The translations under genes were made by a program, and so were the position numbers. DNA of 64,000 nucleotides from Geminocystis herdmanii PCC 6308 (GTDB taxonomy: Bacteria; Cyanobacteriota; Cyanobacteriia; Cyanobacteriales; Cyanobacteriaceae): assembly GCF_000332235.1 (NCBI RefSeq), contig NZ_CM001775.1, positions 1,890,230 to 1,954,229 on the forward strand, read 5' to 3'. Positions 1-64,000 of this stretch are shown here, in pieces. Position 1 is the first letter of the stretch. Every line of letters begins with the position of its first letter. Under the pieces are notes generated by a model. The model had not been told where the DNA came from. It saw nothing but the letters and a program-made list of their open reading frames with translations, and did no database searches.

Positions 1-79
1 TGTTAATTGATTTAATAATTGCAACAAATGTTATCATTTTTCTAATAAAGAGAATTATTAAATACTGGAGTATAAGATT

Positions 80-205
80 ATGGATTTTGATTGGAGATTA
101 TTAGTTGTTCTATTACCTTTAGGAGTTGCTGGTGGTTGGGCAGTTTATAACATTGGTGCATTAGCTATCACTCAAGCACAAAAATTCTTAAAAAAACAAA
201 GCTAA
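80..205 (+). CDS. psbY: Photosystem II protein Y (PsbY)
   Basis: A 41-codon reading frame starts at ATG 80, with GGAG at 67-70 as a well-placed ribosome binding site, and ends at TAA 203-205. The product begins MDFDW and has one hydrophobic segment (about residues 7-30) containing a GGWAVYNIG stretch, then a basic tail ending KKQS. Length, topology and the W-A-x-x-N-I-G pattern match cyanobacterial PsbY, a small single-span subunit at the edge of photosystem II in the thylakoid membrane. It lies 35 bp upstream of mnmE in the same direction. Identification rests on resemblance recalled from the family, not a database search. Confidence 0.82.
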   Translation: MDFDWRLLVVLLPLGVAGGWAVYNIGALAITQAQKFLKKQS

Positions 206-207
206 GT

Positions 208-238
208 TAAGAATGAGGAATTAGGAATAAGGAATTAG
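208..238 (+). repeat. Short degenerate GGAATTA-type repeat in front of mnmE
   Basis: The psbY-mnmE spacer is made of about four imperfect GGAATTA/GGAATAA-like units with a period near 7. The last unit ends just before the mnmE start, so the only purine-rich GGAA stretch available as a ribosome binding site for mnmE is repeat sequence. Confidence 0.5.
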
Positions 239-240
239 AA

Positions 241-1620
241 ATGAAAAACATAGTTCAACAAGAAACAATAGTGGCGATAGCTTCCGCCGTTGTACCGAAT
301 CAAGGTAGTATCGGCATCGTCAGGTTAAGCGGTGTCACTGCCTTAGAGATTACTCAAAAAATTTTTATACCCCAAGGTAAGCCGTCTTGGAAATCCCATC
401 AAATCCTTTACGGTTATATTCAACATCCTGATACCCAACAAATTATCGATGAAGTTTTAGTATTATTGATGTTATCTCCTCGATCGTACACTAGAGAGGA
501 TGTCATCGAGATTCATTGTCACGGGGGAATTATTCCTGTACAGCAAATATTGGAATTGTGTTTGGAATGCGGTGCAAGACTTGCTAATGCAGGAGAGTTT
601 ACTTTAAGAGCCTTTTTAAATGGTAGAATCGACTTAACCCAAGCTGAAAGTATCTCAGAAATTGTCGGGGCAAAATCTCCTCAAGCCTCCCATGTTGCTT
701 TATCAGGATTACGGGGAAAACTGGCGCAACCCATTCGAGAAATGCGCTCTAGTTTACTCGATATTTTGGCGGAAGTTGAGGCAAGAATTGACTTTGAAGA
801 CGATTTACCTCCCCTTGATGAAGCGCAAATTAGAGAGGATTTAGAAGTTAGTCTGTCTCAAGTTAAACACATTTTAGCCACAAAAGATCAAGGGGAGTTG
901 TTGCGTAGTGGGGTAAAAGTTGCGATCGTAGGTCGTCCAAATGTAGGTAAATCAAGCCTTTTAAATGCTTGGAGTAAAACCGATCGAGCTATTGTCACGG
1001 ATTTACCCGGAACGACTCGTGATGTGGTAGAATCTCAGTTAGTGGTGCAAGGTATCCCCATTCAAGTTTTAGATACCGCAGGAATCAGGGAAACGGAAGA
1101 CACTGTAGAAAAAATTGGGGTTGCTCGATCGTTACAAGCGGTATCCCAAGCGGATTTAATTTTATTTACCATCGATGCTAGTGTCGGATGGACTCTGGAG
1201 GATGAAGAAATTTATCGACAAATCAAAGACTTAAATCTGATCCTCGTCATCAATAAAACCGATATAGCACCATCAGAAGGGGTCAAATACCCCGATGAAA
1301 TTAATCAAATAGTACCCACCGCAGGGGCACTCAATCAAGGCATATACGCCCTAGAAACTGCCATCATTGACACCATTAAAAAGGGAGAAACCACCGCAGG
1401 AGATTTAGATATTGCCATTAATCAACGTCAAGCCGCCGCCCTAACTCGTGCTAAAATTGCCCTGATTCAAGTACAAGAGACAATGGAAAATCAGTTACCC
1501 CTAGATTTTTGGACTATTGATTTACGCATTGCCATTCAAGCATTAGGGGAGATTACAGGGGAAGAAGTGACAGAATCTGTACTCGATCGAATTTTTAGCC
1601 GTTTTTGTATAGGGAAATAA
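241..1620 (+). CDS. mnmE: tRNA modification GTPase MnmE
   Basis: MnmE works with MnmG to build the 5-carboxymethylaminomethyl (or 5-taurinomethyl-like) group on wobble uridine 34 of certain tRNAs. The 459-residue product has the normal length: an N-terminal folate-binding domain (about 1-125), helical segments, and an inserted Ras-like G domain. Visible motifs are the P-loop GRPNVGKSS near residue 230, the G2 region PGTTRD, DTAGIRE near 277 and NKTD near 338. The protein ends in CIGK, the C-x-G-K tail with the cysteine typical of this family. The start at 241 gives the expected N-terminus (ETIVAIAS). All motifs are intact. Confidence 0.97.
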
Positions 1621-1682
1621 GAAGTGAACTACCCGTTTCTAGCACCGATTAATCAAGTTATATCATAAACCTTAACACCTTC

Positions 1683-1712
1683 CTTCATCAAAAAAACTTT
1701 TTAACCAACCCC
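1683..1712. repeat. Isolated end of the GGGTTTGCTGAA MITE-like family
   Basis: The stretch CATCAAAA...AACTTTTT..CCAACCCC followed by TAA resembles the right end of the larger copies at 15385-15633 and 43168-43391. The rest of the element is missing. It lies in the mnmE-mazE spacer. Confidence 0.5.
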
Positions 1713-1786
1713 TAATTATCGATGAAAAACGGTTCTTGATTTTGGTATATTTAATGTATAAACCAACGATCTCAAACCAAAACTAT

Positions 1787-2029
1787 ATGATTACCCAGAA
1801 AATTTGTATGTGGGGAAATTCATTGGGAATTAGACTTCCTCAAGCCATAACTCAGCAAGTGAAATTACAAGAAGGGGAATTATTAAATATTGTTATTGAA
1901 GATAATAAAATTATCCTTACTCCAGCAAAACCAAAATATACCCTTGAGGAATTGCTGAAAAATGCCACCTCTGTCATGCAACATGATGAATTAGATTGGG
2001 GAGAATCTGTGGGAGAAGAAATGTGGTAA
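1787..2029 (+). CDS. MazE/AbrB-fold antitoxin
   Basis: An 80-residue SpoVT/AbrB-type DNA-binding antitoxin beginning MITQKICMWGNSLGIRLP, the usual MazE opening (x-W-G-N-S-L-x-x-R-x-P), followed by a swapped-hairpin region (QEGELLNIVIEDNKIILTP). A C-terminal acidic tail with Asp-Trp/Glu should bind and neutralise the toxin. An in-frame ATG at 1736 exists, but 1787 places the conserved motif at residue 8-14 as in the family. It overlaps the MazF-type toxin downstream by 7 bp, indicating translational coupling. Autoregulation of the pair is inferred from the family. Confidence 0.85.
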   Translation: MITQKICMWGNSLGIRLPQAITQQVKLQEGELLNIVIEDNKIILTPAKPKYTLEELLKNATSVMQHDELDWGESVGEEMW

Positions 2030-2367
2030 AAATTGATAATCGTATCCCCCAAAGAGGTGATATTATCAAACTCGAATTGAATCCTCGTACTGGTAGTGAA
2101 CAATCAGGGTATCGTCCTGCTTTTGTTATATCTCCTATTACTTATAATCAAGTTTCTAAAATTATTTTAATTTGTCCGATTACCAGTCGTAAAAAAGGAT
2201 GGGTTTTTGAAGTAGAATTACCGCCAGAAATGCAAACTCGTGGAGTGGTTTTAGTTGATCAAATTAGAGCTGTGGATTGTATCGCTAGACAAACTACTTT
2301 TGTTGAAGAATCCCCCTCATTTTTAATTGATGAAGTTTTAGCTAAATTACAAACTTTAGTAGCTTAA
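2023..2367 (+). CDS. MazF/PemK-family mRNA interferase toxin
   Basis: A 114-residue product starting at GTG 2023, inside the last codons of the antitoxin gene, with a purine-rich GGGAGAAG binding site just upstream. It reads RIPQRGDIIKLELNPRTG...GYRPAFVISP, the MazF signature (G-D-I-x-x-x-x-x-P, then R-P-x-x-V-I-S). The CPITSRKKGW segment and the DQIRAVD segment match the RNase core. The family cleaves mRNA at short single-stranded motifs. An upstream in-frame ATG at 1996 would add nine residues from inside mazE and is less likely. Confidence 0.88.
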   Translation: MVKIDNRIPQRGDIIKLELNPRTGSEQSGYRPAFVISPITYNQVSKIILICPITSRKKGWVFEVELPPEMQTRGVVLVDQIRAVDCIARQTTFVEESPSFLIDEVLAKLQTLVA

Positions 2368-2399
2368 ATAAAGTTAAAAATTAGGATAAAAACTATTAA

Positions 2400-2465
2400 A
2401 AGTTAAGAGATTTAGGGTTAACAGATGAACAAATTGCGGAGGCTTTAGAGATTTCGATCGAGTAA
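2400..2465 (+). pseudogene. C-terminal fragment of a lost gene (Rpn/DUF4351-like tail?)
   Basis: A 21-codon open stretch after a stop reads KLRDLGLTDEQIAEALEIS and ends at TAA 2463-2465. The pattern (L-x-L-T-x-E-Q-I-A-x-A-L-x-I) resembles the C-terminus of cyanobacterial Rpn-type transposase-like nucleases or their relatives. No start codon or upstream body is present, so it is read as a remnant. The family assignment is tentative. Confidence 0.35.
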
Positions 2466-2516
2466 ATAGATAATGTCATAAAATATAATTAAGATAATAA
2501 AATTAAAGAAAAAACG

Positions 2517-2765
2517 ATGGAAAATACAAAAGTTATCTTAGGAAGAATCACCTTTAACCGTGAAATTATGGGGGGAAGGGCTTGTATTAGAGGAATGCGC
2601 ATTACCGTCGCTTTAGTGTTAAAATTGTTGGCTAGTGATATGTCGATCGAAGAAATTTTAGAAGCCTATCCTTACCTAGAATTAGAAGATATACAAGCCT
2701 CCCTTAATTATGCCTCCTTGTTAGCTGATGAAAAAGTTTATTCTTTTGAGGAGAAAGTGGCATGA
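2517..2765 (+). CDS. DUF433 antitoxin
   Basis: An 82-residue DUF433 protein. The family core is clear: GRITFNREIMGGRACIRGMR (the D/N-x-x-x-M-G-G-x-x-x-I-R-G-x-R signature), then a helical segment VALVLKLLASDMSIEEILEAYPYLELEDIQASLNYA. DUF433 proteins have a winged-helix-like fold and act as antitoxins or DNA-binding partners of PIN-like DUF5615 proteins. The stop codon overlaps the start of the DUF5615 gene by 4 bp (ATGA), the usual arrangement for this pair. Confidence 0.9.
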   Translation: MENTKVILGRITFNREIMGGRACIRGMRITVALVLKLLASDMSIEEILEAYPYLELEDIQASLNYASLLADEKVYSFEEKVA

Positions 2766-3130
2766 AATTTTTAGCAGACATGGGAGTATCACCTTTAACG
2801 GTTAAGGCTTTATCTCAGCAAGGATATGATGCTATTCATCTATCAGAAGAAGGCTTGTTTTATTTACCTGATTCCTTGATTATGTCAAAAGCAAAGGATG
2901 AAGGAAGAATAATTCTCACTTTCGATTTAGATTTTGGGGAATTGTTAGCTTTTAGTGGTGATTCTTTGCCAAGTGTGATTATTTTTCGATTAGAAAAAGC
3001 TAATCCTGATTATGTTTTATCTAAATTAAATCCTGTTTTACAAGAATGTCAAAATATACTAGAAAATGGTGTAATTATTACTATTAAAGATAGGAATTAT
3101 CGAATTAGATATTTACCCGTTAAAAATTAG
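2762..3130 (+). CDS. DUF5615 PIN-like toxin
   Basis: A 122-residue PIN-like protein of the DUF5615 (Mut7-C-related) group. The start MKFLADMGVSPLTVKALSQQ carries the first conserved acidic residue. ILTFDLDFGELLAF carries the D-x-D/F-x-x-L acidic cluster expected at the metal site, and PSVIIFRLEKANP follows as in the family. Its role as toxin partner of the preceding DUF433 gene is inferred from gene order and the 4-bp overlap. Its TAG stop (3128-3130) lies inside the terminal TTAGACATCTC of the repeat that follows. Confidence 0.88.
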   Translation: MKFLADMGVSPLTVKALSQQGYDAIHLSEEGLFYLPDSLIMSKAKDEGRIILTFDLDFGELLAFSGDSLPSVIIFRLEKANPDYVLSKLNPVLQECQNILENGVIITIKDRNYRIRYLPVKN

Positions 3131-3210
3131 ACATCTCTATTAATTGTCAAAACGAGGGCTTTAGCCCTTACTATAAACCATTAAAAATCTTTTCTTCCAG
3201 AAGTCTATTG
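3127..3210. repeat. TTAGACATCTC-ended palindromic element (repeat family 2)
   Basis: An element of about 80 bp opens with TTAGACATCTC and closes with a degenerate inverted copy (GAAGTCTATT). Its centre is the palindrome AGGGCTTTAGCCCT followed by TACTATAAACC. Related copies lie at 31281-31339, 34614-34666, 45224-45261, 51147-51231 and 58343-58412. The first three bases of overlap with the preceding gene form part of its stop codon. Confidence 0.7.
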
Positions 3211-3258
3211 AATAAAAATTAAGCTAAAATCAGTAAATCAAAACAAAGATTTTAGAAT

Positions 3259-3642
3259 ATGAGTTTTTTAAATCAACCCAAAAAAAGATCGATCGGCGTT
3301 ATCTTAGCATTAATTGGTAGTGTAACCCCTGTGGTTGGTTTACATAAATTTTACTTAGGGCAACCTTTATGGGGTGTCATCTATTTTCTTCTCAGTTGGC
3401 AAAGTCCCATCGCCCGTATTGCTTGTGCGATCGATGTTGTATTGTATTTAACCCAAGATAATGACTTATTCACAGGGAGATTCAATAGTATAACTCCTTC
3501 ATCTTCTCAGGCTCAACTAACAGTAAATCCCCAACAGGTGACAGAAATTGCCACAGCTATTAGGGAATTAGAAAAATTACGTCAAGAAGGGTTAATTTCT
3601 GAGTATGAATTTGAACAAAAACGCCGTGAATTATTAACATAA
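3259..3642 (+). CDS. TM2-domain protein with C-terminal SHOCT-like motif
   Basis: A 127-residue protein. Residues about 12-70 contain two hydrophobic segments separated by a short loop, with VVGLHKFYLGQPLWGVIYFLLS, the TM2 signature (G-x-H-x-F-Y-L-G). The C-terminus ATAIRELEKLRQEGLISEYE followed by FEQKRRELL is the short SHOCT-type helix pair (L-x-x-L-x-x-x-G-x-I-T/S-x-E-E/Y-F-x-x-x-K). TM2 proteins are small membrane proteins of mostly unknown function. Transcribed alone between the TA block and the convergent bicA gene. Confidence 0.85.
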   Translation: MSFLNQPKKRSIGVILALIGSVTPVVGLHKFYLGQPLWGVIYFLLSWQSPIARIACAIDVVLYLTQDNDLFTGRFNSITPSSSQAQLTVNPQQVTEIATAIRELEKLRQEGLISEYEFEQKRRELLT

Positions 3643-3759
3643 AAAACGATGTTTTGATTTTGTCATTGCTAGGCAATCTCAATCAAATTTGATTTCTGTT
3701 GCCAATGGGTAAGCTGTTAAACCGCTAGTTAATAATATTTGGTGTATGGTAGTTCACAA

Positions 3760-5451
3760 TCACTCAAAAACTTTTTCGGTATCAGTAACAATGGCTTTAC
3801 TTTCTCTTTCTCTGACAATAGTTAAACCTTCTTGTAATGCGGTAAGTCGATCGAGCATCCAGTGGTGTTCGGGAATTAATCCAGCAATACCTAATTTTTC
3901 TAAGCGACTTCTGACTTTACCCGTTGCACCAACTACGATAACCTCATGATTGTTGTCGATAGCCTCTTTAATGGCATTTTCTAAAGCCAGAGATGATGTT
4001 ACCCCTAAAATTGGCACTTCAATTAAGTTAACTATCAATACATCATAATTAGCGATGGCATTATGTTCTCTGGATATTGCTTTGGCAACACCAAAGATCA
4101 TGGGACCACTCAAGTGGAAGTATAATATTCGCCCTTCTGCTAAATCTAAGATTTGTTTTTCTTCGGGAGTGAGGGGAATTTCGTCATCGGCAGTACTAAT
4201 AATTTTTACGGATTTCGATCGTAACTCCGAAAGTTTATCAATAGTTAAAATGTTAGCAATAAAAACACCTACCCCAACGGCTACCATTAAATCCACAAAT
4301 ACTGTTAAAGCGATAACCCCATATACGATCGCAGTAGCTTTGTATGAAATTTTGTGAACTCTTTTGAGGAAACCCCAATCCATAATATTGATACCCACCT
4401 TTAAAGCGATACCTGCCAACACTGCTAAGGGAATACTCGCCGTTAAAGGAGCTGCCCAAACTACTACTACAAATAACACTAAAGCACGAGTCAAACCAGA
4501 TAATGCCGTAGTTGCACCCGTTTGAATGTTAACTACAGTTCCCATAGTTGCACCAGCACCAGCAATACCACCAAACAAACCAGAGAATAAATTGCCTAAG
4601 CCTTGCCCAATTAATTCTTTATTAGAATCATGCTCTGTACGGGTTAAACTATCAGCAACCACAGAAGTTAACAAAGCATCAATACAACCTAACATCCCCA
4701 ATACTAAGGCGTTAAATACCATTGTACGCAATTGACTAGGCTCAAAAGTAGGGATTTGCAAAACGGGTAAACCAGTAGGAATTTCTCCAATACGGCGAAT
4801 ATCTGCATCTCCAAAGAATACCAAAGAAATCACTGTACAAAAAATTAGAGCTAATAGCTGAGGGGGTACAACACGCTTATATTTAGACGGCACAACATAA
4901 AGGATAACCACTGTCATCACGGCTAAAACTGTCTCTAAGGGTTGAATATTAGAGATGAGATTAGGGATATTTTGAATTGTACCGATAACTCCCCCTTTCG
5001 GACTAGCTTGACCCAAAAAAGGTGCAATTTGTAAAATAATCAGGATTAAACCGATACCCGTCATAAACCCTGAAATAACGGTATAGGGCATCATGGTAAC
5101 GTATTTACCCAACTTGAGAAAGCCGAATAAAATTTGAAATAATCCCGCCATCATTACTACGGTAAAAGCCACCGCCATACCATTTTCTGGGTTAGTGGCG
5201 ATCGAGTTTGCGATTACAGCAGTCATTACAACAGTCATCGGACCTGTAGGTTCAGAGATTAAAGTAGGAGTACCGCCAAACAGTGCCGCAAAAAAGCCCA
5301 CTAAAACTGCTCCCCATAACCCTGCGGAAGCCCCAGCACCCGAAGCGATACCAAAAGCTAAAGCCATCGGTAAGGCGATGACGGCGGCGGTTAAACCCCC
5401 AAATACATCCCCTTGTATATTACGAAAATGAATTTTATTAGTAATTTGCAT
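3760..5451 (-). CDS. bicA: BicA-type Na+-dependent bicarbonate transporter (SulP family)
   Basis: The 563-residue product is a SLC26/SulP transporter: about 12-14 membrane segments (residues 15-400) and a cytoplasmic STAS domain (about 430-545). The N-terminus MQITNKIHFRNIQGDVFGGL and the stretches GTPTLISEPTGPMTVVMTA, LGCIDALLTSVVADSLTRTE and GAGATMGTVVNIQ closely match the characterised BicA of Synechococcus 7002 as I recall it. BicA imports bicarbonate with Na+ across the plasma membrane and is part of the CO2-concentrating mechanism. The 288-bp AT-rich spacer upstream presumably holds its promoter. It converges on the TM2 gene. Close SulP sulfate transporters are the alternative, but resemblance to BicA is strong throughout. 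Confidence 0.88.
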   Translation of the reverse strand: MQITNKIHFRNIQGDVFGGLTAAVIALPMALAFGIASGAGASAGLWGAVLVGFFAALFGGTPTLISEPTGPMTVVMTAVIANSIATNPENGMAVAFTVVMMAGLFQILFGFLKLGKYVTMMPYTVISGFMTGIGLILIILQIAPFLGQASPKGGVIGTIQNIPNLISNIQPLETVLAVMTVVILYVVPSKYKRVVPPQLLALIFCTVISLVFFGDADIRRIGEIPTGLPVLQIPTFEPSQLRTMVFNALVLGMLGCIDALLTSVVADSLTRTEHDSNKELIGQGLGNLFSGLFGGIAGAGATMGTVVNIQTGATTALSGLTRALVLFVVVVWAAPLTASIPLAVLAGIALKVGINIMDWGFLKRVHKISYKATAIVYGVIALTVFVDLMVAVGVGVFIANILTIDKLSELRSKSVKIISTADDEIPLTPEEKQILDLAEGRILYFHLSGPMIFGVAKAISREHNAIANYDVLIVNLIEVPILGVTSSLALENAIKEAIDNNHEVIVVGATGKVRSRLEKLGIAGLIPEHHWMLDRLTALQEGLTIVRERESKAIVTDTEKVFE

Positions 5452-5739
5452 TGATAGTGTTATTTTTAATCAAGGTTTTTCAGTAGATTTTGCATAGAAC
5501 AAAATCAATATTTTTTATATAAAATATAGTTAAAAATCTATAGCTAATATAATAAAGGAAAATATCCATAATGAATAGTCAGTTTTATTGATTTTTTTAC
5601 AGCAAATATATAATATTTATTAATGTTACCATAAATACTGGGGAATAAATTATAAATAGAACTAAAAATATTGACAAATAAAGTTTTTTCGTTTAGCTTA
5701 ACCTTTGACTAGGTATCAACTCTATTATAAATTATCATA

Positions 5740-7542
5740 ATGATTGTTCCTTTAATTAGTGGTTTTATCGGTATTTTAATTAGTCTGTTTAGTTGGCTAT
5801 TTTATCAAGAAAAATTAACTTTTTTACCTTCTAAGTTATTATTGTTCGGTAAGAAAAATAAATTAATTGTCCTGGGTTTAAATATTATCAGCTTAGGGTT
5901 ATTTTTAGGATTAGTAGGTTTTTTCTTTAATTTTGGTGTTCTCTTTCGTTCTTTGCGTGTTTTTTTATTAATTATTGGATTTGTCTGTATCAAAAAATCT
6001 TTAAATCAAAATATAAATAATTTTCCTGATTTACCCTTATTTATTAAGGCAATTATCCAAATAAAAAGTATTCAAAGTTTACAAATATTTGCTGGTATCA
6101 TTATTAGTTTTTTATTCTTAAAAAGTATTCTCGCTGTAGATTGGACAGGCGGTGATAGTTGGATGTATCAACTGCCTTTTGCCGCTCGTTTTTGGGGTTT
6201 AGTTTCTCCTGAACAATATATTTTTGAAGCGGAAAGAGAACCTTTTTATAATACAACCACAATGTTACCGAATATTTTACAGGGTTTTTTCTGGTATTTA
6301 TTAGGAAAAAATCGTCCTCAAGGAGCAAATTTAGTTAGTTTTTTTAGTTTAATTGGCTATTTTATTTTTATTAAATATTATCTTAAAATTCCCTATTATT
6401 TATCGGTAATTGCTATTTTAGCTGTACCTTTAATTCACATTGCTACAACTTCTGCTTATGTGGATTTATTGACTAATGTCGGTTTTTCGATCGTACTAAT
6501 CATAACCTATTTATTGTTTATTAAAGAAAATTTTATTAACTATAAAAATGTCTCAATGTTCATTTTAGGAGGATTTATTGCAGGGAATAGCAAATATTTA
6601 TTAGTGCCTCCTTTAGCCTTAGTTATGGCTTTTGTTTTTGGTCGAATTTTATGGTTAATTTTTTATCGTTTTAATCCAGTAAACAGAGTCAAAAATATAT
6701 TAATTTTATTAGTAACTATGGCAGGAACAAATGTGATTATTTTTCTTACTTCTGTGAAAAATATAATTTTATATCAAAATCCTTTTTATCCCTTAAAAAT
6801 TACTATTTTAGGCTATGAATTAAATCATATTATTGTGCCTAGTGGTGATTATATGTCCGATAAAATTGCAGATATGTATCCTCTACAAAGATGGATTTTT
6901 TCTCTCTTAGAAATAGGTGCTTTTGACGATCGAAGGCCATGGCCTTGGACTGTAGCAATGGACTATGTGCCTCTTGATGCGGATAGTTTTGGTATGGGAG
7001 GATATTTTGCTATTTATGTTGTGTTTAACGTTGTTTTATTTGGCTGTTTATGTAGGTTAAATAATCCTGAAACTCGCACAGCTTTATACTTAGTTATTAT
7101 CATGAGTGTTGTGACACCTTTTCTTCCTTTTGCCTATCAATTAAGATATTATATGTATTGGATAATAGTCTTAATTACTCTCAATTTATACTTATTAATT
7201 CAGCAGTATGAATTAACTAAAAATAGATGGTTAAAACCGCAAAATTATGCCTATGTCGGTATATTTGTGATGATGATTTTTACGACTCTTACTCGTTGGG
7301 ATTATACCTATCCTAATGCTATGTCTTTAGAAAAGTTTATGATCGATCGAGTTGATCAAGATGTTATCACGATGTTAGAAGAAAAAAAAGAGGCTTGTTT
7401 AGTGGGTTTTACTCCCCTAACTTTTCTTTATAACTCCGCCTTTCATGAGGGCAAAAACTATACAGTGAAAGCAGAATTTAACCTCAGTAAAGAAGAAGTG
7501 ACAGAAAAGTGCGGCGATCGACCTATAATTTATAAAGAATAA
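5740..7542 (+). CDS. Polytopic membrane protein, GT-C glycosyltransferase-like
   Basis: A 600-residue protein with some twelve predicted membrane spans, opening MIVPLISGFIGILISLFSWL. After the third or fourth span lies a loop, VDWTGGDSWMYQLPFAARFW, followed by a long soluble stretch with YQLPF, FYNTTTMLPNILQGFFWYL and PQGANLVSF. The layout of an acidic first loop with multiple spans and a short soluble C-terminus (DQDVITMLEEKKEACLVGF) resembles GT-C enzymes that use lipid-linked sugars. No catalytic residue can be assigned with certainty. The following glycosyltransferase genes support a role in surface glycan assembly. Confidence 0.6.
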   Translation: MIVPLISGFIGILISLFSWLFYQEKLTFLPSKLLLFGKKNKLIVLGLNIISLGLFLGLVGFFFNFGVLFRSLRVFLLIIGFVCIKKSLNQNINNFPDLPLFIKAIIQIKSIQSLQIFAGIIISFLFLKSILAVDWTGGDSWMYQLPFAARFWGLVSPEQYIFEAEREPFYNTTTMLPNILQGFFWYLLGKNRPQGANLVSFFSLIGYFIFIKYYLKIPYYLSVIAILAVPLIHIATTSAYVDLLTNVGFSIVLIITYLLFIKENFINYKNVSMFILGGFIAGNSKYLLVPPLALVMAFVFGRILWLIFYRFNPVNRVKNILILLVTMAGTNVIIFLTSVKNIILYQNPFYPLKITILGYELNHIIVPSGDYMSDKIADMYPLQRWIFSLLEIGAFDDRRPWPWTVAMDYVPLDADSFGMGGYFAIYVVFNVVLFGCLCRLNNPETRTALYLVIIMSVVTPFLPFAYQLRYYMYWIIVLITLNLYLLIQQYELTKNRWLKPQNYAYVGIFVMMIFTTLTRWDYTYPNAMSLEKFMIDRVDQDVITMLEEKKEACLVGFTPLTFLYNSAFHEGKNYTVKAEFNLSKEEVTEKCGDRPIIYKE

Positions 7543-7583
7543 CTATATTTTTTGATTAGAATTGTGGTTAAAAAAATAAATTT

Positions 7584-7826
7584 ATGAAAATTCTACAAAC
7601 AAAAGCCAAAATTCACAAAGGAGAATTAAAAACAAAAACTCCATTAAACATTCAAGATGGTGAAGTTGATATAGTCATTATTGCTCAAAATGATTCTGAT
7701 GAATTTGAAACCATGCGTCAACAAGCTAAAGATAACGGCTATGATTCCCATGACAAAATTATGGATTTGATTCATCAAGTTAAATTAGAAATGCTTGAAG
7801 AAAAGGGAAGAGTCAATAATGTCTAA
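7584..7826 (+). CDS. Putative antitoxin of a PIN-domain TA pair
   Basis: An 80-residue protein with a beta-rich start (MKILQTKAKIHKGELKTKTP), a short DIVIIAQND strand and a charged helical C-terminus (DLIHQVKLEMLEEKGR). It resembles small cyanobacterial antitoxins of the type found before PIN proteins. It overlaps the PIN gene by 8 bp, so the two are probably translationally coupled. Function is inferred from this arrangement; I do not recognise a named family with confidence. Confidence 0.65.
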   Translation: MKILQTKAKIHKGELKTKTPLNIQDGEVDIVIIAQNDSDEFETMRQQAKDNGYDSHDKIMDLIHQVKLEMLEEKGRVNNV

Positions 7827-8271
7827 TCTTAGGCGTTTATGTCTTGACACTAATGTTTATATAATTGGCATTCAAGATGTAAATTCACAGGAAGCTCAAA
7901 TACTAAAAGCCATCGGATATTTTGGCAAAGAAGATAGTCAAATTAATGCTCAAATTCTTTTATCCCATGAAGTAATAGATCAAATACGCCGTGTAGGTAA
8001 ATATTTATGGAATAAAGATAAGGCAGGTTTGGCTATTGGTTTAATTTGGTCAAGATTAGATTTTTATTATGTTAATGTTGATAATCAGTGGCGTAAATTA
8101 TTGGCTAAAATCATTGATGAAGGTATTATCCCCACAGAAGATATAGAAATGTATTTAACAGCTAAATTGGGTTTATGTGATTGTTTTGTGTCATCAAATC
8201 GAGGATTAATCAAAGCTATTGCTGATTTTGAATGTTTAACCCCTTCTGAATTTATTATAAAATACTTGTAA
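7819..8271 (+). CDS. PIN-domain ribonuclease toxin
   Basis: A 150-residue PIN protein starting at ATG 7819 (an earlier in-frame start would lie inside the antitoxin). It has RRLCLDTNVYIIG near the N-terminus (first catalytic Asp), an acidic residue in LLSHEVIDQIRR, and a C-terminal GLCDCFVSSNRGLIKAI stretch carrying the usual D and S/T-N-D/R site. PIN toxins are Mg-dependent ribonucleases. The gene pair lies inside a glycosyltransferase cluster, an addition unrelated to the neighbours. Confidence 0.8.
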   Translation: MSNLRRLCLDTNVYIIGIQDVNSQEAQILKAIGYFGKEDSQINAQILLSHEVIDQIRRVGKYLWNKDKAGLAIGLIWSRLDFYYVNVDNQWRKLLAKIIDEGIIPTEDIEMYLTAKLGLCDCFVSSNRGLIKAIADFECLTPSEFIIKYL

Positions 8272-8272
8272 T

Positions 8273-8306
8273 CATTACTCATTTCTCATTACTCATTCCT
8301 AATTAT
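8273..8306. repeat. Heptamer tandem array (CATTACT-type)
   Basis: Imperfect tandem units with a 7-bp period (CATTACT, CATTTCT, CATTACT, CATTCCT) begin directly after the stop of the PIN toxin gene and fill the spacer up to the next gene. Confidence 0.65.
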
Positions 8307-8311
8307 TTATA

Positions 8312-9442
8312 ATGGATTCTCTTGAATTATCAATCATTATGCCTTGTCTAAACGAGGCGGAAACCCTCGCTACCTGTATCAAAAAAGCTCAATGGTATCT
8401 GCAAGAATATCAAGTTACTGGAGAAGTTGTTATTGCGGATAATGGTAGTACTGATGGATCGCAAAATATTGCGATCGAACTAGGGGCAAGATTAGTTAAT
8501 GTGAAAGAAAAAGGCTATGGTAGTGCGCTAATGGGAGGAATTATGGCAGCGCGAGGAGAATTTATTATCATGGCGGATGCTGATGATAGCTATGATTTTA
8601 CTGCCTTAAATCCCTTCGTGGAGAAATTGAGAAGTGGTTATGACTTAGTGATGGGGAATCGTTTTAAGGGTGGGATTAAAGAGGGTGCGATGCCTTTTTT
8701 ACACAAATATCTAGGGAATCCCGTTTTAACTTGGATAGGGAAATTGTTTTTTAAGAGTCCATGTAATGATTTTCATTGTGGTTTAAGGGGATTTCGTAAA
8801 CAAGCTATTCTTGACTTAAATTTACGCACAACTGGCATGGAATTTGCTTCGGAAATGGTAGTAAAAGCGACTCTTAACGGCTTAAAACTAACGGAAGTAC
8901 CGACTACCTTATCACCGGACGGGCGCACCCGTAAACCCCATTTGCGTACATGGAGAGACGGTTGGCGACACCTGAGATTTTTATTATTATACAGCCCCCG
9001 TTGGTTGTTTCTTTATCCAGGGTTTTTCTTGATGGTGATGGGTTTTATTACTACCATTATTCTCTTAGGTAGTCCTAGAGTTCATAGTTTATTATACTCT
9101 GCCACTGCTATTATTATTGGATTTCAGTTAGTTAATTTTGCTATTTTTACCAAAGTTTATGCTATCCAAGAAGGGTTATTACCTCCTGACAAAAAATTGT
9201 TTAACTTGCTAGATCAATTTAGTTTAGAACAAGGATTAATTTTAGGTACAATATTATTTTTTATTGGGGTTATCACTTCTATTATTGCCTTGTTTCAGTG
9301 GGAATCAACGGGTTTTATGGCATTAAACCCTGCTTTAACTATGCGTTTAGTTATTCCTTCTGTTACAGCGATCGCCTTGGGATTACAAATTATTTTTGCT
9401 AGTTTTTTTCTGAGTGTTTTTCAACTAAAAGTAAAGGTTTAA
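8312..9442 (+). CDS. Family 2 glycosyltransferase, dolichyl-phosphate-sugar-synthase type
   Basis: A 376-residue enzyme. The N-terminal GT-A domain (about 5-230) shows LSIIMPCLNEAETL, VIADNGSTDGS, MADADDSYDF (D-x-D metal/nucleotide site), VMGNRF and CNDFHCGLRGFRK, all characteristic of DPM/GtrB-like GT2 enzymes that load a sugar onto a polyprenyl phosphate. The C-terminus has four hydrophobic spans (about 230-375). It would supply the lipid-linked sugar donor used by a GT-C enzyme, and one candidate lies upstream at 5740-7542. The donor sugar cannot be told from sequence. Confidence 0.88.
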   Translation: MDSLELSIIMPCLNEAETLATCIKKAQWYLQEYQVTGEVVIADNGSTDGSQNIAIELGARLVNVKEKGYGSALMGGIMAARGEFIIMADADDSYDFTALNPFVEKLRSGYDLVMGNRFKGGIKEGAMPFLHKYLGNPVLTWIGKLFFKSPCNDFHCGLRGFRKQAILDLNLRTTGMEFASEMVVKATLNGLKLTEVPTTLSPDGRTRKPHLRTWRDGWRHLRFLLLYSPRWLFLYPGFFLMVMGFITTIILLGSPRVHSLLYSATAIIIGFQLVNFAIFTKVYAIQEGLLPPDKKLFNLLDQFSLEQGLILGTILFFIGVITSIIALFQWESTGFMALNPALTMRLVIPSVTAIALGLQIIFASFFLSVFQLKVKV

Positions 9443-9551
9443 AAATTAAAGTCAAATTAAAAATCGAGAAAAATTGTCAAAGAATAATAAAGCATTTAAC
9501 AAACATGATATTCTTAGTAAGGATAATTGCATATAATCTTTTTTTCTACTC

Positions 9552-11906
9552 ATGTTATTACAGTCGATCGAACATCAACAAAACGAATTACGACAACGAT
9601 TAAAATTAGCTATAGAAGATGTAAAAATCATTCAACAGTTTGGCGATTATGACTTTATCATCTCCCATGCAGAAGTAAACCATCGTCACGGGGTGGGAGT
9701 GTTACTAAAAAGAATTTTTCGGGATGATCAAAATATAGTATCAATTCGTTCTCATAATCTCTATGATGGAAAAGATAATTTTGGTAATTTTAATTTTCTG
9801 ATTCACCATAAGAGCTACAATCTTAGCACTATTTATGAGCAAGTTCGATCGACTTTAGGGAGTCTCAAACCCAAAAGAATATTATGTATTCCCTATTTTC
9901 TTGATGACATCTTAACCACTCTTGCCATTAAAGAGATGTTTGATGTACCATTATGTACTTATTTGATGGATGATCAAAATATCTATGTCAATGAAATTCC
10001 AGATAATTCCATGGCACAATTACTAGATAAATCAGATTTATGCCTTGGTATCTCCAGAAATTTATGTCAAGCCTATCAACAAAAATACCATAAAAAAATT
10101 TACTTTGTTCCTCCCGTCGCACCTCAACAATTCATTGTCAAAAATACCATAATTTTTCCCTCTTCAAGACAAAAAAAACACGGTGTATTAATAGGTAATA
10201 TTTGGAGTCAAACATGGCTCGATCGACTCAGAGAAACCGTAAGAACTTCTGGTGTTAAAATAGATTGGTATGGTAATCCCCATAGAGAGTGGCTCAAATT
10301 TGAAGAAACAGAATTAGCCCAAGACGGCATTACTTTTCAAGGTTATCTGGAAAACGAAGCGGATTTAGTGGCAAAATTAAGAGAAGCATCCTTTGCTATA
10401 ATTCCTACTGCTGACAATATTACTGCAAACGATCGCCTTGAAATAGCGAAATTAAGCCTTCCTTCTCGCATCCCCTTTTTAGTTGCAACCGCTCATCTTC
10501 CCCTGTTAGTTATGGGGGACAAAGATACTGCTGCCGCTCAATTTGTGCAAGATTTTCAACTAGGGGTAGTATGTAGATATAATTCTGGAGAATTTGCTGA
10601 AAAATTATCATGGATTATTGACGAAGAAAATCAACGTAGTATTCGTAATCGAGTCTCAAAATTAGCTCAATCTTTATCTTCTCAAGGTATCAAAGATTGG
10701 ATTTGGGATTCTTTAGCCCAAAAATCTCCTCAAGATAACCGCTTTGAAAAATTAGGACAATTTTTAAATGATGCTACCGTCATTCTCACCCATAACGAAG
10801 TTAATCAAAAACATGGTACAGGCGCATTAGTAAAACGCATTATTGCCGATACTCCCAATATTTATTCTATTCGATCAGACAACCATTACGGAGGCATCCA
10901 TAACTTTGGCGAAATTAGTTATTGTTTACCCCAAAAAGGCATATCTCGTATAGAAGCCTTTAAAATTATTCTCACCTTACTCGAAGACATTGAAGTAAAA
11001 CAAGCCTTTTGTGTTCCTTATTATACCGATGATTTGTACTTATCGATCGCCGTTAAAGAATTATTTAACGTGCCTTTAGGAGTTTATATCATGGATGATC
11101 AAAATATCGTAGCCAAAAATATCCCCGATGATTTAATGAGAGAATTTTTAAGTAAATGTTCCTTTCGTTTAGCTACTCATCCTGAATTAAGAGACGCTTA
11201 CGAAGAAAAATACGCCATGAGTTTTTATCTCTTACCCGCCGTTGTGCCTGATAATTTAATCTCTCGTAATATTACCACCCCCGATAAAAAATTATTTCAC
11301 ATCAAAACAGGTGCTTTAATTGGTAGTATTTGGAGCAATACTTGGTTTCAAATGTTAACCGATACCGTCAAAGGTGCTAATTTACATTTAGATTGGTATG
11401 GTAATTATAATTACCATTGGTTAACAGAATCTCCCTCAGAAATTAGTGAAAAAAGAAATATTACTCCCTACGGTGTAGTAGATGAAATCACTCTAGCCGA
11501 AAAATTAAAACAATATCCTTATGTCGTCGTGCCGACTGGTACACTAGATGAAAGAGACGATCGAGCAGAGTTATCCATCTTAAGTTTACCCGGTAGAATT
11601 ATTTTTGCTATGGCTTCTTCCCATACCCCAGTTATTATTTTAGGCAGTGAAAAAACCTCTGCTGGTGCATTTATTCAGCGATTTGGTATTGGAGTTGTCT
11701 GTGACTATAATCCCCAAAGTTTTAAAGAAGCAGTGGATTATGTTACTCAACCTGACATACAAAAACAGATGCGCCATCGAGCTTTTCAAGTAGCACAAGC
11801 ATTTTCTGGTGTAGATATTAATAATTGGATTTGGCAATCCTTAGAAAAAGGTAAACCTTCTGATGATAAATTTGAGAAATTATTTATGACCAAAATCAAT
11901 AATTAA
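9552..11906 (+). CDS. Internally duplicated GT-B-like glycosyltransferase candidate
   Basis: A 784-residue soluble protein made of two homologous halves, about residues 31-397 and 402-781. Matching pairs include SHAEVNHRHGVGVLLKRI / THNEVNQKHGTGALVKRI, DVPLCTYLMDDQNI / NVPLGVYIMDDQNI, LIGNIWSQTW / LIGSIWSNTW and IDWYGNPHREWL / LDWYGNYNYHWL. Each half looks like a GT-B fold: an N-terminal Rossmann part, then a C-terminal part with a P-T-(x)n-D/R-x-E/A-E-(L/I)-(x)-L-(S)-L-P region where nucleotide-sugar enzymes bind the donor. No signal peptide or membrane span. Placed between a GT2 enzyme and a FkbM methyltransferase, which fits glycan synthesis. I do not recognise a named family. Confidence 0.6.
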   Translation: MLLQSIEHQQNELRQRLKLAIEDVKIIQQFGDYDFIISHAEVNHRHGVGVLLKRIFRDDQNIVSIRSHNLYDGKDNFGNFNFLIHHKSYNLSTIYEQVRSTLGSLKPKRILCIPYFLDDILTTLAIKEMFDVPLCTYLMDDQNIYVNEIPDNSMAQLLDKSDLCLGISRNLCQAYQQKYHKKIYFVPPVAPQQFIVKNTIIFPSSRQKKHGVLIGNIWSQTWLDRLRETVRTSGVKIDWYGNPHREWLKFEETELAQDGITFQGYLENEADLVAKLREASFAIIPTADNITANDRLEIAKLSLPSRIPFLVATAHLPLLVMGDKDTAAAQFVQDFQLGVVCRYNSGEFAEKLSWIIDEENQRSIRNRVSKLAQSLSSQGIKDWIWDSLAQKSPQDNRFEKLGQFLNDATVILTHNEVNQKHGTGALVKRIIADTPNIYSIRSDNHYGGIHNFGEISYCLPQKGISRIEAFKIILTLLEDIEVKQAFCVPYYTDDLYLSIAVKELFNVPLGVYIMDDQNIVAKNIPDDLMREFLSKCSFRLATHPELRDAYEEKYAMSFYLLPAVVPDNLISRNITTPDKKLFHIKTGALIGSIWSNTWFQMLTDTVKGANLHLDWYGNYNYHWLTESPSEISEKRNITPYGVVDEITLAEKLKQYPYVVVPTGTLDERDDRAELSILSLPGRIIFAMASSHTPVIILGSEKTSAGAFIQRFGIGVVCDYNPQSFKEAVDYVTQPDIQKQMRHRAFQVAQAFSGVDINNWIWQSLEKGKPSDDKFEKLFMTKINN

Positions 11907-11978
11907 TCCCCCAGAGGAAGTCAGGAATAAGGAATAGTTATAAATTCTATATTTGTGTATATTTATTATTAAAAATTT

Positions 11979-13304
11979 ATGACATCAGAATCAAATAATA
12001 AAAAAGGTATTGCTAGTTTTTTAGCTAATTTACCTTTAATTAGACGAGTTAAAATTATTAAACAATTAATTCTTGAAAAACTAGATCAAGTTTTAGATCA
12101 AACGAATAATATAGATAATAAAACCAATAGTCTTTTAAATAATGATATTAGCTTATTAGAAGCTCTAATTTCGATTATAAATACCTTAAAAATTATTTAT
12201 AAACAGTCTCAGAATTACTATAATAATTTAATTAAAAATATTCAAGAAGATAGTCAAAAATACTATGAACATATCAATAAAAAATTACTAAATTTACTAG
12301 AAAATTCTCAATTTCAAAATGATAAATTAAATATTTTAGAAATACAATTTAAAAAAATAAATCAAGAATTATCAGACAAATTATCGATCGTCCAAGAAGA
12401 AATAATTAACGCTCAAGATTTGTCAAAACAATGTTTGACTCAACAACAAACAATCGAAAATATTTTAAATAGTTTGAACTCAAAAAAAATTATTATTAAT
12501 GATTCTTCCTATACATTAAAAAATCCAGAAATTGGTTTAATGATGTATTTATATTCTTTTTTACCGAATCGTTCCGCCATTGATATTGGAGCAAATATTG
12601 GGGATGTATCAGAAAGTTTATTAAAAGCAGGATATGAAGTTTATAGCTTTGAACCATTTTTACCAACCTATGAAAAATTAAAATCTCGACTCAACAATAA
12701 TCCTTATTTTCATAGTTATTCAGTGGCTTTAGGTGCAACCAATGAAACCAGAGAATTTTATCTAGCCACTGATACAACCCCAGAAAAAATTTATCAGGAT
12801 TCTAGCTTATATAACAGCTTAATTAAACATTCCATGCCCGATGATTTACTCTTTACCGATACCACTACGGTAACGGTTAAAACCTTAGCTAGTTTCCATG
12901 ACAATAACGAAATTCCTGCTAATATTGGTTTAGTCAAAATTGATACCGAAGGTTTTGATTTACAAGTGATTGAAGGTATGGAATTGTATCAATATCCCGT
13001 AGTCATCACAGAATTTTGGGATAAGAATATTCCCTTTGGGATTTCCGAAACCCATAATAAATTAGAAGATTTAGTAACCCAAATGCGTTGCCGAAATTAT
13101 CACTGGTATATTGTTATGTATCGAGTTTGGGGTGATCAAACAGATTCGATCACTTCGTGGCGCGATGCGATCGCATTCTACTGTAATAACTGTTATTCAG
13201 TCAAAAATAGTTGGGGAAATATCTTTTTCTTTCAAGATTACGATTTATTTTTACAGGCTCATCGCTGGACAACATCAATACTTCCTGAAACCTATTTCCG
13301 TTAA
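11979..13304 (+). CDS. FkbM-family methyltransferase with N-terminal coiled coil
   Basis: A 441-residue protein. Residues about 30-185 are rich in Asn, Gln, Lys, Leu and Ile with heptad spacing, giving a long predicted coiled coil. The C-terminal part (about 190-440) is a class I SAM methyltransferase: SAIDIGANIGDVSESLL (SAM motif I), VYSFEPFLPTYEKLK (acidic motif II), and GLVKIDTEGFDLQVIEGME, the FkbM signature K-x-D-x-E-G-x-(E/D)-x-x-V-(I/L)-x-G. FkbM enzymes O-methylate sugars or polyketides, here probably a surface glycan given the upstream glycosyltransferases. The coiled coil may tether or multimerise it. Confidence 0.85.
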   Translation: MTSESNNKKGIASFLANLPLIRRVKIIKQLILEKLDQVLDQTNNIDNKTNSLLNNDISLLEALISIINTLKIIYKQSQNYYNNLIKNIQEDSQKYYEHINKKLLNLLENSQFQNDKLNILEIQFKKINQELSDKLSIVQEEIINAQDLSKQCLTQQQTIENILNSLNSKKIIINDSSYTLKNPEIGLMMYLYSFLPNRSAIDIGANIGDVSESLLKAGYEVYSFEPFLPTYEKLKSRLNNNPYFHSYSVALGATNETREFYLATDTTPEKIYQDSSLYNSLIKHSMPDDLLFTDTTTVTVKTLASFHDNNEIPANIGLVKIDTEGFDLQVIEGMELYQYPVVITEFWDKNIPFGISETHNKLEDLVTQMRCRNYHWYIVMYRVWGDQTDSITSWRDAIAFYCNNCYSVKNSWGNIFFFQDYDLFLQAHRWTTSILPETYFR

Positions 13305-13451
13305 AGGGGAACAAAAATACTGTTGACATAATCTATTTTTTAGTTGAATATTTCAGTATATTTCGATTATCCCCAGTAAAAACATGAATAATTAAAAGTA
13401 ATCGGATCATTTAACCTAAGATACTGATAAATGAAAATATATATTTAAGTT

Positions 13452-14570
13452 ATGTGGACAAAATTATTCTTCAAAACAACCTCTAAATTAAGTTTTATCG
13501 CCCTATTCTGGTTAATTTTCACCACCAGCGCCCATGCCGCCTTAGAATTGAGGGTAGCAATCAAAAAAAGTGTTAATAATCTACAAATCGGAAGTTCAAC
13601 TCCTGCAGTAATTAAAGACGGTGCAGGGCGTGTAATTGGACAAGTTGACGGAATGAACTCTTTTGTCGCTAAAACCAATGGCGGAAATGTAAACCTTGCT
13701 CAGTGGAATTCTACGGGGATATGGGTAGAGCCTAGCGGTGATGGTGTCACTTGGATCGGCGATCGATGGTATCGTGGTAGAGTGCTATTAACCCGTCAGG
13801 GTGGTGGAATTACTGCGGTTAACTATGTGGACATAGAAGAATACTTATATAGTGTAGTGGGAGCAGAAGCAATTCCCAGTTGGCCTCAAGAAGCCTTAAA
13901 AGCCCAAGCAGTAGCCGCTCGAACCTATGCTCTATATAAACGCAACACCAGTAAAAATAGCGTTTTTGATCTTGATACCACCACTGCTACGCAGGTATAT
14001 AAAGGATTAAGCAGTGAATACACCACCACCCATCAAGCGGTAAGAGCAACTAATGGGCAAATCATGACTTATAATAATCAACCCATTTTAGCAGTATTTC
14101 ATTCATCTTCGGGTGGGCATACGGAAAACGTTGAAGATATTTGGACTTCTCCCCTACCTTATCTCAGGGGTGTAGTGGACTATGATCAAACTGCGCCCGT
14201 TTTTCAGTGGAATAAAACCGTTTCTCCTTCTGCCATGAGTCGTGTCGCTGGTGGGGTGGGCAATATTCGAGCTTTAGTACCTCAAAAAACAACCCCTCAA
14301 GGTAGAATTGTTACTATGCAAGTCGTGGGCGATCGAAGTACAAGAAATGTTGCGGGTACACAGTTAAGAAGTGCTTTAGATTTACGCAGTACCTTATTTA
14401 GAGTATCCACTTCAGGTAATACCATTCAGGTATCAGGGAGAGGATTTGGTCATGGTTTAGGATTAAGCCAATGGGGTACATTTTATTTAGCTCAAAACGG
14501 CGTTGATTATCGTCAAATTCTCGGACATTACTATCAAAATGCTCGACTTGCCACCATGAGAACAAGATAA
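13452..14570 (+). CDS. SpoIID/LytB-domain protein (probable peptidoglycan lytic enzyme)
   Basis: A 372-residue exported protein. Residues 1-29 form a signal peptide (basic start, hydrophobic core, THSAHA-like cleavage region ending in AHA). The mature part carries the SpoIID core: VDIEEYLYSVVGAEAIPSWP, EALKAQAVAARTYALYK, FHSSSGGHTENVEDIW and, near the end, SGRGFGHGLGLSQWG. These are the conserved glutamate-containing and G-H-G-x-G-x-S-Q-W-G motifs. SpoIID cleaves denuded glycan strands in sporulating bacteria. Cyanobacterial homologues are assumed to act on periplasmic peptidoglycan. Confidence 0.9.
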   Translation: MWTKLFFKTTSKLSFIALFWLIFTTSAHAALELRVAIKKSVNNLQIGSSTPAVIKDGAGRVIGQVDGMNSFVAKTNGGNVNLAQWNSTGIWVEPSGDGVTWIGDRWYRGRVLLTRQGGGITAVNYVDIEEYLYSVVGAEAIPSWPQEALKAQAVAARTYALYKRNTSKNSVFDLDTTTATQVYKGLSSEYTTTHQAVRATNGQIMTYNNQPILAVFHSSSGGHTENVEDIWTSPLPYLRGVVDYDQTAPVFQWNKTVSPSAMSRVAGGVGNIRALVPQKTTPQGRIVTMQVVGDRSTRNVAGTQLRSALDLRSTLFRVSTSGNTIQVSGRGFGHGLGLSQWGTFYLAQNGVDYRQILGHYYQNARLATMRTR

Positions 14571-14600
14571 GACATCAAAACAAAAACTCGATCGTCATCG

Positions 14601-14622
14601 ACAGGTGTTAGGTTTTAGGTTG
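14601..14622. repeat. Short GGTGTTAGGTTTTAGGT heptamer remnant
   Basis: CAGGTGTTAGGTTTTAGGTT matches the internal heptamer tract of the MITE-like elements (for example at 22965-22995 and 33140-33170) without their ends. Confidence 0.45.
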
Positions 14623-14679
14623 TGTTAACCTATGAATTTATGATAGATATTTAAAATATAATTGAGTGTTATTAAAACG

Positions 14680-14904
14680 ATGAATAATACACAAGTCAGT
14701 TTAGAGCTACCAGATCATATTTCTGAAGATGAAGTTAAGTTATTATTAGCGATTAAAATGTATGAATTGCAGAAAATAACATTAGGACAGGCTTCTAAAA
14801 TTGCAGGTTTGTCTAAGTCTTCATTGATTGAAATTTTAGGCAAATATCAAATTCCTGTTTTTAATTATTCGCCGAATGAATTGCGAGAAGAATTGGGGCT
14901 ATGA
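14680..14904 (+). CDS. UPF0175-family antitoxin
   Basis: A 74-residue protein with VSLELPDHISEDEVKLLLAI and KITLGQASKIAGLSKSSLIE, the helix-turn-helix-like UPF0175 pattern (L-G-Q-A-S-x-I-A-G-L-S). Start ATG 14680 is preferred over an upstream TTG. The stop overlaps the start of the DUF3368 gene by 4 bp (ATGA). UPF0175 proteins are the usual antitoxin partners of DUF3368 toxins in cyanobacteria. Confidence 0.87.
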   Translation: MNNTQVSLELPDHISEDEVKLLLAIKMYELQKITLGQASKIAGLSKSSLIEILGKYQIPVFNYSPNELREELGL

Positions 14905-15353
14905 ATCAGATTATTATTGCCGATAGCACCTGTTTAATCGGATTAGAAAGAATTGGTAAGTTAGAAATTTTACCCCAATTATTTGACTCAATTTTAATTC
15001 CGCCTAAAGTAGCTGAAGAATTTGGTTTCACTCTATCTTGGTTAAATGTTGTAAATATTACAGATAAAGGTTTAGTATGCGCTTTAACAATGATTGTTGA
15101 TGATGGAGAAGCAGAAGCAATTACCCTTGCTTATGAGACTAAGGTTAAAGTAATTTTAGATGATCAACAAGCTCGTAAAGTTGCTCGGAATATGAAAGTT
15201 ACTTTTATTGGTACAATAGGGATTTTAATTCAAGCGAAACAATGCGGAATTATTCAATCAATTAAACCGTTATTAGATGATTTAGAAAATAATAATTTTT
15301 ATTTAAGTAAAAATCTAAAACAAGAAGCATTAACTATCGTTAATGAAATGTAA
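14901..15353 (+). CDS. DUF3368 PIN-like toxin
   Basis: A 150-residue DUF3368 protein: MNQIIIADSTCLIGLERIGK (first catalytic Asp within IADSTCLI), VDDGEAEAITLAYE (conserved D-x-G-E-A-x-A motif), VILDDQQARKVA (D-D-x-x-A-R) and FIGTIGILIQAK (G-T-x-G-x-L). These are the canonical blocks of the PIN-related DUF3368 family, presumed ribonucleases. Translationally coupled to the UPF0175 antitoxin upstream. Confidence 0.9.
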   Translation: MNQIIIADSTCLIGLERIGKLEILPQLFDSILIPPKVAEEFGFTLSWLNVVNITDKGLVCALTMIVDDGEAEAITLAYETKVKVILDDQQARKVARNMKVTFIGTIGILIQAKQCGIIQSIKPLLDDLENNNFYLSKNLKQEALTIVNEM

Positions 15354-15384
15354 CAAATATCTTTACTAAAGTCGATTCTTAATT

Positions 15385-15633
15385 CGGGTTTGCTGAATAA
15401 ATCAGAAAACTATTAAAATTAAGGCTTTAGACACACTACATTAACAAAAAACTGCACAGTTTTAGCAATTTTTACGAGAAAATCAAGCATTTTTAACCTT
15501 ATTTCCTTGAATCAATAGCGTATTTATTTATATTTCATATGATCTGAAAACCTTGATTTTTCATTCTTTAACCTGACACCTGACACCTGATACCTGACAC
15601 CTCTCCCCATCAAAAGCCTTTTTCAGCAACCCC
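15385..15633. mobile_element. MITE-like element, most complete copy (family 1)
   Basis: An element of about 250 bp with imperfect terminal inverted repeats: GGGTTTGCTGAA on the left and TTCAGCAACCCC on the right, the right end followed by TA. Inside are a left half (with AAAATCAAGCATTTTTAACC) and a right half with a heptamer tract (CCTGACACCTGACACCTGAT) and CCCCATCAAAAGCCTTTTTC. No coding capacity. The copy at 22932-23118 carries the same two blocks in inverted orientation. The lack of a transposase and the TIR-plus-TA arrangement suggest a non-autonomous element. Confidence 0.7.
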
Positions 15634-15651
15634 TAATTCCTCATTCATTAA

Positions 15652-16875
15652 TTACGGTGCTAAAGCGTTGCCTCTTAATAGGCTTCCGATCGTCTTAGCG
15701 GTAATCTTCATTTGGACTAAAGGATTACTAGGCACAACGGTTTTATATAAGTAGCTATCGAAGGTGATTTTTTGTACATCAATGTCAGAACACATTTCCA
15801 CAAAGGCTTCTCTGGTGGCATCACTACGATAGAAAACTCTTTGAAGAATGTCTAATACAAGGTAGGTAGCACCGTATTGTTTATCCCAACGTTTGAGGTA
15901 GGTTTTTAAATCTGCTTCACTAGGCACTTTTTGCCCATTATTACTGGTTTCTACGATAACTTCTGCACACATTCTGGCGGATTTGGCGGCAAAATAAATG
16001 CCTTCTCCAGAAGATTTGGTAACAGTACCTGCGGCATCTCCCACTAAGGCAACTCTACCGACTACACGGCGAGGGCGGGGATGTTCGGGGATAGGATGGG
16101 CTTCTACTTTGATGATTTCGCCACCTTCTAAGCGTTTAGCCGCCCGTTGACGGATTCCTGCTTGTAAGTCTTTGATAATGGCTTTGTTGACTTTCATTGT
16201 GCCTGTACCAACGGCAACGTGATCATATTTGGGGAATACCCAAGCATAAAAGTCGGGGGAAACATCGTTGCCAACATACATTTCTGCTAAGTCTTCGTAG
16301 TATGCCATTTTGTCTTCAGGTAATCTGATTCTTTCTTGGAAGGCGATGGCGTAGTTATAGTCTCCTGCGTCAATGGCTTTGGCAATACGGGAGTTTGCAC
16401 CGTCTGCACCAATTACGAGGTCAACTTTTAAGGTTTTCATTTCCCCTTGAGCAGTGCCGTTAGAATGATCTGCGTAGTGAAGGGTATAAGCCTCTTTATC
16501 GTTACTGGGAATGTCTAATTGATAGACTGTACCGTTAATTAAGTTTGCTCCTAATTTGGCGGCTCGATCGCGCATAAAGCCGTCGAGGACTTCTCTACGA
16601 CACATTCCGATATATTCACCATCTTTGAGGGTTTGACCAATATTTACTTCAATATTGGAGGGTGAAATCATTTTCATTTTACGCACTCTTCGATCGATAA
16701 TTTCGGGTGGTAAATCAAATTCACTCACCATACAAAGAGGAATCGCACCACCGCAAGGTTTGGCGTTATCTAATTTTCTTTCAAAAATATAAGTTTCAAT
16801 TCCAGCTTTGGCTAAAACTTCGGCGGCGGAAGAACCGGCAGGTCCTCCTCCTACTACTGCTACCCTAATTGTCAC
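15652..16875 (-). CDS. chlP: Geranylgeranyl diphosphate/bacteriochlorophyll-type reductase ChlP
   Basis: ChlP reduces three double bonds of the geranylgeranyl group to phytyl, for chlorophyll a and tocopherol. The 407-residue product has the FAD-binding start VAVVGGGPAGSSAAE, the NAKPCGGAIPLCM motif of the reductase subgroup, and VGDAAGTVTKSSGEGIYFA as second FAD site. Translation starts at GTG 16875 with AGGAGA about 8 nt upstream. The length matches other cyanobacterial ChlP proteins. Thylakoid-associated in the family. Monocistronic; its 3' end faces the MITE at 15385-15633. Confidence 0.96.
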   Translation of the reverse strand: MTIRVAVVGGGPAGSSAAEVLAKAGIETYIFERKLDNAKPCGGAIPLCMVSEFDLPPEIIDRRVRKMKMISPSNIEVNIGQTLKDGEYIGMCRREVLDGFMRDRAAKLGANLINGTVYQLDIPSNDKEAYTLHYADHSNGTAQGEMKTLKVDLVIGADGANSRIAKAIDAGDYNYAIAFQERIRLPEDKMAYYEDLAEMYVGNDVSPDFYAWVFPKYDHVAVGTGTMKVNKAIIKDLQAGIRQRAAKRLEGGEIIKVEAHPIPEHPRPRRVVGRVALVGDAAGTVTKSSGEGIYFAAKSARMCAEVIVETSNNGQKVPSEADLKTYLKRWDKQYGATYLVLDILQRVFYRSDATREAFVEMCSDIDVQKITFDSYLYKTVVPSNPLVQMKITAKTIGSLLRGNALAP

Positions 16876-17238
16876 GATCGTTTTCTCCTAAAATTCTTTA
16901 AATCAGTTATTGATTATAAATTGCATATACATAAAAATTTACGGTAAAACGGGCATCCCTTAAAAAAAATTTCTTTTTTCGCAACAGTCCTTAACAAAGT
17001 AAGTAATATTTATTCACATTTTTTGACTAATCTCTATGGAACATATTGAGACAGGTAGCAGGTATCAGGTTTTAGGTATCAGGTTTCCGAATATGGTTAT
17101 CTTGCTTTCAAGAAAAGTAATGAGTAATGAGTATAATTTTGATTAAACTTTAATTGACAATAGTTTGAGACATAAAAAATTTAATTTTTGCAGATGTCTA
17201 ATATATATTTAGGAATAGCGGTTAATGCAAAAAAGGTA
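16876..17238. other. Intergenic region between chlP and the TPR gene
   Basis: A divergent, AT-rich spacer that must contain promoters for both neighbours; no consensus pair was convincing. It contains a short heptamer-like tract (CAGGTAGCAGGTATCAGGT, about 17052-17093) like the inner part of the MITE elements. No credible gene beyond possible N-terminal extensions of the TPR protein (ATG 17194). Confidence 0.6.
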
Positions 17239-18384
17239 ATGATCAAAAAACTACAACAATGGCTTAAACAAATTCCCATTCAAGCCTATGATCCTCTTAA
17301 TGATGAGGATGAGAATCACCATGGGAATAATAGCAATAATGGGAAAACATCGCCCCAGAAAACGATGTCTTCTGTAAAGGATAATGATCTGGAGTTTTTA
17401 TTCCATCAATTATTACAAGGCGTAGCGAATGGATGGCAGGAAAATCGCATTGAGCAATTTTTTGAAAAATTAACCCCTAGAATAACGGTGGAAATTTGGT
17501 TAGATTGGTTACAACGTTACCGTAATCAGTTAATGGCTTCTCCTGCTCCTCATTATCATTTTGCAGCTAGAATGATTATTTTGGGGGAAGTAACGGCTTC
17601 TTTGCCTTTTTTGCGTCCTGTAGGAGATTTGGCTTATGAAATTGGTACAGAATTATTAAATCGTCGGGAAAATAATCCGATCGTGGAGTCTTTACGATCG
17701 CGCTTAAATACAGAAAATGAGACGGAAACAGAGAATGAATTAACGGAATCCGCTAGTTCTTTGGGTGATGTGCTTTCTTTACTACAAAATAATCCCGAAT
17801 TTGCGGAAAATACGGCGAAAGAATTAGGTATAAATACTGTTGATCCGGGGATGATTATGGAAAAAATTGTCCAAGAAACGGAGTTAGAATCTAGTCATTT
17901 TCAGGAGTCTGTGTCACCAGAAACGGTTAATGATTTATTTAATTTGGGTTTAGAGAAAGCTGAATTAGGGGATTTAGAGGAAGCGATCGCATTTTGGGAT
18001 CAAGTGTTAAGTGTAGATGAGCAATTTATTCAAGCATGGCATAATCGAGGGAGTGCGTTGGCTTATTTAAACCGTTTTGAGGAAGCTATCCATAGTTTCG
18101 ATCGAGCTATCGCTATTAATGTCAATGACTATCATTCATGGAATAATCGGGGTAATGCGTTATATAGTTTAGGTAAATGGAAAGAGGCAATTATTAGTTG
18201 GGATAGGGTTTTAGGGGTGCAACCTAATTTCTTGTCTGCTTTGTATCATAAGGGTTTAGCTTTGGAAAAATTAGATTTAATTGCTGATGCGGTGGCTTGT
18301 TATGAAAAATGTATATCTATCGATCGTCATCATAGTTTATCTCAAAAAGCGCTCGATCGATGTCAGAATCTTAAAGGTCGGTAG
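17239..18384 (+). CDS. TPR-repeat protein
   Basis: About 381 residues if started at ATG 17239 (MIKKLQQWLKQ); ATG 17194 would add 15 residues. An N-terminal helical region (about 50-150 with WLDWLQRYRNQLM and HFAARMIILGE) is followed by an acidic linker. Three to four tetratricopeptide repeats fill about 235-375: LEEAIAFWDQVLSVD, AWHNRGSALAYLNRFEEAI, SWNNRGNALYSLGKWKEAI and ALYHKGLALEKL. TPRs mediate protein-protein contacts; the partner is unknown. It ends only 12 bp before the AAA ATPase gene and may share its transcript. Confidence 0.8.
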   Translation: MIKKLQQWLKQIPIQAYDPLNDEDENHHGNNSNNGKTSPQKTMSSVKDNDLEFLFHQLLQGVANGWQENRIEQFFEKLTPRITVEIWLDWLQRYRNQLMASPAPHYHFAARMIILGEVTASLPFLRPVGDLAYEIGTELLNRRENNPIVESLRSRLNTENETETENELTESASSLGDVLSLLQNNPEFAENTAKELGINTVDPGMIMEKIVQETELESSHFQESVSPETVNDLFNLGLEKAELGDLEEAIAFWDQVLSVDEQFIQAWHNRGSALAYLNRFEEAIHSFDRAIAINVNDYHSWNNRGNALYSLGKWKEAIISWDRVLGVQPNFLSALYHKGLALEKLDLIADAVACYEKCISIDRHHSLSQKALDRCQNLKGR

Positions 18385-18396
18385 TATATTTAATAA

Positions 18397-19467
18397 ATGT
18401 TAAGTAAATTTGGGATTAAAAATTATCGTTGTTTTGATGAATTAAACCTAGAAAATATTGCTAGATTAAATTTAATTGGAGGCATGAATAATGTCGGTAA
18501 AACTTCATTATTGGAAGCAATATTTTTATATTTAGGTGCTAATGTACCCGATTTAGCTTTAAGAGTAAATATGTATCGTGGTATGGAGCAGTTTAATCAT
18601 AGTCTTGATTCTTTATGGGGCTGGTTATTTACTAATAAATCTATTAATAATATCATTCAACTAACAGGAATTAATGAAGAAGGAATAAAAGAAATTGTCG
18701 AAATACAATTAACTCATTCTGACAATTTAAAACTATCATCATCGGAAGATATTAACGGTTCAAATGCTCAATCTTTTAGCTCTTTAACCACTGAATTAAT
18801 ACCAAATGAATTAAATTTTATTTATCAAAAAAATAACCAAAAATTTATTTCTAGTTTAACTTTAACTTCTAATGGTTTAATCGGAAAAAGAGAACAAATT
18901 ACCTTAATACAAGGGGTTTTTATTACTTCTACAATTCGTTCTACAAGAGAAGATGTTGAAAGATTTAGCAACTTAGAAAAAGTAAATCGTCAAGGAGAAA
19001 TTGTCGATACTTTAAAATTATTAGAACCAAGATTACAACGATTAGCTATATTAATTCAAGGAGGATTTCCTGTGATTGCAGGAGATATTGGTATCGGAGA
19101 ATTAATTCCTATGGCGTATATGGGAGAGGGAATATGTCGTTTATTATCAATAATATTAGCTATAGCTACTACTAAAAATGGCATAGTTTTAATCGATGAA
19201 ATTGAAAATGGATTACATTATTCAAAAATTGTGGAAATTTGGAAAGCAATAGATTTAATTTCTCATAAAATGAATACTCAAATATTTGCTACTACTCACA
19301 GTATGGAATGTATAGAATCTGCTCATAAAGCCTTTAATGAATTATCTGAATATAATTTTAGTTATTATCGTTTGGAAAGAAAAAAAGACAGTAATAAAAT
19401 TAAAGTTTTAACCTATAACAAAAATACCATAAATACTTCGATCGATCTAAATTTAGAGATGCGTTAA
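18397..19467 (+). CDS. OLD-like AAA/ABC-type ATPase (AAA_15/AAA_21)
   Basis: A 356-residue ATPase. IKNYRCFDELNLENIARLNL is the typical RecF/OLD-like opening, followed by the Walker A GGMNNVGKTSLLEA (about residues 28-41). A signature-like GEGICRLLSIILAIATTKNG precedes Walker B GIVLIDEIENGLHYSK (about 265-280), with the switch histidine in IFATTHSMECIES. Its stop overlaps the ATG of the next gene (TAATG), so it is translationally coupled to the DUF3226 protein. In known defence systems such as Gabija, PARIS and OLD nucleases, this ATPase type works with a TOPRIM domain. The same role here is inferred. Confidence 0.88.
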   Translation: MLSKFGIKNYRCFDELNLENIARLNLIGGMNNVGKTSLLEAIFLYLGANVPDLALRVNMYRGMEQFNHSLDSLWGWLFTNKSINNIIQLTGINEEGIKEIVEIQLTHSDNLKLSSSEDINGSNAQSFSSLTTELIPNELNFIYQKNNQKFISSLTLTSNGLIGKREQITLIQGVFITSTIRSTREDVERFSNLEKVNRQGEIVDTLKLLEPRLQRLAILIQGGFPVIAGDIGIGELIPMAYMGEGICRLLSIILAIATTKNGIVLIDEIENGLHYSKIVEIWKAIDLISHKMNTQIFATTHSMECIESAHKAFNELSEYNFSYYRLERKKDSNKIKVLTYNKNTINTSIDLNLEMR

Positions 19468-20084
19468 TGATTAAACTAACCAAGATTACTCAACAAAAAT
19501 TATTAATAGGAGAAGGTAAAGCAGAAGAAGTTTTTTTTGGTGAATTAATAAATATTCTGAATCTGAATAATGAGATTTTAATTACTTCCTATGGAGGAAA
19601 AGATAATCTTAGTAACTTTTTGGAAACTTTACCATTAATACCGGGTTTTGATGAGTTAAAATCTTTGGGAATAACTAGATATGCTGATAATTCAATTCAT
19701 AGTGCATTTCAAAGTGTTAATAGTATTTTAAATAAACATAAATTACCTATGCCTAAAAGTTTAGATAATTTGATAGCTAAAAATAATCATATTAAGATTA
19801 GTTTATTTTTTTTACCTGATAATAAAAATTCAGGAATGTTAGAAGATTTATTGCTTAATTCTATAGAAAATGATTCAATAATCGATTGTATAGATAGTTA
19901 TTTTGAATGTGTCAAAAATCAAACAGGAAAACAACCAAAAAATATGGCAAAAGCAAAAATACACGCTTGGTTAGCAAGTCAAAAAAATCCTGATAAAAGT
20001 TTAATTGATGCAACAAAAGCTCGTTATTGGGATTATAATAATTTTGCTTTTTATAATCTTCAACAATTTATTTTGTCATTATAA
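19467..20084 (+). CDS. DUF3226 (TOPRIM-like) partner of the ATPase
   Basis: A 205-residue protein of the DUF3226 type. KLLIGEGKAEEVFFGELI carries the TOPRIM-like first glutamate, YGGKDNLSNFLETLPLIPGF follows, then ITRYADNSIHSAFQSV. Family features continue in ISLFFLPDNKNSGMLEDLLL, CIDSYFECVK, KAKIHAWLAS and ARYWDYNNFAFYNLQQFI. As I recall, the second acidic cluster in the family reads R-D-A-D, while here it is R-Y-A-D, so one expected metal ligand is replaced by Tyr. Overlaps the ATPase gene by one base. Likely a nuclease-like or effector subunit, but activity cannot be assumed. Confidence 0.82.
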   Translation: MIKLTKITQQKLLIGEGKAEEVFFGELINILNLNNEILITSYGGKDNLSNFLETLPLIPGFDELKSLGITRYADNSIHSAFQSVNSILNKHKLPMPKSLDNLIAKNNHIKISLFFLPDNKNSGMLEDLLLNSIENDSIIDCIDSYFECVKNQTGKQPKNMAKAKIHAWLASQKNPDKSLIDATKARYWDYNNFAFYNLQQFILSL

Positions 20085-20235
20085 TATTTTACTGTTTCGA
20101 TCGCCAATTTATATAGTTATTTAAAAATTCGAGAAAATTAGATTTTTCTTGTTGAGTTTTTATCAATAGATTTTCTAATATTTCTCATTTTGTTTCTTAA
20201 TATCCCTAAAATTATCGATACATAACGAGATTTTT

Positions 20236-22866
20236 CTATACTCCTGAATCTTTATCAAATACCAATCGATCGTCCTTTAGTGTTACCATTACTTTATCCC
20301 CTTCGGTGAAAGTATTTTCAAGAATTTTCGTGGCAAGGGGGTTTTCTAATTCCCTTTGAATAGCCCGTTTTAATGGACGTGCACCGTAAGTAGGATCATA
20401 ACCCACATCCACAATATAGTCTTGTGCTTCGGGTGTGAGTTCGATCGAAATATTTTGTTCTGCTAGTAGTTTTTCTAACCTGACAAGCTGTAAAGTGACA
20501 ATTTCCCGTAACTCCTCTTTCTTGAGTCCATGAAAAATGATTAAGTCATCGATACGATTGAGAAATTCAGGGCGAAAATGCTTGTTTAACGCCACTAAAA
20601 CCTTCTCTTTCATGGCTTCATAGTTTTTATCATCCCCTGCCAACTTCAAAATATACTCACCGCCAAGGTTAGAAGTCATGACAATAATGGTATTGCGAAA
20701 ATCCACCGTGCGCCCTTGACTGTCAGTAATTCTACCATCGTCTAACACTTGCAGAAGAATGTTAAACACGTCACGATGTGCTTTTTCTACCTCGTCAAGT
20801 AAGACAACGGAATAGGGGCGACGGCGTATAGCTTCCGATAATTGCCCTCCTTCTTCGTAACCTACATAACCGGGGGGCGCACCAATTAATCTTGATACTG
20901 CGTGTTTTTCCATGTACTCAGACATATCTATTCTGATCATAGCGTCTTCGGAGTCGAACAAAAAGGCGGCTAAAGCCCTTGCTAATTCGGTTTTTCCGAC
21001 ACCTGTAGGACCCATAAACAGGAATGAACCGATGGGACGACTAGGGTCTTTCATTCCCGCTCTAGCACGGCGTATGGCGGCAGAAACGATGGCTACGGCT
21101 TCATTTTGTCCGATAACTCGATCGTGCAGATGAGATTCTAATTGTAATAATTTTTGGCGCTCGGTTTCCAAAAGACGGTTAACGGGGATTCCCGTCCATC
21201 CTGCCACAATTTCCGCAATATCTGACTCTGTGACATCTTCCCTCAGCATGGCGTTTTCCTGAGATTGAATTTCGAGCAATTTCCCTTCTTTACTCTCAAT
21301 ATCTTGCTGTAATGTCTCTAATTTGCCATATTTTAACTGTGCCGCCGTGTTTAAATCGTATGCTCTTTCAGCCTGTTCAACTTGCAATCTTAGCTCTTTT
21401 TCTTCCTCTTTTAAGGCGTGAATTTCGTCTAATAATTCTTTTTCAATCAGCCATTGAGAGGATAATTCCCGTTGTTTGATTTGTAAATCGTCAATTTCTG
21501 CGGTGATGCGCTCTAAATTATCCTGCGCAGATTTATCATTTTTTTCCTCTCCTTGTAATGATAACTGCTCCATCTGCAATTGCATCAAACGTCGATCGAG
21601 TACTTCCAATTCAACGGGTTTCGAGGTGATTTCCATTTTCAACTTAGCGGCGGCTTCATCCACTAAATCAATGGCTTTGTCAGGTAAAAATCGCCCCGTA
21701 ATATAACGATGAGATAAAGTTGCCGCCGCAATCAAAGCAGAATCCGTAATTTTCACCCCGTGATGAACTTCGTAACGCTCCTTTAAACCCCGTAAAATGG
21801 AGATGGTATCCTCAACGCTAGGCTCTTTGATATACACTTGTTGGAAACGTCTTTCAAGAGCAGGGTCTTTTTCGATGTGTTTACGGTATTCATCAAGGGT
21901 ACTCGCCCCGATACAACGCAATTCACCCCTTGCCAATAAAGGTTTAAGCAGGTTTCCTGCATCCATTGCGCCTCCTTCCCTTGAACCTGCACCCACTACG
22001 GTATGAAGTTCATCGATAAATAAAATTATCTGTCCATCGGAATTTATCACCTCTTTTAATACCGATCGAAGTCTCTCCTCAAATTGTCCTCGATATTTAG
22101 CACCAGCGATTAAACTACCCATATCAAGGGAAATTAATTGACGATTTTTCAAAGATTCTGGCACATCTCCGTTAACAATTCTTTGGGCTAAACCTTCTGC
22201 GATCGCAGTTTTACCCACCCCTGGCTCACCAATTAACACGGGGTTATTTTTCGATCGTCTTGACAATACTTGAATAACACGTCTTACCTCATCATCCCTA
22301 CCGATAACAGGATCAAGTTTGCCCTCTTTGGCTTCTTCCGTCAAATCTCGCCCAAATTTGGTTAAAGGAGGCTCTTTTTCGATAGTTTCTTCAGGCTCAC
22401 TGGTTTGGGCTTCTTCTTTCTCAATTTTGAGTTTAAAATCTTTAATTTTAATTTGAAAATCTTGAGGATCAATATTGAAACTTTTAAGAGTTTTTTTGCC
22501 TATACGTTGATCATCAGAAAAGGCGACTAATAAATGAGAAATGCCGATAAATTCATCCTGCCAACTTTCTCGACAAATTTCCGCCCTATCCAACATGGAA
22601 TCTAAACTACGTCCTAAGTATAACTGATTGACGCTAAACATTCTCGGTTGACGGGTGGCAAATGTCTGTAATTGCTTATTTAAAAGGTTTATATCAATAT
22701 TGGCTTGACTAAAAATTTTTGTGGCGATCGTATTTTCTTCTAATAAGGCTAGTATTAAATGTTCTACTTCTAAGTTTTGGTTTTTTAACTCTTTACAAAT
22801 ATCTTGCGATCGCACTACGGCATCCCAAGCAATTTCAGTAAACTTATTCGGATCGGTTGGTTGCAT
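20236..22866 (-). CDS. clpB: ClpB disaggregase chaperone
   Basis: ClpB is a hexameric cytoplasmic AAA+ chaperone that rescues aggregated proteins with DnaK/DnaJ. The 876-residue product is full length: a Clp N-domain (about 1-150, [17 protein letters not shown]), AAA1 with [13 protein letters not shown] (about 205-215) and [13 protein letters not shown], a middle coiled-coil domain (about 400-530), AAA2 with [13 protein letters not shown] (about 613-625) and [11 protein letters not shown], and a C-terminal small domain. The middle domain distinguishes it from ClpC. No CIRCE-like inverted repeat was seen upstream. Confidence 0.96.
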
Positions 22867-22931
22867 TTTATCTCATCTATTAGTTATCTCATCTTAATTA
22901 TTAATCTTTTTTAACAAAATGTCATTAATTA

Positions 22932-23118
22932 GGGTTTGCTGAAAAAGTCTTTTGATGGGGATAGGTGTCAGGTGTCAGGTATCAGGTATCAGGTTAAAGA
23001 ATGAAAAATAAAGGTTTTCAGATTATACAAAGTACAGGGGAAAACCTTATTACTTCAAAAAAATAAGGTTAAAAATGCTTGATTTTCTCGTAAAAATTGC
23101 TAAAACTGTTCTGCTTTT
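22932..23118. mobile_element. MITE-like element, truncated copy in opposite orientation (family 1)
   Basis: It begins AGGGTTTGCTGAAAAAGTCT, then TTGATGGGG and a heptamer tract (GGTGTCAGGTGTCAGG...), and continues with AAATAAGGTTAAAAATGC and TTGATTTTCTCGTAAAAATT. These are the reverse complement of the inner blocks of the copy at 15385-15633. The distal end is missing; the sequence runs into a gene fragment at 23119. Confidence 0.7.
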
Positions 23119-23184
23119 GAAAAGGGAAATCAAGAAGTAAAAGAAGGCAAAGTTAAAAACTGGCGAGACATTAGAAAGTTATAA
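23119..23184 (+). pseudogene. C-terminal remnant of an unidentified gene
   Basis: An open frame that reads EKGNQEVKEGKVKNWRDIRK and ends L-stop at 23182-23184. It looks like a natural protein tail (x-V-x-E-G-K-V-x-x-W-x-D-I, as in small antitoxins). No start is present and it directly abuts the truncated MITE, which may have replaced the 5' part. Confidence 0.35.
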
Positions 23185-23195
23185 TATAGCTCTAG

Positions 23196-23417
23196 TTATA
23201 ACTCAAATTCTTTTCTAGGTATTTGAGATTGACGAATAATAGATTGAAGTGTGCCTATTTTAATCGTGTCATGATTCGGTATTGGAACAGTTATAGTACC
23301 ATTTTCTACGGTTTTTTGCATTATGATATGACTGCCTTTCTGACGTATTTGCTGAAATCCATATTTTGCCAAAATTCGACAGACTTCTTTCCCCGAAAGT
23401 ATGCGTAATTTACCCAA
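23196..23417 (-). CDS. hicA: HicA-family mRNA interferase toxin
   Basis: A 73-residue HicA protein starting at TTG 23417 (MGKLRILSGKEVCRILAKYG), chosen because GGAGG lies 6 nt upstream and the family starts there. The dsRBD-like fold signature is intact: FQQIRQKGSHIIMQK with the catalytic His in G-S-H, then VPIPNHDTIKIGTLQSIIRQ. HicA binds and degrades mRNA on ribosomes when unneutralised. It overlaps the end of the HicB gene by 8 bp. Confidence 0.92.
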   Translation of the reverse strand: MGKLRILSGKEVCRILAKYGFQQIRQKGSHIIMQKTVENGTITVPIPNHDTIKIGTLQSIIRQSQIPRKEFEL

Positions 23418-23634
23418 CAGCAACCTCCAAACGAGTTATATAAATCTCATTATGTAATCTTGTTTCTATTTCTTGAGAAGATGCGGTTTCAAAGAATAAT
23501 TCTAAGGCTTCTTTAAGGTTATTTCTAGCTTCTTCAATGGTATCACCTTGACTAGCAATATCTAATTCAGGGCAAAGGGATACATAACCATCTCCCTCTT
23601 TTTCAATAATTGCTGTTAGTTGTTGATATTTCAT
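23410..23634 (-). CDS. hicB: HicB-family antitoxin
   Basis: A 74-residue partial-RNase-H-fold antitoxin: LTAIIEKEGDGYVSLCPELD, then IASQGDTIEEARNNLKEALELFFE. This is the HicB core (E-x-E-x-x-G-Y-V-A-x-C-P-E-L, G-D-T-x-E-E-A-x-x-N-L-x-E-A). The C-terminus lacks a full ribbon-helix-helix or HTH domain. The gene precedes hicA, the antitoxin-first order. Confidence 0.9.
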   Translation of the reverse strand: MKYQQLTAIIEKEGDGYVSLCPELDIASQGDTIEEARNNLKEALELFFETASSQEIETRLHNEIYITRLEVAVG

Positions 23635-23718
23635 CCTTTCGTATTGAATTGCTTAATTTATCCTAATGATAAGCTATTTTAGGTTCGATCGAAATATGCT
23701 ATCGTAAAGATACGAATG

Positions 23719-23810
23719 TCAAATTAATGTATTAAGAATATCTTGTTTTGTTACGTTTTTATGACGAGCAACGCTATTCAGAATAGAGTTTAAAGTCTTG
23801 GTATTTTCAT
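23719..23810 (-). pseudogene. hicA toxin remnant with internal deletion
   Basis: Overlapping the TGA of the second hicB (ATGA, 23807-23810) is an ATG opening MKIPRL then stop. In the neighbouring frame the sequence continues TKTLNSILNSVARHKNVTKQ DILNTLI-stop, ending at 23719. M-K-I-P-R is a common HicA start and K-T/I-x-T-L-x-S-I-L is the HicA C-terminus, so the middle (including the G-S-H active site) has been deleted and the frame lost. The preserved 4-bp overlap shows that an intact hicBA operon existed here. Confidence 0.65.
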
Positions 23811-24019
23811 TGAATAACTAGAGTTTCATTTTTAACTAAATGTAATTTTACAATGGGAATAAATGTTTTATCGAAGTAAAAAGCCTTCACTGCTTCTGTA
23901 ATATTTTCCTTTAATTCTTCCCAACTATCTCCTTCGGTGAAAATATCTTCACTCAGACATTCTGCAATAAATCCACCGTCATCTTCTTGATTGATTTCAA
24001 ATACGATCGTCTCTCTCAT
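23807..24019 (-). CDS. HicB-like antitoxin without a working toxin
   Basis: A 70-residue HicB/UPF0150-type protein: VFEINQEDDGGFIAECLSED, then FTEGDSWEELKENITEAVKA. The core E-x-x-G-G-F-x-A-E-C and G-D-x-x-E-E-L-x-x-N-x-x-E-A are intact. Its toxin gene, directly coupled by ATGA, is destroyed (23719-23810), so this is an orphan that may persist by neutral drift or act on another HicA, for example the one at 23196-23417. Confidence 0.82.
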   Translation of the reverse strand: MRETIVFEINQEDDGGFIAECLSEDIFTEGDSWEELKENITEAVKAFYFDKTFIPIVKLHLVKNETLVIQ

Positions 24020-24129
24020 GGTTAATTATTTTCCATCATTGATTGACATTGTAACTATTATTTAACTATATTTAATTTTTATTCTGATCATAATAACTTA
24101 TTTCATACAAAAAAGTTAATGAAAGCTAA

Positions 24130-24198
24130 TTTGTCTGTGGTTTGCCAATAAATATAGTCATTCCAAGCATTTTCTGCCCATGAGAGTTCGATCGTGAA
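24130..24198 (-). pseudogene. YoeB-type toxin N-terminal fragment
   Basis: On the minus strand the sequence reads IELSWAENAWNDYIYWQTTD, then K and unrelated residues. This matches the start of Txe/YoeB mRNA interferases (W-x-E-x-A/S-W-x-D-Y-x-Y-W-Q-x-x-D-K). The rest of the toxin and its RelB/YefM-type antitoxin are absent. A HIP1 site lies in the upstream flank. Confidence 0.6.
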
Positions 24199-24251
24199 AC
24201 GGCACTGTGCGATCGCACTGAAAAGTTTAAAACGATCGAATTAACCCTTAC

Positions 24252-25340
24252 TTAATGCACGATCGCACCATCTTTAATTAACTGTTTTTTTGTATCTTCA
24301 TCTAAACCTGAATTAGAGGAAAAAATCGCTTTTTTAACAATAGTTTGACCTAAGCTAGTATTTTGTAAATTAGTATTAGTTAAATTAGCATAGCTAAGAT
24401 TCGCACCAATAGCATTAGCTAGGGCTAAACTAGCATTTTGTAAACTAGCATTTTGTAAATTTGCACCCTCTAAATATGCTCCACTTAAATCCGCACCATT
24501 GAGCTTAATATGGTTTAAATTAGCTTCACTAAAATCCGTATCTGTTAAGTCTGCACCTCTTAAATTACCATAAGAAAAATTACTACTACTTAAATTTAAA
24601 CCACTTAAATTAACTCCTGTTAAATCTCCTCCTGCAAAATCAGTTAAGGGATTTAATCCTGCTATTTCCGCTAATTCTGTAAAATTATCTTTTTGACTTC
24701 GATAAATAAATTGAATAATTTTTTTCAATGATTTACTATCTTCTACCAAAATATTGTCTTTATTTTCATGACATAAACTAGGAGAATTTATTCCGTCTTG
24801 AGATTGAAAAATCGTTTTACTGATATAAGGTTTTAAGTAAATTTTTTCAATAAATTCCGCTAATTTTCTCTCTAAAACTGCGTGTTTATTAGGAGTAATA
24901 TCATGAAGCCATAATCCTTCAATATCTGTTAAAAAAATATCTGCTTTTTTTGCAATAATTTGGGCGGTTAATTCATGGGGTGAATCTTTAACTTCCACTA
25001 CCCCTAATTTAACATTGGATAAATTATCTTGAAGAAATTTTTGCTCTGGTGTGTGCTTAATTATCCATGTAGGTTGTGCTGAAAAAACTGAGTCAACTAA
25101 TTTAATTAAAGGGGAATTTATTTGACTTTTTTCGACTAATGTGATATTATTTAATTCTAAAATTAATAAGCTCGATCGAAGGCTAAATTTAACTTTTCCT
25201 TCTAAGATTTCCTCTTCTTGTTGACTGAATTTAAGATTAAGATATAACTCAAATTGATTGCTAGTATTTTCTTTAGGAATAACGCTTAATTCCATTAAAA
25301 CGCAATCGGGACATTGATTGTGGGATTCTAATAATTGCAT
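24252..25340 (-). CDS. Pentapeptide-repeat protein
   Basis: A 362-residue protein. Residues about 1-225 form a non-repeat domain with CPDCVLMELSVIP near the N-terminus and a strand-rich part typical of uncharacterised cyanobacterial proteins. Residues about 235-345 consist of A(D/N)LXX repeats: GGDLTGVNLSGLNLSSSNFS, GADLTDTDFSEANLN, GADLSGAYLEGANLQNASLQ and ANLSYANLTNTNLQ. They form a right-handed quadrilateral beta-helix. Function is unknown. Monocistronic. Confidence 0.85.
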   Translation of the reverse strand: MQLLESHNQCPDCVLMELSVIPKENTSNQFELYLNLKFSQQEEEILEGKVKFSLRSSLLILELNNITLVEKSQINSPLIKLVDSVFSAQPTWIIKHTPEQKFLQDNLSNVKLGVVEVKDSPHELTAQIIAKKADIFLTDIEGLWLHDITPNKHAVLERKLAEFIEKIYLKPYISKTIFQSQDGINSPSLCHENKDNILVEDSKSLKKIIQFIYRSQKDNFTELAEIAGLNPLTDFAGGDLTGVNLSGLNLSSSNFSYGNLRGADLTDTDFSEANLNHIKLNGADLSGAYLEGANLQNASLQNASLALANAIGANLSYANLTNTNLQNTSLGQTIVKKAIFSSNSGLDEDTKKQLIKDGAIVH

Positions 25341-25650
25341 GAAAACTATTTAAAATAAAAGATAAAATTAATCTAGTGAATTTGTGATTATTGATTAGGA
25401 TTTGTTGAATAAGGATAAAAAATAAGGTTGAATAAATACTATGTTAGTAAAAAAAAGAATTGTGACTAAGTACTTTAATCTATAAGTATTTTAGCTAAAA
25501 CCTATCAATCTCTTATTATCAAACTATAGAATATCATCTCAGGGTATGATAGTTAAGGCAAAATCTCTAAAATGTTATCCATTCCATCCGGATAAGATTA
25601 GGGGAAAAATGCTTAATATTATCTTATCAAACCTTCTCAAATCATAGAAA
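25341..25650. other. Intergenic region upstream of pyrB and the pentapeptide gene
   Basis: Divergent promoter region, AT-rich. A weak copy of the MITE end (GGATTTGTTGAATAAGG with AAATAAGGTT, about 25396-25432) is visible. No gene recognised; no clear PyrR or attenuator structure was seen. Confidence 0.5.
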
Positions 25651-26640
25651 ATGACTGCTACATCTTGGACACGAAAACATATTATATCCTTAGAAGACTT
25701 TTCGATCGAGGAGTATAACACCGTTTTAACTACCGCTTCTAGTTTTAAAGATGTTTTACAGAGTCGCACAAAAAAAGTTCCCGCATTACAAGGGCAAGTT
25801 GTAGCTAATATGTTTTTTGAACCTTCTACTCGCACTCGTAGTAGTTTTGAACTAGCCGCCAAAAGACTCTCCGCAGATATATTAAACTTTGCGCCCAGCA
25901 CTTCATCTTTAACCAAAGGAGAGACAATTTTAGATACAGCCAAAACCTATCTGGCAATGGGAGCGAATATCATGGTAATTCGTCATAGTCAATCAGGAGT
26001 GCCCTTAAATATTGCCTTAGAAATGGATAGATTGCAGTCTGGGGTAAGCATTTTCAACGGCGGTGACGGTTTACATCAACACCCCTCCCAAGGATTACTA
26101 GATTTGTTTACCATTTGCTCATCTTTAGAGAGTAAAAACCCTCAAATTTCCTTATTAAAAGACAAAAAAATCGCCATTGTCGGGGATATTCTTCATTCTA
26201 GGGTAGCTCGTTCTAATATCAACAGTTTACTCGCTAGTGGTGCGCAAGTTCATTTAGCTTCTTCTCCCACTCTGTTACCCTCCCTATTTGCTGATATTGT
26301 TGAGGATAAATATAAGGATAGATTATTTTTGCATTGGCACTTAAAACCAGCTTTAGAAAATGCCGATTTTGTCATGACTTTAAGATTACAGAAAGAACGC
26401 ATGACAGATTATTTATTACCCAGTCTTAGAGAGTATCATCAATTGTTCGGAATTACCCTCGATCGATTACAATGGTGTAAACCAGAAGTTAAAGTATTAC
26501 ATCCCGGACCTGTAAATAGAGGAGTTGAGATAAGTTCAGAATTAATGGATGATCCTAACTATAGCTTAATTTCCGATCAAGTCACCAATGGAGTTGCCGT
26601 GCGCATGGCGTTATTATACCTCATCGGCAACTCAAAATAG
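25651..26640 (+). CDS. pyrB: Aspartate carbamoyltransferase catalytic chain
   Basis: PyrB condenses carbamoyl phosphate with aspartate in pyrimidine synthesis. The 329-residue product has the carbamoyl-phosphate motif [15 protein letters not shown] (S-T-R-T-R), [13 protein letters not shown], the [10 protein letters not shown] segment (H-x-x-x-G-x-P), [17 protein letters not shown], the aspartate-side [10 protein letters not shown], and [11 protein letters not shown]. All catalytic motifs are present and the length is normal. Stands alone; the heptamer arrays follow its 3' end. Confidence 0.97.
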
Positions 26641-26682
26641 TTTTTTGGTGAAGTTAGAAGACTCTTAAGACTAGAAGATAAT

Positions 26683-26800
26683 TGATAATTGATAATTGAT
26701 AATTGTTAATTCTTAATTCTTAACTCTTAATTTTTAATTCTTAACTCTTAATTTTTAATTCTTAATTCTTAATTCTTAATTCTTAATTCTTAATTCTCCA
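26683..26800. repeat. Heptamer tandem arrays (ATTGATA, then TTCTTAA/CTCTTAA)
   Basis: Three to four ATTGATA units give way to some fourteen TTCTTAA, CTCTTAA and TTTTTAA units, all with a 7-bp period, filling the convergent spacer between pyrB and the lytic transglycosylase. The array runs up to the stop codon of the latter, whose last residues (R-I-E-N-stop) are read from sequence of similar composition. Confidence 0.85.
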
Positions 26801-28960
26801 TTAATTTTCAATTCTTTCCTGTATTTGAGGATCGTACAATTCGACATAATTCCAGTAATTGCCGAAAACTGTCTCGATATAACCTTTAGTTTCTGGGAAG
26901 GGGATATTTTCCACAAATTCGTCAAAATCATCCAAACTATAACGTTTTAACCAGTTTGCCACATTTCCAGGTCCTGCGTTGTAACTAGCAACAGCAAGTA
27001 AAGAGTTACCATTATAGGTTTCGTGGGTATGGTTTAAGTACCATGTTCCCATCTTAATATTATCATTAGGATCGGTGAGAGAATATTCTTTAATGCCGAT
27101 TTGGGGTGCAATCCATTTTCCCGTGTCGGGCATAATCTGCATTAATCCCGTGGCGCCGACGGGAGATTTAATTTCTTTCTCAAATCTCGACTCTTGACGA
27201 ATCAGCGACACTACCAAAAAGGGATTTAATTTTCTTTCCGTTGACCATTTTACGATTAAATCTTCATAATGGAAGGGAAATAAACCATACCAATATTCTG
27301 GACTATTACGCAAGATTCGCCATTCTTGATAATCTTCGGGGTTATCTCGACGATTTTTTAAACTCCAAATAGTATTAATTCCTTGTAAATTTTTACCTTG
27401 AATTTGTTGAATCAATCCTTGAATAAATTGTTCTGATACCGTTACTTCTGGTTTATTGCCTATTTCCCCTCTAAATAAGTCGATGGCTTCTTGATTTTCT
27501 CCTAATAAAAACAACTCTTTAAACATATTTGAACCTGCAGGAGGGATCGATCGAGCTACGGGAGTTTCTACTTTTAATGGTAAACTGCGAATAGTGGTAA
27601 AATCTCCCACATCTTTACCTAATCGCACAGCCGATCGCCAAGCGTAGTATGAATGAGGGTGTTTATCTAAGACAAATTGAAAAGCCTTTTGGGCTTCTTC
27701 TGGTTGCCCTAATTTTTCTGCCCATTTTCCTACCCAAAACCCTGCTTTTGGTGCGACATCACTGTCTGGATTATTGACGCTAATTTGTTGCGCCCATTGC
27801 CAAGCGGAGACTAAATTATTTGCTCGTGCAAATTCTTGTGCTACTTGCCAACGATAATTCGCCGCCTCCTCAGAGTTAGGAAACTCTTGTAATAGTTGAT
27901 TTCTGACTTGGGTTGCCTCTGGAAATCTTCCCAAGGCAGTTAAGATAGTGGCTTTTTGATTTAAGGCTTTAGGCGCTTCTTCTAAGAATCTTTTATCCAC
28001 ACGATTAAGGAAAGACAAGGCTTCATCTCCTTGTGTCATGGTTGCCAGTCTTCTTAAAGCTAACCCCGTATCGGGCGCATCAGGAAATTCATTAACCAAT
28101 TTCAAATAAAAACTTTTTGCTTCTGTTGGTTTCTTTGATACTTGATAACCTCTAGCAATACGATATAAATGTTCGGGGGTAGAAGTGCCTTTTATATAGG
28201 CTTGGGAGGCTTGTAAAAAGTGATTATTTTGCCAATAATTTTGTCCTATTATATCCCATTGTTGCGGAGTTAATTCTTTGCCAAATTGCTTAACTAATGT
28301 GTCTAAATCTCCTTTAGTTTGAGGAGATAAATCATAGGTTGCTAATAATAATAATAAGTCTTTTTGATTGGGTTCTTTTTTTAATAATGTACGGACAATT
28401 TCATGAGTACGAGGATATTGAGGAAATCTTTTTATGGCTTCTTGCCAATAGTTTTGATCATAAGTACCAAGTTTATAATAGGCTTCGGCACTAACTAAAT
28501 CTTCGGGAAATTCTGTTACTAATTTTAACCAAATTTCTTGGGCTTTTTCGGTGTCATTTGTTAACTCATAAGCTCTCCCTTGTCTTAATAAGATATAGGG
28601 TGCTAAAATAGGATATTCTTTCTCTAAATTTTTTAAATAATTTAAGGCTTTTGCACCATCAAAATCCCCTCTTAATATATCTGAAGCTAATAGAAATCTT
28701 GCTCTATTTCTGTCTAAAGATGGTTTCTCTTGATTGGCGATCGCCTCTAAAGCAGTTTGTCGATCGACAGGTGAAACATCTGCTAAGAGTAATACTTCAG
28801 AAGGTGCATCTAGTCTATACTCTACTGGCTCAGTTGTAACTATAACCCCCTCCAGAAGTTTAATGAGGGTGGGAGTTAATACCGTAGCGCCAACAATTCC
28901 AGTAAGGATAATTAATAAAGTGGGTATGGGTATTAGAGTTTTATTTTTTTTACTTTTCAT
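26801..28960 (-). CDS. Soluble-type lytic murein transglycosylase (Slt family)
   Basis: A 719-residue envelope protein. An N-terminal hydrophobic segment (about 9-35) acts as signal or anchor. A long helical-solenoid of TPR-like units follows (about 60-560, for example GDFDGAKALNYLKNLEKEYP and PEEAQKAFQFVLDKHPHSYY). The C-terminal SLT domain (about 570-700) has VVSLIRQESRFE with the catalytic Glu near residue 588, then SPVGATGLMQIMPDTGKWI and AVASYNAGPGNV. Slt enzymes cleave glycan strands to anhydromuropeptides during wall growth. The C-terminal QERIEN borders the heptamer array. Confidence 0.93.
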   Translation of the reverse strand: MKSKKNKTLIPIPTLLIILTGIVGATVLTPTLIKLLEGVIVTTEPVEYRLDAPSEVLLLADVSPVDRQTALEAIANQEKPSLDRNRARFLLASDILRGDFDGAKALNYLKNLEKEYPILAPYILLRQGRAYELTNDTEKAQEIWLKLVTEFPEDLVSAEAYYKLGTYDQNYWQEAIKRFPQYPRTHEIVRTLLKKEPNQKDLLLLLATYDLSPQTKGDLDTLVKQFGKELTPQQWDIIGQNYWQNNHFLQASQAYIKGTSTPEHLYRIARGYQVSKKPTEAKSFYLKLVNEFPDAPDTGLALRRLATMTQGDEALSFLNRVDKRFLEEAPKALNQKATILTALGRFPEATQVRNQLLQEFPNSEEAANYRWQVAQEFARANNLVSAWQWAQQISVNNPDSDVAPKAGFWVGKWAEKLGQPEEAQKAFQFVLDKHPHSYYAWRSAVRLGKDVGDFTTIRSLPLKVETPVARSIPPAGSNMFKELFLLGENQEAIDLFRGEIGNKPEVTVSEQFIQGLIQQIQGKNLQGINTIWSLKNRRDNPEDYQEWRILRNSPEYWYGLFPFHYEDLIVKWSTERKLNPFLVVSLIRQESRFEKEIKSPVGATGLMQIMPDTGKWIAPQIGIKEYSLTDPNDNIKMGTWYLNHTHETYNGNSLLAVASYNAGPGNVANWLKRYSLDDFDEFVENIPFPETKGYIETVFGNYWNYVELYDPQIQERIEN

Positions 28961-29185
28961 TTATTCTCTGGATAAAAAATAATCATTAATTATGGAGATT
29001 TTCTTTGTTATTATAAACTAAGAGAATGTCAGTGTAGGTTACGATGGAATGAGTTTTATTTTTTAAATGGTAATTAATAATTTTCAAGTCCTGGCTATGG
29101 CTAAATTTAAGATTATCATAATTTACCTTAATTTGTTATAAAATTCTATTTTAAAATTTACTACTTAATTAATGATTAATAATTT

Positions 29186-29431
29186 ATGCTAGAAAATACT
29201 CAATTTTTAACAGAAACAGAGTCGATCGAAGTAGAAAAAGCCCTATTAACTTCATCAGAAAAATTTTTAACTCGCCTCACTATTTCTTCTTTCAAATTAT
29301 TGCAAATAATCGCTCAAGATTTAGAAATTTCTATAGAAAATTTAACCAGTGAGCAAATTATTTTATGGATGGAAAAAGATAGTAGAATTAAACGAGAAAA
29401 AGGGGAAGATCAAGGTATCCTTAAATGGTAA
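29186..29431 (+). CDS. Small conserved-type protein of unknown function
   Basis: An 81-residue, mostly helical soluble protein (MLENTQFLTETESIEVEKAL ... TRLTISSFKLLQIIAQDL ... TSEQIILWMEKD). No recognisable family. The even, protein-like composition and its position behind an AT-rich promoter-like spacer suggest a real gene. Function unknown. Confidence 0.6.
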   Translation: MLENTQFLTETESIEVEKALLTSSEKFLTRLTISSFKLLQIIAQDLEISIENLTSEQIILWMEKDSRIKREKGEDQGILKW

Positions 29432-29474
29432 TGGAGAAGGTCGAATGGAGAATGGAAAGTGGGATGTTATCAAT

Positions 29475-29529
29475 AGTCTAACATGTAATAAATTAGACTA
29501 CTAACAGAGATTGTTCAATAAATTGAACT
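29475..29529. repeat. GTTCAATAAATTGAAC palindrome pair (repeat family 3)
   Basis: Two adjacent palindromes, AGTCTAACATGTAATAAATT-AGACT and GTTCAATAAATTGAAC, separated by about 14 bp. The copy at 41526-41578 has the same two-palindrome layout (CGTGTAATGAATTACACG then GTTCAATGAATTGAAC). Confidence 0.65.
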
Positions 29530-29547
29530 CAAAATTGTTGAAAGTGC

Positions 29548-29660
29548 TTTAATTCCTAATTCTTAATTCTTAATTCTTAATTCCTAATTCTTAATTCTTA
29601 ATTCTTAATTCCTAATTCTTAATTCTTAATTCTTAATTCTTAATTCTTAATTCTTAATTC
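29548..29660. repeat. Heptamer tandem array (TTCTTAA/TTCCTAA) entering plsC
   Basis: About sixteen consecutive heptamers TTCTTAA or TTCCTAA. The last two units (29647-29660) lie inside the plsC-like gene and encode its final residues and TAA stop. Confidence 0.9.
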
Positions 29661-30306
29661 TTAGGGTGTCATGGAGGGAATTAAGGGCATCGGCACATTC
29701 ACGGGTGACGACTTCTAATACTTCTTTTTTTCCAGATACGGGAGGCTCGATAATATCCCCTATTTTGATATGAATATCGATCGATCGGGGAAATTTTTTG
29801 CCCGATTCAAGGATTTTCTCTGTACCATATAAACATACAGGCAATAAAGGAGCTTGTGCTTTTGATGCAATCAACGCAGCACCTAGTTTGGGGTCATGAA
29901 CTCTGCCGTCACTCGTGCGTGTGCCTTCAATAAAAATCCCCGTTGCCCAACCTTCCTCCAGTCGAGAAATGGCTTGACGTATCGCTTTTCGATCGACACC
30001 TTCCCGATTAACAGGATAAGCGCCCAAAGCTGTGATAAGCTGTTTTAAACCATTTTTTGTAAATAATTCTTCCTTTGCCATGTAAGCAACAGGGCGTGTA
30101 ATGGCCGCCGATACCAAAGGAGGATCAAAAACACTAGCATGATTACTCACTATAATTAACTTACCCTTGGGGGGAATTTTCTCTCTCCCCGTCACCTTAC
30201 CTCGAAAATAAAGAGAAAAAACAGGATTCACCATAAACGATCGAACGAGATGATAAACTGTTGTTTTAGTTTTGATGATCTCTTGAGAGGGTTGATTTGT
30301 ACTCAT
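29647..30306 (-). CDS. plsC: 1-acyl-sn-glycerol-3-phosphate acyltransferase (PlsC family)
   Basis: A 219-residue membrane-associated acyltransferase making phosphatidic acid. Visible blocks are IIVSNHASVFDPP (H-x-x-x-x-D catalytic motif), YMAKEELF, GAYPVNREGVDR, and GIFIEGTRTSDGRVHDPKLG, the phosphate-binding E-G-T-R box. AQAPLLPVCLYG follows. The C-terminal residues R-I-K-N and the stop come from the adjacent heptamer array (29548-29660). Start at ATG 30306, divergent from the PBP gene at 30360. The exact acyl acceptor is not determined by sequence. Confidence 0.9.
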   Translation of the reverse strand: MSTNQPSQEIIKTKTTVYHLVRSFMVNPVFSLYFRGKVTGREKIPPKGKLIIVSNHASVFDPPLVSAAITRPVAYMAKEELFTKNGLKQLITALGAYPVNREGVDRKAIRQAISRLEEGWATGIFIEGTRTSDGRVHDPKLGAALIASKAQAPLLPVCLYGTEKILESGKKFPRSIDIHIKIGDIIEPPVSGKKEVLEVVTRECADALNSLHDTLRIKN

Positions 30307-30359
30307 CCTTCTTTAAAAAATAAATATATTATTAAAATACGGAAAATCTAGTTATAGTT

Positions 30360-31268
30360 ATGTCAAAAATTAATCTTATGCTAAAAAAGCCACAATTTAT
30401 CTGTAGTTTATCCCTACTAACCTTATTATTATCGGTTTCTCCTGTTCGATCGCAAGGGGTTGAACCTACCCTCACCGATTATAATTACAATCAAGACTTT
30501 ATTTCTATCCCCATAGAAGTCCAACCTCCAGAAAATAAACCTTCTACCACTAACGCTTGTAGTCCTTTCGTTGCACCTGCTATGGAAGCCATTATTAAAC
30601 GCTACGGGGGAGGATGGGGTATTTTGGTACAAAAACTTTCTGATGGTGAAACTATCTATAATTATAATGCCGATCGAGGGTTTATCCCTGCCTCCAACAT
30701 GAAAATTTTAACCACCGCAGCCGCTTTACAAAGACTTTCCCCTTCTACCACCATTAGCGCCAATAAATCCTTACAGGAATGGGTAGCCGTGACTAATTTA
30801 AGAAGTGATAATTATTACGCTGACACTCTACTTAAAAGAATCGGTGGAGGTGCAGTCGCAAAACAAATTTTAGCCCAATTAGGCATTAATCCTCAAGGCT
30901 TCCACTTTGCTGATGGTTCGGGATTATCTCGCCGTAACCTAGCCACACCAAGAGTTTTAGTCGATACTCTTAGGGTAATGTATTCCAATCCTCAAAGAGA
31001 AATCTTCTTCGCATCCTTACCCACCGCAGGAATTAGTGGCACATTGCGCAACCGCATGAAACAAACACCAGTACAAGGTCTTGTACACGCTAAAACTGGG
31101 ACTTTAACAGGAGTTCGAGCTTTATCGGGTTATCTTGATCATTCTCAGTATGGTACTTTAGTGTTTAGTATTATTGCTAATCATCCTAATCAATCGGGTA
31201 CGGCATTAGTACGCGCCATCGATGAAATGGTGATTACTCTTAATACTACAGCTAATTGTCAATATTAG
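30360..31268 (+). CDS. Short S13-family D-Ala-D-Ala carboxypeptidase (PBP4/DacB-like)
   Basis: A 302-residue exported protein with a signal peptide (LKKPQFICSLSLLTLLLSVS, cleaved before QGVEP). It keeps the three active-site motifs of S13 peptidases: PASNMK (S-x-x-K, about 112-115), DGSGLSRRN (about 185-193) and HAKTGTL (K-T-G, near 244). The E. coli DacB homologue has 477 residues. Here the region after SNMK...LQRLSP runs straight into SLQEWVAVTNLRSDNYYAD, so the large inserted middle domains are missing. Wall remodelling in the periplasm is the family role; activity here is likely but unproven. Confidence 0.82.
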   Translation: MSKINLMLKKPQFICSLSLLTLLLSVSPVRSQGVEPTLTDYNYNQDFISIPIEVQPPENKPSTTNACSPFVAPAMEAIIKRYGGGWGILVQKLSDGETIYNYNADRGFIPASNMKILTTAAALQRLSPSTTISANKSLQEWVAVTNLRSDNYYADTLLKRIGGGAVAKQILAQLGINPQGFHFADGSGLSRRNLATPRVLVDTLRVMYSNPQREIFFASLPTAGISGTLRNRMKQTPVQGLVHAKTGTLTGVRALSGYLDHSQYGTLVFSIIANHPNQSGTALVRAIDEMVITLNTTANCQY

Positions 31269-31280
31269 AGAGAATGGAAA

Positions 31281-31339
31281 GTTCGTAGTAAGGGTTTTAA
31301 CCCTTATTAAATAAACGGCTAAAGCCATTACTACAAACT
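31281..31339. repeat. Palindromic element, repeat family 2
   Basis: GTTCGTAGTAAGGGTTTTAA at the left and an inverted AAAGCCATTACTACAAAC at the right flank an AT-rich centre, giving a 59-bp hairpin-forming unit in the convergent spacer between the PBP and folE genes. A bidirectional terminator role is possible. Confidence 0.7.
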
Positions 31340-31376
31340 AAACCAAACCTAAAAAAACCTTTTCATCACATCCTAG

Positions 31377-32099
31377 TTAAAGGAAACTGGGTTTATGACG
31401 GATTAAATTGAGAAACTCCTCTCTCGTTTTATTTTCTTCCTGAAATACGCCCAGCATGGCACTGGTGACAGTCCAAGAACCGGGTTTTTGTACTCCACGC
31501 ATCACCATACACATATGACTTGCTTCCATGACAACGGCTACTCCTTGAGGATCAAGAATAGTTTGTACTGCTTCAGCAATTTGGCGAGTTAAACGCTCTT
31601 GAACTTGCAATCTTCTGGAATACATTTCGACAATTCGAGCTAATTTACTCAATCCCACAACTTTTTGGTTAGGAATATAAGCAACGTGCGCTCTCCCCAT
31701 AAAAGGTAACATATGATGTTCACAAAGACTGAAAAAGTCTATATCTCTGACTAACACCATTTCGTTATGCCCTTCATCAAAAATAGCACCATTGACTAAT
31801 TTTTCTAAGGATTGGCTATAACCTTGAGTTAAAAACTGCATGGCTTCGGCAACTCTTTTGGGGGTTTTTAGTAACCCTTCTCTTTCTGGGTCTTCTCCTA
31901 CAGATTCAAGCATAACACGCACAGATTCCATCATTTGTTGTTTGTTTTCTTCCTGAGTGAGATGAATTTGTACTGCTTGTCCGTTATGGGTATTTCGATC
32001 GGGTCTAGTGGCTACGTTATTGTAAACTTCTGTAGTGATAGTGGAAGAAATATCAGGAGAAATTTTAGGAGAGTTAGAACCGTTGGAAAATTCTGTCAT
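31377..32099 (-). CDS. folE: GTP cyclohydrolase I
   Basis: FolE converts GTP to dihydroneopterin triphosphate, the first step toward folate and pterins. The 240-residue product has an extended acidic N-terminus (about 1-50), then the enzyme core: [34 protein letters not shown] (Zn ligands Cys and His, near 122-125), [29 protein letters not shown], and [12 protein letters not shown] (third Zn ligand Cys). All type IA residues are present. Lies 111 bp downstream of the SDR gene on the same strand. Confidence 0.97.
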
Positions 32100-32210
32100 A
32101 GTTAAGTTAGTAAATTAGTTTAAGTTTTGGGTTGCCCCTTGAGATTTGAGTTACATCAACTAGAAAAGCTCAAGAAATGTAAACTTCAAGGAATTTAAAA
32201 ATAAATTTAT

Positions 32211-32939
32211 TTATAAGGCGCCGACACTGGGAGTAATGGTTAGTTGTTCAATGACTGCCTCTTGAGGTAATAATACGGTGTGTAAAATTGCTTGTGCTAC
32301 GGTTTCTGGTTTGAGCATTGCCGATCGATTTAATTTTACCTTAACGGTGTCAGTATCCCAAATAGGGCTATTGACTGCCCCCGGTGAAATGGTAGTAACT
32401 CGAATACCGTTACTTCTTTCTTCTACCGCCAGACATTGACTAAAAGTGACTAAAGCCGATTTACTAATGGCATAAGCGCCCCATTCAGGAAAAGCATTGT
32501 CAGCGGCGATGGAAGCTACATTGACGATCGTTCCCTTACCCTGTGTCCGCATGGATGGTAAAACCCCCATTACACATTCAAAAACACTGGTTAAATTGAG
32601 ATTTAACACTGTTTGCCAATCCTCTAAGGTAGTTTCTCTCAAAAAATTGGTATAACCGATTCCAGCATTATTAACTAAAATGTCAATACCATCCCATTCC
32701 TGCACGATCGACTGTACCGTCCTCCTTACTGTCGATACTTCACTTAGATCAGCAGAAACAGTCTTTACCTTTACCCCATATTCTTGTGCCTGACGGGCTA
32801 CTTCTGTTAATTTATCTTGAGAACGACTAATTAAACATAAATCTATCCCAGAAGACGCAAAAGCTAAGGCTGTTGCTTTACCAATTCCACTACTAGCACC
32901 TGTTATAATTGCCCGTGGTTGATTTGGGGAAAATTCCAT
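32211..32939 (-). CDS. Short-chain dehydrogenase/reductase (classical SDR)
   Basis: A 242-residue NAD(P)-dependent oxidoreductase. AIITGASSGIGKATALAF is the Gly-rich cofactor motif, ILVNNAGIG the N-N-A-G motif, VNVASIAA supplies the catalytic Ser region, YAISK gives the Tyr-x-x-x-Lys pair, and ISPGAVNSPIW follows. The presence of Arg (ISRSQDK) after strand two suggests NADPH. Substrate unknown. Located upstream of folE, possibly cotranscribed; a pteridine-related role would be speculation. Confidence 0.9.
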   Translation of the reverse strand: MEFSPNQPRAIITGASSGIGKATALAFASSGIDLCLISRSQDKLTEVARQAQEYGVKVKTVSADLSEVSTVRRTVQSIVQEWDGIDILVNNAGIGYTNFLRETTLEDWQTVLNLNLTSVFECVMGVLPSMRTQGKGTIVNVASIAADNAFPEWGAYAISKSALVTFSQCLAVEERSNGIRVTTISPGAVNSPIWDTDTVKVKLNRSAMLKPETVAQAILHTVLLPQEAVIEQLTITPSVGAL

Positions 32940-33448
32940 GATATATATTACTTTCTATTTTGAGTTTTTCCACTCTGTATAAAACTATTATACAGTGTTT
33001 CATTCTAATAATGTGAAGTTTTGTAACAAAAATCACCATCGTCATTATAACATGAGGTGTTAAGAGTTAGGAATTTAGAGCGAGGAGATAAAGGTAAAAT
33101 CTATCTTAACCTGAGTGAACCATAAAATTTTCGGTGCTGTAAAGGTGTTAGGTGTCAGGTATTAGGTATTAGGTTAAAGAATTGACAAAAAATATATCTT
33201 AATTGATTTGTTTATGTTCAATTTTTTGATCGAATTATATCATCTTCTGAAAACTACACCTGAAACCTGCAACCTGCAACCTACCTAAATCAGACATTCT
33301 TGTATCGAACTGAGGTATCTTAGGGTGGAAAATATAAATTTCTGAACTTATTACTCAACTTCAGCAAGAAGTCTTATGATTTATCTAACCTCAAATACCT
33401 AACTCTTATATAATATCAATAGATAATGACATCACAGGGTTAAAGTTC
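32940..33448. other. 509-bp spacer with a degenerate MITE-like element
   Basis: Divergent spacer before upp. At about 33131-33290 a degenerate family-1 element is visible: GGTGTTAGGTGTCAGGTATT on the left, then TTAAAGAATTGAC, and on the right TTCTGAAAACTACACCTGAA with AACCTGCAACCTGCAACC, forming a long imperfect inverted repeat of heptamers. No coding sequence was recognised. TATAAT at about 33409 might be part of the upp promoter, unsupported by a good -35. Confidence 0.55.
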
Positions 33449-34108
33449 ATGCCTCCACAGTTAAGAATTTATGTGCCTCCTCATCCTTTAATTAAGCATT
33501 GGTTAGGGGTAGCCAGAGACAAAAATGCTCCCCCAACTCTCTTTAAAACTGCCATGGTAGAGTTAGGGCGTTGGTTAACCTATGAGACGATTCGAGAATG
33601 GTTGCCCACCCTAGAAACTGAAGTTGAAACTCCTTTGAGCATCGCTTCTGCTACTTTTATTTCTCCCGATACTTCGATCGTAACTATCCCCATTTTACGA
33701 GCAGGATTAACTCTTTGGGAAGGATGCCAAACATTATTACCCTTAGCTAAAACCTATCACTTAGGATTAGTTAGAAACGAGGAAACATTAGAAGCTAGTT
33801 GTTACCTCAATAAATTACCAAAAAAATTTGAACCTGATACTCGTATTTTAATTTTAGACCCTATGATAGCAACGGGGGGTTCTATTATGTTAGCTATGGA
33901 AGAAATTACTAAACGGGGTGGAAATCCTGATTTAACCCGTATTGTTTCCGTGGTAACAGCTCCTCCAGCCTTGCAAAAATTAAGTGCTAATTATCCTAGC
34001 TTAACTATTTATACCGCTATGATTGATGAAGAAATTAACGATCGTGGTTATATTGTACCCGGATTAGGGGATGCGGGCGATCGAGCTTTTGGTACATTAG
34101 ATGATTAA
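33449..34108 (+). CDS. upp: Uracil phosphoribosyltransferase
   Basis: Upp salvages uracil to UMP with PRPP. The 219-residue product shows VPPHPLIKHWLGVARD near the start, IPILRAGLTLWEG (uracil/PRPP loop), ILDPMIATGGSIMLAMEEI (the PRPP-binding P-loop) and a C-terminal RGYIVPGLGDAGDRAFGT, the uracil-binding signature G-D-A-G-D-R. Length is normal. Its start carries ATG 33449 with no strong Shine-Dalgarno. Confidence 0.95.
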   Translation: MPPQLRIYVPPHPLIKHWLGVARDKNAPPTLFKTAMVELGRWLTYETIREWLPTLETEVETPLSIASATFISPDTSIVTIPILRAGLTLWEGCQTLLPLAKTYHLGLVRNEETLEASCYLNKLPKKFEPDTRILILDPMIATGGSIMLAMEEITKRGGNPDLTRIVSVVTAPPALQKLSANYPSLTIYTAMIDEEINDRGYIVPGLGDAGDRAFGTLDD

Positions 34109-34282
34109 TGGTCAAAATATCAGTTTTTTATTATGAAATCTGTATATTTCTTCTAAATATGCAAAGATTTCTCAACATTTATTTTATTAACCTAAGACGC
34201 AAAAATCCTTGTCTTTGAGTTGAACAATATACATCCTATAATTAAGGAATCAGTTATTAACATTTGAAAATAAATAAATATT

Positions 34283-34567
34283 ATGAGTGAAAAAGATAAT
34301 TTCGGCGGTGGTTTTCTCTTAGGCACAATTATTGGCGGTGTCGTCGGTGGTATTATTGGTACTGTGATTGCTAATAAGAATAACAAAAAAAGCGAAAATT
34401 GGGAAGAAGAAATTAACCTTAAAAATTCTCAATATTCTAACTTTGATAGTGAAAAAATAGAACATAGTCGCATGAGTTTAGAAGAAAAAATTAATCAATT
34501 AAATAATGCGATCGATGATGTTAAAGTTAGTTTGATGAAAAATTCAGAAAAAGAAATTATAGATTAA
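34283..34567 (+). CDS. Small YtxH-like membrane protein
   Basis: A 94-residue protein. Residues about 8-32 form a Gly-rich hydrophobic segment (GGGFLLGTIIGGVVGGIIGT), then a charged Lys/Asn/Glu-rich stretch and a C-terminal helix (SLEEKINQLNNAIDDVKVSL). This layout resembles YtxH-domain proteins in cyanobacteria, function unknown, probably membrane- or envelope-associated. Confidence 0.7.
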   Translation: MSEKDNFGGGFLLGTIIGGVVGGIIGTVIANKNNKKSENWEEEINLKNSQYSNFDSEKIEHSRMSLEEKINQLNNAIDDVKVSLMKNSEKEIID

Positions 34568-34613
34568 TTGGTATAACCTAAAAGGCTTTTAAATTAACTT
34601 TTTTATAATAAAA

Positions 34614-34666
34614 TTAGACATCAATCATATTCAATATAATAAGGGTTTTAACCCTCACTATCAACA
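34614..34666. repeat. Palindromic element, repeat family 2 (partial)
   Basis: It begins TTAGACATC, the family end, and contains AAGGGTTTTAACCCTCACTA. It lies directly upstream of the GH13 start codon (34673), so it supplies the 5' leader of that gene. Confidence 0.6.
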
Positions 34667-34672
34667 AATAAA

Positions 34673-36127
34673 ATGAATATTCAAACACCAAATTGGGTTA
34701 AAGATGCTATTTTTTATCAGATATTTCCCGATCGATTTGCCCTAGGAAAACCACCAAAAAACTATCCCAATTATTGGCAACCATCGAACTTAGAATTATG
34801 GGAAAGTTTGCCTAATCTCCAGAAATATAAAGGCGGAAATTTCTGGGGAATCATCGATAAATTAGATTATTTACAAGATTTAGGTATCAATGCCATTTAC
34901 TTTACTCCCGTTTTTCAATCCACCTGTAACCATCGTTATCATACCCATGATTATTACCAAATTGATCCCCTTTTAGGTGGTAATGATGCTTTTTTCCAAT
35001 TCTTGAAACAAGCCCATAAACGAGATATTAAAGTCATCTTAGACGGAGTTTTTAACCATGTGGGTAGGGGCTTTTTCTTCTTCAATGATATTTTAGAAAA
35101 TGGTACTCATTCTCCTTGGTTAGACTGGTTTAAAATTCAAGGTTGGCCTTTATCTGCCTATGATGGTTCGTATCCTGCTAATTATGTCAGTTGGGTGAAT
35201 AATCGTGCTTTACCGCAATTCAATCATAGTAATCCTCAAGTTAAAGAATATATCATGCAGGTAGCGGAATATTGGCTTAATCAAGGTATTGATGGATGGC
35301 GTTTAGATGTACCTAATGAAGTTACCGAAGCAGGTTTTTGGCAGGAGTTTCGCACAAGGGTAAAAGCCATTAATCCTTCTGCTTATATTGTGGGGGAAAT
35401 TTGGGTTGATGCCCGACAATGGTTAGATGGTAGTCAGTTTGACGGTGTAATGAACTATCTTTTCACTGCGCCTACCATGGCATTTTGTGGGGGCGATCGA
35501 ATTTTGAGAGAATATGTTGAGATACCTCCCTATTACCCCTATCCTGCCATTAAAGCACAAGAATATCAAACAAAAATTGAAGAATTACTCAACTTATATG
35601 ACTGGGAAATCACCTTAACTCAACTCAATTTATTAGCTAGTCACGACACTGCTAGGCTATTAACCATTGCAGGAGGAGACATTAAAACCGTAGAATTATG
35701 TACCTTGCTATTGTTAACTTTCCCCGGTGCGCCTAGTATTTATTATGGAGATGAAATAGGTTTAGAGGGTGGTTTAGACCCAGATTCAAGACGTAGTTTT
35801 CCTGACGCAAAATCATGGAATCAAGACTTATTAAGTTACCATAAAAAGTTAATTCAATTAAGACATCAATATCCTGCTTTAAGACGAGGAAAATATCAGG
35901 TGTTATTAGCGCGAGAAGATATTTATATCTTTAGTCGAACCCTAGATGATGAAACACTTATAGTCGCTATTAATACCGATATTCAACCTCAAGAAGTTAC
36001 CTTAGAGTTCGATCGAACCCCCCAACAAATTCTCTTTGGTAAAGGCTCATTTTTACTGAATAATAGTGAAAAAAACCAAACTTTACATCTCACCTTAGCA
36101 CCCCGTAGCGGTTTAATTTTTCTTTAA
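34673..36127 (+). CDS. GH13 alpha-amylase-family glycosidase (neopullulanase-like)
   Basis: A 484-residue (beta/alpha)8 enzyme without a signal peptide. Conserved regions: VILDGVFNHVG (region I), GWRLDVPNEV (nucleophile Asp near 212), AYIVGEIWVDA (acid/base Glu near 242) and LLASHDTARLL (transition-state Asp near 324). The substrate side starts with WVKDAIFYQIFPDRFALG, typical of cyclomaltodextrinase and neopullulanase-like enzymes, but the N-terminal extra domain of those enzymes is absent. It probably trims alpha-1,4/1,6 glucans in the cytoplasm. Region V is not clear. Confidence 0.9.
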   Translation: MNIQTPNWVKDAIFYQIFPDRFALGKPPKNYPNYWQPSNLELWESLPNLQKYKGGNFWGIIDKLDYLQDLGINAIYFTPVFQSTCNHRYHTHDYYQIDPLLGGNDAFFQFLKQAHKRDIKVILDGVFNHVGRGFFFFNDILENGTHSPWLDWFKIQGWPLSAYDGSYPANYVSWVNNRALPQFNHSNPQVKEYIMQVAEYWLNQGIDGWRLDVPNEVTEAGFWQEFRTRVKAINPSAYIVGEIWVDARQWLDGSQFDGVMNYLFTAPTMAFCGGDRILREYVEIPPYYPYPAIKAQEYQTKIEELLNLYDWEITLTQLNLLASHDTARLLTIAGGDIKTVELCTLLLLTFPGAPSIYYGDEIGLEGGLDPDSRRSFPDAKSWNQDLLSYHKKLIQLRHQYPALRRGKYQVLLAREDIYIFSRTLDDETLIVAINTDIQPQEVTLEFDRTPQQILFGKGSFLLNNSEKNQTLHLTLAPRSGLIFL

Positions 36128-36258
36128 CGAAATAGTGAAAATGGCTATTCCCTACTTGCTCTAAGGTAGTCAAAGTGTTCCTATCTTCATCCAGATTAAA
36201 TTATTCCCTTTCTGAAAGTACAATAAGAATAACATCTTTTGAATAAGAGAAAATAGTT

Positions 36259-37845
36259 ATGACCCAATCTTCCGAAAGACAGAAAAAACAACCTTTACCT
36301 GTACCTCCTTTAATTCCTCAAACTAAACCCCAAGGAACGACGGATATGGATGAAAGCACCAGAGTTAGCACTAATAGTCCTTTTCCCCCTCTACCAAAAG
36401 GCAATATTCCTCCTCTTAAAAATAAGATTCCCTCCCAAGGTTTTGATTTACCTAATTTTGATGATGATGACGATGACGAATTTGAACCTGAAGGCGCTAC
36501 TCAAATTAATTTAGAGGTAGGTGTACCTCCCCTTGGAAAACGTCCCCCTTTAACTCCTCCTCCTCTTAGCTCTAAAGCACCTCCTACCTCACCATTAGGA
36601 GGAAAACGAACTTTGACTCCCCCCCCTCTAACTTCCAAAGGGAAACCGGGAGAAACCGATGTGCGTCGTGGTACATCAATGGATCGTCCTCCCGTGGCTC
36701 GATCGACCTCCCCCGGAGTTCCTCCTTTAAGAACTGGTCCTCAAGGTGGTATTCGTCCCATCGGTCCTAGTCGAGCCCCCGGACAACCCCCCCTTAGTGA
36801 TTTAGTTAAATTTGCCTATGATAATGATTACTCTGATGTTCATTTAGGCGTGGGTGAATTACCTCGTATGCGCGATCGAGGTGAGATGATCGTTTTAGAT
36901 CAATATCCCGAAATTGATCTCAATACCTTCATGAGTTGGTTACGAGAAATTATGCGAGAAGAAGAAATCCAAAAATTCAAAAAAGAATTAGAGTTTGACG
37001 GTGCTACTCAATATGAGTTTGCAAGGGTTCGGATTAACGTTTTTGATGCTTTAAATGGACCTGCTTTAGTTTTGCGATTGATTCCGTTGAAAATTTTAAG
37101 TATGGAACAGTTACGACTTCCTCCTATTTTCAGAGATGTTTGTGATGCCCATAAAGGATTAATTTTAATTACAGGTCCTACTGGTTCGGGTAAATCTACT
37201 ACTTTAGCCGCCATGATTGACCATATTAATAGTGAACAACCTAAACATATTATTACGATCGAAGACCCTGTGGAATTTGTCCATAAAAGTCGCCGTGCGT
37301 TAATTAAACAAAGAGAAGTAGGTATGAATACCCTCAAGTTTGATAACGCCCTCAAAGCAGCTCTACGGGAAGACCCAGATATTATTCTTGTAGGTGAAAT
37401 GCGAGACAAATCTACTGTAAACACTGCCCTTAAAGCCGCTCAAACAGGTCACTTGGTTATGGGAACATTACACACTAACAGCGCCATTAAAACTCTGGAA
37501 CGTATTTTTACCCTCTACACCGCTGAAGAACAAACCGCCATTCGATCGGCTTTAGCAGAATCTTTAGTGGCAGTCATTGCTCAAGGATTGTGTCGTACTA
37601 CGGATGGAAAACGAGCCGCCTATCATGATATTCTCATCAACACAGAAACCGTCAAAGATTACATTCTAGCCAATAAATATGAAGAAATTGGAATGTTGAT
37701 GACTGATGGAGAATTTGACGGTATGATGACCATGAATAAATCCTTGTTTAATCTCTATCAAGATGGAAGAATTACCGAAGAAACTGCCTTAGAAAGATCA
37801 CCTACCCGTAATGAAATGGCAATGATGCTACGAGGCAGAGTCTAA
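36259..37845 (+). CDS. pilT: PilT-family type IV pilus retraction ATPase with long N-terminal extension
   Basis: A 528-residue secretion-type ATPase. Residues 1-about 175 are low-complexity: Pro-rich blocks (PPLPKGNIPPLKNKIPSQ, PPLTPPPLSSKAPPTSP) and an acidic run DDDDDDEFEPE. The core (about 176-520) has DVHLGVGELPRMRDRG, Walker A GPTGSGKSTT near 301, the Asp box ITIEDPVEFVH, ALREDPDIILVGEMRD (Walker B) and TGHLVMGTLHTNSA (His box). PilT-type retraction ATPases depolymerise pili for twitching and phototaxis. The extension distinguishes it from short PilT1 and suggests a PilT2-like paralogue. Confidence 0.85.
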   Translation: MTQSSERQKKQPLPVPPLIPQTKPQGTTDMDESTRVSTNSPFPPLPKGNIPPLKNKIPSQGFDLPNFDDDDDDEFEPEGATQINLEVGVPPLGKRPPLTPPPLSSKAPPTSPLGGKRTLTPPPLTSKGKPGETDVRRGTSMDRPPVARSTSPGVPPLRTGPQGGIRPIGPSRAPGQPPLSDLVKFAYDNDYSDVHLGVGELPRMRDRGEMIVLDQYPEIDLNTFMSWLREIMREEEIQKFKKELEFDGATQYEFARVRINVFDALNGPALVLRLIPLKILSMEQLRLPPIFRDVCDAHKGLILITGPTGSGKSTTLAAMIDHINSEQPKHIITIEDPVEFVHKSRRALIKQREVGMNTLKFDNALKAALREDPDIILVGEMRDKSTVNTALKAAQTGHLVMGTLHTNSAIKTLERIFTLYTAEEQTAIRSALAESLVAVIAQGLCRTTDGKRAAYHDILINTETVKDYILANKYEEIGMLMTDGEFDGMMTMNKSLFNLYQDGRITEETALERSPTRNEMAMMLRGRV

Positions 37846-37879
37846 CGATTAACAATTAACAATTAACAAACAGACATTT

Positions 37880-40450
37880 TTACTCTATTCTTAAAGGATC
37901 AGCATCAAGCACGATCGAAACTGAGGGATGACAGTATTGTTTTAATGTTAATAAAACTTGCTTCATTTCTGGGGTAAAAGTATCAGCAGATTTAAGCAAA
38001 ATTTGCCAACGATAACGATTTGCTACTCTCATAATATTAGCAGGAGCAGGTCCTAAAATCTCGATCGAATCGGGTAATAAATTAGCACACATATCCCCCA
38101 CAGTATCCGCCGATTCTCTAACTCGATCGCCGTCAACACCACTAAAACGCAGTAAAATTAAATTACCATAGGGGGGATAGTCTAAACTTTCTCTTTCCGG
38201 CAATTCCTTGCGACAAAAAGCTAAATAATCATGATTTTGCACGGCATGAATGACAGGATGTTCGGGTGAGTAAGTTTGAATAATTACCTTTCCTGCGTCA
38301 TCACCCCTACCTGCGCGCCCTGCCACTTGGGTTAAAGTTTGAAAAGCCCTCTCACTAGCTCTATAATCAGAATGGAATAGTAAACCATCAGCAGAAACCA
38401 CCCCAACAAGGGTAACTTGCGCTAAGTCGATACCTTTAGTTAACATTTGTGTACCAATTAACACGTCAGCTTTTCCTGCTCCAAAATCTTCTAAAATGCG
38501 ACGATGGGCATTTTTTGTGCTAGTGGTATCGCTATCAAACCGTAAAATTTTTAACTCAGGAAACTCTTTTTCTAATTCTAGCAACACTTTTTGAGTGCCA
38601 GTACCAAAGAATTTGAGATAGGGAGAAAAACATTGAGGGCATTTTTTCGGATGCAATTCCGTATGATTGCAATAGTGACATCTCAATAATTCCGTTGCTC
38701 CCTCATGGGTATAGTGATAGGATAAGGAGACATCACAATGGGGGCATTCCATAACATAACCACAGCTACGACAAGAAACAAAAGTGCTATGTCCTCGCCG
38801 AGAGATAAATAAAATAGCTTGTTTGCCTTCTTTTTTGAGGTTATTTAACGCATCCCTGAGACTATAACTAAAAATACTGCGATTGCCTTTTCTTAATTCT
38901 TGGCGCATATCTACTATTTCCACTGGAGGCATGGGGCGATTTTGGATGCGATTAGGTAGGGATATATAGTAGTTATTCGAGTTTATCTCTGATTTTAGAG
39001 GAAAATGATCCCCCCCAGCCCCCCTTAATAAGGGGGGAGTAAGAGAAGTGTCAGAAGGTAGAATAGGCATCTTGTCGGTTTCGGTAGCTTGTCGCCAAGA
39101 TTCGAGGGAAGGAGTAGCAGAGCCTAGTATTAAGGGGCAGTTGACTAATTTTGCTCGATATTCGGCGATTTTGACGGCATGATAGGTGGGAATGGGTTGA
39201 TGTTGTTTGAAACTGGTATCATGTTCTTCATCTAAGATGATCATTCCTATATTCGGTAAGGGTGCAAATACGGCGCTTCTTGTGCCGATAATGACTTGGG
39301 ATTCTCCTGTTAACATCTGTCGCCATGTGTCGTATCTTTCTCCGTCACTCAAGGCGCTGTGATATACGCACACTTTATCCCCAAATCTTGCCCTAAATCT
39401 GTCGGTGAGTTGCGGTGTTAAGCCGATTTCTGGTACTAATACTAAGGCTGACTTCTTTTGTTGTAAAATGGGTTCGATCGATTGTAAATATACTTCTGTT
39501 TTACCTGAACCTGTGACTCCATGCAATAATACTGTGGAGTAAGATTTTAAACTGGTGATGATTTCCAATGCACGAGTTTGCTCTTTTGTCAAGTTTTTGG
39601 GCTTATCTTTTTCGGGAGAAGAATCTTGTAATAAGCGCAGGGTTTCTCTTTCTTGGATGATAACACAACCTTTTTTGGCAAGGGTTTGCACGATCGAGTT
39701 ACTATTTAATTGAGCTAGTTTGGCTAATTGATTGAGGGGTAATTCTCCGTGATTATTTTTGAGGATAGTTAAGACATCCTTTTGTTTTTGAGTGAGGGAA
39801 GTATCTTCATTTTCCCCAAGAAAGGTGACAATTTTGGTTAATTTTGGCTTTGCGTTGGAGGGAGGCTGTAAATAAATTTCTAACCATTGCCGTTTAACTA
39901 AGGTTTTGATTGCCTGTCTAGCGTTTTTAACTTTCTGAGTAATAAATTTATAACTATAGTCTTTTGCTGTGCTTTGTTTTAGCAGTTTGATGACTTGCCA
40001 TTGACTGACGCTACAATCATCCTCTAGGGTTTCAGGAAGATTGTCGATTATAAGTTTCACTCGTCTTTGAGATTTACCTAATAACTTGGGAGGTAAGGCA
40101 ACTCTGACGACGTTGATTAAATCTGTTAAATAATATTCGGCGGTTAACTGTAATAACTCCCAGTAGTGAGGAGGAAAAAACCCCGTTGTAATAATATCAT
40201 CTATCTCTTTTATCTGCTCGATCGAAAGATTCTCTGGAGGTTGACTAAGTAACTTTAACACAATTCCCCCCACGATCGAACTGCCGAAGGGAATACTAAC
40301 TATATCACCCACTTTAACAACCGTATCAGGTTTAACTTTATAGGTATATAATCCTTCACTATAGGCACAATCTACTAAGACTTCTACCCATTGAATCGAA
40401 GGGATAGGATTAACAATATTATAAGTATAAATTGGTTCTGCTAATTTCAT
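37880..40450 (-). CDS. priA: Primosomal replication helicase PriA
   Basis: PriA restarts stalled replication forks. The product from ATG 40450 is 856 residues (an upstream TTG at 40474 would add 8). An N-terminal DNA-binding domain (about 1-250) precedes the SF2 helicase core: HGVTGSGKTEVYLQ (Walker A), LDEEHDTSFKQ (D-E-E-H), LGSATPSLESW, and FVSCRSCGYVMECPHCDVSL followed by CHYCNHTELHPKKCPQC, the eight zinc-cluster cysteines. GTQMLTKGIDLAQVTLVGVV and QVAGRAGRGDDAGKVIIQT complete motifs V and VI. An in-frame palindromic repeat (39009-39039) encodes PPLLRGAGGD in a linker before the zinc cluster. Confidence 0.95.
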   Translation of the reverse strand: MKLAEPIYTYNIVNPIPSIQWVEVLVDCAYSEGLYTYKVKPDTVVKVGDIVSIPFGSSIVGGIVLKLLSQPPENLSIEQIKEIDDIITTGFFPPHYWELLQLTAEYYLTDLINVVRVALPPKLLGKSQRRVKLIIDNLPETLEDDCSVSQWQVIKLLKQSTAKDYSYKFITQKVKNARQAIKTLVKRQWLEIYLQPPSNAKPKLTKIVTFLGENEDTSLTQKQKDVLTILKNNHGELPLNQLAKLAQLNSNSIVQTLAKKGCVIIQERETLRLLQDSSPEKDKPKNLTKEQTRALEIITSLKSYSTVLLHGVTGSGKTEVYLQSIEPILQQKKSALVLVPEIGLTPQLTDRFRARFGDKVCVYHSALSDGERYDTWRQMLTGESQVIIGTRSAVFAPLPNIGMIILDEEHDTSFKQHQPIPTYHAVKIAEYRAKLVNCPLILGSATPSLESWRQATETDKMPILPSDTSLTPPLLRGAGGDHFPLKSEINSNNYYISLPNRIQNRPMPPVEIVDMRQELRKGNRSIFSYSLRDALNNLKKEGKQAILFISRRGHSTFVSCRSCGYVMECPHCDVSLSYHYTHEGATELLRCHYCNHTELHPKKCPQCFSPYLKFFGTGTQKVLLELEKEFPELKILRFDSDTTSTKNAHRRILEDFGAGKADVLIGTQMLTKGIDLAQVTLVGVVSADGLLFHSDYRASERAFQTLTQVAGRAGRGDDAGKVIIQTYSPEHPVIHAVQNHDYLAFCRKELPERESLDYPPYGNLILLRFSGVDGDRVRESADTVGDMCANLLPDSIEILGPAPANIMRVANRYRWQILLKSADTFTPEMKQVLLTLKQYCHPSVSIVLDADPLRIE
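39009..39039 (-). repeat. CCCCCTTATTAAGGGGGG palindrome inserted in frame in priA
   Basis: TCCCCCCCAGCCCCCCTTAA then TAAGGGGGGAG, a G/C-run palindrome widespread in cyanobacterial spacers, read in priA as L-T-P-P-L-L-R-G-A-G-G-D. It lies in a non-conserved linker near residue 480 of the product, followed by an Asn/Ser-rich stretch that is probably also inserted. Related sequences occur at 44350-44370 and 46733-46771. Confidence 0.75.
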
Positions 40451-40610
40451 TGTGTTATCTAGGATTATTGACAAGAGAATGAGGAATTAATCAAAAATCA
40501 TATCTAAAAATTTTAATATATTAAAAAAGTTTAATTCTAAAATTAACTTAATTATTTTTCTGATAAATAGAATCTTTTATTTACTTTAATATCTATCATT
40601 AAAAACTTTT

Positions 40611-41066
40611 TTAAGAAATATTTTGCCATTCTCTAGCATCCACAAAAAGAGATAAATGTTTAACATTTCTAGTGGCAATAATTACTGTATTTCCGTTTAA
40701 TTCTTCTAGTTTAGCTTGACTCGCTAAAATTACATCTCCATCAAGAGACTTTGAGTCAGCAGTCGGTTTTCCTTTTTGTCTTGTTTCCGCCCATAATTGA
40801 GCTGCTAATAACATAACTTCTGTGATTATAGGAAGATAATTAAGCACAGTTTTTAATTCATCTAATCGCTGAATTCCATTATGTTTATTAGCTCGAATTA
40901 ATTCTCTTCTTACTTCATAATCAACTATTTCAGTAAGAGCAATAATTTCTTGTTTTTGTACAAGATTGTTAAACCATACTTTACAACTTTGAGCTTCATT
41001 ATTATCTGCTTTAGGATTAGTAATAATTCCCACAATACTAGAATCTAAAATAATTAATCTATTCAT
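40611..41066 (-). CDS. PIN-domain toxin (VapC-like)
   Basis: A 151-residue PIN nuclease: MNRLIILDSSIVGIITNPKA (first Asp), IIALTEIVDYEVRREL (Glu), KSLDGDVILASQA (Asp pair) and VIIATRNVKHLSLF (T-R-N-x-K/R-H). All acidic residues of a Mg-dependent PIN active site are present. Preceded by its probable antitoxin gene with a 36-bp gap. Confidence 0.85.
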   Translation of the reverse strand: MNRLIILDSSIVGIITNPKADNNEAQSCKVWFNNLVQKQEIIALTEIVDYEVRRELIRANKHNGIQRLDELKTVLNYLPIITEVMLLAAQLWAETRQKGKPTADSKSLDGDVILASQAKLEELNGNTVIIATRNVKHLSLFVDAREWQNIS

Positions 41067-41102
41067 AATCTTTAATTTTTTGATACTTTCATTGTTTAAT
41101 AT

Positions 41103-41447
41103 TTAGTCTAAAACTTCTAATAAATAATTTAAAGTTTCGGTTTGTTCTTTAACATCACCTTCTTTTTCCCAACGATTTAATAAATCTAAAATTGCTTGAT
41201 TTCGGTTAATTTTTTCGACTTTATCTATTTCTTTTTCAGTTGATATTGTTGCTTGAGAAATAATTTCTTGTTCATTATTTGTTGAGGATTGAAAGGCTTG
41301 AATAATTTTTAATAAGTTTAGCCAATGTTGCTTTGGAATTCCTTGAATTGCTTGTAAAATATCGCTAATATAAACTTCTTTCGATTCTTCATTAATCATC
41401 GTATTAGTGACATCTTTGCTTTCTTGTTTAATCGCTGTTTGAGTCAT
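41103..41447 (-). CDS. Putative antitoxin for the PIN toxin
   Basis: A 114-residue hydrophilic, mainly helical protein starting at ATG 41447 with AAGGAGAAT as ribosome binding site. The central VYISDILQAIQGIPKQHWLN is followed by a charged region, and the C-terminus AILDLLNRWEKEGDVKEQTE, TLNYLLEVLD matches the toxin-binding tail found in cyanobacterial PIN antitoxins (L-L-x-x-W-x-x-E-G-D). Function inferred from this tail and the downstream PIN gene. Confidence 0.7.
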   Translation of the reverse strand: MTQTAIKQESKDVTNTMINEESKEVYISDILQAIQGIPKQHWLNLLKIIQAFQSSTNNEQEIISQATISTEKEIDKVEKINRNQAILDLLNRWEKEGDVKEQTETLNYLLEVLD

Positions 41448-41525
41448 AGTAATATTCTCCTTATTTTAATGATGATAAGCTAATTATATAATGAGGAATT
41501 AAAAATTAGGGTGTTAATCAATAAC

Positions 41526-41578
41526 CCGTCGTGTAATGAATTACACGTCTAATAATATCTCGTTCAATGAATTGAACT
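41526..41578. repeat. Two-palindrome element, repeat family 3
   Basis: CGTGTAATGAATTACACG and GTTCAATGAATTGAAC separated by about 14 bp, the same design as 29475-29529. Confidence 0.7.
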
Positions 41579-41586
41579 TTTTTTAT

Positions 41587-41620
41587 CTATTCTCCATTCT
41601 CCATTTTCAATTATCCATTC
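41587..41620. repeat. Heptamer array (CCATTCT-type)
   Basis: TCTATTCTCCATTCTCCATT, then TTCAATTATCCATTC, imperfect 7-bp units upstream of crtD. Confidence 0.6.
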
Positions 41621-41671
41621 GACGTTGTTACAATATATTAAGATTTATGAAGCGATCGAACGGATAAATAT

Positions 41672-43168
41672 ATGGGAAAAAAACAGGAAGTTATCGTTAT
41701 TGGTGCAGGAATTGGTGGTTTGACAACGGGGGCATTATTAGCCCATGATGGTTACGATGTTACCATATATGATCAGGCGATCGTACCGGGAGGATGTGCT
41801 TCCACTTTTCAACGTAAAGGCTTTACTTTTGATGTGGGCGCAACCCAAGTGGCAGGATTAGAGGAGGGAGGTATTCATCATCGCATTTTCCAATATCTCC
41901 AGCTTGATATACTATCAGCGACAGAGTGTGATCCTGCTTGTGCGGTATTTTTACCCCAAGAGAAACAACCGATAATGGTGTGGCGAAATCCTGAAAAATG
42001 GCGTTTAGAAAGGGAAAGACAGTTTCCAAATAGTAAGAATTTTTGGGCATTATTTCAGAAACTTTTCGAGGCTAGTTGGCGTTTTCAGAGTCGTGACCCT
42101 ATTTTACCACCTCGTAACCTCTGGGATTTAGGGCAATTAATTCAAGCCTTGCGGTTAGATACCTTCGTGACTGTGCCTTTTACTTTGATGACGGTAGCGG
42201 ATGCTTTGAGATTATTCGGTTTAAGTAAGGATAGGCGCTTAAAAACTTTTCTTGATATGCAGTTAAAGTTATATTCCCAAGTGGATACGGAAGAAACGGC
42301 TTTACTTTATGCGGCGACGGCTTTATCGGTGTCTCAATCCCCTCAAGGATTATACCATCTCGATGGCAGTATGCAGGTATTGAGCGATCGACTGGTGGAA
42401 GGATTAAAAAGGGATGGCGGTAAATTATATATGAGACATTTAGTGCAAAAAATCCACACTGACAATGGAAAAGTAACGGGAGTGACTGTGAAAAACTTGA
42501 AAACGGGAGAAATTACTCGACAAAAAGCTCATCATGTGGTAGGAAATTTAACGGTGAATAACCTTGCCACCATGACAGAAAATATCCCTGTGACTTATAG
42601 TCAACGGGTAGAAAAATTACCTCCTGCTTCGGGGGCTTTTGTGATATATTTAGGGGTCGATCGAACTGCAATCCCTGATAATTGCCCTCCTCATCTACAA
42701 TTTTTGTACGACTATGACAAAGAAATTGGAGAAATAAATTCTTTATTTGTATCAGTAAGTAAACAAGGAGACGGCAGAGCGCCCGAAGGCAAAGCTACGA
42801 TTATCGCTTCTTCTTTTACCGATATTAACCGTTGGTGGAATATTCCCCTTGAAGACTATGAGGCACTAAAACAAGATTATACTAATAAGACGCTCGATCG
42901 ACTGAAAGAATATTTTAACCTTACTCCTGAGACAATTATTCATCAGGAAATCGCAACCCCTGTGACTTTCTATAAATATACCGCAAGGGAAAAAGGTATT
43001 GTGGGGGGTATTGGGCAAAGAATCAGTACATTTGGTCCCTTTGGCTTCGCTACTCGCACCCCCTTACAAAATCTCTGGTTAGTGGGAGATTCAACCCATC
43101 CGGGAGAAGGCACGGCAGGAGTTAGTTATTCGGCTTTAACCGTTGTTAGGCAAATTCAGAATAATTAG
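41672..43168 (+). CDS. crtD: CrtD-type carotenoid C-3',4' desaturase
   Basis: A 498-residue FAD-dependent desaturase/isomerase of the phytoene-desaturase family. It starts VIVIGAGIGGLTTGALLAH (dinucleotide fold), then GGCASTFQRKGFTFDVGATQ and, near the C-terminus, RTPLQNLWLVGDSTHPGEGT plus AGVSYSALTV, the second FAD motif. The sequence resembles the cyanobacterial CrtD group that desaturates the 3',4' bond during myxoxanthophyll synthesis. Other members of this superfamily (CrtH, CrtO-like) are the alternatives. The TAG stop (43166-43168) shares its G with the end of the MITE that follows. Confidence 0.78.
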   Translation: MGKKQEVIVIGAGIGGLTTGALLAHDGYDVTIYDQAIVPGGCASTFQRKGFTFDVGATQVAGLEEGGIHHRIFQYLQLDILSATECDPACAVFLPQEKQPIMVWRNPEKWRLERERQFPNSKNFWALFQKLFEASWRFQSRDPILPPRNLWDLGQLIQALRLDTFVTVPFTLMTVADALRLFGLSKDRRLKTFLDMQLKLYSQVDTEETALLYAATALSVSQSPQGLYHLDGSMQVLSDRLVEGLKRDGGKLYMRHLVQKIHTDNGKVTGVTVKNLKTGEITRQKAHHVVGNLTVNNLATMTENIPVTYSQRVEKLPPASGAFVIYLGVDRTAIPDNCPPHLQFLYDYDKEIGEINSLFVSVSKQGDGRAPEGKATIIASSFTDINRWWNIPLEDYEALKQDYTNKTLDRLKEYFNLTPETIIHQEIATPVTFYKYTAREKGIVGGIGQRISTFGPFGFATRTPLQNLWLVGDSTHPGEGTAGVSYSALTVVRQIQNN

Positions 43169-43391
43169 GGTTTGCTGAAAAAGTCTTGAGATGAAAAGAG
43201 ATGTTAGGTTTTAGGTGTAACGGTAAAGTGCTCAGTTTTAAGGATTTTTATTCAAAAATTCAACACTTTTAACCTTATTTTTAAAGTTACAAATATATTT
43301 ACTTTATCTATTAACAGCATCAAAACCTTGATGTTTCAGTATTTCTCCTATCTCCTGTCTCCTACCTTCATCAAAAGACTTTTTCATCATC
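43168..43391. mobile_element. MITE-like element abutting crtD (family 1)
   Basis: Left end GGGTTTGCTGAAAAAGTCTT begins at the last base of the crtD stop codon with flanking TA. Right end is degenerate (CATCAAAAGACTTTTTCATC). The middle contains TCAACACTTTTAACCTTATT and a heptamer tract (TCTCCTATCTCCTGTCTCCT). No open reading frame. Confidence 0.7.
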
Positions 43392-43697
43392 TGTTATATA
43401 AAACTTACTCATAGTTACCTATGACGTTTACTTCTTGCTTCTACCAGTCAAGTCGGCTTGATACTGTCCACAAGTGTTGATTCGGGTGTAACCCACCCTA
43501 CTTTTATTATTCTAATTAATTGATTAATCTTGAATAATAACTAATTTTTATTTAATTTAATCTTTAAATTAAATAGTTTTAACAGTCTTGGTTATCGACT
43601 TCATTAAAAGCTAACATATTTTAAAAAAATGTCAACCTTTATCCCGTGAGTAGGTATAAACAACTATAATAAACTATTAGTTAACAGTTAAAAGCTC
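43392..43697. other. AT-rich convergent spacer between crtD and gcvP
   Basis: About 306 bp after the MITE; nothing coding was recognised. A short tract (about 43441-43495) with AAGTCGGCTTGATACTGTCC resembles no element seen elsewhere here. The remainder is A/T-rich. Confidence 0.5.
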
Positions 43698-46637
43698 CTA
43701 TTTATAGTTTTCCATTCCTACACAAGAACATACTAAATTTCGATCGCCATAGGCATTATCAATACGCCCGACTGTAGCCCAAAACTTATATTGTTGACTA
43801 TAGTCATCAGGATAACCGGCAGTTTCTCGACTGTAAGGGTGATTCCAATTACTCGTCATTAAACTAAAAGCCGTATGGGGAGCATTTTTTAACATATTAT
43901 CCTCAGAATCCATAGTACCATTTTCGATCGAGCTAATTTCCTGACGAATACTAATCATAGCATCACAGAATCGATCGAGTTCAGTTAAAGATTCACTTTC
44001 CGTAGGTTCGATCATCATTGTACCACCTACGGGCCAAGACATGGTAGGTGCATGAAAACCATAATCGATTAAGCGTTTAGCTACATCTTCCACCTCAATG
44101 TTCGCAGTTTTGCGCAAGGGGCGTACATCAATGATACACTCATGGGCAACCAAACCAGACTTACCTGTAAATAGAATGGGATAATGGGGAGCAAGACGAT
44201 GGGCGATATAATTAGCATTAAGAATAGCGATTTTTGTGGCTTCCGTTAAGCCTTCACTGCCCATCATGGCAATATACATCCACGAAATAGGCAAAATACT
44301 GGCACTTCCCCAAGGCGCAGCCGAAACCATCCCCATCGACTCCTCATTATTCCCCCCCTTACTAAGGGATTCACTCAAAGAAGTAGAAGGTAAAAAAGGC
44401 ACTAAATGAGCCATAACCCCGATAGGTCCTACACCCGGACCGCCTCCCCCATGGGGGATACAAAATGTTTTATGTAAGTTTAGGTGACATACATCAGCAC
44501 CAAAATCACCGGGGCGACATAAACCAACTTGGGCATTCATATTCGCACCATCGAGATACACTTGCCCTCCAAAACTGTGGATAATACCGCAAATATCCTT
44601 AATCCCTTCCTCAAAAACGCCATGAGTAGATGGATAAGTCACCATCAACGCCGCTAACTTGTCTTGATATTTTTCTGCTTTTGCCTTCAAATCTTCCATG
44701 TTAATATCCCCTTGGGTATCACACTTGACGGGGATAACCTTTAAACCACACATCACCGCACTAGCAGGATTTGTGCCGTGGGCAGATTCAGGTATTAAAC
44801 AGATATTTCTTTCAAAATCTCCTCGACTATCATGGTATTTACGAATAACTTGTAACCCTGCATATTCTCCCTGTGAACCAGCATTAGGCTGTAAAGAGAT
44901 ACCAGCAAACCCCGTAATTTCTGCTAACCATGCCTCCAGTTGAGAGAAAAGAGTTTGATAACCTTGAGTTTGAGACAAGGGTGCGAAGGGGTGAATCGAG
45001 TTAAATTCCGCCCATGTAACTGGTAACATTTCCGCAGTGGCGTTAAGTTTCATGGTACACGAACCTAAGGCAATCATGGAAGTAGTGAGAGACAAATCTT
45101 TACTCTCCAGCCGGTGTAAATAGCGTAATAACTCCGTTTCTGAGTGATACTGATTAAATACAGTTTCTGTGAGATAACGGCTTTGTCGTTGCAAATCAGA
45201 AGGAATACCTACGCTATCTTCGTGGTTTGTAGTAAGGGCTTCAGCCCTTGTTTTCCAATTATTATCCGCAAAAATAGCTAAAATTTCTTTAACATCTTCA
45301 AGGGTAGTCGTTTCATCAAGACTAATAGAAATTGATGTTTCATTATAACGAAAGTTAATTAATTTTGCTTCAGCGTTCGATCGAACTCTATCTAAATCAT
45401 CGATTTCAATAGTAATAGTGTCAAAAAAGTGTTGAGATTTGATTTTATAACCTTTTTCAGCTAAACTTTGAGCGAGAATTTTTGTTAATTTATGAACTCT
45501 TAAAGCAATATTTTTAATGCCTTCTTCTCCATGATAAACCGCATAGGCTGAAGCAATGACAGCTAACAAAACTTGAGCAGTACAGATATTACTGGTTGCT
45601 TTATCCCTACGGATATGTTGCTCTCTTGTTTGTAAAGCCAGTCTCAAAGCGGGATTACCATGGACATCTTTAGAAATACCAACAATGCGCCCCGGCACTT
45701 GTCTTTTATACTCATCTTTAGTAGCAAAAAAGGCCGCATGAGGTCCACCATAACCTAATGGTACACCAAAACGTTGGGTATTTCCCACAGCGATGTCAGC
45801 ATTTAATTCACCGGGGGATTTTAACAAGGCAAGACTTAATAAATCACAGGCTAAAGTAACGACACCTTTTTGTTGATGAATTTGCTCAATGATATTGCTA
45901 TAGTCGTAAATTGTGCCGTCGGAGGCTGGATATTGAAATAAAGCTCCAAAAATGGGAGTATTAAAGTCAAAAGTCTGGGGATTGTCAATAATAAGCTCAA
46001 TATCTAAATATTTTGCCCTAGTTTTAATAACTTCGATCGTCTGAGGATGACAGTTAACATCGACAAAAAAGTGATGTGACTTATGCTTAGTCACTCCATA
46101 ACTCATTGTCATGGCTTCGGCGGCGGCGGTAGCTTCATCTAACAGGGAAGCGTTGGCAATTTCTAACCCCGTCAAATCGATAATCATGGTTTGAAAGTTC
46201 AATAAGGCTTCTAGTCGCCCTTGAGCAATTTCTGGTTGATAGGGAGTGTAAGCGGTGTACCAATTAGGGTTTTCGAGGATATTTCTTTGGATAACCGCAG
46301 GAGTGATGCAGTTATAATAACCCATGCCAATATAAGAACGATATACCTTATTTTGTTGTGCGATCGACTTTAACTGATTTAAAGCCTGAGTTTCTGTAAG
46401 GGGTTGGGGTAATTTAAGAGGATTATGTAAACGGATAGATTCAGGTACAGCAGTATCAATCAAACTATCAAGACTATCATAGCCTAAAGTTTCTAACATC
46501 AATTGTTGCGCAGTTCGATCGACTCCGAGATGGCGATGCTTAAAAGTATCTTCCATCATCGAAGGTTGAAGGCGAGAAGAAGCTATTTCATTATTTTCTA
46601 CCACAGAAGGGGAGGTTATATGTTCTAAATCAAGCAT
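43698..46637 (-). CDS. gcvP: Glycine dehydrogenase (decarboxylating), P-protein
   Basis: The P-protein decarboxylates glycine with PLP and passes the aminomethyl group to lipoyl-H-protein, important in photorespiration. The 979-residue product has two homologous halves. The N-terminal half includes [20 protein letters not shown]; the C-terminal half includes [30 protein letters not shown] and [20 protein letters not shown] (PLP lysine near 722). Two family-foreign segments correspond to repeats: residues about 459-471 (TRAEALTTN) and about 755-762 ([11 protein letters not shown]). The core motifs are intact, so it should be functional. Confidence 0.95.
44350..44370 (-). repeat. CCCCCTTACTAAGGG-type palindrome inside gcvP
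   Basis: TTCCCCCCTTACTAAGGGAT is a shortened copy of the G/C-run palindrome at 39009-39039. In gcvP it encodes S-L-S-K-G-G-N-N between conserved blocks ([13 protein letters not shown] and [19 protein letters not shown]), replacing the usual short loop. Confidence 0.6.
45224..45261 (-). repeat. Repeat family 2 copy inserted in frame in gcvP
   Basis: GGTTTGTAGTAAGGGCTTCA and GCCCTTGTTTT-CAATTA match the intergenic copy at 51147-51231 (reverse complement) over about 38 bases. It is read without a stop as [11 protein letters not shown], in the linker joining the two halves of the P-protein. Confidence 0.75.
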
Positions 46638-46732
46638 GGCTGACAGGAGTTATTAATGTTGATATTTCTTAATATATCTTAACTTAATCTTACCTCAGTT
46701 CAACAGAATAACCAGTGCAATACTGCTTGATT

Positions 46733-46771
46733 AAGCCCCCTTGCCCCCAACTTTGGGGGATTGGGGGATTG
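46733..46771. repeat. G/C-run repeat upstream of gcvP
   Basis: AAGCCCCCTTGCCCCCAACT followed by TTGGGGGATTGGGGGATT, an imperfect palindrome of the same class as the one inside priA, in the 167-bp spacer between gcvP and the Gfo/Idh gene. Confidence 0.6.
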
Positions 46772-46804
46772 AGGATTTAGGGGCGGACAAAATAATTTGA
46801 GAGT

Positions 46805-47905
46805 CTAAGCATTCTCATTAACAACTAAACTACGTTTTTCGATGTGGGATTGATGGGTTAAATCCATCAGTAATTGTGAATAAAATCCTTCTTTTAAAGA
46901 GGGTGAATTATTAATATTATGATCAATATTATCCACCAGTCGATCGACTACTCTGATAAAAGGTGCTAATCTCCCGTCAGTATAGATTTGAGGAAAAGCC
47001 AATCTTTTGGGAATTTCCACCTCCGTTAAGGGTTTATCACCGTTGGAAGCAAATAATTTGAAACCATGTACATAATCTTTTAAGTTACTGCTTCCTAATA
47101 CTAGAGTGCCTTTCTCTCCATAGATTTCTAACCAATGCCCTCGCCCTTGATAGGTGACAGAACTTAAGTTAATTTGTACTGGTGTACCATTTTTTAATTC
47201 TAGGGTAATCAAACAAGTATCATCAGCCGTGACTGGCTTCAGTGCGTTGTTAGATAAGGGATCGGGGCGTTCCTCGATCGAACAACTTAAGTGGGCTCTA
47301 ATGGTGGCTACTTCCCCGAATAACCAGTTAATATAGTCGAAAACATGGGAACCGATCGCACCTAATGCACCTCCGCCTTTTTCTTTGACAGAATACCAAT
47401 TCCATGGGCGTTGAGGATTAGCACGAGAAGTTACTAACCAATCTATTTTAATTAAACGAGTTTTCCCGACAAAATCTTGCTCTAAATATTCCTTTAATAA
47501 TTGCCATGCTGGGATAAATCTAAATTCAAAATCTGCTACTGCAATTCTTTTTTTTTCTTGAGCTAATTGCCATAATTTTTTAGTCTCATTACTATTAAGA
47601 TTTAGGGGTTTTTCTAATAAGATATGTTTATTATTTTCAAGGGCAGTTTTTCCCATGTTATAGTGTAAAAAAGGTGGTGTAGAAATACTAACTACGTCCA
47701 CATTAGGAGATGAACAAATATCATCAAAATTGTCCATGGCATAGGGAATATTATACTCTTGAGCGATCGATCGAGCTTTGTTTAAATCTCTATGATAAAT
47801 AGCGGTTACTTCTGTACGAGGATGAATTTGAAAAGCGGGTAAATGAATCTGTTTACCAAAACCAGTTCCTGCGATCGCCACTTTAATTGAATTTTCTTTA
47901 GTCAT
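46805..47905 (-). CDS. Gfo/Idh/MocA-family oxidoreductase
   Basis: A 366-residue NAD(P)-dependent oxidoreductase: VAIAGTGFGKQIHLPAFQ (dinucleotide motif), VDVVSISTPPFLHYNM, HILLEKPLNLN (the family E-K-P motif with catalytic Lys) and GGGALGAIGSHVFDYINWLF (G-x-x-x-D/S-H substrate motif). Family members act on sugars, inositols or related polyols; biliverdin reductase also belongs here. The substrate is not evident. Transcribed upstream of gcvP but separated by a repeat. Confidence 0.9.
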   Translation of the reverse strand: MTKENSIKVAIAGTGFGKQIHLPAFQIHPRTEVTAIYHRDLNKARSIAQEYNIPYAMDNFDDICSSPNVDVVSISTPPFLHYNMGKTALENNKHILLEKPLNLNSNETKKLWQLAQEKKRIAVADFEFRFIPAWQLLKEYLEQDFVGKTRLIKIDWLVTSRANPQRPWNWYSVKEKGGGALGAIGSHVFDYINWLFGEVATIRAHLSCSIEERPDPLSNNALKPVTADDTCLITLELKNGTPVQINLSSVTYQGRGHWLEIYGEKGTLVLGSSNLKDYVHGFKLFASNGDKPLTEVEIPKRLAFPQIYTDGRLAPFIRVVDRLVDNIDHNINNSPSLKEGFYSQLLMDLTHQSHIEKRSLVVNENA

Positions 47906-48111
47906 TTTTTTATTAATAAATATATTGAGAGAAAACTTATCAAAAAATTGAGAAAATTAAGGTTAAAACTCTATAGAAGTTGAACAACCGTTAATCTTTA
48001 CAAGCTAGTTATAAGTATTTTCTGCAAAAGTAAAATTATTGAATGTGAATAATTTTATTCATAAATTAACTTATCATTAAATTTGGTAATGATTAAAATT
48101 TATCGGTGAAT

Positions 48112-49092
48112 ATGACTAAAAAATATAACGTATATGGTATTGGTAACGCTTTAGTGGATATGGAGTTTAAAGTAACATCAGAAATGTTGCAACATCTTTC
48201 GATCGATAAAGGTGTAATGACATTAATGGATGAAACCAAACAAAATAAAGTGATTGAGCATTTACCGCCCCCTTGGAAAAAATGTTCTGGAGGTTCGGCG
48301 GCAAATACAATGGTAGCGATTAGTCAACTAGGGGGAAAGGGTTTTTATTCCTGTAAAGTTGCCCATGATGACGCTGGATTGTTTTATCTTCAAGATTTAA
48401 TTGATTGTGGTTTAGATACTAATTTAACTCCCGATACCCTTCCTGACGGTATCACGGGTAAATGTTTAGTCTTGGTTACTCCCGATGCCGATCGAACTAT
48501 GAATACATTTCTAGGAATTACAGGAGATTTAACTCCCCAAGAGTTAAACGAATCAGCGTTAAAAGATTCCGAATACATCTATATTGAGGGTTATCTCGTT
48601 TCTTCCCCCGTCGCTAAACAAACAGCGATTTTAGCCAAAAGTATCGCAGAAAAAGCAGGAGTAAAAGTTTCTTTTTCTTTATCTGATCCTAACATGGTGG
48701 ACTTTTTTAGAGAAGGCATAACCGAAATTATCGGTGATGGTGTTGATTTATTGTTTTCTAATGAAAGTGAAGCCTTGAAAATGGCGAATACAACGGATAT
48801 TTCGATCGCAATCTCTTATCTCAAAACTTTAGCGAAAACCTTTACTATTACTAGGGGAAAACAAGGCTCATTAATTTTTGACGGAGAGAAAATCATCGAA
48901 ATCGAACCCTATCCCGTGACAGCTATAGATACAGTGGGAGCAGGAGATATGTATGCTGGATGTTTGTTATATGGCATTACCAACGGCTTAGGATGGGAAA
49001 AAGCAGGAAAACTAGCTTCTTTAGCCTCTGCTAAGTTGGTGACAAATTTCGGTGCAAGATTAGATACAGCTACATTGCTTTCTCTCAAATAA
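48112..49092 (+). CDS. PfkB-family sugar/nucleoside kinase (adenosine-kinase-like)
   Basis: A 326-residue ribokinase-fold kinase starting at ATG 48112 (GTG 48106 is an alternative). It shows [34 protein letters not shown] (PfkB signature 1), [25 protein letters not shown] (N-E motif) and the anion-hole [16 protein letters not shown] with the catalytic Asp (D-T-V-G-A-G-D). Similar to proteins annotated as adenosine kinase in cyanobacteria; the true substrate is unproven. Confidence 0.9.
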
Positions 49093-49093
49093 G

Positions 49094-49120
49094 AGATTGC
49101 TTCGTTACCTCGCAATGACA
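49094..49120. repeat. GATTGCTTCGTTACCTCGCAATGAC hairpin
   Basis: A short imperfect inverted repeat (ATTGC-TTCG...CGCAAT) directly after the kinase stop, in the convergent spacer. It resembles a small palindromic repeat common in many bacterial spacers and could terminate transcription, though the following A-run lies on the kinase-sense strand. Confidence 0.45.
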
Positions 49121-49147
49121 AAAAAACTTTCATGGCGAGGTATCAAT

Positions 49148-49486
49148 CTATCCTAAAATTCTTGCCATTAAATGGTGTAAATTATGAGCATCTTCTTTTT
49201 GTAATTGTCCTAGTTTTTTTATGACTAAATTTTTATCAATGGTTGCAATAACTGGTTTTATTATCGATGGTTTTAATAAACCTGCTTCACTAAATTTGAT
49301 GATAGATAATTCGTTTTCGGTTAAGGGAGTGTTTGTTTGACTGGTAATACCAATAATAATTATATCAGGCTTGTATTGATTATAACTATTAGAGCTAATA
49401 ACAACACTTGGTCTTTTTTTTGTAGAAATTTGATTACTAAAGGGAAAAGGAAGAAGAAGTACATCACTAAAACTATAAATTGTCAT
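49148..49486 (-). CDS. PemK/MazF-like toxin
   Basis: About 112 residues from ATG 49486 (GAGG lies 9 nt upstream; ATG 49495 is alternative). It reads SFSDVLLLPFPFSNQISTKK, then RPSVVISSNSYNQY, DIIIIGITSQTN and SIIKPVIATIDKNLVIKKLG. This is the PemK pattern V-x-x-x-x-F-P-F-(T/S), R-P-x-x-V-I-S and (K-P)-x-x-(I/T)-x-T-I-x-x-x-x-I-x-x-x-x-G. mRNA interferase activity expected from the family. Overlaps the upstream antitoxin gene by 14 bp. Confidence 0.85.
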   Translation of the reverse strand: MTIYSFSDVLLLPFPFSNQISTKKRPSVVISSNSYNQYKPDIIIIGITSQTNTPLTENELSIIKFSEAGLLKPSIIKPVIATIDKNLVIKKLGQLQKEDAHNLHHLMARILG

Positions 49487-49685
49487 AATCTGCATCCTCT
49501 GGATTATCCCAAATTTGATGGAATGATGCTTCTGACATCTTCGTATAAACGGTAGTTAATTGTTGATCTTGTTTTTGATTTTGTATATCTTGCTCTAATT
49601 CACGATTTAACCTAATTTTTTCGTTTTCAGGTAATTGTTTAACTAGCTGTAATATTTGTTCTAAATTTAACGATAATTGATACAT
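49473..49685 (-). CDS. Antitoxin of the PemK pair
   Basis: A 70-residue acidic, helical protein: LNLEQILQLVKQLPENEKIR gives the DUF2281-like N-terminal helix pair (L-x-x-I-x-x-L-P-E-x-x-K). The C-terminus ASFHQIWDNPEDADYDNL is the typical toxin-blocking tail (W-D/N-x-P/E-E-D-x-x-Y/W-x-x-L). Encoded before and overlapping its toxin. Confidence 0.8.
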   Translation of the reverse strand: MYQLSLNLEQILQLVKQLPENEKIRLNRELEQDIQNQKQDQQLTTVYTKMSEASFHQIWDNPEDADYDNL

Positions 49686-49847
49686 AAAACAATTGACAAT
49701 AGGCTCAAGGAGATTTTTTTATTATAGTAGTTTTAGCCGATCGAACTTCCATAATGACTCACGGTGAAGAAGAAACTCAGAAAAAAAAGATTTTGTTGAT
49801 CTTTTGTGTGCCAATAATTGGTAAATTAACCTAAATATTGATATTAA

Positions 49848-51014
<1,167 letters not shown>

Positions 51015-51016
51015 AT

Positions 51017-51100
51017 AGTAAGTAATAGGTAATAAGTAATAAGTGAGTAAGGAGTAAAAAGTAAGGAGTAAGGAGTAAAGAGTAAGGAGTAAGAAGTAAA
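51017..51100. repeat. Heptamer tandem array (GTAATAA to GTAAGGA)
   Basis: About eleven 7-bp units drifting from AGTAATA/GGTAATA to GTAAGGA/GTAAAGA directly after sqdB. Confidence 0.85.
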
Positions 51101-51146
51101 ATTCTATTTTAAGAGTTCAATTTTCATAAAAAATATCACGATTTTT

Positions 51147-51231
51147 AATAGACTTTGACCTTAATTGCCAAAACAAGGGTTGAAACCCTTACTACAAACC
51201 AATAAAAAATCTTTTCTGGAGATGTCTAATT
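51147..51231. repeat. Palindromic element, repeat family 2
   Basis: Right end GGAGATGTCTAA mirrors TTAGACATCTC of the copy at 3127-3210, left end is degenerate (ATAGACTTTGACC). The core is AAGGGTTGAAACCCTTACTA, then CAAACCAATAAAAAATCTTTTCT. Flanks of the core are shared with the 3127 copy. Confidence 0.7.
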
Positions 51232-51240
51232 AACATTTTT

Positions 51241-51303
51241 CTCCCTAATCCCCTAATTCCCTAATCCCCTAATCCCCTAATCCCCTAATTCCCTAATCCC
51301 CTA
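51241..51303. repeat. Heptamer tandem array (CCCTAAT) entering the kinase gene
   Basis: Eight or nine CCCTAAT or TCCCTAA units. The last units (51285-51303) overlap the 3' end of the large kinase gene and encode its C-terminal R-G-L-G-N and TAG stop. Confidence 0.9.
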
Positions 51304-54300
51304 GTTAACAATTCCTGAATTTTAGCTACTAATTCTTTGAGTTTCAATGGCTTGGTTAAATACTCATTTGCTCCAATTTGTAAACATTTTTCTCGATCGT
51401 GCTCCATAGCTAGGGCAGTTAGGGCAATAATAGGTATATCAACACTTTCGGGATTTTGGCGTATCCTTTCAATGGCTTCTAAACCGCTCATTTTGGGCAT
51501 TTGAATATCCATTAAAATTATATCTGGTTTTTCCGATCGAGCTAAAGTAATGGCATCTTGACCATTTTGGGCGATAATTAAACGATAACCCTTAGCTTTT
51601 AAATAACTGGAAATAGTACTAATATTCGCCTCGTTATCCTCCACCAGTAAAATTAAGGCTTCTTTAAGGGGAGTTTGAGCATTATTAGGGGCTGTTGTTT
51701 CTTGGTTATTATCTGTTGATGGAATGGAAACAGAAGGGGTATAAGGTAAAGCAATAGTAAAACAACTCCCCGTGCCTAGTTTGCTACTGAGAATCATATA
51801 TCCTCCATGTAATTCGACAATTCTTTTTACTAAAGCTAACCCTAAGCCTGTGCCTGAATATTGACGATTTAAAGCACTATCGACTTGCACAAAAGGCTCG
51901 AATAAAGTCTTAATTTTATTGGGGGGGATACCTATACCTGTATCGATAATGGAGATATAAATATCGTTGTGGGGGATGTTTTCGGGATTTTCAAAAATTT
52001 GGGTGACAAAATCAGGTTTCTCTGGGGGGAAATGATGGGTAACTTTAATGGTGATGTTGCCTCCTTCCGTGGTGAATTTAACGGCATTGTTGAGCAAATT
52101 AATTAATACTTGTCGGATTCTCCTTTCATCAATCGTCAGACAAGGTAGATTAAGGGGAAGTTCAGTTTTTAATTGTATTCTCTTTTTCAAAGCTAGTTGT
52201 TTAACAAAGGTTAAACTAGATTCACATAGACTTTTCAAGGAAACACTGCTTAACTGTAACTCTAGGTGTTCGGCTTCGATTTTGGCTAAGTCGAGAATAT
52301 CATTGATTAATTCTAGTAAATGCGTTCCACTACGATCGATCGTCTTTAAGGCTTTCAGTTGTCTTTCGTTAATGTCACCAAATACCTGTTCGCTTAAACC
52401 TTCTGCCATGCCTAAAATGGCGTTAAGAGGAGTGCGCAATTCGTGGCTCATATTAGCCAAAAATTCGTCTTTGAGGCGATTAGCTCTGATTAACTCTTGA
52501 TTACTCTGAAATAGTTGCTCTTCCGTTAATTTCTTCCGTCGATCGAGGCGATAACCTTCAATTAAAATACTACAAGTCATCAAAAACGGTTGTAAATATT
52601 CGATCGTACATTGATCATAACCGCCGGGGGTATTGGCAATACCGACAATGCCGATTAAATTATCACCACTGAAAAAAGGTAAGCCTAAAAAAGCGTTTAA
52701 GGGAGGATGTCCTTCGGGTGTACCACCACGGCGAGAATCAGTGCTAGGATTATTGGCAATAACGGGTTTTCCTGTCATAATTACAGCACCAAACAGGGTA
52801 TTCATATTCGTAAACTCCATACCTTGCTCATAATTATCTTCATAGTATTTCTGAGTTTCTTCATTCCATGCCATATTAGTGACACTATGAGTTTGTAAAT
52901 AGGGTATTCCCTTAATTTTTAAGAAGTTTTCTTCCATCACGGCACTACCGTCTTCTCGAAATAGTACTTCTCCAATAAAACCGTATTCACTATGGGTTAA
53001 GTCTAATAAATCCGTAAGTAGTTGTTCAAAAATAATTAAGCGATTCTCGGCAGTAATAAACTGAGATTCTGCTCTAGTCATGGTAGAGAGTAAGTCGTTA
53101 TTTCTTTGAATGGTGTTAATTAAAGCGGATTTTTCCTGTTCATTTTTTCTTCTGTCGGTAATGTCTCTGACGGCGGAGTAGATATAATTATTCTCAGTAG
53201 TTACCGCCCGCCATTCTAACCAACGATAACTACCGTCTGCACAACGATAACGATTGATGAAAGAAGCAATTTCTCCTTCTATTTTCAGGTAGTTGATTGC
53301 TTCTAGGGTAGAGGGTAAATCGTCAGGATGAATATAGTCTAAAAATCTTGAGCCTTCTATTTGTTTAACGGGATAACCTAAAACTTTTTCCCATTCTTTA
53401 TTTACTCTGATAAAGTAACCATTCAGATTAGCAATAGATAGTAAGTCAATGGCGAGGGAGAAAAATCGATCGATTTCTTTGGTTTTGTTCTTTAATTGTA
53501 TTTGGGCTTGTTTTCGATCGTTAACATTGGCAACATAACCGACAATTTCCGTAGGATTACCGTCAGCATCACGCCACAGCATCATCTCATCTTGTACCCA
53601 AATATATTTATCATCTCCTGTCAAAAAGCGGTATTCAATACGAAAATGATTATTAGTAAAAAGTTCTTCTGCCATTTCTTCTCTGAAAATTTCATAATCT
53701 TCAGGATGGATAAAGTCATGCCATAAAAACAACCCTGACAAAAAGTCTTCTGAGTCATAATTGACAATGGTTTTTACATTTTGACTAATAAATTTGAGAG
53801 GATAGTTAGGGGGATTAACTTCACAACTATAAATAATTGCCGGGCTAGACGATAATACAAATTCTAACCGTTCTTTTAAAACTATATTTTCTTTTTCTTT
53901 AGCTTTTCTTTCTGTAATGTCTTGAATAACCCCAAGAACAAAAGTAATATGAGTGTTATCTTCTTTGGGTAAAACGGAAGTAGAAATAGTAATGGTGCGT
54001 TTATCGCCATATTTGGTGTGAATTTCCCATTCTTCGGTGATGATATTATCTCCTTGACGCATTCTGCTCATTCTTGCTATGGCTTGAGCCTGAATTTCTG
54101 GATTCGGATATAAACTTTGATACCAACCCAAGGTGTTTATTTCTTCAAGGCTATAACCAGTAATTATTTCCATTCTGGCATTCCACACGGTAAAACGGAC
54201 AAAGGGATGCTCATTAATTTCGTAACAAACGCATAACCCGTCTCCCATTTGCTCAAGAATTTGTTGTCGGAAGGTGTTTTCTTTGTGGATTCTGATTTCT

Positions 54301-57300
54301 CCTAGTTTTCGATCGGTAATATCAAAGCGAATTGTGAGATATTGAAAGGGATTACCTTCTTGATCTAAAAAAGGGACGATCGTACTTTCTACCCAATAAA
54401 AACCTCCTGATTTATTGCGATTACAAATTTCTCCTCGCCAAATCTCTCCTTTTTCGATGATTTCCCAGAGATTTTTAAAGAAACCACGAGAATGATAACC
54501 AGAATTAAGTATTCTATGGGTATTGCCGATTAATTCTTCTCGACTATAGCCTGAAAGAGTTAAAAATCGATCGTTAACATAGGTAATTATTCCCTTGCTG
54601 TCGGTAATGGCAACGATGGCGGATTGATCTAAACCTTGTTTAAAGGCGGATAATTCTTGTAATATTTTTTGTTTTTCCATTTCATCCCGTCTTTTTTGGG
54701 TAATATCATAAAAAATACCCACTAAACCGACAATTTTTCCTTGATTATTTTTGAGGGGAGTTTTGTTGGTTTCTACCCACATCACCTCACCATTAGGTAA
54801 AGTCAGAGTTTGTTCGATAAATAATTTAGGTTTTCCAGAAGTGATGACTTCAACATCATCTTGACGACATTTCGCTAATTCTTCTGAGGTAAAAGATAAG
54901 TTTATTTGACTTGTATCACTAATATTAACGGTATCGGGGATATTCATTAAACGAGCTAAGGTACGATTACAACCGAGAAAATTAGATTCTCGATCTTTCC
55001 ATACCACACACACGGGTAATGTATCTAAAAGAGTTTGTAAAAAATGTTGAGATTCTTCTAATTTTCTTTCTATTTCTTTCCGATCGCTTATATCCATAAT
55101 GACACAAACAGATGTATCATCTTCCATCATTAACGCCACCCCAAGTAACACGAAGACTAAATGCCCGTCTTTATGATAATAGGCTTTTTCCCAAGGTTCG
55201 ATCGTGCGATGAATTTTCAGATATTCAATACAATCTAAGTCTTGTTGATGATATTCAGGGGGTGTCAGGGTTGCCCAATTAAGCATTCCTGCTTCTAATT
55301 CTGCTTTGGTATAGCCTAACATCTCTAAAAATCGATCGTTAGCTTCAGTAATTGTGCCACTAAAATCGGTAAACATAAAGCCTACAATATTCGATTCAAA
55401 AATGCGCCGAAAACGAAATTCACTATCTCGTAGGGCTTTTTCTGCTTTTTCACGATATATCCGTGCTTCTTCTTCCTTCGTAATATCTTTACCAATGCCC
55501 AAAAAACCAATAATTTCTTCTTTTTCATTTTTCAAAGGATTAACCACCATCAAGATGGGAAAACGAGTACCATCTTTTTTAATATTGGTAATGGTAAACT
55601 CGTTAACCATACCTAACCTTGATTTAATAGTAAAAACAGTAATATCGGGGGGAATTTCTCGCCCTAACTCTTGAGATAATTGCACAGCAAGGGCTTGGGC
55701 TTCTTCTAAATCCACGAATAATAAAGGAGTGGCTTTCCCGACAACTTCTTCGGCTTTATAACCCAACATTTTTTCTGCCCCAAAGTTAAAGGTTTGAATA
55801 AAACCATTACAGTCAGTGGAAATAATGGAATAGTCGGTACTATCAAGAATCATTTTTTGTAGATGATTGATTCTCCATAGTTCATGGGTACGCTGGGCTA
55901 CTTTAATTTCTAATTCGTAATTTAATTTAGCTAGTTTTAATTCTGCTTCTTTTAATTTGGTGATGTCTTGTACTGTACCTCTGGAAATTAAAGGTTTACC
56001 ATCTTCGTTGTAATCTGTTTCGCATTGCTCTTGAACATATTTAACTTGACCATCAGGAAGAATAATGCGATGACAAATATTATAATCAGTTTGATTATTG
56101 ACATGACTCTCATAGTTCTCATTAACAAAGGCTCGATCGTTAGGATGTATCAATTCTAAAAAACTTTTGTATGAAGGAGTAAAGTTTAAAGTAGAAACAC
56201 CGAAAATAGAAAAACACTGTTTTGACCAATAAAGACTATCTTCAGGGTGATTATATTCCCAATGTCCTAATTTCGCTATTCTTTGGGCTTCTTTCAAACG
56301 GAAGCTCGTTATTTCTATTTGTTTTTGAGATTTAATTAATTCTATCTCGTTTAATTTCCCTTCCGTAATATCTTCGGCAATGCCGCAAACTCGCACATTA
56401 TTAACCCCTGAATTTTTAACGAGAAAGTTACGATCTAAAATCCAGCGAATTTCACCATCAGGGCGAACAATGCGATATTCAACGGTGGTTTGTTGCCCTA
56501 ATTTTTGACTTTCGTAGGCTTGAATCACAAGGTTTTGATCTTCGGGATGCACACTCTCCATGTACGATCGAGGATTATCATATAAACTTTGACAGGATTT
56601 TCCCCAAATATGCTCGTAAGTAGGACTAATATAGAGTATTTTTCCTTGTTTCAAATCCGTTAAATAAAAAATTTGCTCGATATTTTCTGCTAATTGACGA
56701 AAACGACTTTCACTCTCTTTAACTAAGGCTTCGGCTTTTTGTCTTTCTTCTAATTCATTTTCGAGGTTGTGATAGTTAATAGACTGTTGTATGGCGATGG
56801 CTAAATTAACGGTTATTTCTTGAAAGAGGGAAATATCTTCTTCCTGCCATTGTCGAAAATCTTGACATTGATGCCCAATTAAAAGTCCCCATAATTGCTC
56901 TTGTAAGCGAATCGGTATAATTAAGTTAGATTTGATCTGATATTGTTCGACAAATTCTATATAACAATCTGGATAATCTGCCGTGTAAATATTCTCAATG
57001 GCGATAGCTTCATCGGTGTTGTATTTTGCTTTACTAGCTACATATTCTTGAAAACAGGCATCTTCAACTTTATTTCCTTTAGCTTTCAAAAATTTTTCAT
57101 TAACGGATTCAGCCACAATAACCCCACTCCAATCGGGATTAAACTGATAGACTAAAACTCGATCGCACCCAGAAAAAGCGCGTAATTCATCGACACAAGT
57201 ATTTAAAATTTCCTCAAGATGGAGAGAGACTCGAATACGATTACCAATTTCGGCGATTAATTTTTCTCTCTTGGCTTTATTTTTTAATTCTTTGGTTTTT

Positions 57301-58310
57301 ATTTTAACGGTTTCTTCTAACTCTCGATTGCGGTTATGTAAGAGGGCATATTTTTCTAATTCTAATTCTTTCACCCGTTGCTCTAACATGGTTGCCATGT
57401 TATAAATTTCGAGAGGATTGAGAGCTTGTAAGATATTAGTTTGAGTCACAATACCCACAATCTTCCCTTTATCCCCCGTAACTAATAAACGACGAATCAA
57501 ATGTTTTTCCATCAAATGTTGAACTGTCAACAAAGATTCATCTAAATCTACGGTTATTAGAGGGCAACTCATGACATCTCCAGCTTGATAGCTCTTAAAA
57601 TCCAGATGTAATGCTTGAAATTGTACTAAATCTCGCTCACTGACAATACCAACGGGTAATTCTTGAATTTGCCCTTCTGTCTCCCTTTTTCCTGTAATAA
57701 TAATACAACTTACTCGATGGAGAGTCATTTTTCGGGCAATTTCCATCAAAGATGCTTTTTCATCGGCACAGATAACCTGATGAATCATTACTTCTTTGAC
57801 TTGTCGTAACTTTAATAAGTCAATGGGGCGAGATAGTTGTCTTAAACTTTCATGGGTAACTAAGCCCGTTAATCGATCGTGATCATCTAAAATGGGGAGA
57901 TGACGAATTTTATATTGATAAAGTAAATTAATCGTCCAAAATAAATCGGTGAATTGACTTTCAGCAAAAGTAATCACAGGGGAAATCATTACTTCCTCCA
58001 CCGTGATATGATCCAGTGATGGATTCTCGATACTTAAACGAACAATATCCCTTTCTGTTAAAATACCAATTACTTTTTCTTCTTCAACTACAATCACACA
58101 ACTCGTGCGCACTGCTTGCCCTTGGCATCGAGCTTCGATTTCTAGGGATTTTTTATTCCTATCTTGATCATAGGATGTATCACAACTAGAATGAATGCCA
58201 CTCATTAGCTCGATCGCTTCTCTTACCGTAGTTTGAGGAGATACCGTGAGGGGATGACGAATAATACCAGATTTTAATTCTTCGATCGTCAGGGGAACGT
58301 AGTTTAACAT
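51285..58310 (-). CDS. Giant hybrid sensor kinase: 4xCBS-GAF-9xPAS-GAF-HisKA-HATPase-REC
   Basis: A 2341-residue cytoplasmic protein with no membrane span. Approximate layout: four CBS repeats (3-290), coiled coil, GAF (350-517), nine PAS/PAC units (537-1725), second GAF (1750-1917), HisKA with FLANMSHELRTPLNAILGMA (phospho-His near 1955), HATPase_c (2060-2190: NLLNNAVKFT, DTGIGIPP, GTGLGLALVKR) and REC (2225-2340: LLVEDNEANIS, LMDIQMPKMSG with phospho-Asp near 2267, ALTA, K in LTKPLK). CBS domains often bind adenyl nucleotides. The first GAF lacks an obvious Cys-His chromophore site. The C-terminus is heptamer-derived. A REC-HK gene lies 92 bp upstream. Confidence 0.93.
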   Translation of the reverse strand: MLNYVPLTIEELKSGIIRHPLTVSPQTTVREAIELMSGIHSSCDTSYDQDRNKKSLEIEARCQGQAVRTSCVIVVEEEKVIGILTERDIVRLSIENPSLDHITVEEVMISPVITFAESQFTDLFWTINLLYQYKIRHLPILDDHDRLTGLVTHESLRQLSRPIDLLKLRQVKEVMIHQVICADEKASLMEIARKMTLHRVSCIIITGKRETEGQIQELPVGIVSERDLVQFQALHLDFKSYQAGDVMSCPLITVDLDESLLTVQHLMEKHLIRRLLVTGDKGKIVGIVTQTNILQALNPLEIYNMATMLEQRVKELELEKYALLHNRNRELEETVKIKTKELKNKAKREKLIAEIGNRIRVSLHLEEILNTCVDELRAFSGCDRVLVYQFNPDWSGVIVAESVNEKFLKAKGNKVEDACFQEYVASKAKYNTDEAIAIENIYTADYPDCYIEFVEQYQIKSNLIIPIRLQEQLWGLLIGHQCQDFRQWQEEDISLFQEITVNLAIAIQQSINYHNLENELEERQKAEALVKESESRFRQLAENIEQIFYLTDLKQGKILYISPTYEHIWGKSCQSLYDNPRSYMESVHPEDQNLVIQAYESQKLGQQTTVEYRIVRPDGEIRWILDRNFLVKNSGVNNVRVCGIAEDITEGKLNEIELIKSQKQIEITSFRLKEAQRIAKLGHWEYNHPEDSLYWSKQCFSIFGVSTLNFTPSYKSFLELIHPNDRAFVNENYESHVNNQTDYNICHRIILPDGQVKYVQEQCETDYNEDGKPLISRGTVQDITKLKEAELKLAKLNYELEIKVAQRTHELWRINHLQKMILDSTDYSIISTDCNGFIQTFNFGAEKMLGYKAEEVVGKATPLLFVDLEEAQALAVQLSQELGREIPPDITVFTIKSRLGMVNEFTITNIKKDGTRFPILMVVNPLKNEKEEIIGFLGIGKDITKEEEARIYREKAEKALRDSEFRFRRIFESNIVGFMFTDFSGTITEANDRFLEMLGYTKAELEAGMLNWATLTPPEYHQQDLDCIEYLKIHRTIEPWEKAYYHKDGHLVFVLLGVALMMEDDTSVCVIMDISDRKEIERKLEESQHFLQTLLDTLPVCVVWKDRESNFLGCNRTLARLMNIPDTVNISDTSQINLSFTSEELAKCRQDDVEVITSGKPKLFIEQTLTLPNGEVMWVETNKTPLKNNQGKIVGLVGIFYDITQKRRDEMEKQKILQELSAFKQGLDQSAIVAITDSKGIITYVNDRFLTLSGYSREELIGNTHRILNSGYHSRGFFKNLWEIIEKGEIWRGEICNRNKSGGFYWVESTIVPFLDQEGNPFQYLTIRFDITDRKLGEIRIHKENTFRQQILEQMGDGLCVCYEINEHPFVRFTVWNARMEIITGYSLEEINTLGWYQSLYPNPEIQAQAIARMSRMRQGDNIITEEWEIHTKYGDKRTITISTSVLPKEDNTHITFVLGVIQDITERKAKEKENIVLKERLEFVLSSSPAIIYSCEVNPPNYPLKFISQNVKTIVNYDSEDFLSGLFLWHDFIHPEDYEIFREEMAEELFTNNHFRIEYRFLTGDDKYIWVQDEMMLWRDADGNPTEIVGYVANVNDRKQAQIQLKNKTKEIDRFFSLAIDLLSIANLNGYFIRVNKEWEKVLGYPVKQIEGSRFLDYIHPDDLPSTLEAINYLKIEGEIASFINRYRCADGSYRWLEWRAVTTENNYIYSAVRDITDRRKNEQEKSALINTIQRNNDLLSTMTRAESQFITAENRLIIFEQLLTDLLDLTHSEYGFIGEVLFREDGSAVMEENFLKIKGIPYLQTHSVTNMAWNEETQKYYEDNYEQGMEFTNMNTLFGAVIMTGKPVIANNPSTDSRRGGTPEGHPPLNAFLGLPFFSGDNLIGIVGIANTPGGYDQCTIEYLQPFLMTCSILIEGYRLDRRKKLTEEQLFQSNQELIRANRLKDEFLANMSHELRTPLNAILGMAEGLSEQVFGDINERQLKALKTIDRSGTHLLELINDILDLAKIEAEHLELQLSSVSLKSLCESSLTFVKQLALKKRIQLKTELPLNLPCLTIDERRIRQVLINLLNNAVKFTTEGGNITIKVTHHFPPEKPDFVTQIFENPENIPHNDIYISIIDTGIGIPPNKIKTLFEPFVQVDSALNRQYSGTGLGLALVKRIVELHGGYMILSSKLGTGSCFTIALPYTPSVSIPSTDNNQETTAPNNAQTPLKEALILLVEDNEANISTISSYLKAKGYRLIIAQNGQDAITLARSEKPDIILMDIQMPKMSGLEAIERIRQNPESVDIPIIALTALAMEHDREKCLQIGANEYLTKPLKLKELVAKIQELLTRGLGN

Positions 58311-58342
58311 GGATTTTCACCTCATCAATCAAGTTGCTAAAA

Positions 58343-58412
58343 GTTTGTAGTGGTGGCTTTAGCCACTAATTAATAATTGAGACAAAAGGGCTAAAGCCCT
58401 TACTACGAACCT
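58343..58412. repeat. Double palindromic element, repeat family 2, at kinase junction
   Basis: GTTTGTAGTGGTGGCTTTAG at one end and AGGGCTAAAGCCCTTACTAC then GAAC at the other form a long inverted repeat with two inner palindromes. It fills the spacer between the two kinase genes and supplies V-G-S-stop of the upstream one (58403-58412). Confidence 0.8.
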
Positions 58413-59611
58413 ACATTTTCATCCCTAGAAAAAATGGGTAAACCCACTGTTACTTTTATATTCTGCCCATAAACACTACTAATATTGACAAAACCCTTGA
58501 CAACTTGAGCAATTATTTTCACCAGTTTTAAACCAATGCCAACTCCTTGTTGACTATAAGTATCTCTTTCAAATTGAATGAAAGTACCGATTTTAGAAAT
58601 TTGTTCTGGTGTCATACCTTTTCCTATATTGTGAATAGAAATATACATCATATTATTTTTAATATGACTGGAAACTGTTATTGGTGAACCTTTTTTGGAA
58701 AATTTTAAAGCATTGTCAACCAACTCCGATAACACAGTTAATAAGTAGTTTTCACTAATGGCAATTTCCGCTTCTTCAATGTCAAAAATTATGTCCTCCG
58801 TACGATCGTAATTTTTAGCGCATCTTCTCACCATCAATTCCACAATCGGTAGAGAAAAAAGGCTTTCTTGCGGAAATACAGATAAATTATTTGTTCCCGA
58901 TAATTCTAATTGTAGATATAAAAGAAACCTGTTTGTTAAATTAACTAATCGATTAGCGGAAAATTGAGCCAATTCCAGTAACTCTGACATTTCATCATGA
59001 TCAAACTTATCAAAATCAGTCTTGATAATTTGTAAGATACCGACAATACCATTTAAAGGAGTATTTAACTCATGGGATAAACTAACAGCGATATTTCCTG
59101 TTAATTCATCCATGTTTTTGGCTAATGTATTGATGGTGTTTCTTTGCAAAGTAGAAAACTTTTGAATTTCATCATATTGAGTTTTCATTCTTAACATCGA
59201 TTTTACCCTAGCCCTTAACTCCATGCTGTTAACGGGTTTACCGATAAAATCATCGGCACCCGATTCTAAACAATTAGCTAAATCCTCCTTCGAGTTTAAA
59301 GCTGTCACCATAATAATTGGTATTACCTTCCATCTTGCCCTGTTTTTTATTTGTCGGCACACCTCAATCCCGTCTAATTCTGGCATCATCACATCTAAGA
59401 GAATTAAATCCGGTTGTACATCATCTAAAGTTGCGATGGCTTCATAACCATTAGAAGCGTAATGTAAAGAATAATTTTCATTACTTAAAAATGTTTCAAT
59501 GACATCAAAATTATCAGGCTCATCATCAACAACTAAAATAGAAGAAAATTTCATATAGATACTGGGCGAGGGCATAATTTGAGCTAAGTAGTGATAGATA
59601 AGAGATGACAT
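58403..59611 (-). CDS. REC domain fused to histidine kinase
   Basis: A 402-residue soluble protein. The receiver domain (about 20-140) has ILVVDDEPDNFDV, LILLDVMMPELDG (phospho-Asp), IIMVTALNSKED and the Lys of FIGKPVNS. The kinase part follows: HisKA with NIAVSLSHELNTPLNGIVGI (phospho-His near 180), then HATPase with ELVDNALKFSKKG, HNIGKGMTPEQ and GVGIGLKLVKIIA. Start may be ATG 59611 or 59554 (MKFSSILVVDDE). The order REC-HK suggests it is activated by phosphorylation, possibly by the large kinase downstream. Its last residues V-G-S come from a repeat. Confidence 0.92.
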   Translation of the reverse strand: MSSLIYHYLAQIMPSPSIYMKFSSILVVDDEPDNFDVIETFLSNENYSLHYASNGYEAIATLDDVQPDLILLDVMMPELDGIEVCRQIKNRARWKVIPIIMVTALNSKEDLANCLESGADDFIGKPVNSMELRARVKSMLRMKTQYDEIQKFSTLQRNTINTLAKNMDELTGNIAVSLSHELNTPLNGIVGILQIIKTDFDKFDHDEMSELLELAQFSANRLVNLTNRFLLYLQLELSGTNNLSVFPQESLFSLPIVELMVRRCAKNYDRTEDIIFDIEEAEIAISENYLLTVLSELVDNALKFSKKGSPITVSSHIKNNMMYISIHNIGKGMTPEQISKIGTFIQFERDTYSQQGVGIGLKLVKIIAQVVKGFVNISSVYGQNIKVTVGLPIFSRDENVGS

Positions 59612-59802
59612 ATTTACATTTCCACTAGCGTCAATGCACCACTAGACTCAACTCAAGTAAATAAACTAGACACATCTAAGTTTACTGGTGAAGGTAATTC
59701 ACTGTTAAGAGTTTCAAAGTTTTTCTTACTAGAAAAAATGCAAGATAACATCAGCTTATACAGAATATTTTAATGTTATAACCTATGGGTTTCTGCCCAT
59801 TC

Positions 59803-60441
59803 CTAGATATAAGGAGTCACATCTTCTTTGCAGTCATCGGCGAGGTAAGAAAGCGATCGAAATCTTAAACCAACCATTTGCTCATATAATGGGTTTAACT
59901 CACACATGGGCGGTATGTGAACAATTTTTTTGCCGAATAGTGTAATATCTCGTTCAAAAGGACACTGAGACGGTATCATTTTACACAGAAAACGGGCTAC
60001 TCTCGCATCTTTTACATCCATACCATCTAACCAATTTTTTACAGGTTTTAATACGTCGGGATGTTTGGCTTTACCTGTTTTTTCCTCTTCGGGATGCCAT
60101 AATGTTGCTTCTAAGGATTTTAAAGCCTCTAAATCTAATCCTAATGCTGTCTGAAATTCATGAATTATGTCGGCTTCTGATTGACTATATACGCCATTAG
60201 AAATTGCCATCATTACAGCAGTACGCAAGAAATCTTCTTTAATAGAAAGACTATCCCCCAAAGTTTCTGCTAACTCTTGAGGGGTAATGGTTTCCAATTC
60301 TCCTAAATCAGTATGGGGAATTAGTTCATCTTGGGTTAAACTAGCAATCAATTCTTGTTCTTCAGGATCAAAATGTCCATCAGCATAGGCTACAGTAAGT
60401 AAACCCCTTAACCATGCTGAAATTTGTCGATCGCTATTGAT
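59803..60441 (-). CDS. TerB-like / Mo-dependent nitrogenase C-terminal-like protein, apparently lacking a normal start
   Basis: Homology-like sequence runs from about 60438 to 59803 (212 codons): WLRGLLTVAYADGHFDPEEQ near the start is TerB-like, and CPFERDITLFGKKIVHIPPM, CELNPLYEQMVGLRFRSL match the Mo-dependent nitrogenase C-terminal family. The frame is open from a TAA at 60442-60444, but no ATG, GTG or TTG precedes the conserved part. The first TTG (60351) would cut into it. ATC 60439-60441, with GGGGA about 10 nt upstream, is the only starting place that keeps the domain. Despite the family name, no nif genes are nearby. Confidence 0.6.
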   Translation of the reverse strand: MNSDRQISAWLRGLLTVAYADGHFDPEEQELIASLTQDELIPHTDLGELETITPQELAETLGDSLSIKEDFLRTAVMMAISNGVYSQSEADIIHEFQTALGLDLEALKSLEATLWHPEEEKTGKAKHPDVLKPVKNWLDGMDVKDARVARFLCKMIPSQCPFERDITLFGKKIVHIPPMCELNPLYEQMVGLRFRSLSYLADDCKEDVTPYI

Positions 60442-60820
60442 TTAAACACAATCCCCATGCGCTCATATTGGGGATAAATAGATAAGTATAGGATAAAGCA
60501 ATTAATAATAATAAGCTGGAAAATGTCACGAATAAAGTTTGTTTTTTGCTGTCAAAATTATGGTTAAAAGCAAACACAAATGCACAGGTTAACACTAAAG
60601 ATGCACAAATTAATTCAATACGGTTAAAGATGCCAAAAATCAGAAATCCGGCACTTGCGAAACTGCCGTCAGTCATCATACCACTAGCGAAAAGGGCGGG
60701 AATTAGCACAAAGTCTAATAAAAAACTACCGCTTAACCAAAATCCTAAGGCGAATAAAATAATAGCAGACCAATTTATTGCTTTTTGGTGTTGATGATGA
60801 GAATGAGAAATAGTATTCAT
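60434..60820 (-). CDS. DUF4149-like membrane protein, C-terminus shortened
   Basis: A 128-residue protein with four membrane spans: LFALGFWLSGSFLLDFVLIP, FLIFGIFNRIELICASLV, FSSLLLLIALSYTYLFIP. The pattern W-L-S-G-S-x-x-x-D-x-x-x-x-P, G-M-M, F-x-x-F-N-R-x-E matches cyanobacterial DUF4149-like proteins, which as I recall continue some 30 residues beyond P-x-M-S-A-x-G-L. Here it stops at AWGLCLNQ, directly on the start of the TerB-like gene. A deletion joining the two genes would explain both defects. Confidence 0.75.
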   Translation of the reverse strand: MNTISHSHHQHQKAINWSAIILFALGFWLSGSFLLDFVLIPALFASGMMTDGSFASAGFLIFGIFNRIELICASLVLTCAFVFAFNHNFDSKKQTLFVTFSSLLLLIALSYTYLFIPNMSAWGLCLNQ

Positions 60821-61084
60821 AGTATTTATACCTCTTAATACTGATACTATTTAGAATAACTTATTATTTTCTGTTTTTCTATTAAGTATTTTAACAGGTT
60901 TTGTTAAGTAAAATTAAGGGACATCTAATCGATATTTTCCGAGAGTTTATAAACCTGATAATTGTTTATAGATAAGGGTTCGATCGAATTAATAGAAGAA
61001 TAAAATAAAAGGTAATTTAAGCATTATTACTTATAATATTTCGATTATTTTATCACCTAAAATAGAAATAATTATTTTCAATTG

Positions 61085-61651
61085 TTAATTATATTTACAA
61101 TCTCTTAACCATAACTTTACACTTTGAGCAATAACGCCGTCACTATTGTCACGGGGAGGAGAAGAAATAAAGTTTTGATTACCGATATGATCAGGATAAC
61201 CTAATGTTGTTAATAACATAATCATTTGCCAACCTTGAGGAGTATTTGTCAACATTAACCAATGAAAATTTTGAGTTTCAATAATGCGATTTTGACTAGA
61301 GTATTGTCTTTCTAAAGTGGTAAAAAATACTTGTTTAACTTGATTTTCGTCAGCATTTTTGAGGATACTTTTATATTGAGTTTGATTTAAGGGTAAAGGC
61401 TCTAAATCAGGTTTACTAGCAGTTATAACCGAGAAAGGGAAAAAATCTAAAGGGTGAGAATAAATACGATTTCTTTGAATAACTCTATTGGCATAATCAG
61501 GAATATCTTTAACTAAAGAATTGGCTAAATCTTCTAAATTATTACCACATTTTTGCTTATTAATTACGGTGTCAGCTAATAGCTTTTGATGGTGATTAAA
61601 ATTCAAAAAAAAGCTATTAAAAATAGTTAAAAGAAAAAGTAAGTATTTCAT
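61085..61651 (-). CDS. Exported protein of unknown function
   Basis: A 188-residue protein from ATG 61651, with a signal peptide (KYLLFLLTIFNSFFLNF). The mature part has CGNNLEDLANSLVKDIPDYA, VIQRNRIYSHPLDFFPFSVI, PLPLNQTQYKSILKN and LLTTLGYPDHI ending SVKLWLRDCKYN. Two cysteines could form a disulfide. Similar proteins seem to exist in cyanobacteria, without known function. Confidence 0.7.
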   Translation of the reverse strand: MKYLLFLLTIFNSFFLNFNHHQKLLADTVINKQKCGNNLEDLANSLVKDIPDYANRVIQRNRIYSHPLDFFPFSVITASKPDLEPLPLNQTQYKSILKNADENQVKQVFFTTLERQYSSQNRIIETQNFHWLMLTNTPQGWQMIMLLTTLGYPDHIGNQNFISSPPRDNSDGVIAQSVKLWLRDCKYN

Positions 61652-61682
61652 CAAATATTTTGAGAAATTATTGATTATAAGT

Positions 61683-61765
61683 AGGGGTTGCTGAAAAAGT
61701 TTTTTGATGGTGGTAGGAGTTAGGAGACAGGAGACAGGAGAAATACTGAAAAGTCGAGGTTTTTA
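61683..61765. mobile_element. Truncated MITE-like element at the 3' end of ycf23 (family 1)
   Basis: Begins TAGGGGTTGCTGAAAAAGTT, then a heptamer tract (TAGGAGTTAGGAGACAGGAG) and GAAATACTGAAAAGTCGAGG, which match the inverted right half of the copy at 43168-43391. It is cut off at the stop codon of the ycf23 gene. Confidence 0.65.
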
Positions 61766-62506
61766 CACAGCAACTTTCACGGCAGAATTTAAGGCTTCTA
61801 CTAAACTACGCACTACGGCAATCATTGCTACTTGATCATTAAGTTTATTAATCGCTGAACCTACACCAATACCACTAGCTCCTGATGCCATGGCCATAGG
61901 TGCAGTAACATCAGATAAGCCAGAAGCACACATAACAGGAATTTCCACCGCACGAGAAATAGCATAAGCGGCGGCTAAAGTAGGGGAGGCTTTTTCAATT
62001 AAGCCTAAAATACCGCTATGATGAGGATTTGAGCTTGTGCCTCCTTCCGTTTGAATAATATCCGCACCAGCGATAACGAGGGCTTGAGCTAATTCTACTT
62101 GCTCATCTAATGGTAAAATGTGGGGTACAGTTACAGAAAGAGTGATGTTAGGTAATAATGCACGGGTTTCACGGGTTAAAGCTAAGACATCTTGAGCGGA
62201 AAAAGTAATACCTTGACTATAAAAACTATCAAAGTTACCGATTTCTACTAAATCTGCCCCAGCGATAACAGCTTTTGATAATAATTGAGCGTCAACGGCA
62301 GATACACACACAGGAATATTAATTAATTGCTTGACGGTTTTAATTAAATTGACATCGGCAGCAATATCGACAAAAGTAGCACCACCAATTTCTGCGGATT
62401 GACAAACCGCTTTCACATTATTGACATCGAAATTATTTAATCCGCTAATGACTTTGATGGCTTTTTTTGTAGCGAAGGCTTGAGCTAATTTAGAGTTGTT
62501 AATCAT
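61763..62506 (-). CDS. ycf23: DUF561 protein Ycf23
   Basis: A 247-residue TIM-barrel-like protein found in cyanobacteria and plastids of red algae. It shows AIKVISGLNNFDVNNVKAV, GGATFVDIAADVNLI, PVCVSAVDAQLLSKAVIAGA and DLVEIGNFDSFYSQG. Further blocks are IQTEGGTSSNPHHSGI, PVMCASGLSDVTAPMAMASG and ASGIGVGSAINKL. The fold resembles phosphate-binding TIM barrels; no enzymatic role is established. The TAA stop meets the truncated MITE. Confidence 0.92.
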   Translation of the reverse strand: MINNSKLAQAFATKKAIKVISGLNNFDVNNVKAVCQSAEIGGATFVDIAADVNLIKTVKQLINIPVCVSAVDAQLLSKAVIAGADLVEIGNFDSFYSQGITFSAQDVLALTRETRALLPNITLSVTVPHILPLDEQVELAQALVIAGADIIQTEGGTSSNPHHSGILGLIEKASPTLAAAYAISRAVEIPVMCASGLSDVTAPMAMASGASGIGVGSAINKLNDQVAMIAVVRSLVEALNSAVKVAV

Positions 62507-62765
62507 AATTAAATTCGATCGTTGTAACGTTTTAAAGAGTAATTATATCAAATTAGGGATTATTTTTTTAGATGATTTAATCAGAATTTATCATCTAAAC
62601 GTATTTAGTTTTAGGGGTGAAAAATTTTTCCCTCGCTTATTATTGAGTAAGTCATGATTTTAATTTAATCAAAATTTTGATAATAAGACTTAGCTTTTTT
62701 TACGTCTTTGCGTCTTTGGGTGAAAATTTACCTCCATTAGTATCTTATAAATTCAATGTAGATAC

Positions 62766-64000
62766 TTAAATATCAATTATTTCATAAAGAAAATTAAATG
62801 TAGCCCAATGGTTTAAATCTAAGGCATAAACATCACTTAAATTATTAACTAAATTACTGGTAATATTACTACCTAAATGTAAATCTTCTAGGATAGCTTT
62901 AGCAATGACAACAGGATTTTCTAAAGAAATTATTTGCTCATTCTCTGGAGTTATTTCTGAGATTTTATTTAATTGGCTTAACGTTTGATTAAATGGGGAT
63001 TTTGAGCAAATTAAAATCAATTTTCCTAGGGCTTTTTCTGCATCAAATAACCATTTTAAATTACCCGTATTTTCAGGAAAAGAAATAGTATTTTTTCCTT
63101 GAATCATTTGGGCATTAGAGGGAAAATAAATTACTCCTTGACGAGAAGAATTAATGCCAAATAAAATATAGTATAAATTATGATCATTTTCATTGTCTAT
63201 GGTAATAGTTAACTGACTTCCGAAAGGAATAGATATTAATAAGTTATCTTGATTTTTAGGAGATTGTAAGGAAGAAGTGAGGATTTTTTGATGTTGACTT
63301 TGGGTTGTTTGTTGGGAGTGAATATATGTTTGATTATTATGGTTAATTTTAAGGTTAATATTTAGAGATAAAGAGGAGGAAGATTGATTCAGAGTAAGAT
63401 TTAATAATTTTTCTGCTAAGGCAATTTTAAAGGCTGGAGTTAAACGTTTGACGGCGGAGGAGACGGCTTCATTGGCTATTTTTGGGGCGGTATTGGGGAA
63501 TAAAATTCCAGCACTGGAAAATAAACCATAACCTTCGATCGAGTTATTATTATTAATGAATTTTCCAAAAATACAATCAGCGAAATTATCTCCTAAATTA
63601 ATAACTGATTCTATGTTATTCACGGCACTTAATGCACTGGTAGCATCGACTCTTTCTATTTTTTCTAAACTATTATTTAAGCCGACATTTAATCCAGTAT
63701 TTCGATCGATTATTCGCACGGATTCTTGTAAAATTAAACCTTTACTAATCAAATTTTTAGGACTATTAATTAAAATACCTTTAGCCTTGTTTCCTTGTAA
63801 ATAATTAAGTTGAATAACAATAACTTTTTCATCATTAACAATACCAGTAAAATAAGAATTTAAACCATAATTATATAAAACTAATAGAGGTAATCCTACT
63901 AAGTCAAATTCGACTAAATTAGGATCACTAAAATTAGTTATAATTGCATCTCCTTTGTTAGTTTTTTCTAAAGATAAATTATAGATATATTTTTCGTTTT
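62766..64000 (-). CDS. DUF4384-like domain protein, partial at window edge
   Basis: The frame is open from the stop at 62766 to the window end; the start lies outside. The readable part (about 411 residues) has FDLVGLPLLVLYNYGLNSYF, VIQLNYLQGNKAKGILIN, a Ser/Asn/Gln-rich linker, and SIPFGSQLTITIDNEND, LYYILFGINSSRQGVIYFPS. These last blocks match DUF4384 (L-x-x-x-x-G-x-x-L-x-x-x-x-x-N-x-x, x-Y-Y, Y-P), often fused to caspase-like domains in cyanobacteria. That upstream part cannot be seen. No start codon is needed within the window. Confidence 0.7.
   Translation of the reverse strand, partial: NEKYIYNLSLEKTNKGDAIITNFSDPNLVEFDLVGLPLLVLYNYGLNSYFTGIVNDEKVIVIQLNYLQGNKAKGILINSPKNLISKGLILQESVRIIDRNTGLNVGLNNSLEKIERVDATSALSAVNNIESVINLGDNFADCIFGKFINNNNSIEGYGLFSSAGILFPNTAPKIANEAVSSAVKRLTPAFKIALAEKLLNLTLNQSSSSLSLNINLKINHNNQTYIHSQQTTQSQHQKILTSSLQSPKNQDNLLISIPFGSQLTITIDNENDHNLYYILFGINSSRQGVIYFPSNAQMIQGKNTISFPENTGNLKWLFDAEKALGKLILICSKSPFNQTLSQLNKISEITPENEQIISLENPVVIAKAILEDLHLGSNITSNLVNNLSDVYALDLNHWATFNFLYEIIDI

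Follow-up and report, generated by a model that had tools for sequence, protein, structure and literature searches.

A tandem GT-B-fold, glycosyltransferase-like protein of Geminocystis herdmanii: an old module duplication beside a stem-bearing methyltransferase gene

WbdA of Escherichia coli O9a and O8 contains two or three glycosyltransferase modules, one per linkage. In its partner WbdD, a methyltransferase is joined to a coiled-coil ruler and to a membrane-associated region, the latter recruiting WbdA (PMC11231755 and PMC3482155). A terminator, a coiled-coil stem, and glycosyltransferase modules are likewise combined, in differing orders, in Klebsiella pneumoniae O7 ORF6 and O12 WbbB. As reported, O7 ORF6 has GT2 modules and a methyltransferase-kinase terminator, and the terminator of O12 WbbB is itself a glycosyltransferase. 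For the Gtf3/GtfC enzymes (GT113), PMC12809243 assigns the presumed catalytic role to Asp101, diphosphate handling to Arg179 and Lys246 (Lys246/Lys251 in Gtf3/GtfC), and stacking on uracil to Tyr211/Trp214.

Here we describe a tandem protein encoded in a 64,000-nucleotide stretch of the Geminocystis herdmanii PCC 6308 genome (the window; contig NZ_CM001775.1). The literature searched, in which subscription journals are thinly represented, yielded no comparable system, whether tandem GT-B or FkbM-linked. Coordinates of the gene, its neighbors, and their features are collected in Table 1.

Table 1. Features of the tandem gene and its neighborhood (window coordinates)
Feature	Position	Strand	Basis
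GT2 glycosyltransferase, upstream; like polyprenyl-phosphate sugar transferases	8312..9442	+	PF00535, 5.4e-25
Tandem GT-B protein CDS	9552..11906	+	ORF list; orthologues at 74, 69, 61 and 50-51% identity
N-terminal helix, residues 2-28, ahead of module 1	9555..9635	+	AlphaFold2 model, block pLDDT 50-75
N module, residues 31-398, predicted GT-B fold	9642..10745	+	Profile match; VIA-align
MDDQN motif, N module, residues 139-143; Asp141 candidate catalytic acid	9966..9980	+	Conservation
DWYGN motif, N module, residues 238-242; candidate base-stacking position	10263..10277	+	Conservation
LSLPSR motif, N module, residues 301-306; Arg306 candidate diphosphate-binding residue	10452..10469	+	hhalign to WbbI
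C module, residues 406-774, predicted GT-B fold	10767..11873	+	Profile match; VIA-align
MDDQN motif, C module, residues 514-518	11091..11105	+	Conservation
DWYGN motif, C module, residues 614-618	11391..11405	+	Conservation
LSLPGR motif, C module, residues 677-682	11580..11597	+	Conservation
FkbM-type methyltransferase partner CDS, 441 aa, 72 bp downstream of the tandem gene	11979..13304	+	PF05050, E 1.6e-15; TIGR01444, 8.4e-24
Stem module, partner residues 10-50, conserved R-x4-K-x-L-x-L-x-K-x-D	12006..12128	+	Alignment; genome search; architecture table
Predicted long helix, partner residues 56-166	12144..12476	+	AlphaFold2, poor model
FkbM methyltransferase domain core, partner residues 202-335	12582..12983	+	Pfam

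The open reading frame begins with ATG and encodes 784 residues, in which a module of about 370 residues occurs twice in tandem. An initial annotation, made from the sequence, had proposed that the two halves align along their full length. This is borne out by two-sequence BLASTP comparison: 139 identities over 369 columns (38%), 59% positives, and 5 gaps, with an E-value (9e-97) that rules out a chance repeat. All three motifs it listed are present in both halves: MDDQNI (residues 139-144 and 514-519); IGxIWSxTW (residues 214-222 and 590-598); and DWYGN (residues 238-242 and 614-618). The tandem layout stands too, with ends shifted from 31-397 and 402-781 to 31-398 and 406-774 according to the module profile. 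Two old copies of one sugar-transferase-like module, both still conserved, thus make up the protein.

An AlphaFold2 model of the protein, built on an 18-row alignment, has a mean pLDDT of 88.5 and a pTM of 0.67. Each half is itself well modelled; their relative placement is less sure because the pTM is only 0.67. Searched against the PDB with Foldseek, the model returned 235 matches at E <= 0.001, headed by a capsule-synthesis multienzyme (8qoy), with GT4-type enzymes next. UDP-GlcNAc 2-epimerases (1v4v, 3ot5, 1o6c, and 1f6d) stand lower in the list; GT-B folds also include such non-transferases. In VIA-align comparisons the N module superposes on 4xsp_A (Z 26.3, rmsd 3.5, 332 aligned, residues 31-391) and on 4xyw (Z 25.1, rmsd 3.3, 316 aligned), and the C module on 6kih_A (Z 26.9, rmsd 3.7, 342 aligned, residues 406-767). 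The best 20 rows span Z 23.9-26.9, rmsd 3.3-4.4, 316-346 aligned residues, and 10-14% identity. Matches of both halves (model ranges 31-391 and 406-768) include HepE, sucrose-phosphate synthase, MshA, PimA, and BshA, and Gtf3-type structures are among the matches listed (3rhz_A, Z 23.1; 3qkw_C, Z 22.9). The initial annotation had named a predicted non-GT fold as a result that could overturn it; what the model gives is GT-B in both halves. These predicted structures place both halves in the GT-B superfamily, each with two Rossmann-like domains.

The family is most likely related to GT4 and to WbbI/Gtf3-like enzymes, and no Pfam or NCBIfam model named it at cut-off in these scans. Scanned whole, the protein had no Pfam match at E <= 1. 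The N half alone matched PF13692 (Glyco_trans_1_4) at E 0.016, with 15.9 bits against a cut-off of 27, and the C half alone matched none. A Symplekin_C match of the N half (E 0.14) was taken as chance. When 28 modules were scanned singly against Pfam (E-values only) and NCBIfam, PF00534 (Glycos_transf_1) appeared in three (best 1.1e-4), and PF13439, PF13524, and PF13692 in one each. Three further Pfam families among these members, at E 0.05-0.1, look like chance. Three NCBIfam PRK09814 models (WbbI/Gtf3-like) matched five, two, and one of the 28; their best E-value was 1.2e-5 (2 of 28 members), and the N half of the window's protein matched no NCBIfam model at 0.1. Where scores were shown, the tandem family reached no Pfam or NCBIfam cut-off; the best relative with bits shown scored 21.9 against 26.4 for PF00534, and neither the window's protein nor these relatives had a GT4-type Pfam match above the curated cut-off. 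Similarity to glycosyltransferases, whose absence the initial annotation would have accepted as decisive, was found as weak profile matches in several members, under the curated cut-offs where scores were shown.

Profile comparisons extend this picture. A bridging cyanobacterial protein (L021) matched the module-family profile by hhalign (E 2.1e-10) and PF00534 at E 0.0023, under the cut-off. An alignment of the module profile with a profile of eight WbbI-like proteins scored 34.8 (E 8.6e-4, probability 23.6%); the reversed profile gave 14.1, and none of 30 column shuffles exceeded 22.9. This alignment sets PSR of the module on PHK of WbbI and also aligns the C-terminal blocks. Global hhalign failed to bring Asp141 into line with the WbbI HD motif; the full-length alignment was poor and did not resolve the N domain. 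Single-sequence hhalign was without power, giving E 0.23-0.33 for WbbI, WcaI, WcaL, and the negative control, 6-phosphogluconate dehydrogenase, alike. The WbbI-like model NF007325 (cut-off 491 bits) found nothing at E <= 0.001 in the G. herdmanii genome, and two weak matches, none above cut-off, in 59 cyanobacteria. PDB sequence searches gave nothing meaningful (best E 0.29 and 0.15), and the best PHROGs match (E 0.003) was to a family without function. Plasmid and phage records held no match to the tandem family, and 45 pattern matches in viral contigs included no relatives.

The module resembles two known groups without coinciding with either. Like the GT4-type retaining enzymes HepE, MshA, PimA, and BshA, both halves have a predicted GT-B fold, and there are weak Pfam Glycos_transf_1/Glyco_transf_4 signals. 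Unlike them, the family shares only 10-14% identity, stays under Pfam cut-offs where shown, has tandem modules, and does not conserve the GT4 EX7E motif (16 of the 43 modules have E-x7-E spacing, at scattered places and never at a common position). The likeness to Gtf3/GtfC and WbbI comprises the placement of PSR on PHK, the C-terminal blocks, and the structures among the VIA-align matches listed; the differences are the members' best E-value of 1.2e-5 beside a 491-bit cut-off, and no evident Arg179/Lys180 counterpart.

Comparison by eye makes Asp141, Arg306, and Tyr240 candidates for the roles of Gtf3 Asp101, Lys246, and Tyr211, respectively. Among the three, only Arg306 is backed by a profile alignment, where it falls on the PHK lysine of WbbI. 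At the place of Gtf3 Arg179, no basic residue was seen in the module. Retention was followed over a panel of 39 positions, picked for conservation and hence biased. Within the window's protein the two halves differ at a single panel position (Ser168/His543). Asp141, Tyr175, and Trp239 are retained in both halves of all 16 two-module proteins, and Tyr240 and Arg306 each in both halves of 15; 14 of the 16 keep all five candidate residues in both halves. The initial annotation had left open a two-site enzyme, or one catalytic and one binding half. Retention of these candidate active-site residues in each half of 14 of the 16 proteins favors the two-site alternative. The other arrangement fits one Synechocystis salina copy (G139 C109), in which 15 of 39 panel positions of the N half are changed (D140E, P304S, and R306L among them) and two of 39 in the C half, both common in C halves. 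The same genome carries an intact paralogue (C24). Compared with the window's N half, the N halves of the other 15 proteins have 0-3 changes among the 39; N143T, D151E, and Y240H occur in the Ki2 N half, and Nodosilinea shows P285L in its N half and R66H and K127T in its C half.

Relatives were sought in two overlapping samples, with at most five candidates scored per genome. Matches at E <= 0.001 occurred in 16 of 386 cyanobacteria (10 strong) in the phylum sample, and in 27 of 388 (23 of them below 1e-30) in the order sample; a genome-contig scan added members in Bryobacteraceae and Pirellulaceae. The search for single-domain homologues, proposed at the outset, succeeded: one glycosyltransferase module per chain is found in G067, G597, G663, G462, Okeania, Pirellulaceae, and the S. 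salina C83 chain. Two modules occur in 17 chains among the loci read, and three in one (L044). Other arrangements include two neighboring genes of one module each in Bryobacteraceae; in L047, a two-module gene with a stem-glycosyltransferase gene after it; an Okeania chain that joins the module to TPR repeats; and broken loci in G007, G614, and G616. In 16 chains read, an FkbM domain (type B) is fused straight after the last glycosyltransferase module. The family thus shows modular shuffling: one, two, or three modules; FkbM fusion; and a stem on FkbM genes and on one glycosyltransferase gene.

The module tree contains 43 of 45 modules and is midpoint-rooted for drawing only. A near-identical Pirellulaceae copy (L054) and a 35-residue piece of L049 were omitted, and modules fetched later also lie outside it. 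Eighteen N-type modules form one clade (99/94). A 20-module clade (100/99) unites the C halves with the stem-borne Ki2 copy and two single modules, one from Bryobacteraceae and one from the S. salina C83 chain; other single modules branch alongside this clade. In all 16 two-module proteins, the N half is closer to another N half than to the C half of its own chain, and N-C identity inside one chain is 25-44%. Because N halves and C halves (with a few single modules) fall in separate clades, the duplication is old and predates the divergence of the gene lineages now found in the window's genus, in Synechocystis, and in Microcystis. Separate clades and low N-C identity together rule out recent duplication or gene conversion. 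Moreover, NG86 dN/dS was 0.09-0.26 in 13 of 14 half-by-pair comparisons (dS was saturated in the remaining one), values that indicate purifying selection on both halves. An old duplication with both halves kept under selection, as originally proposed, agrees with all three: identity, clades, and dN/dS.

The halves differ in degree of conservation, which was counted over 17 of the 18 N-clade rows and 17 of the 20 C-clade rows. Compared with the window, 13 of 15 relatives show lower identity in the N half than in the C half (N/C 56/68% in G010, 48/55% in G049, and 50/62% in PMM372). Both exceptions belong to the window's own genus: 79/69% in G003, and 72/67% in CG32.

The gene immediately downstream encodes the FkbM-type methyltransferase partner, which carries the stem module common to FkbM partners and one glycosyltransferase partner. 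Stem-FkbM partners have a conserved basic N-terminal segment and a middle that varies in length; seven such proteins have 376-459 residues. A stem gene adjoins the glycosyltransferase gene in 15 of 18 loci with at least two modules per open reading frame, 14 of these with FkbM and one (L047) with a glycosyltransferase module. Across 21 genomes, the stem search matched 11 of 12 carriers of the family (including broken G007; G049 is the carrier without a match) and none of nine genomes free of it. Each of the 11 has a single match, lying no more than about 2 kb from the glycosyltransferase gene. Excluding the five genomes that supplied stem-profile rows leaves 6 of 7 carriers versus 0 of 9 non-carriers. 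The AlphaFold model of the partner is poor (pLDDT 47), with residues 56-166 as one helix and block values of 66-77 over residues 61-160. A heptad test supported five of seven stems (0-22 of 300 shuffles reach the observed value) and gave no support for L042 (70 of 300) or the window's own stem (182 of 300).

Upstream lies a GT2 gene that matched TIGR04182 at 3.8e-36, with 125 bits against a cut-off of 325; its product possibly shares the tandem protein's pathway. Farther upstream, positions 5740-7542 encode a 600-residue protein with no Pfam match that looks by eye like a polytopic membrane protein. The gaps flanking the tandem gene, 109 bp (9443-9551) and 72 bp (11907-11978), would allow an operon. 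Promoter (37 versus a mean of 29.6, sd 5.4) and terminator (2 versus 3.0) scans were near chance. Neighbors of the relatives vary by locus: GT2; sulfotransferase; GDP-mannose dehydratase; ABC export; and more FkbM genes.

How does this locus compare with WbdA and WbdD? As in those systems (E. coli O9a/O8; K. pneumoniae O3/O5), a chain of two or three glycosyltransferase modules (two in the window, three in L044) stands beside a methyltransferase-stem protein. The differences are several: the sequence families are distinct; FkbM occupies the opposite end of the stem; Pfam reported no kinase domain in the window's partner; and Wzt_C export genes are not associated with the family, occurring in four of the 12 carriers (with the G. 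herdmanii genome under the cut-off) and in four of the nine non-carriers. The Nodosilinea locus does carry ABC2_membrane and Wzt_C genes. Since the missing Wzt_C association weakens the close parallel, we prefer a broader reading, to which we give somewhat better than even chances: a two-site glycosyltransferase of surface-glycan synthesis that works with the methyltransferase. Each half would most likely be an independent nucleotide-sugar-dependent transfer site, so that a single chain would extend one growing surface glycan by two sugars or two linkages. The FkbM protein next door, with its stem, would probably act in the same pathway and methylate that glycan. What we infer, then, is that both halves are active sites using nucleotide-sugar donors, that the product is a surface glycan, and that it is methylated. 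The polymerase-terminator parallel is kept as a bold case, tentative at best: a second, independently built system in which a GT-B polymerase of two or three modules works with a docking FkbM protein, its helical stem varying in length, that caps the glycan and sets chain length. If so, the stem would be the organizing part of a swappable glycan-assembly cassette, as one genome's stem bears a glycosyltransferase module.

Three other explanations bear on the two-site reading. Catalysis may be confined to the C half, with the N half an old pseudo-enzyme or a supporting acceptor-binding half. The greater conservation of C halves in 13 of 15 proteins points this way, as do the S. salina C109 copy, degenerate in its N half at 15 of 39 positions and changed at two in its C half, and the single-module FkbM fusions of G067 and Pirellulaceae, which lie outside the N clade in the midpoint-rooted tree. 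The window's own genus, however, conserves the N half more (79 and 72% versus 69 and 67%), the other 15 of 16 two-module proteins show few N-half changes, and the degenerate copy is backed by its intact paralogue; we consider a C-only enzyme improbable. Less probable still, and so quite unlikely, is that these are GT-B-fold proteins other than glycosyltransferases, such as nucleotide-sugar epimerase-like proteins or glycan-binding scaffolds. Epimerases do appear in the Foldseek list, and the glycosyltransferase cut-offs are unreached where scores were shown, but all 50 VIA-align matches listed are glycosyltransferases. In the scan of 28 members, the top four Pfam families are all glycosyltransferase models and as many as five members match PRK09814 models; the bridging protein matches both the family and, weakly, PF00534.

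Equally slim are the chances of cytosolic protein glycosylation, in the manner of Gtf3/GtfC extending sugars on serine-rich adhesins, rather than polysaccharide synthesis. It would accord with the WbbI-like profile match, which scores above its shuffled controls, and with the Okeania chain containing TPR repeats. Yet WbbI itself is annotated as part of the E. coli K-12 O-antigen cluster, none of six Pfam-scanned neighboring open reading frames is an adhesin or secretion protein, and the relatives' neighbors fit polysaccharide or lipid-linked glycan synthesis.

The one-, two-, and three-copy relatives and the methyltransferase link suggest modular machinery for building and decorating a sugar chain at the cell surface. 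A glycosyltransferase-like family that no Pfam or NCBIfam model named at cut-off in these scans, with this natural module series, lets one ask whether added modules mean added linkages. Moreover, the stem-methyltransferase link provides an entry to surface-glycan assembly and variation in cyanobacteria, including Microcystis and Synechocystis. Between two Microcystis copies, identity at fourfold sites, taken in bins of 15-22 sites, is as low as 0.33-0.40 over residues 181-360 and as high as 1.00 over residues 481-600, a pattern that suggests recombination between alleles.

The glycosyltransferase (GT) gene and its partner, a gene for an FkbM-type methyltransferase borne on a predicted helical stem, seem to be decaying as a cassette in several lineages: the GT gene is broken in three genomes (G007, G614, and G616; loci L052, L120, and L124), and the partner also lies in broken pieces in G007 and G616. 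Fourfold-site identity between the GT alleles of two Microcystis loci, L043 and L050, changes along the gene from 0.33 to 1.00. This unevenness suggests recombination.

The stem module itself is not confined to one cargo. At L047 (5514-6911, plus strand) it bears a GT module; elsewhere, the same stem bears FkbM. The FkbM stems of L040, L043, and L044 contain in-frame tandem repeats at mid-stem (about 14, 18, and 26 residues, respectively, judged by eye), so stem length can vary among relatives.

A GT module also occurs within a 1597-residue chain from Synechocystis salina (G139; L057, 5475-10268, minus strand), together with sulfotransferase, SPASM, radical SAM, and class III aminotransferase domains. 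This single module is divergent, with MEDRN in place of the conserved MDDQN motif.

Genes for large membrane-like proteins recur close to the GT gene, both in the window (Table) and at L042, L046, L060, and L064. None of these proteins matched Pfam; on visual inspection, their sequences look similar to polyprenyl-phosphate-sugar-dependent transferases. The window also encodes a PIN-like DUF3368 protein, whose gene follows a SpoIID-like one. Two kinases are encoded elsewhere in the window.

Table. Other genes in the window
Feature	Position	Strand	Remarks
Large membrane-like protein	5740-7542	+	no Pfam match
SpoIID-like gene	13452-14570		upstream of the DUF3368 gene
DUF3368 protein	14901-15353	+	PF11848, 7e-14
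Hybrid histidine kinase	51285-58310	-	2341 aa; CBS, GAF, many PAS domains, receiver
Second receiver-kinase	58403-59611
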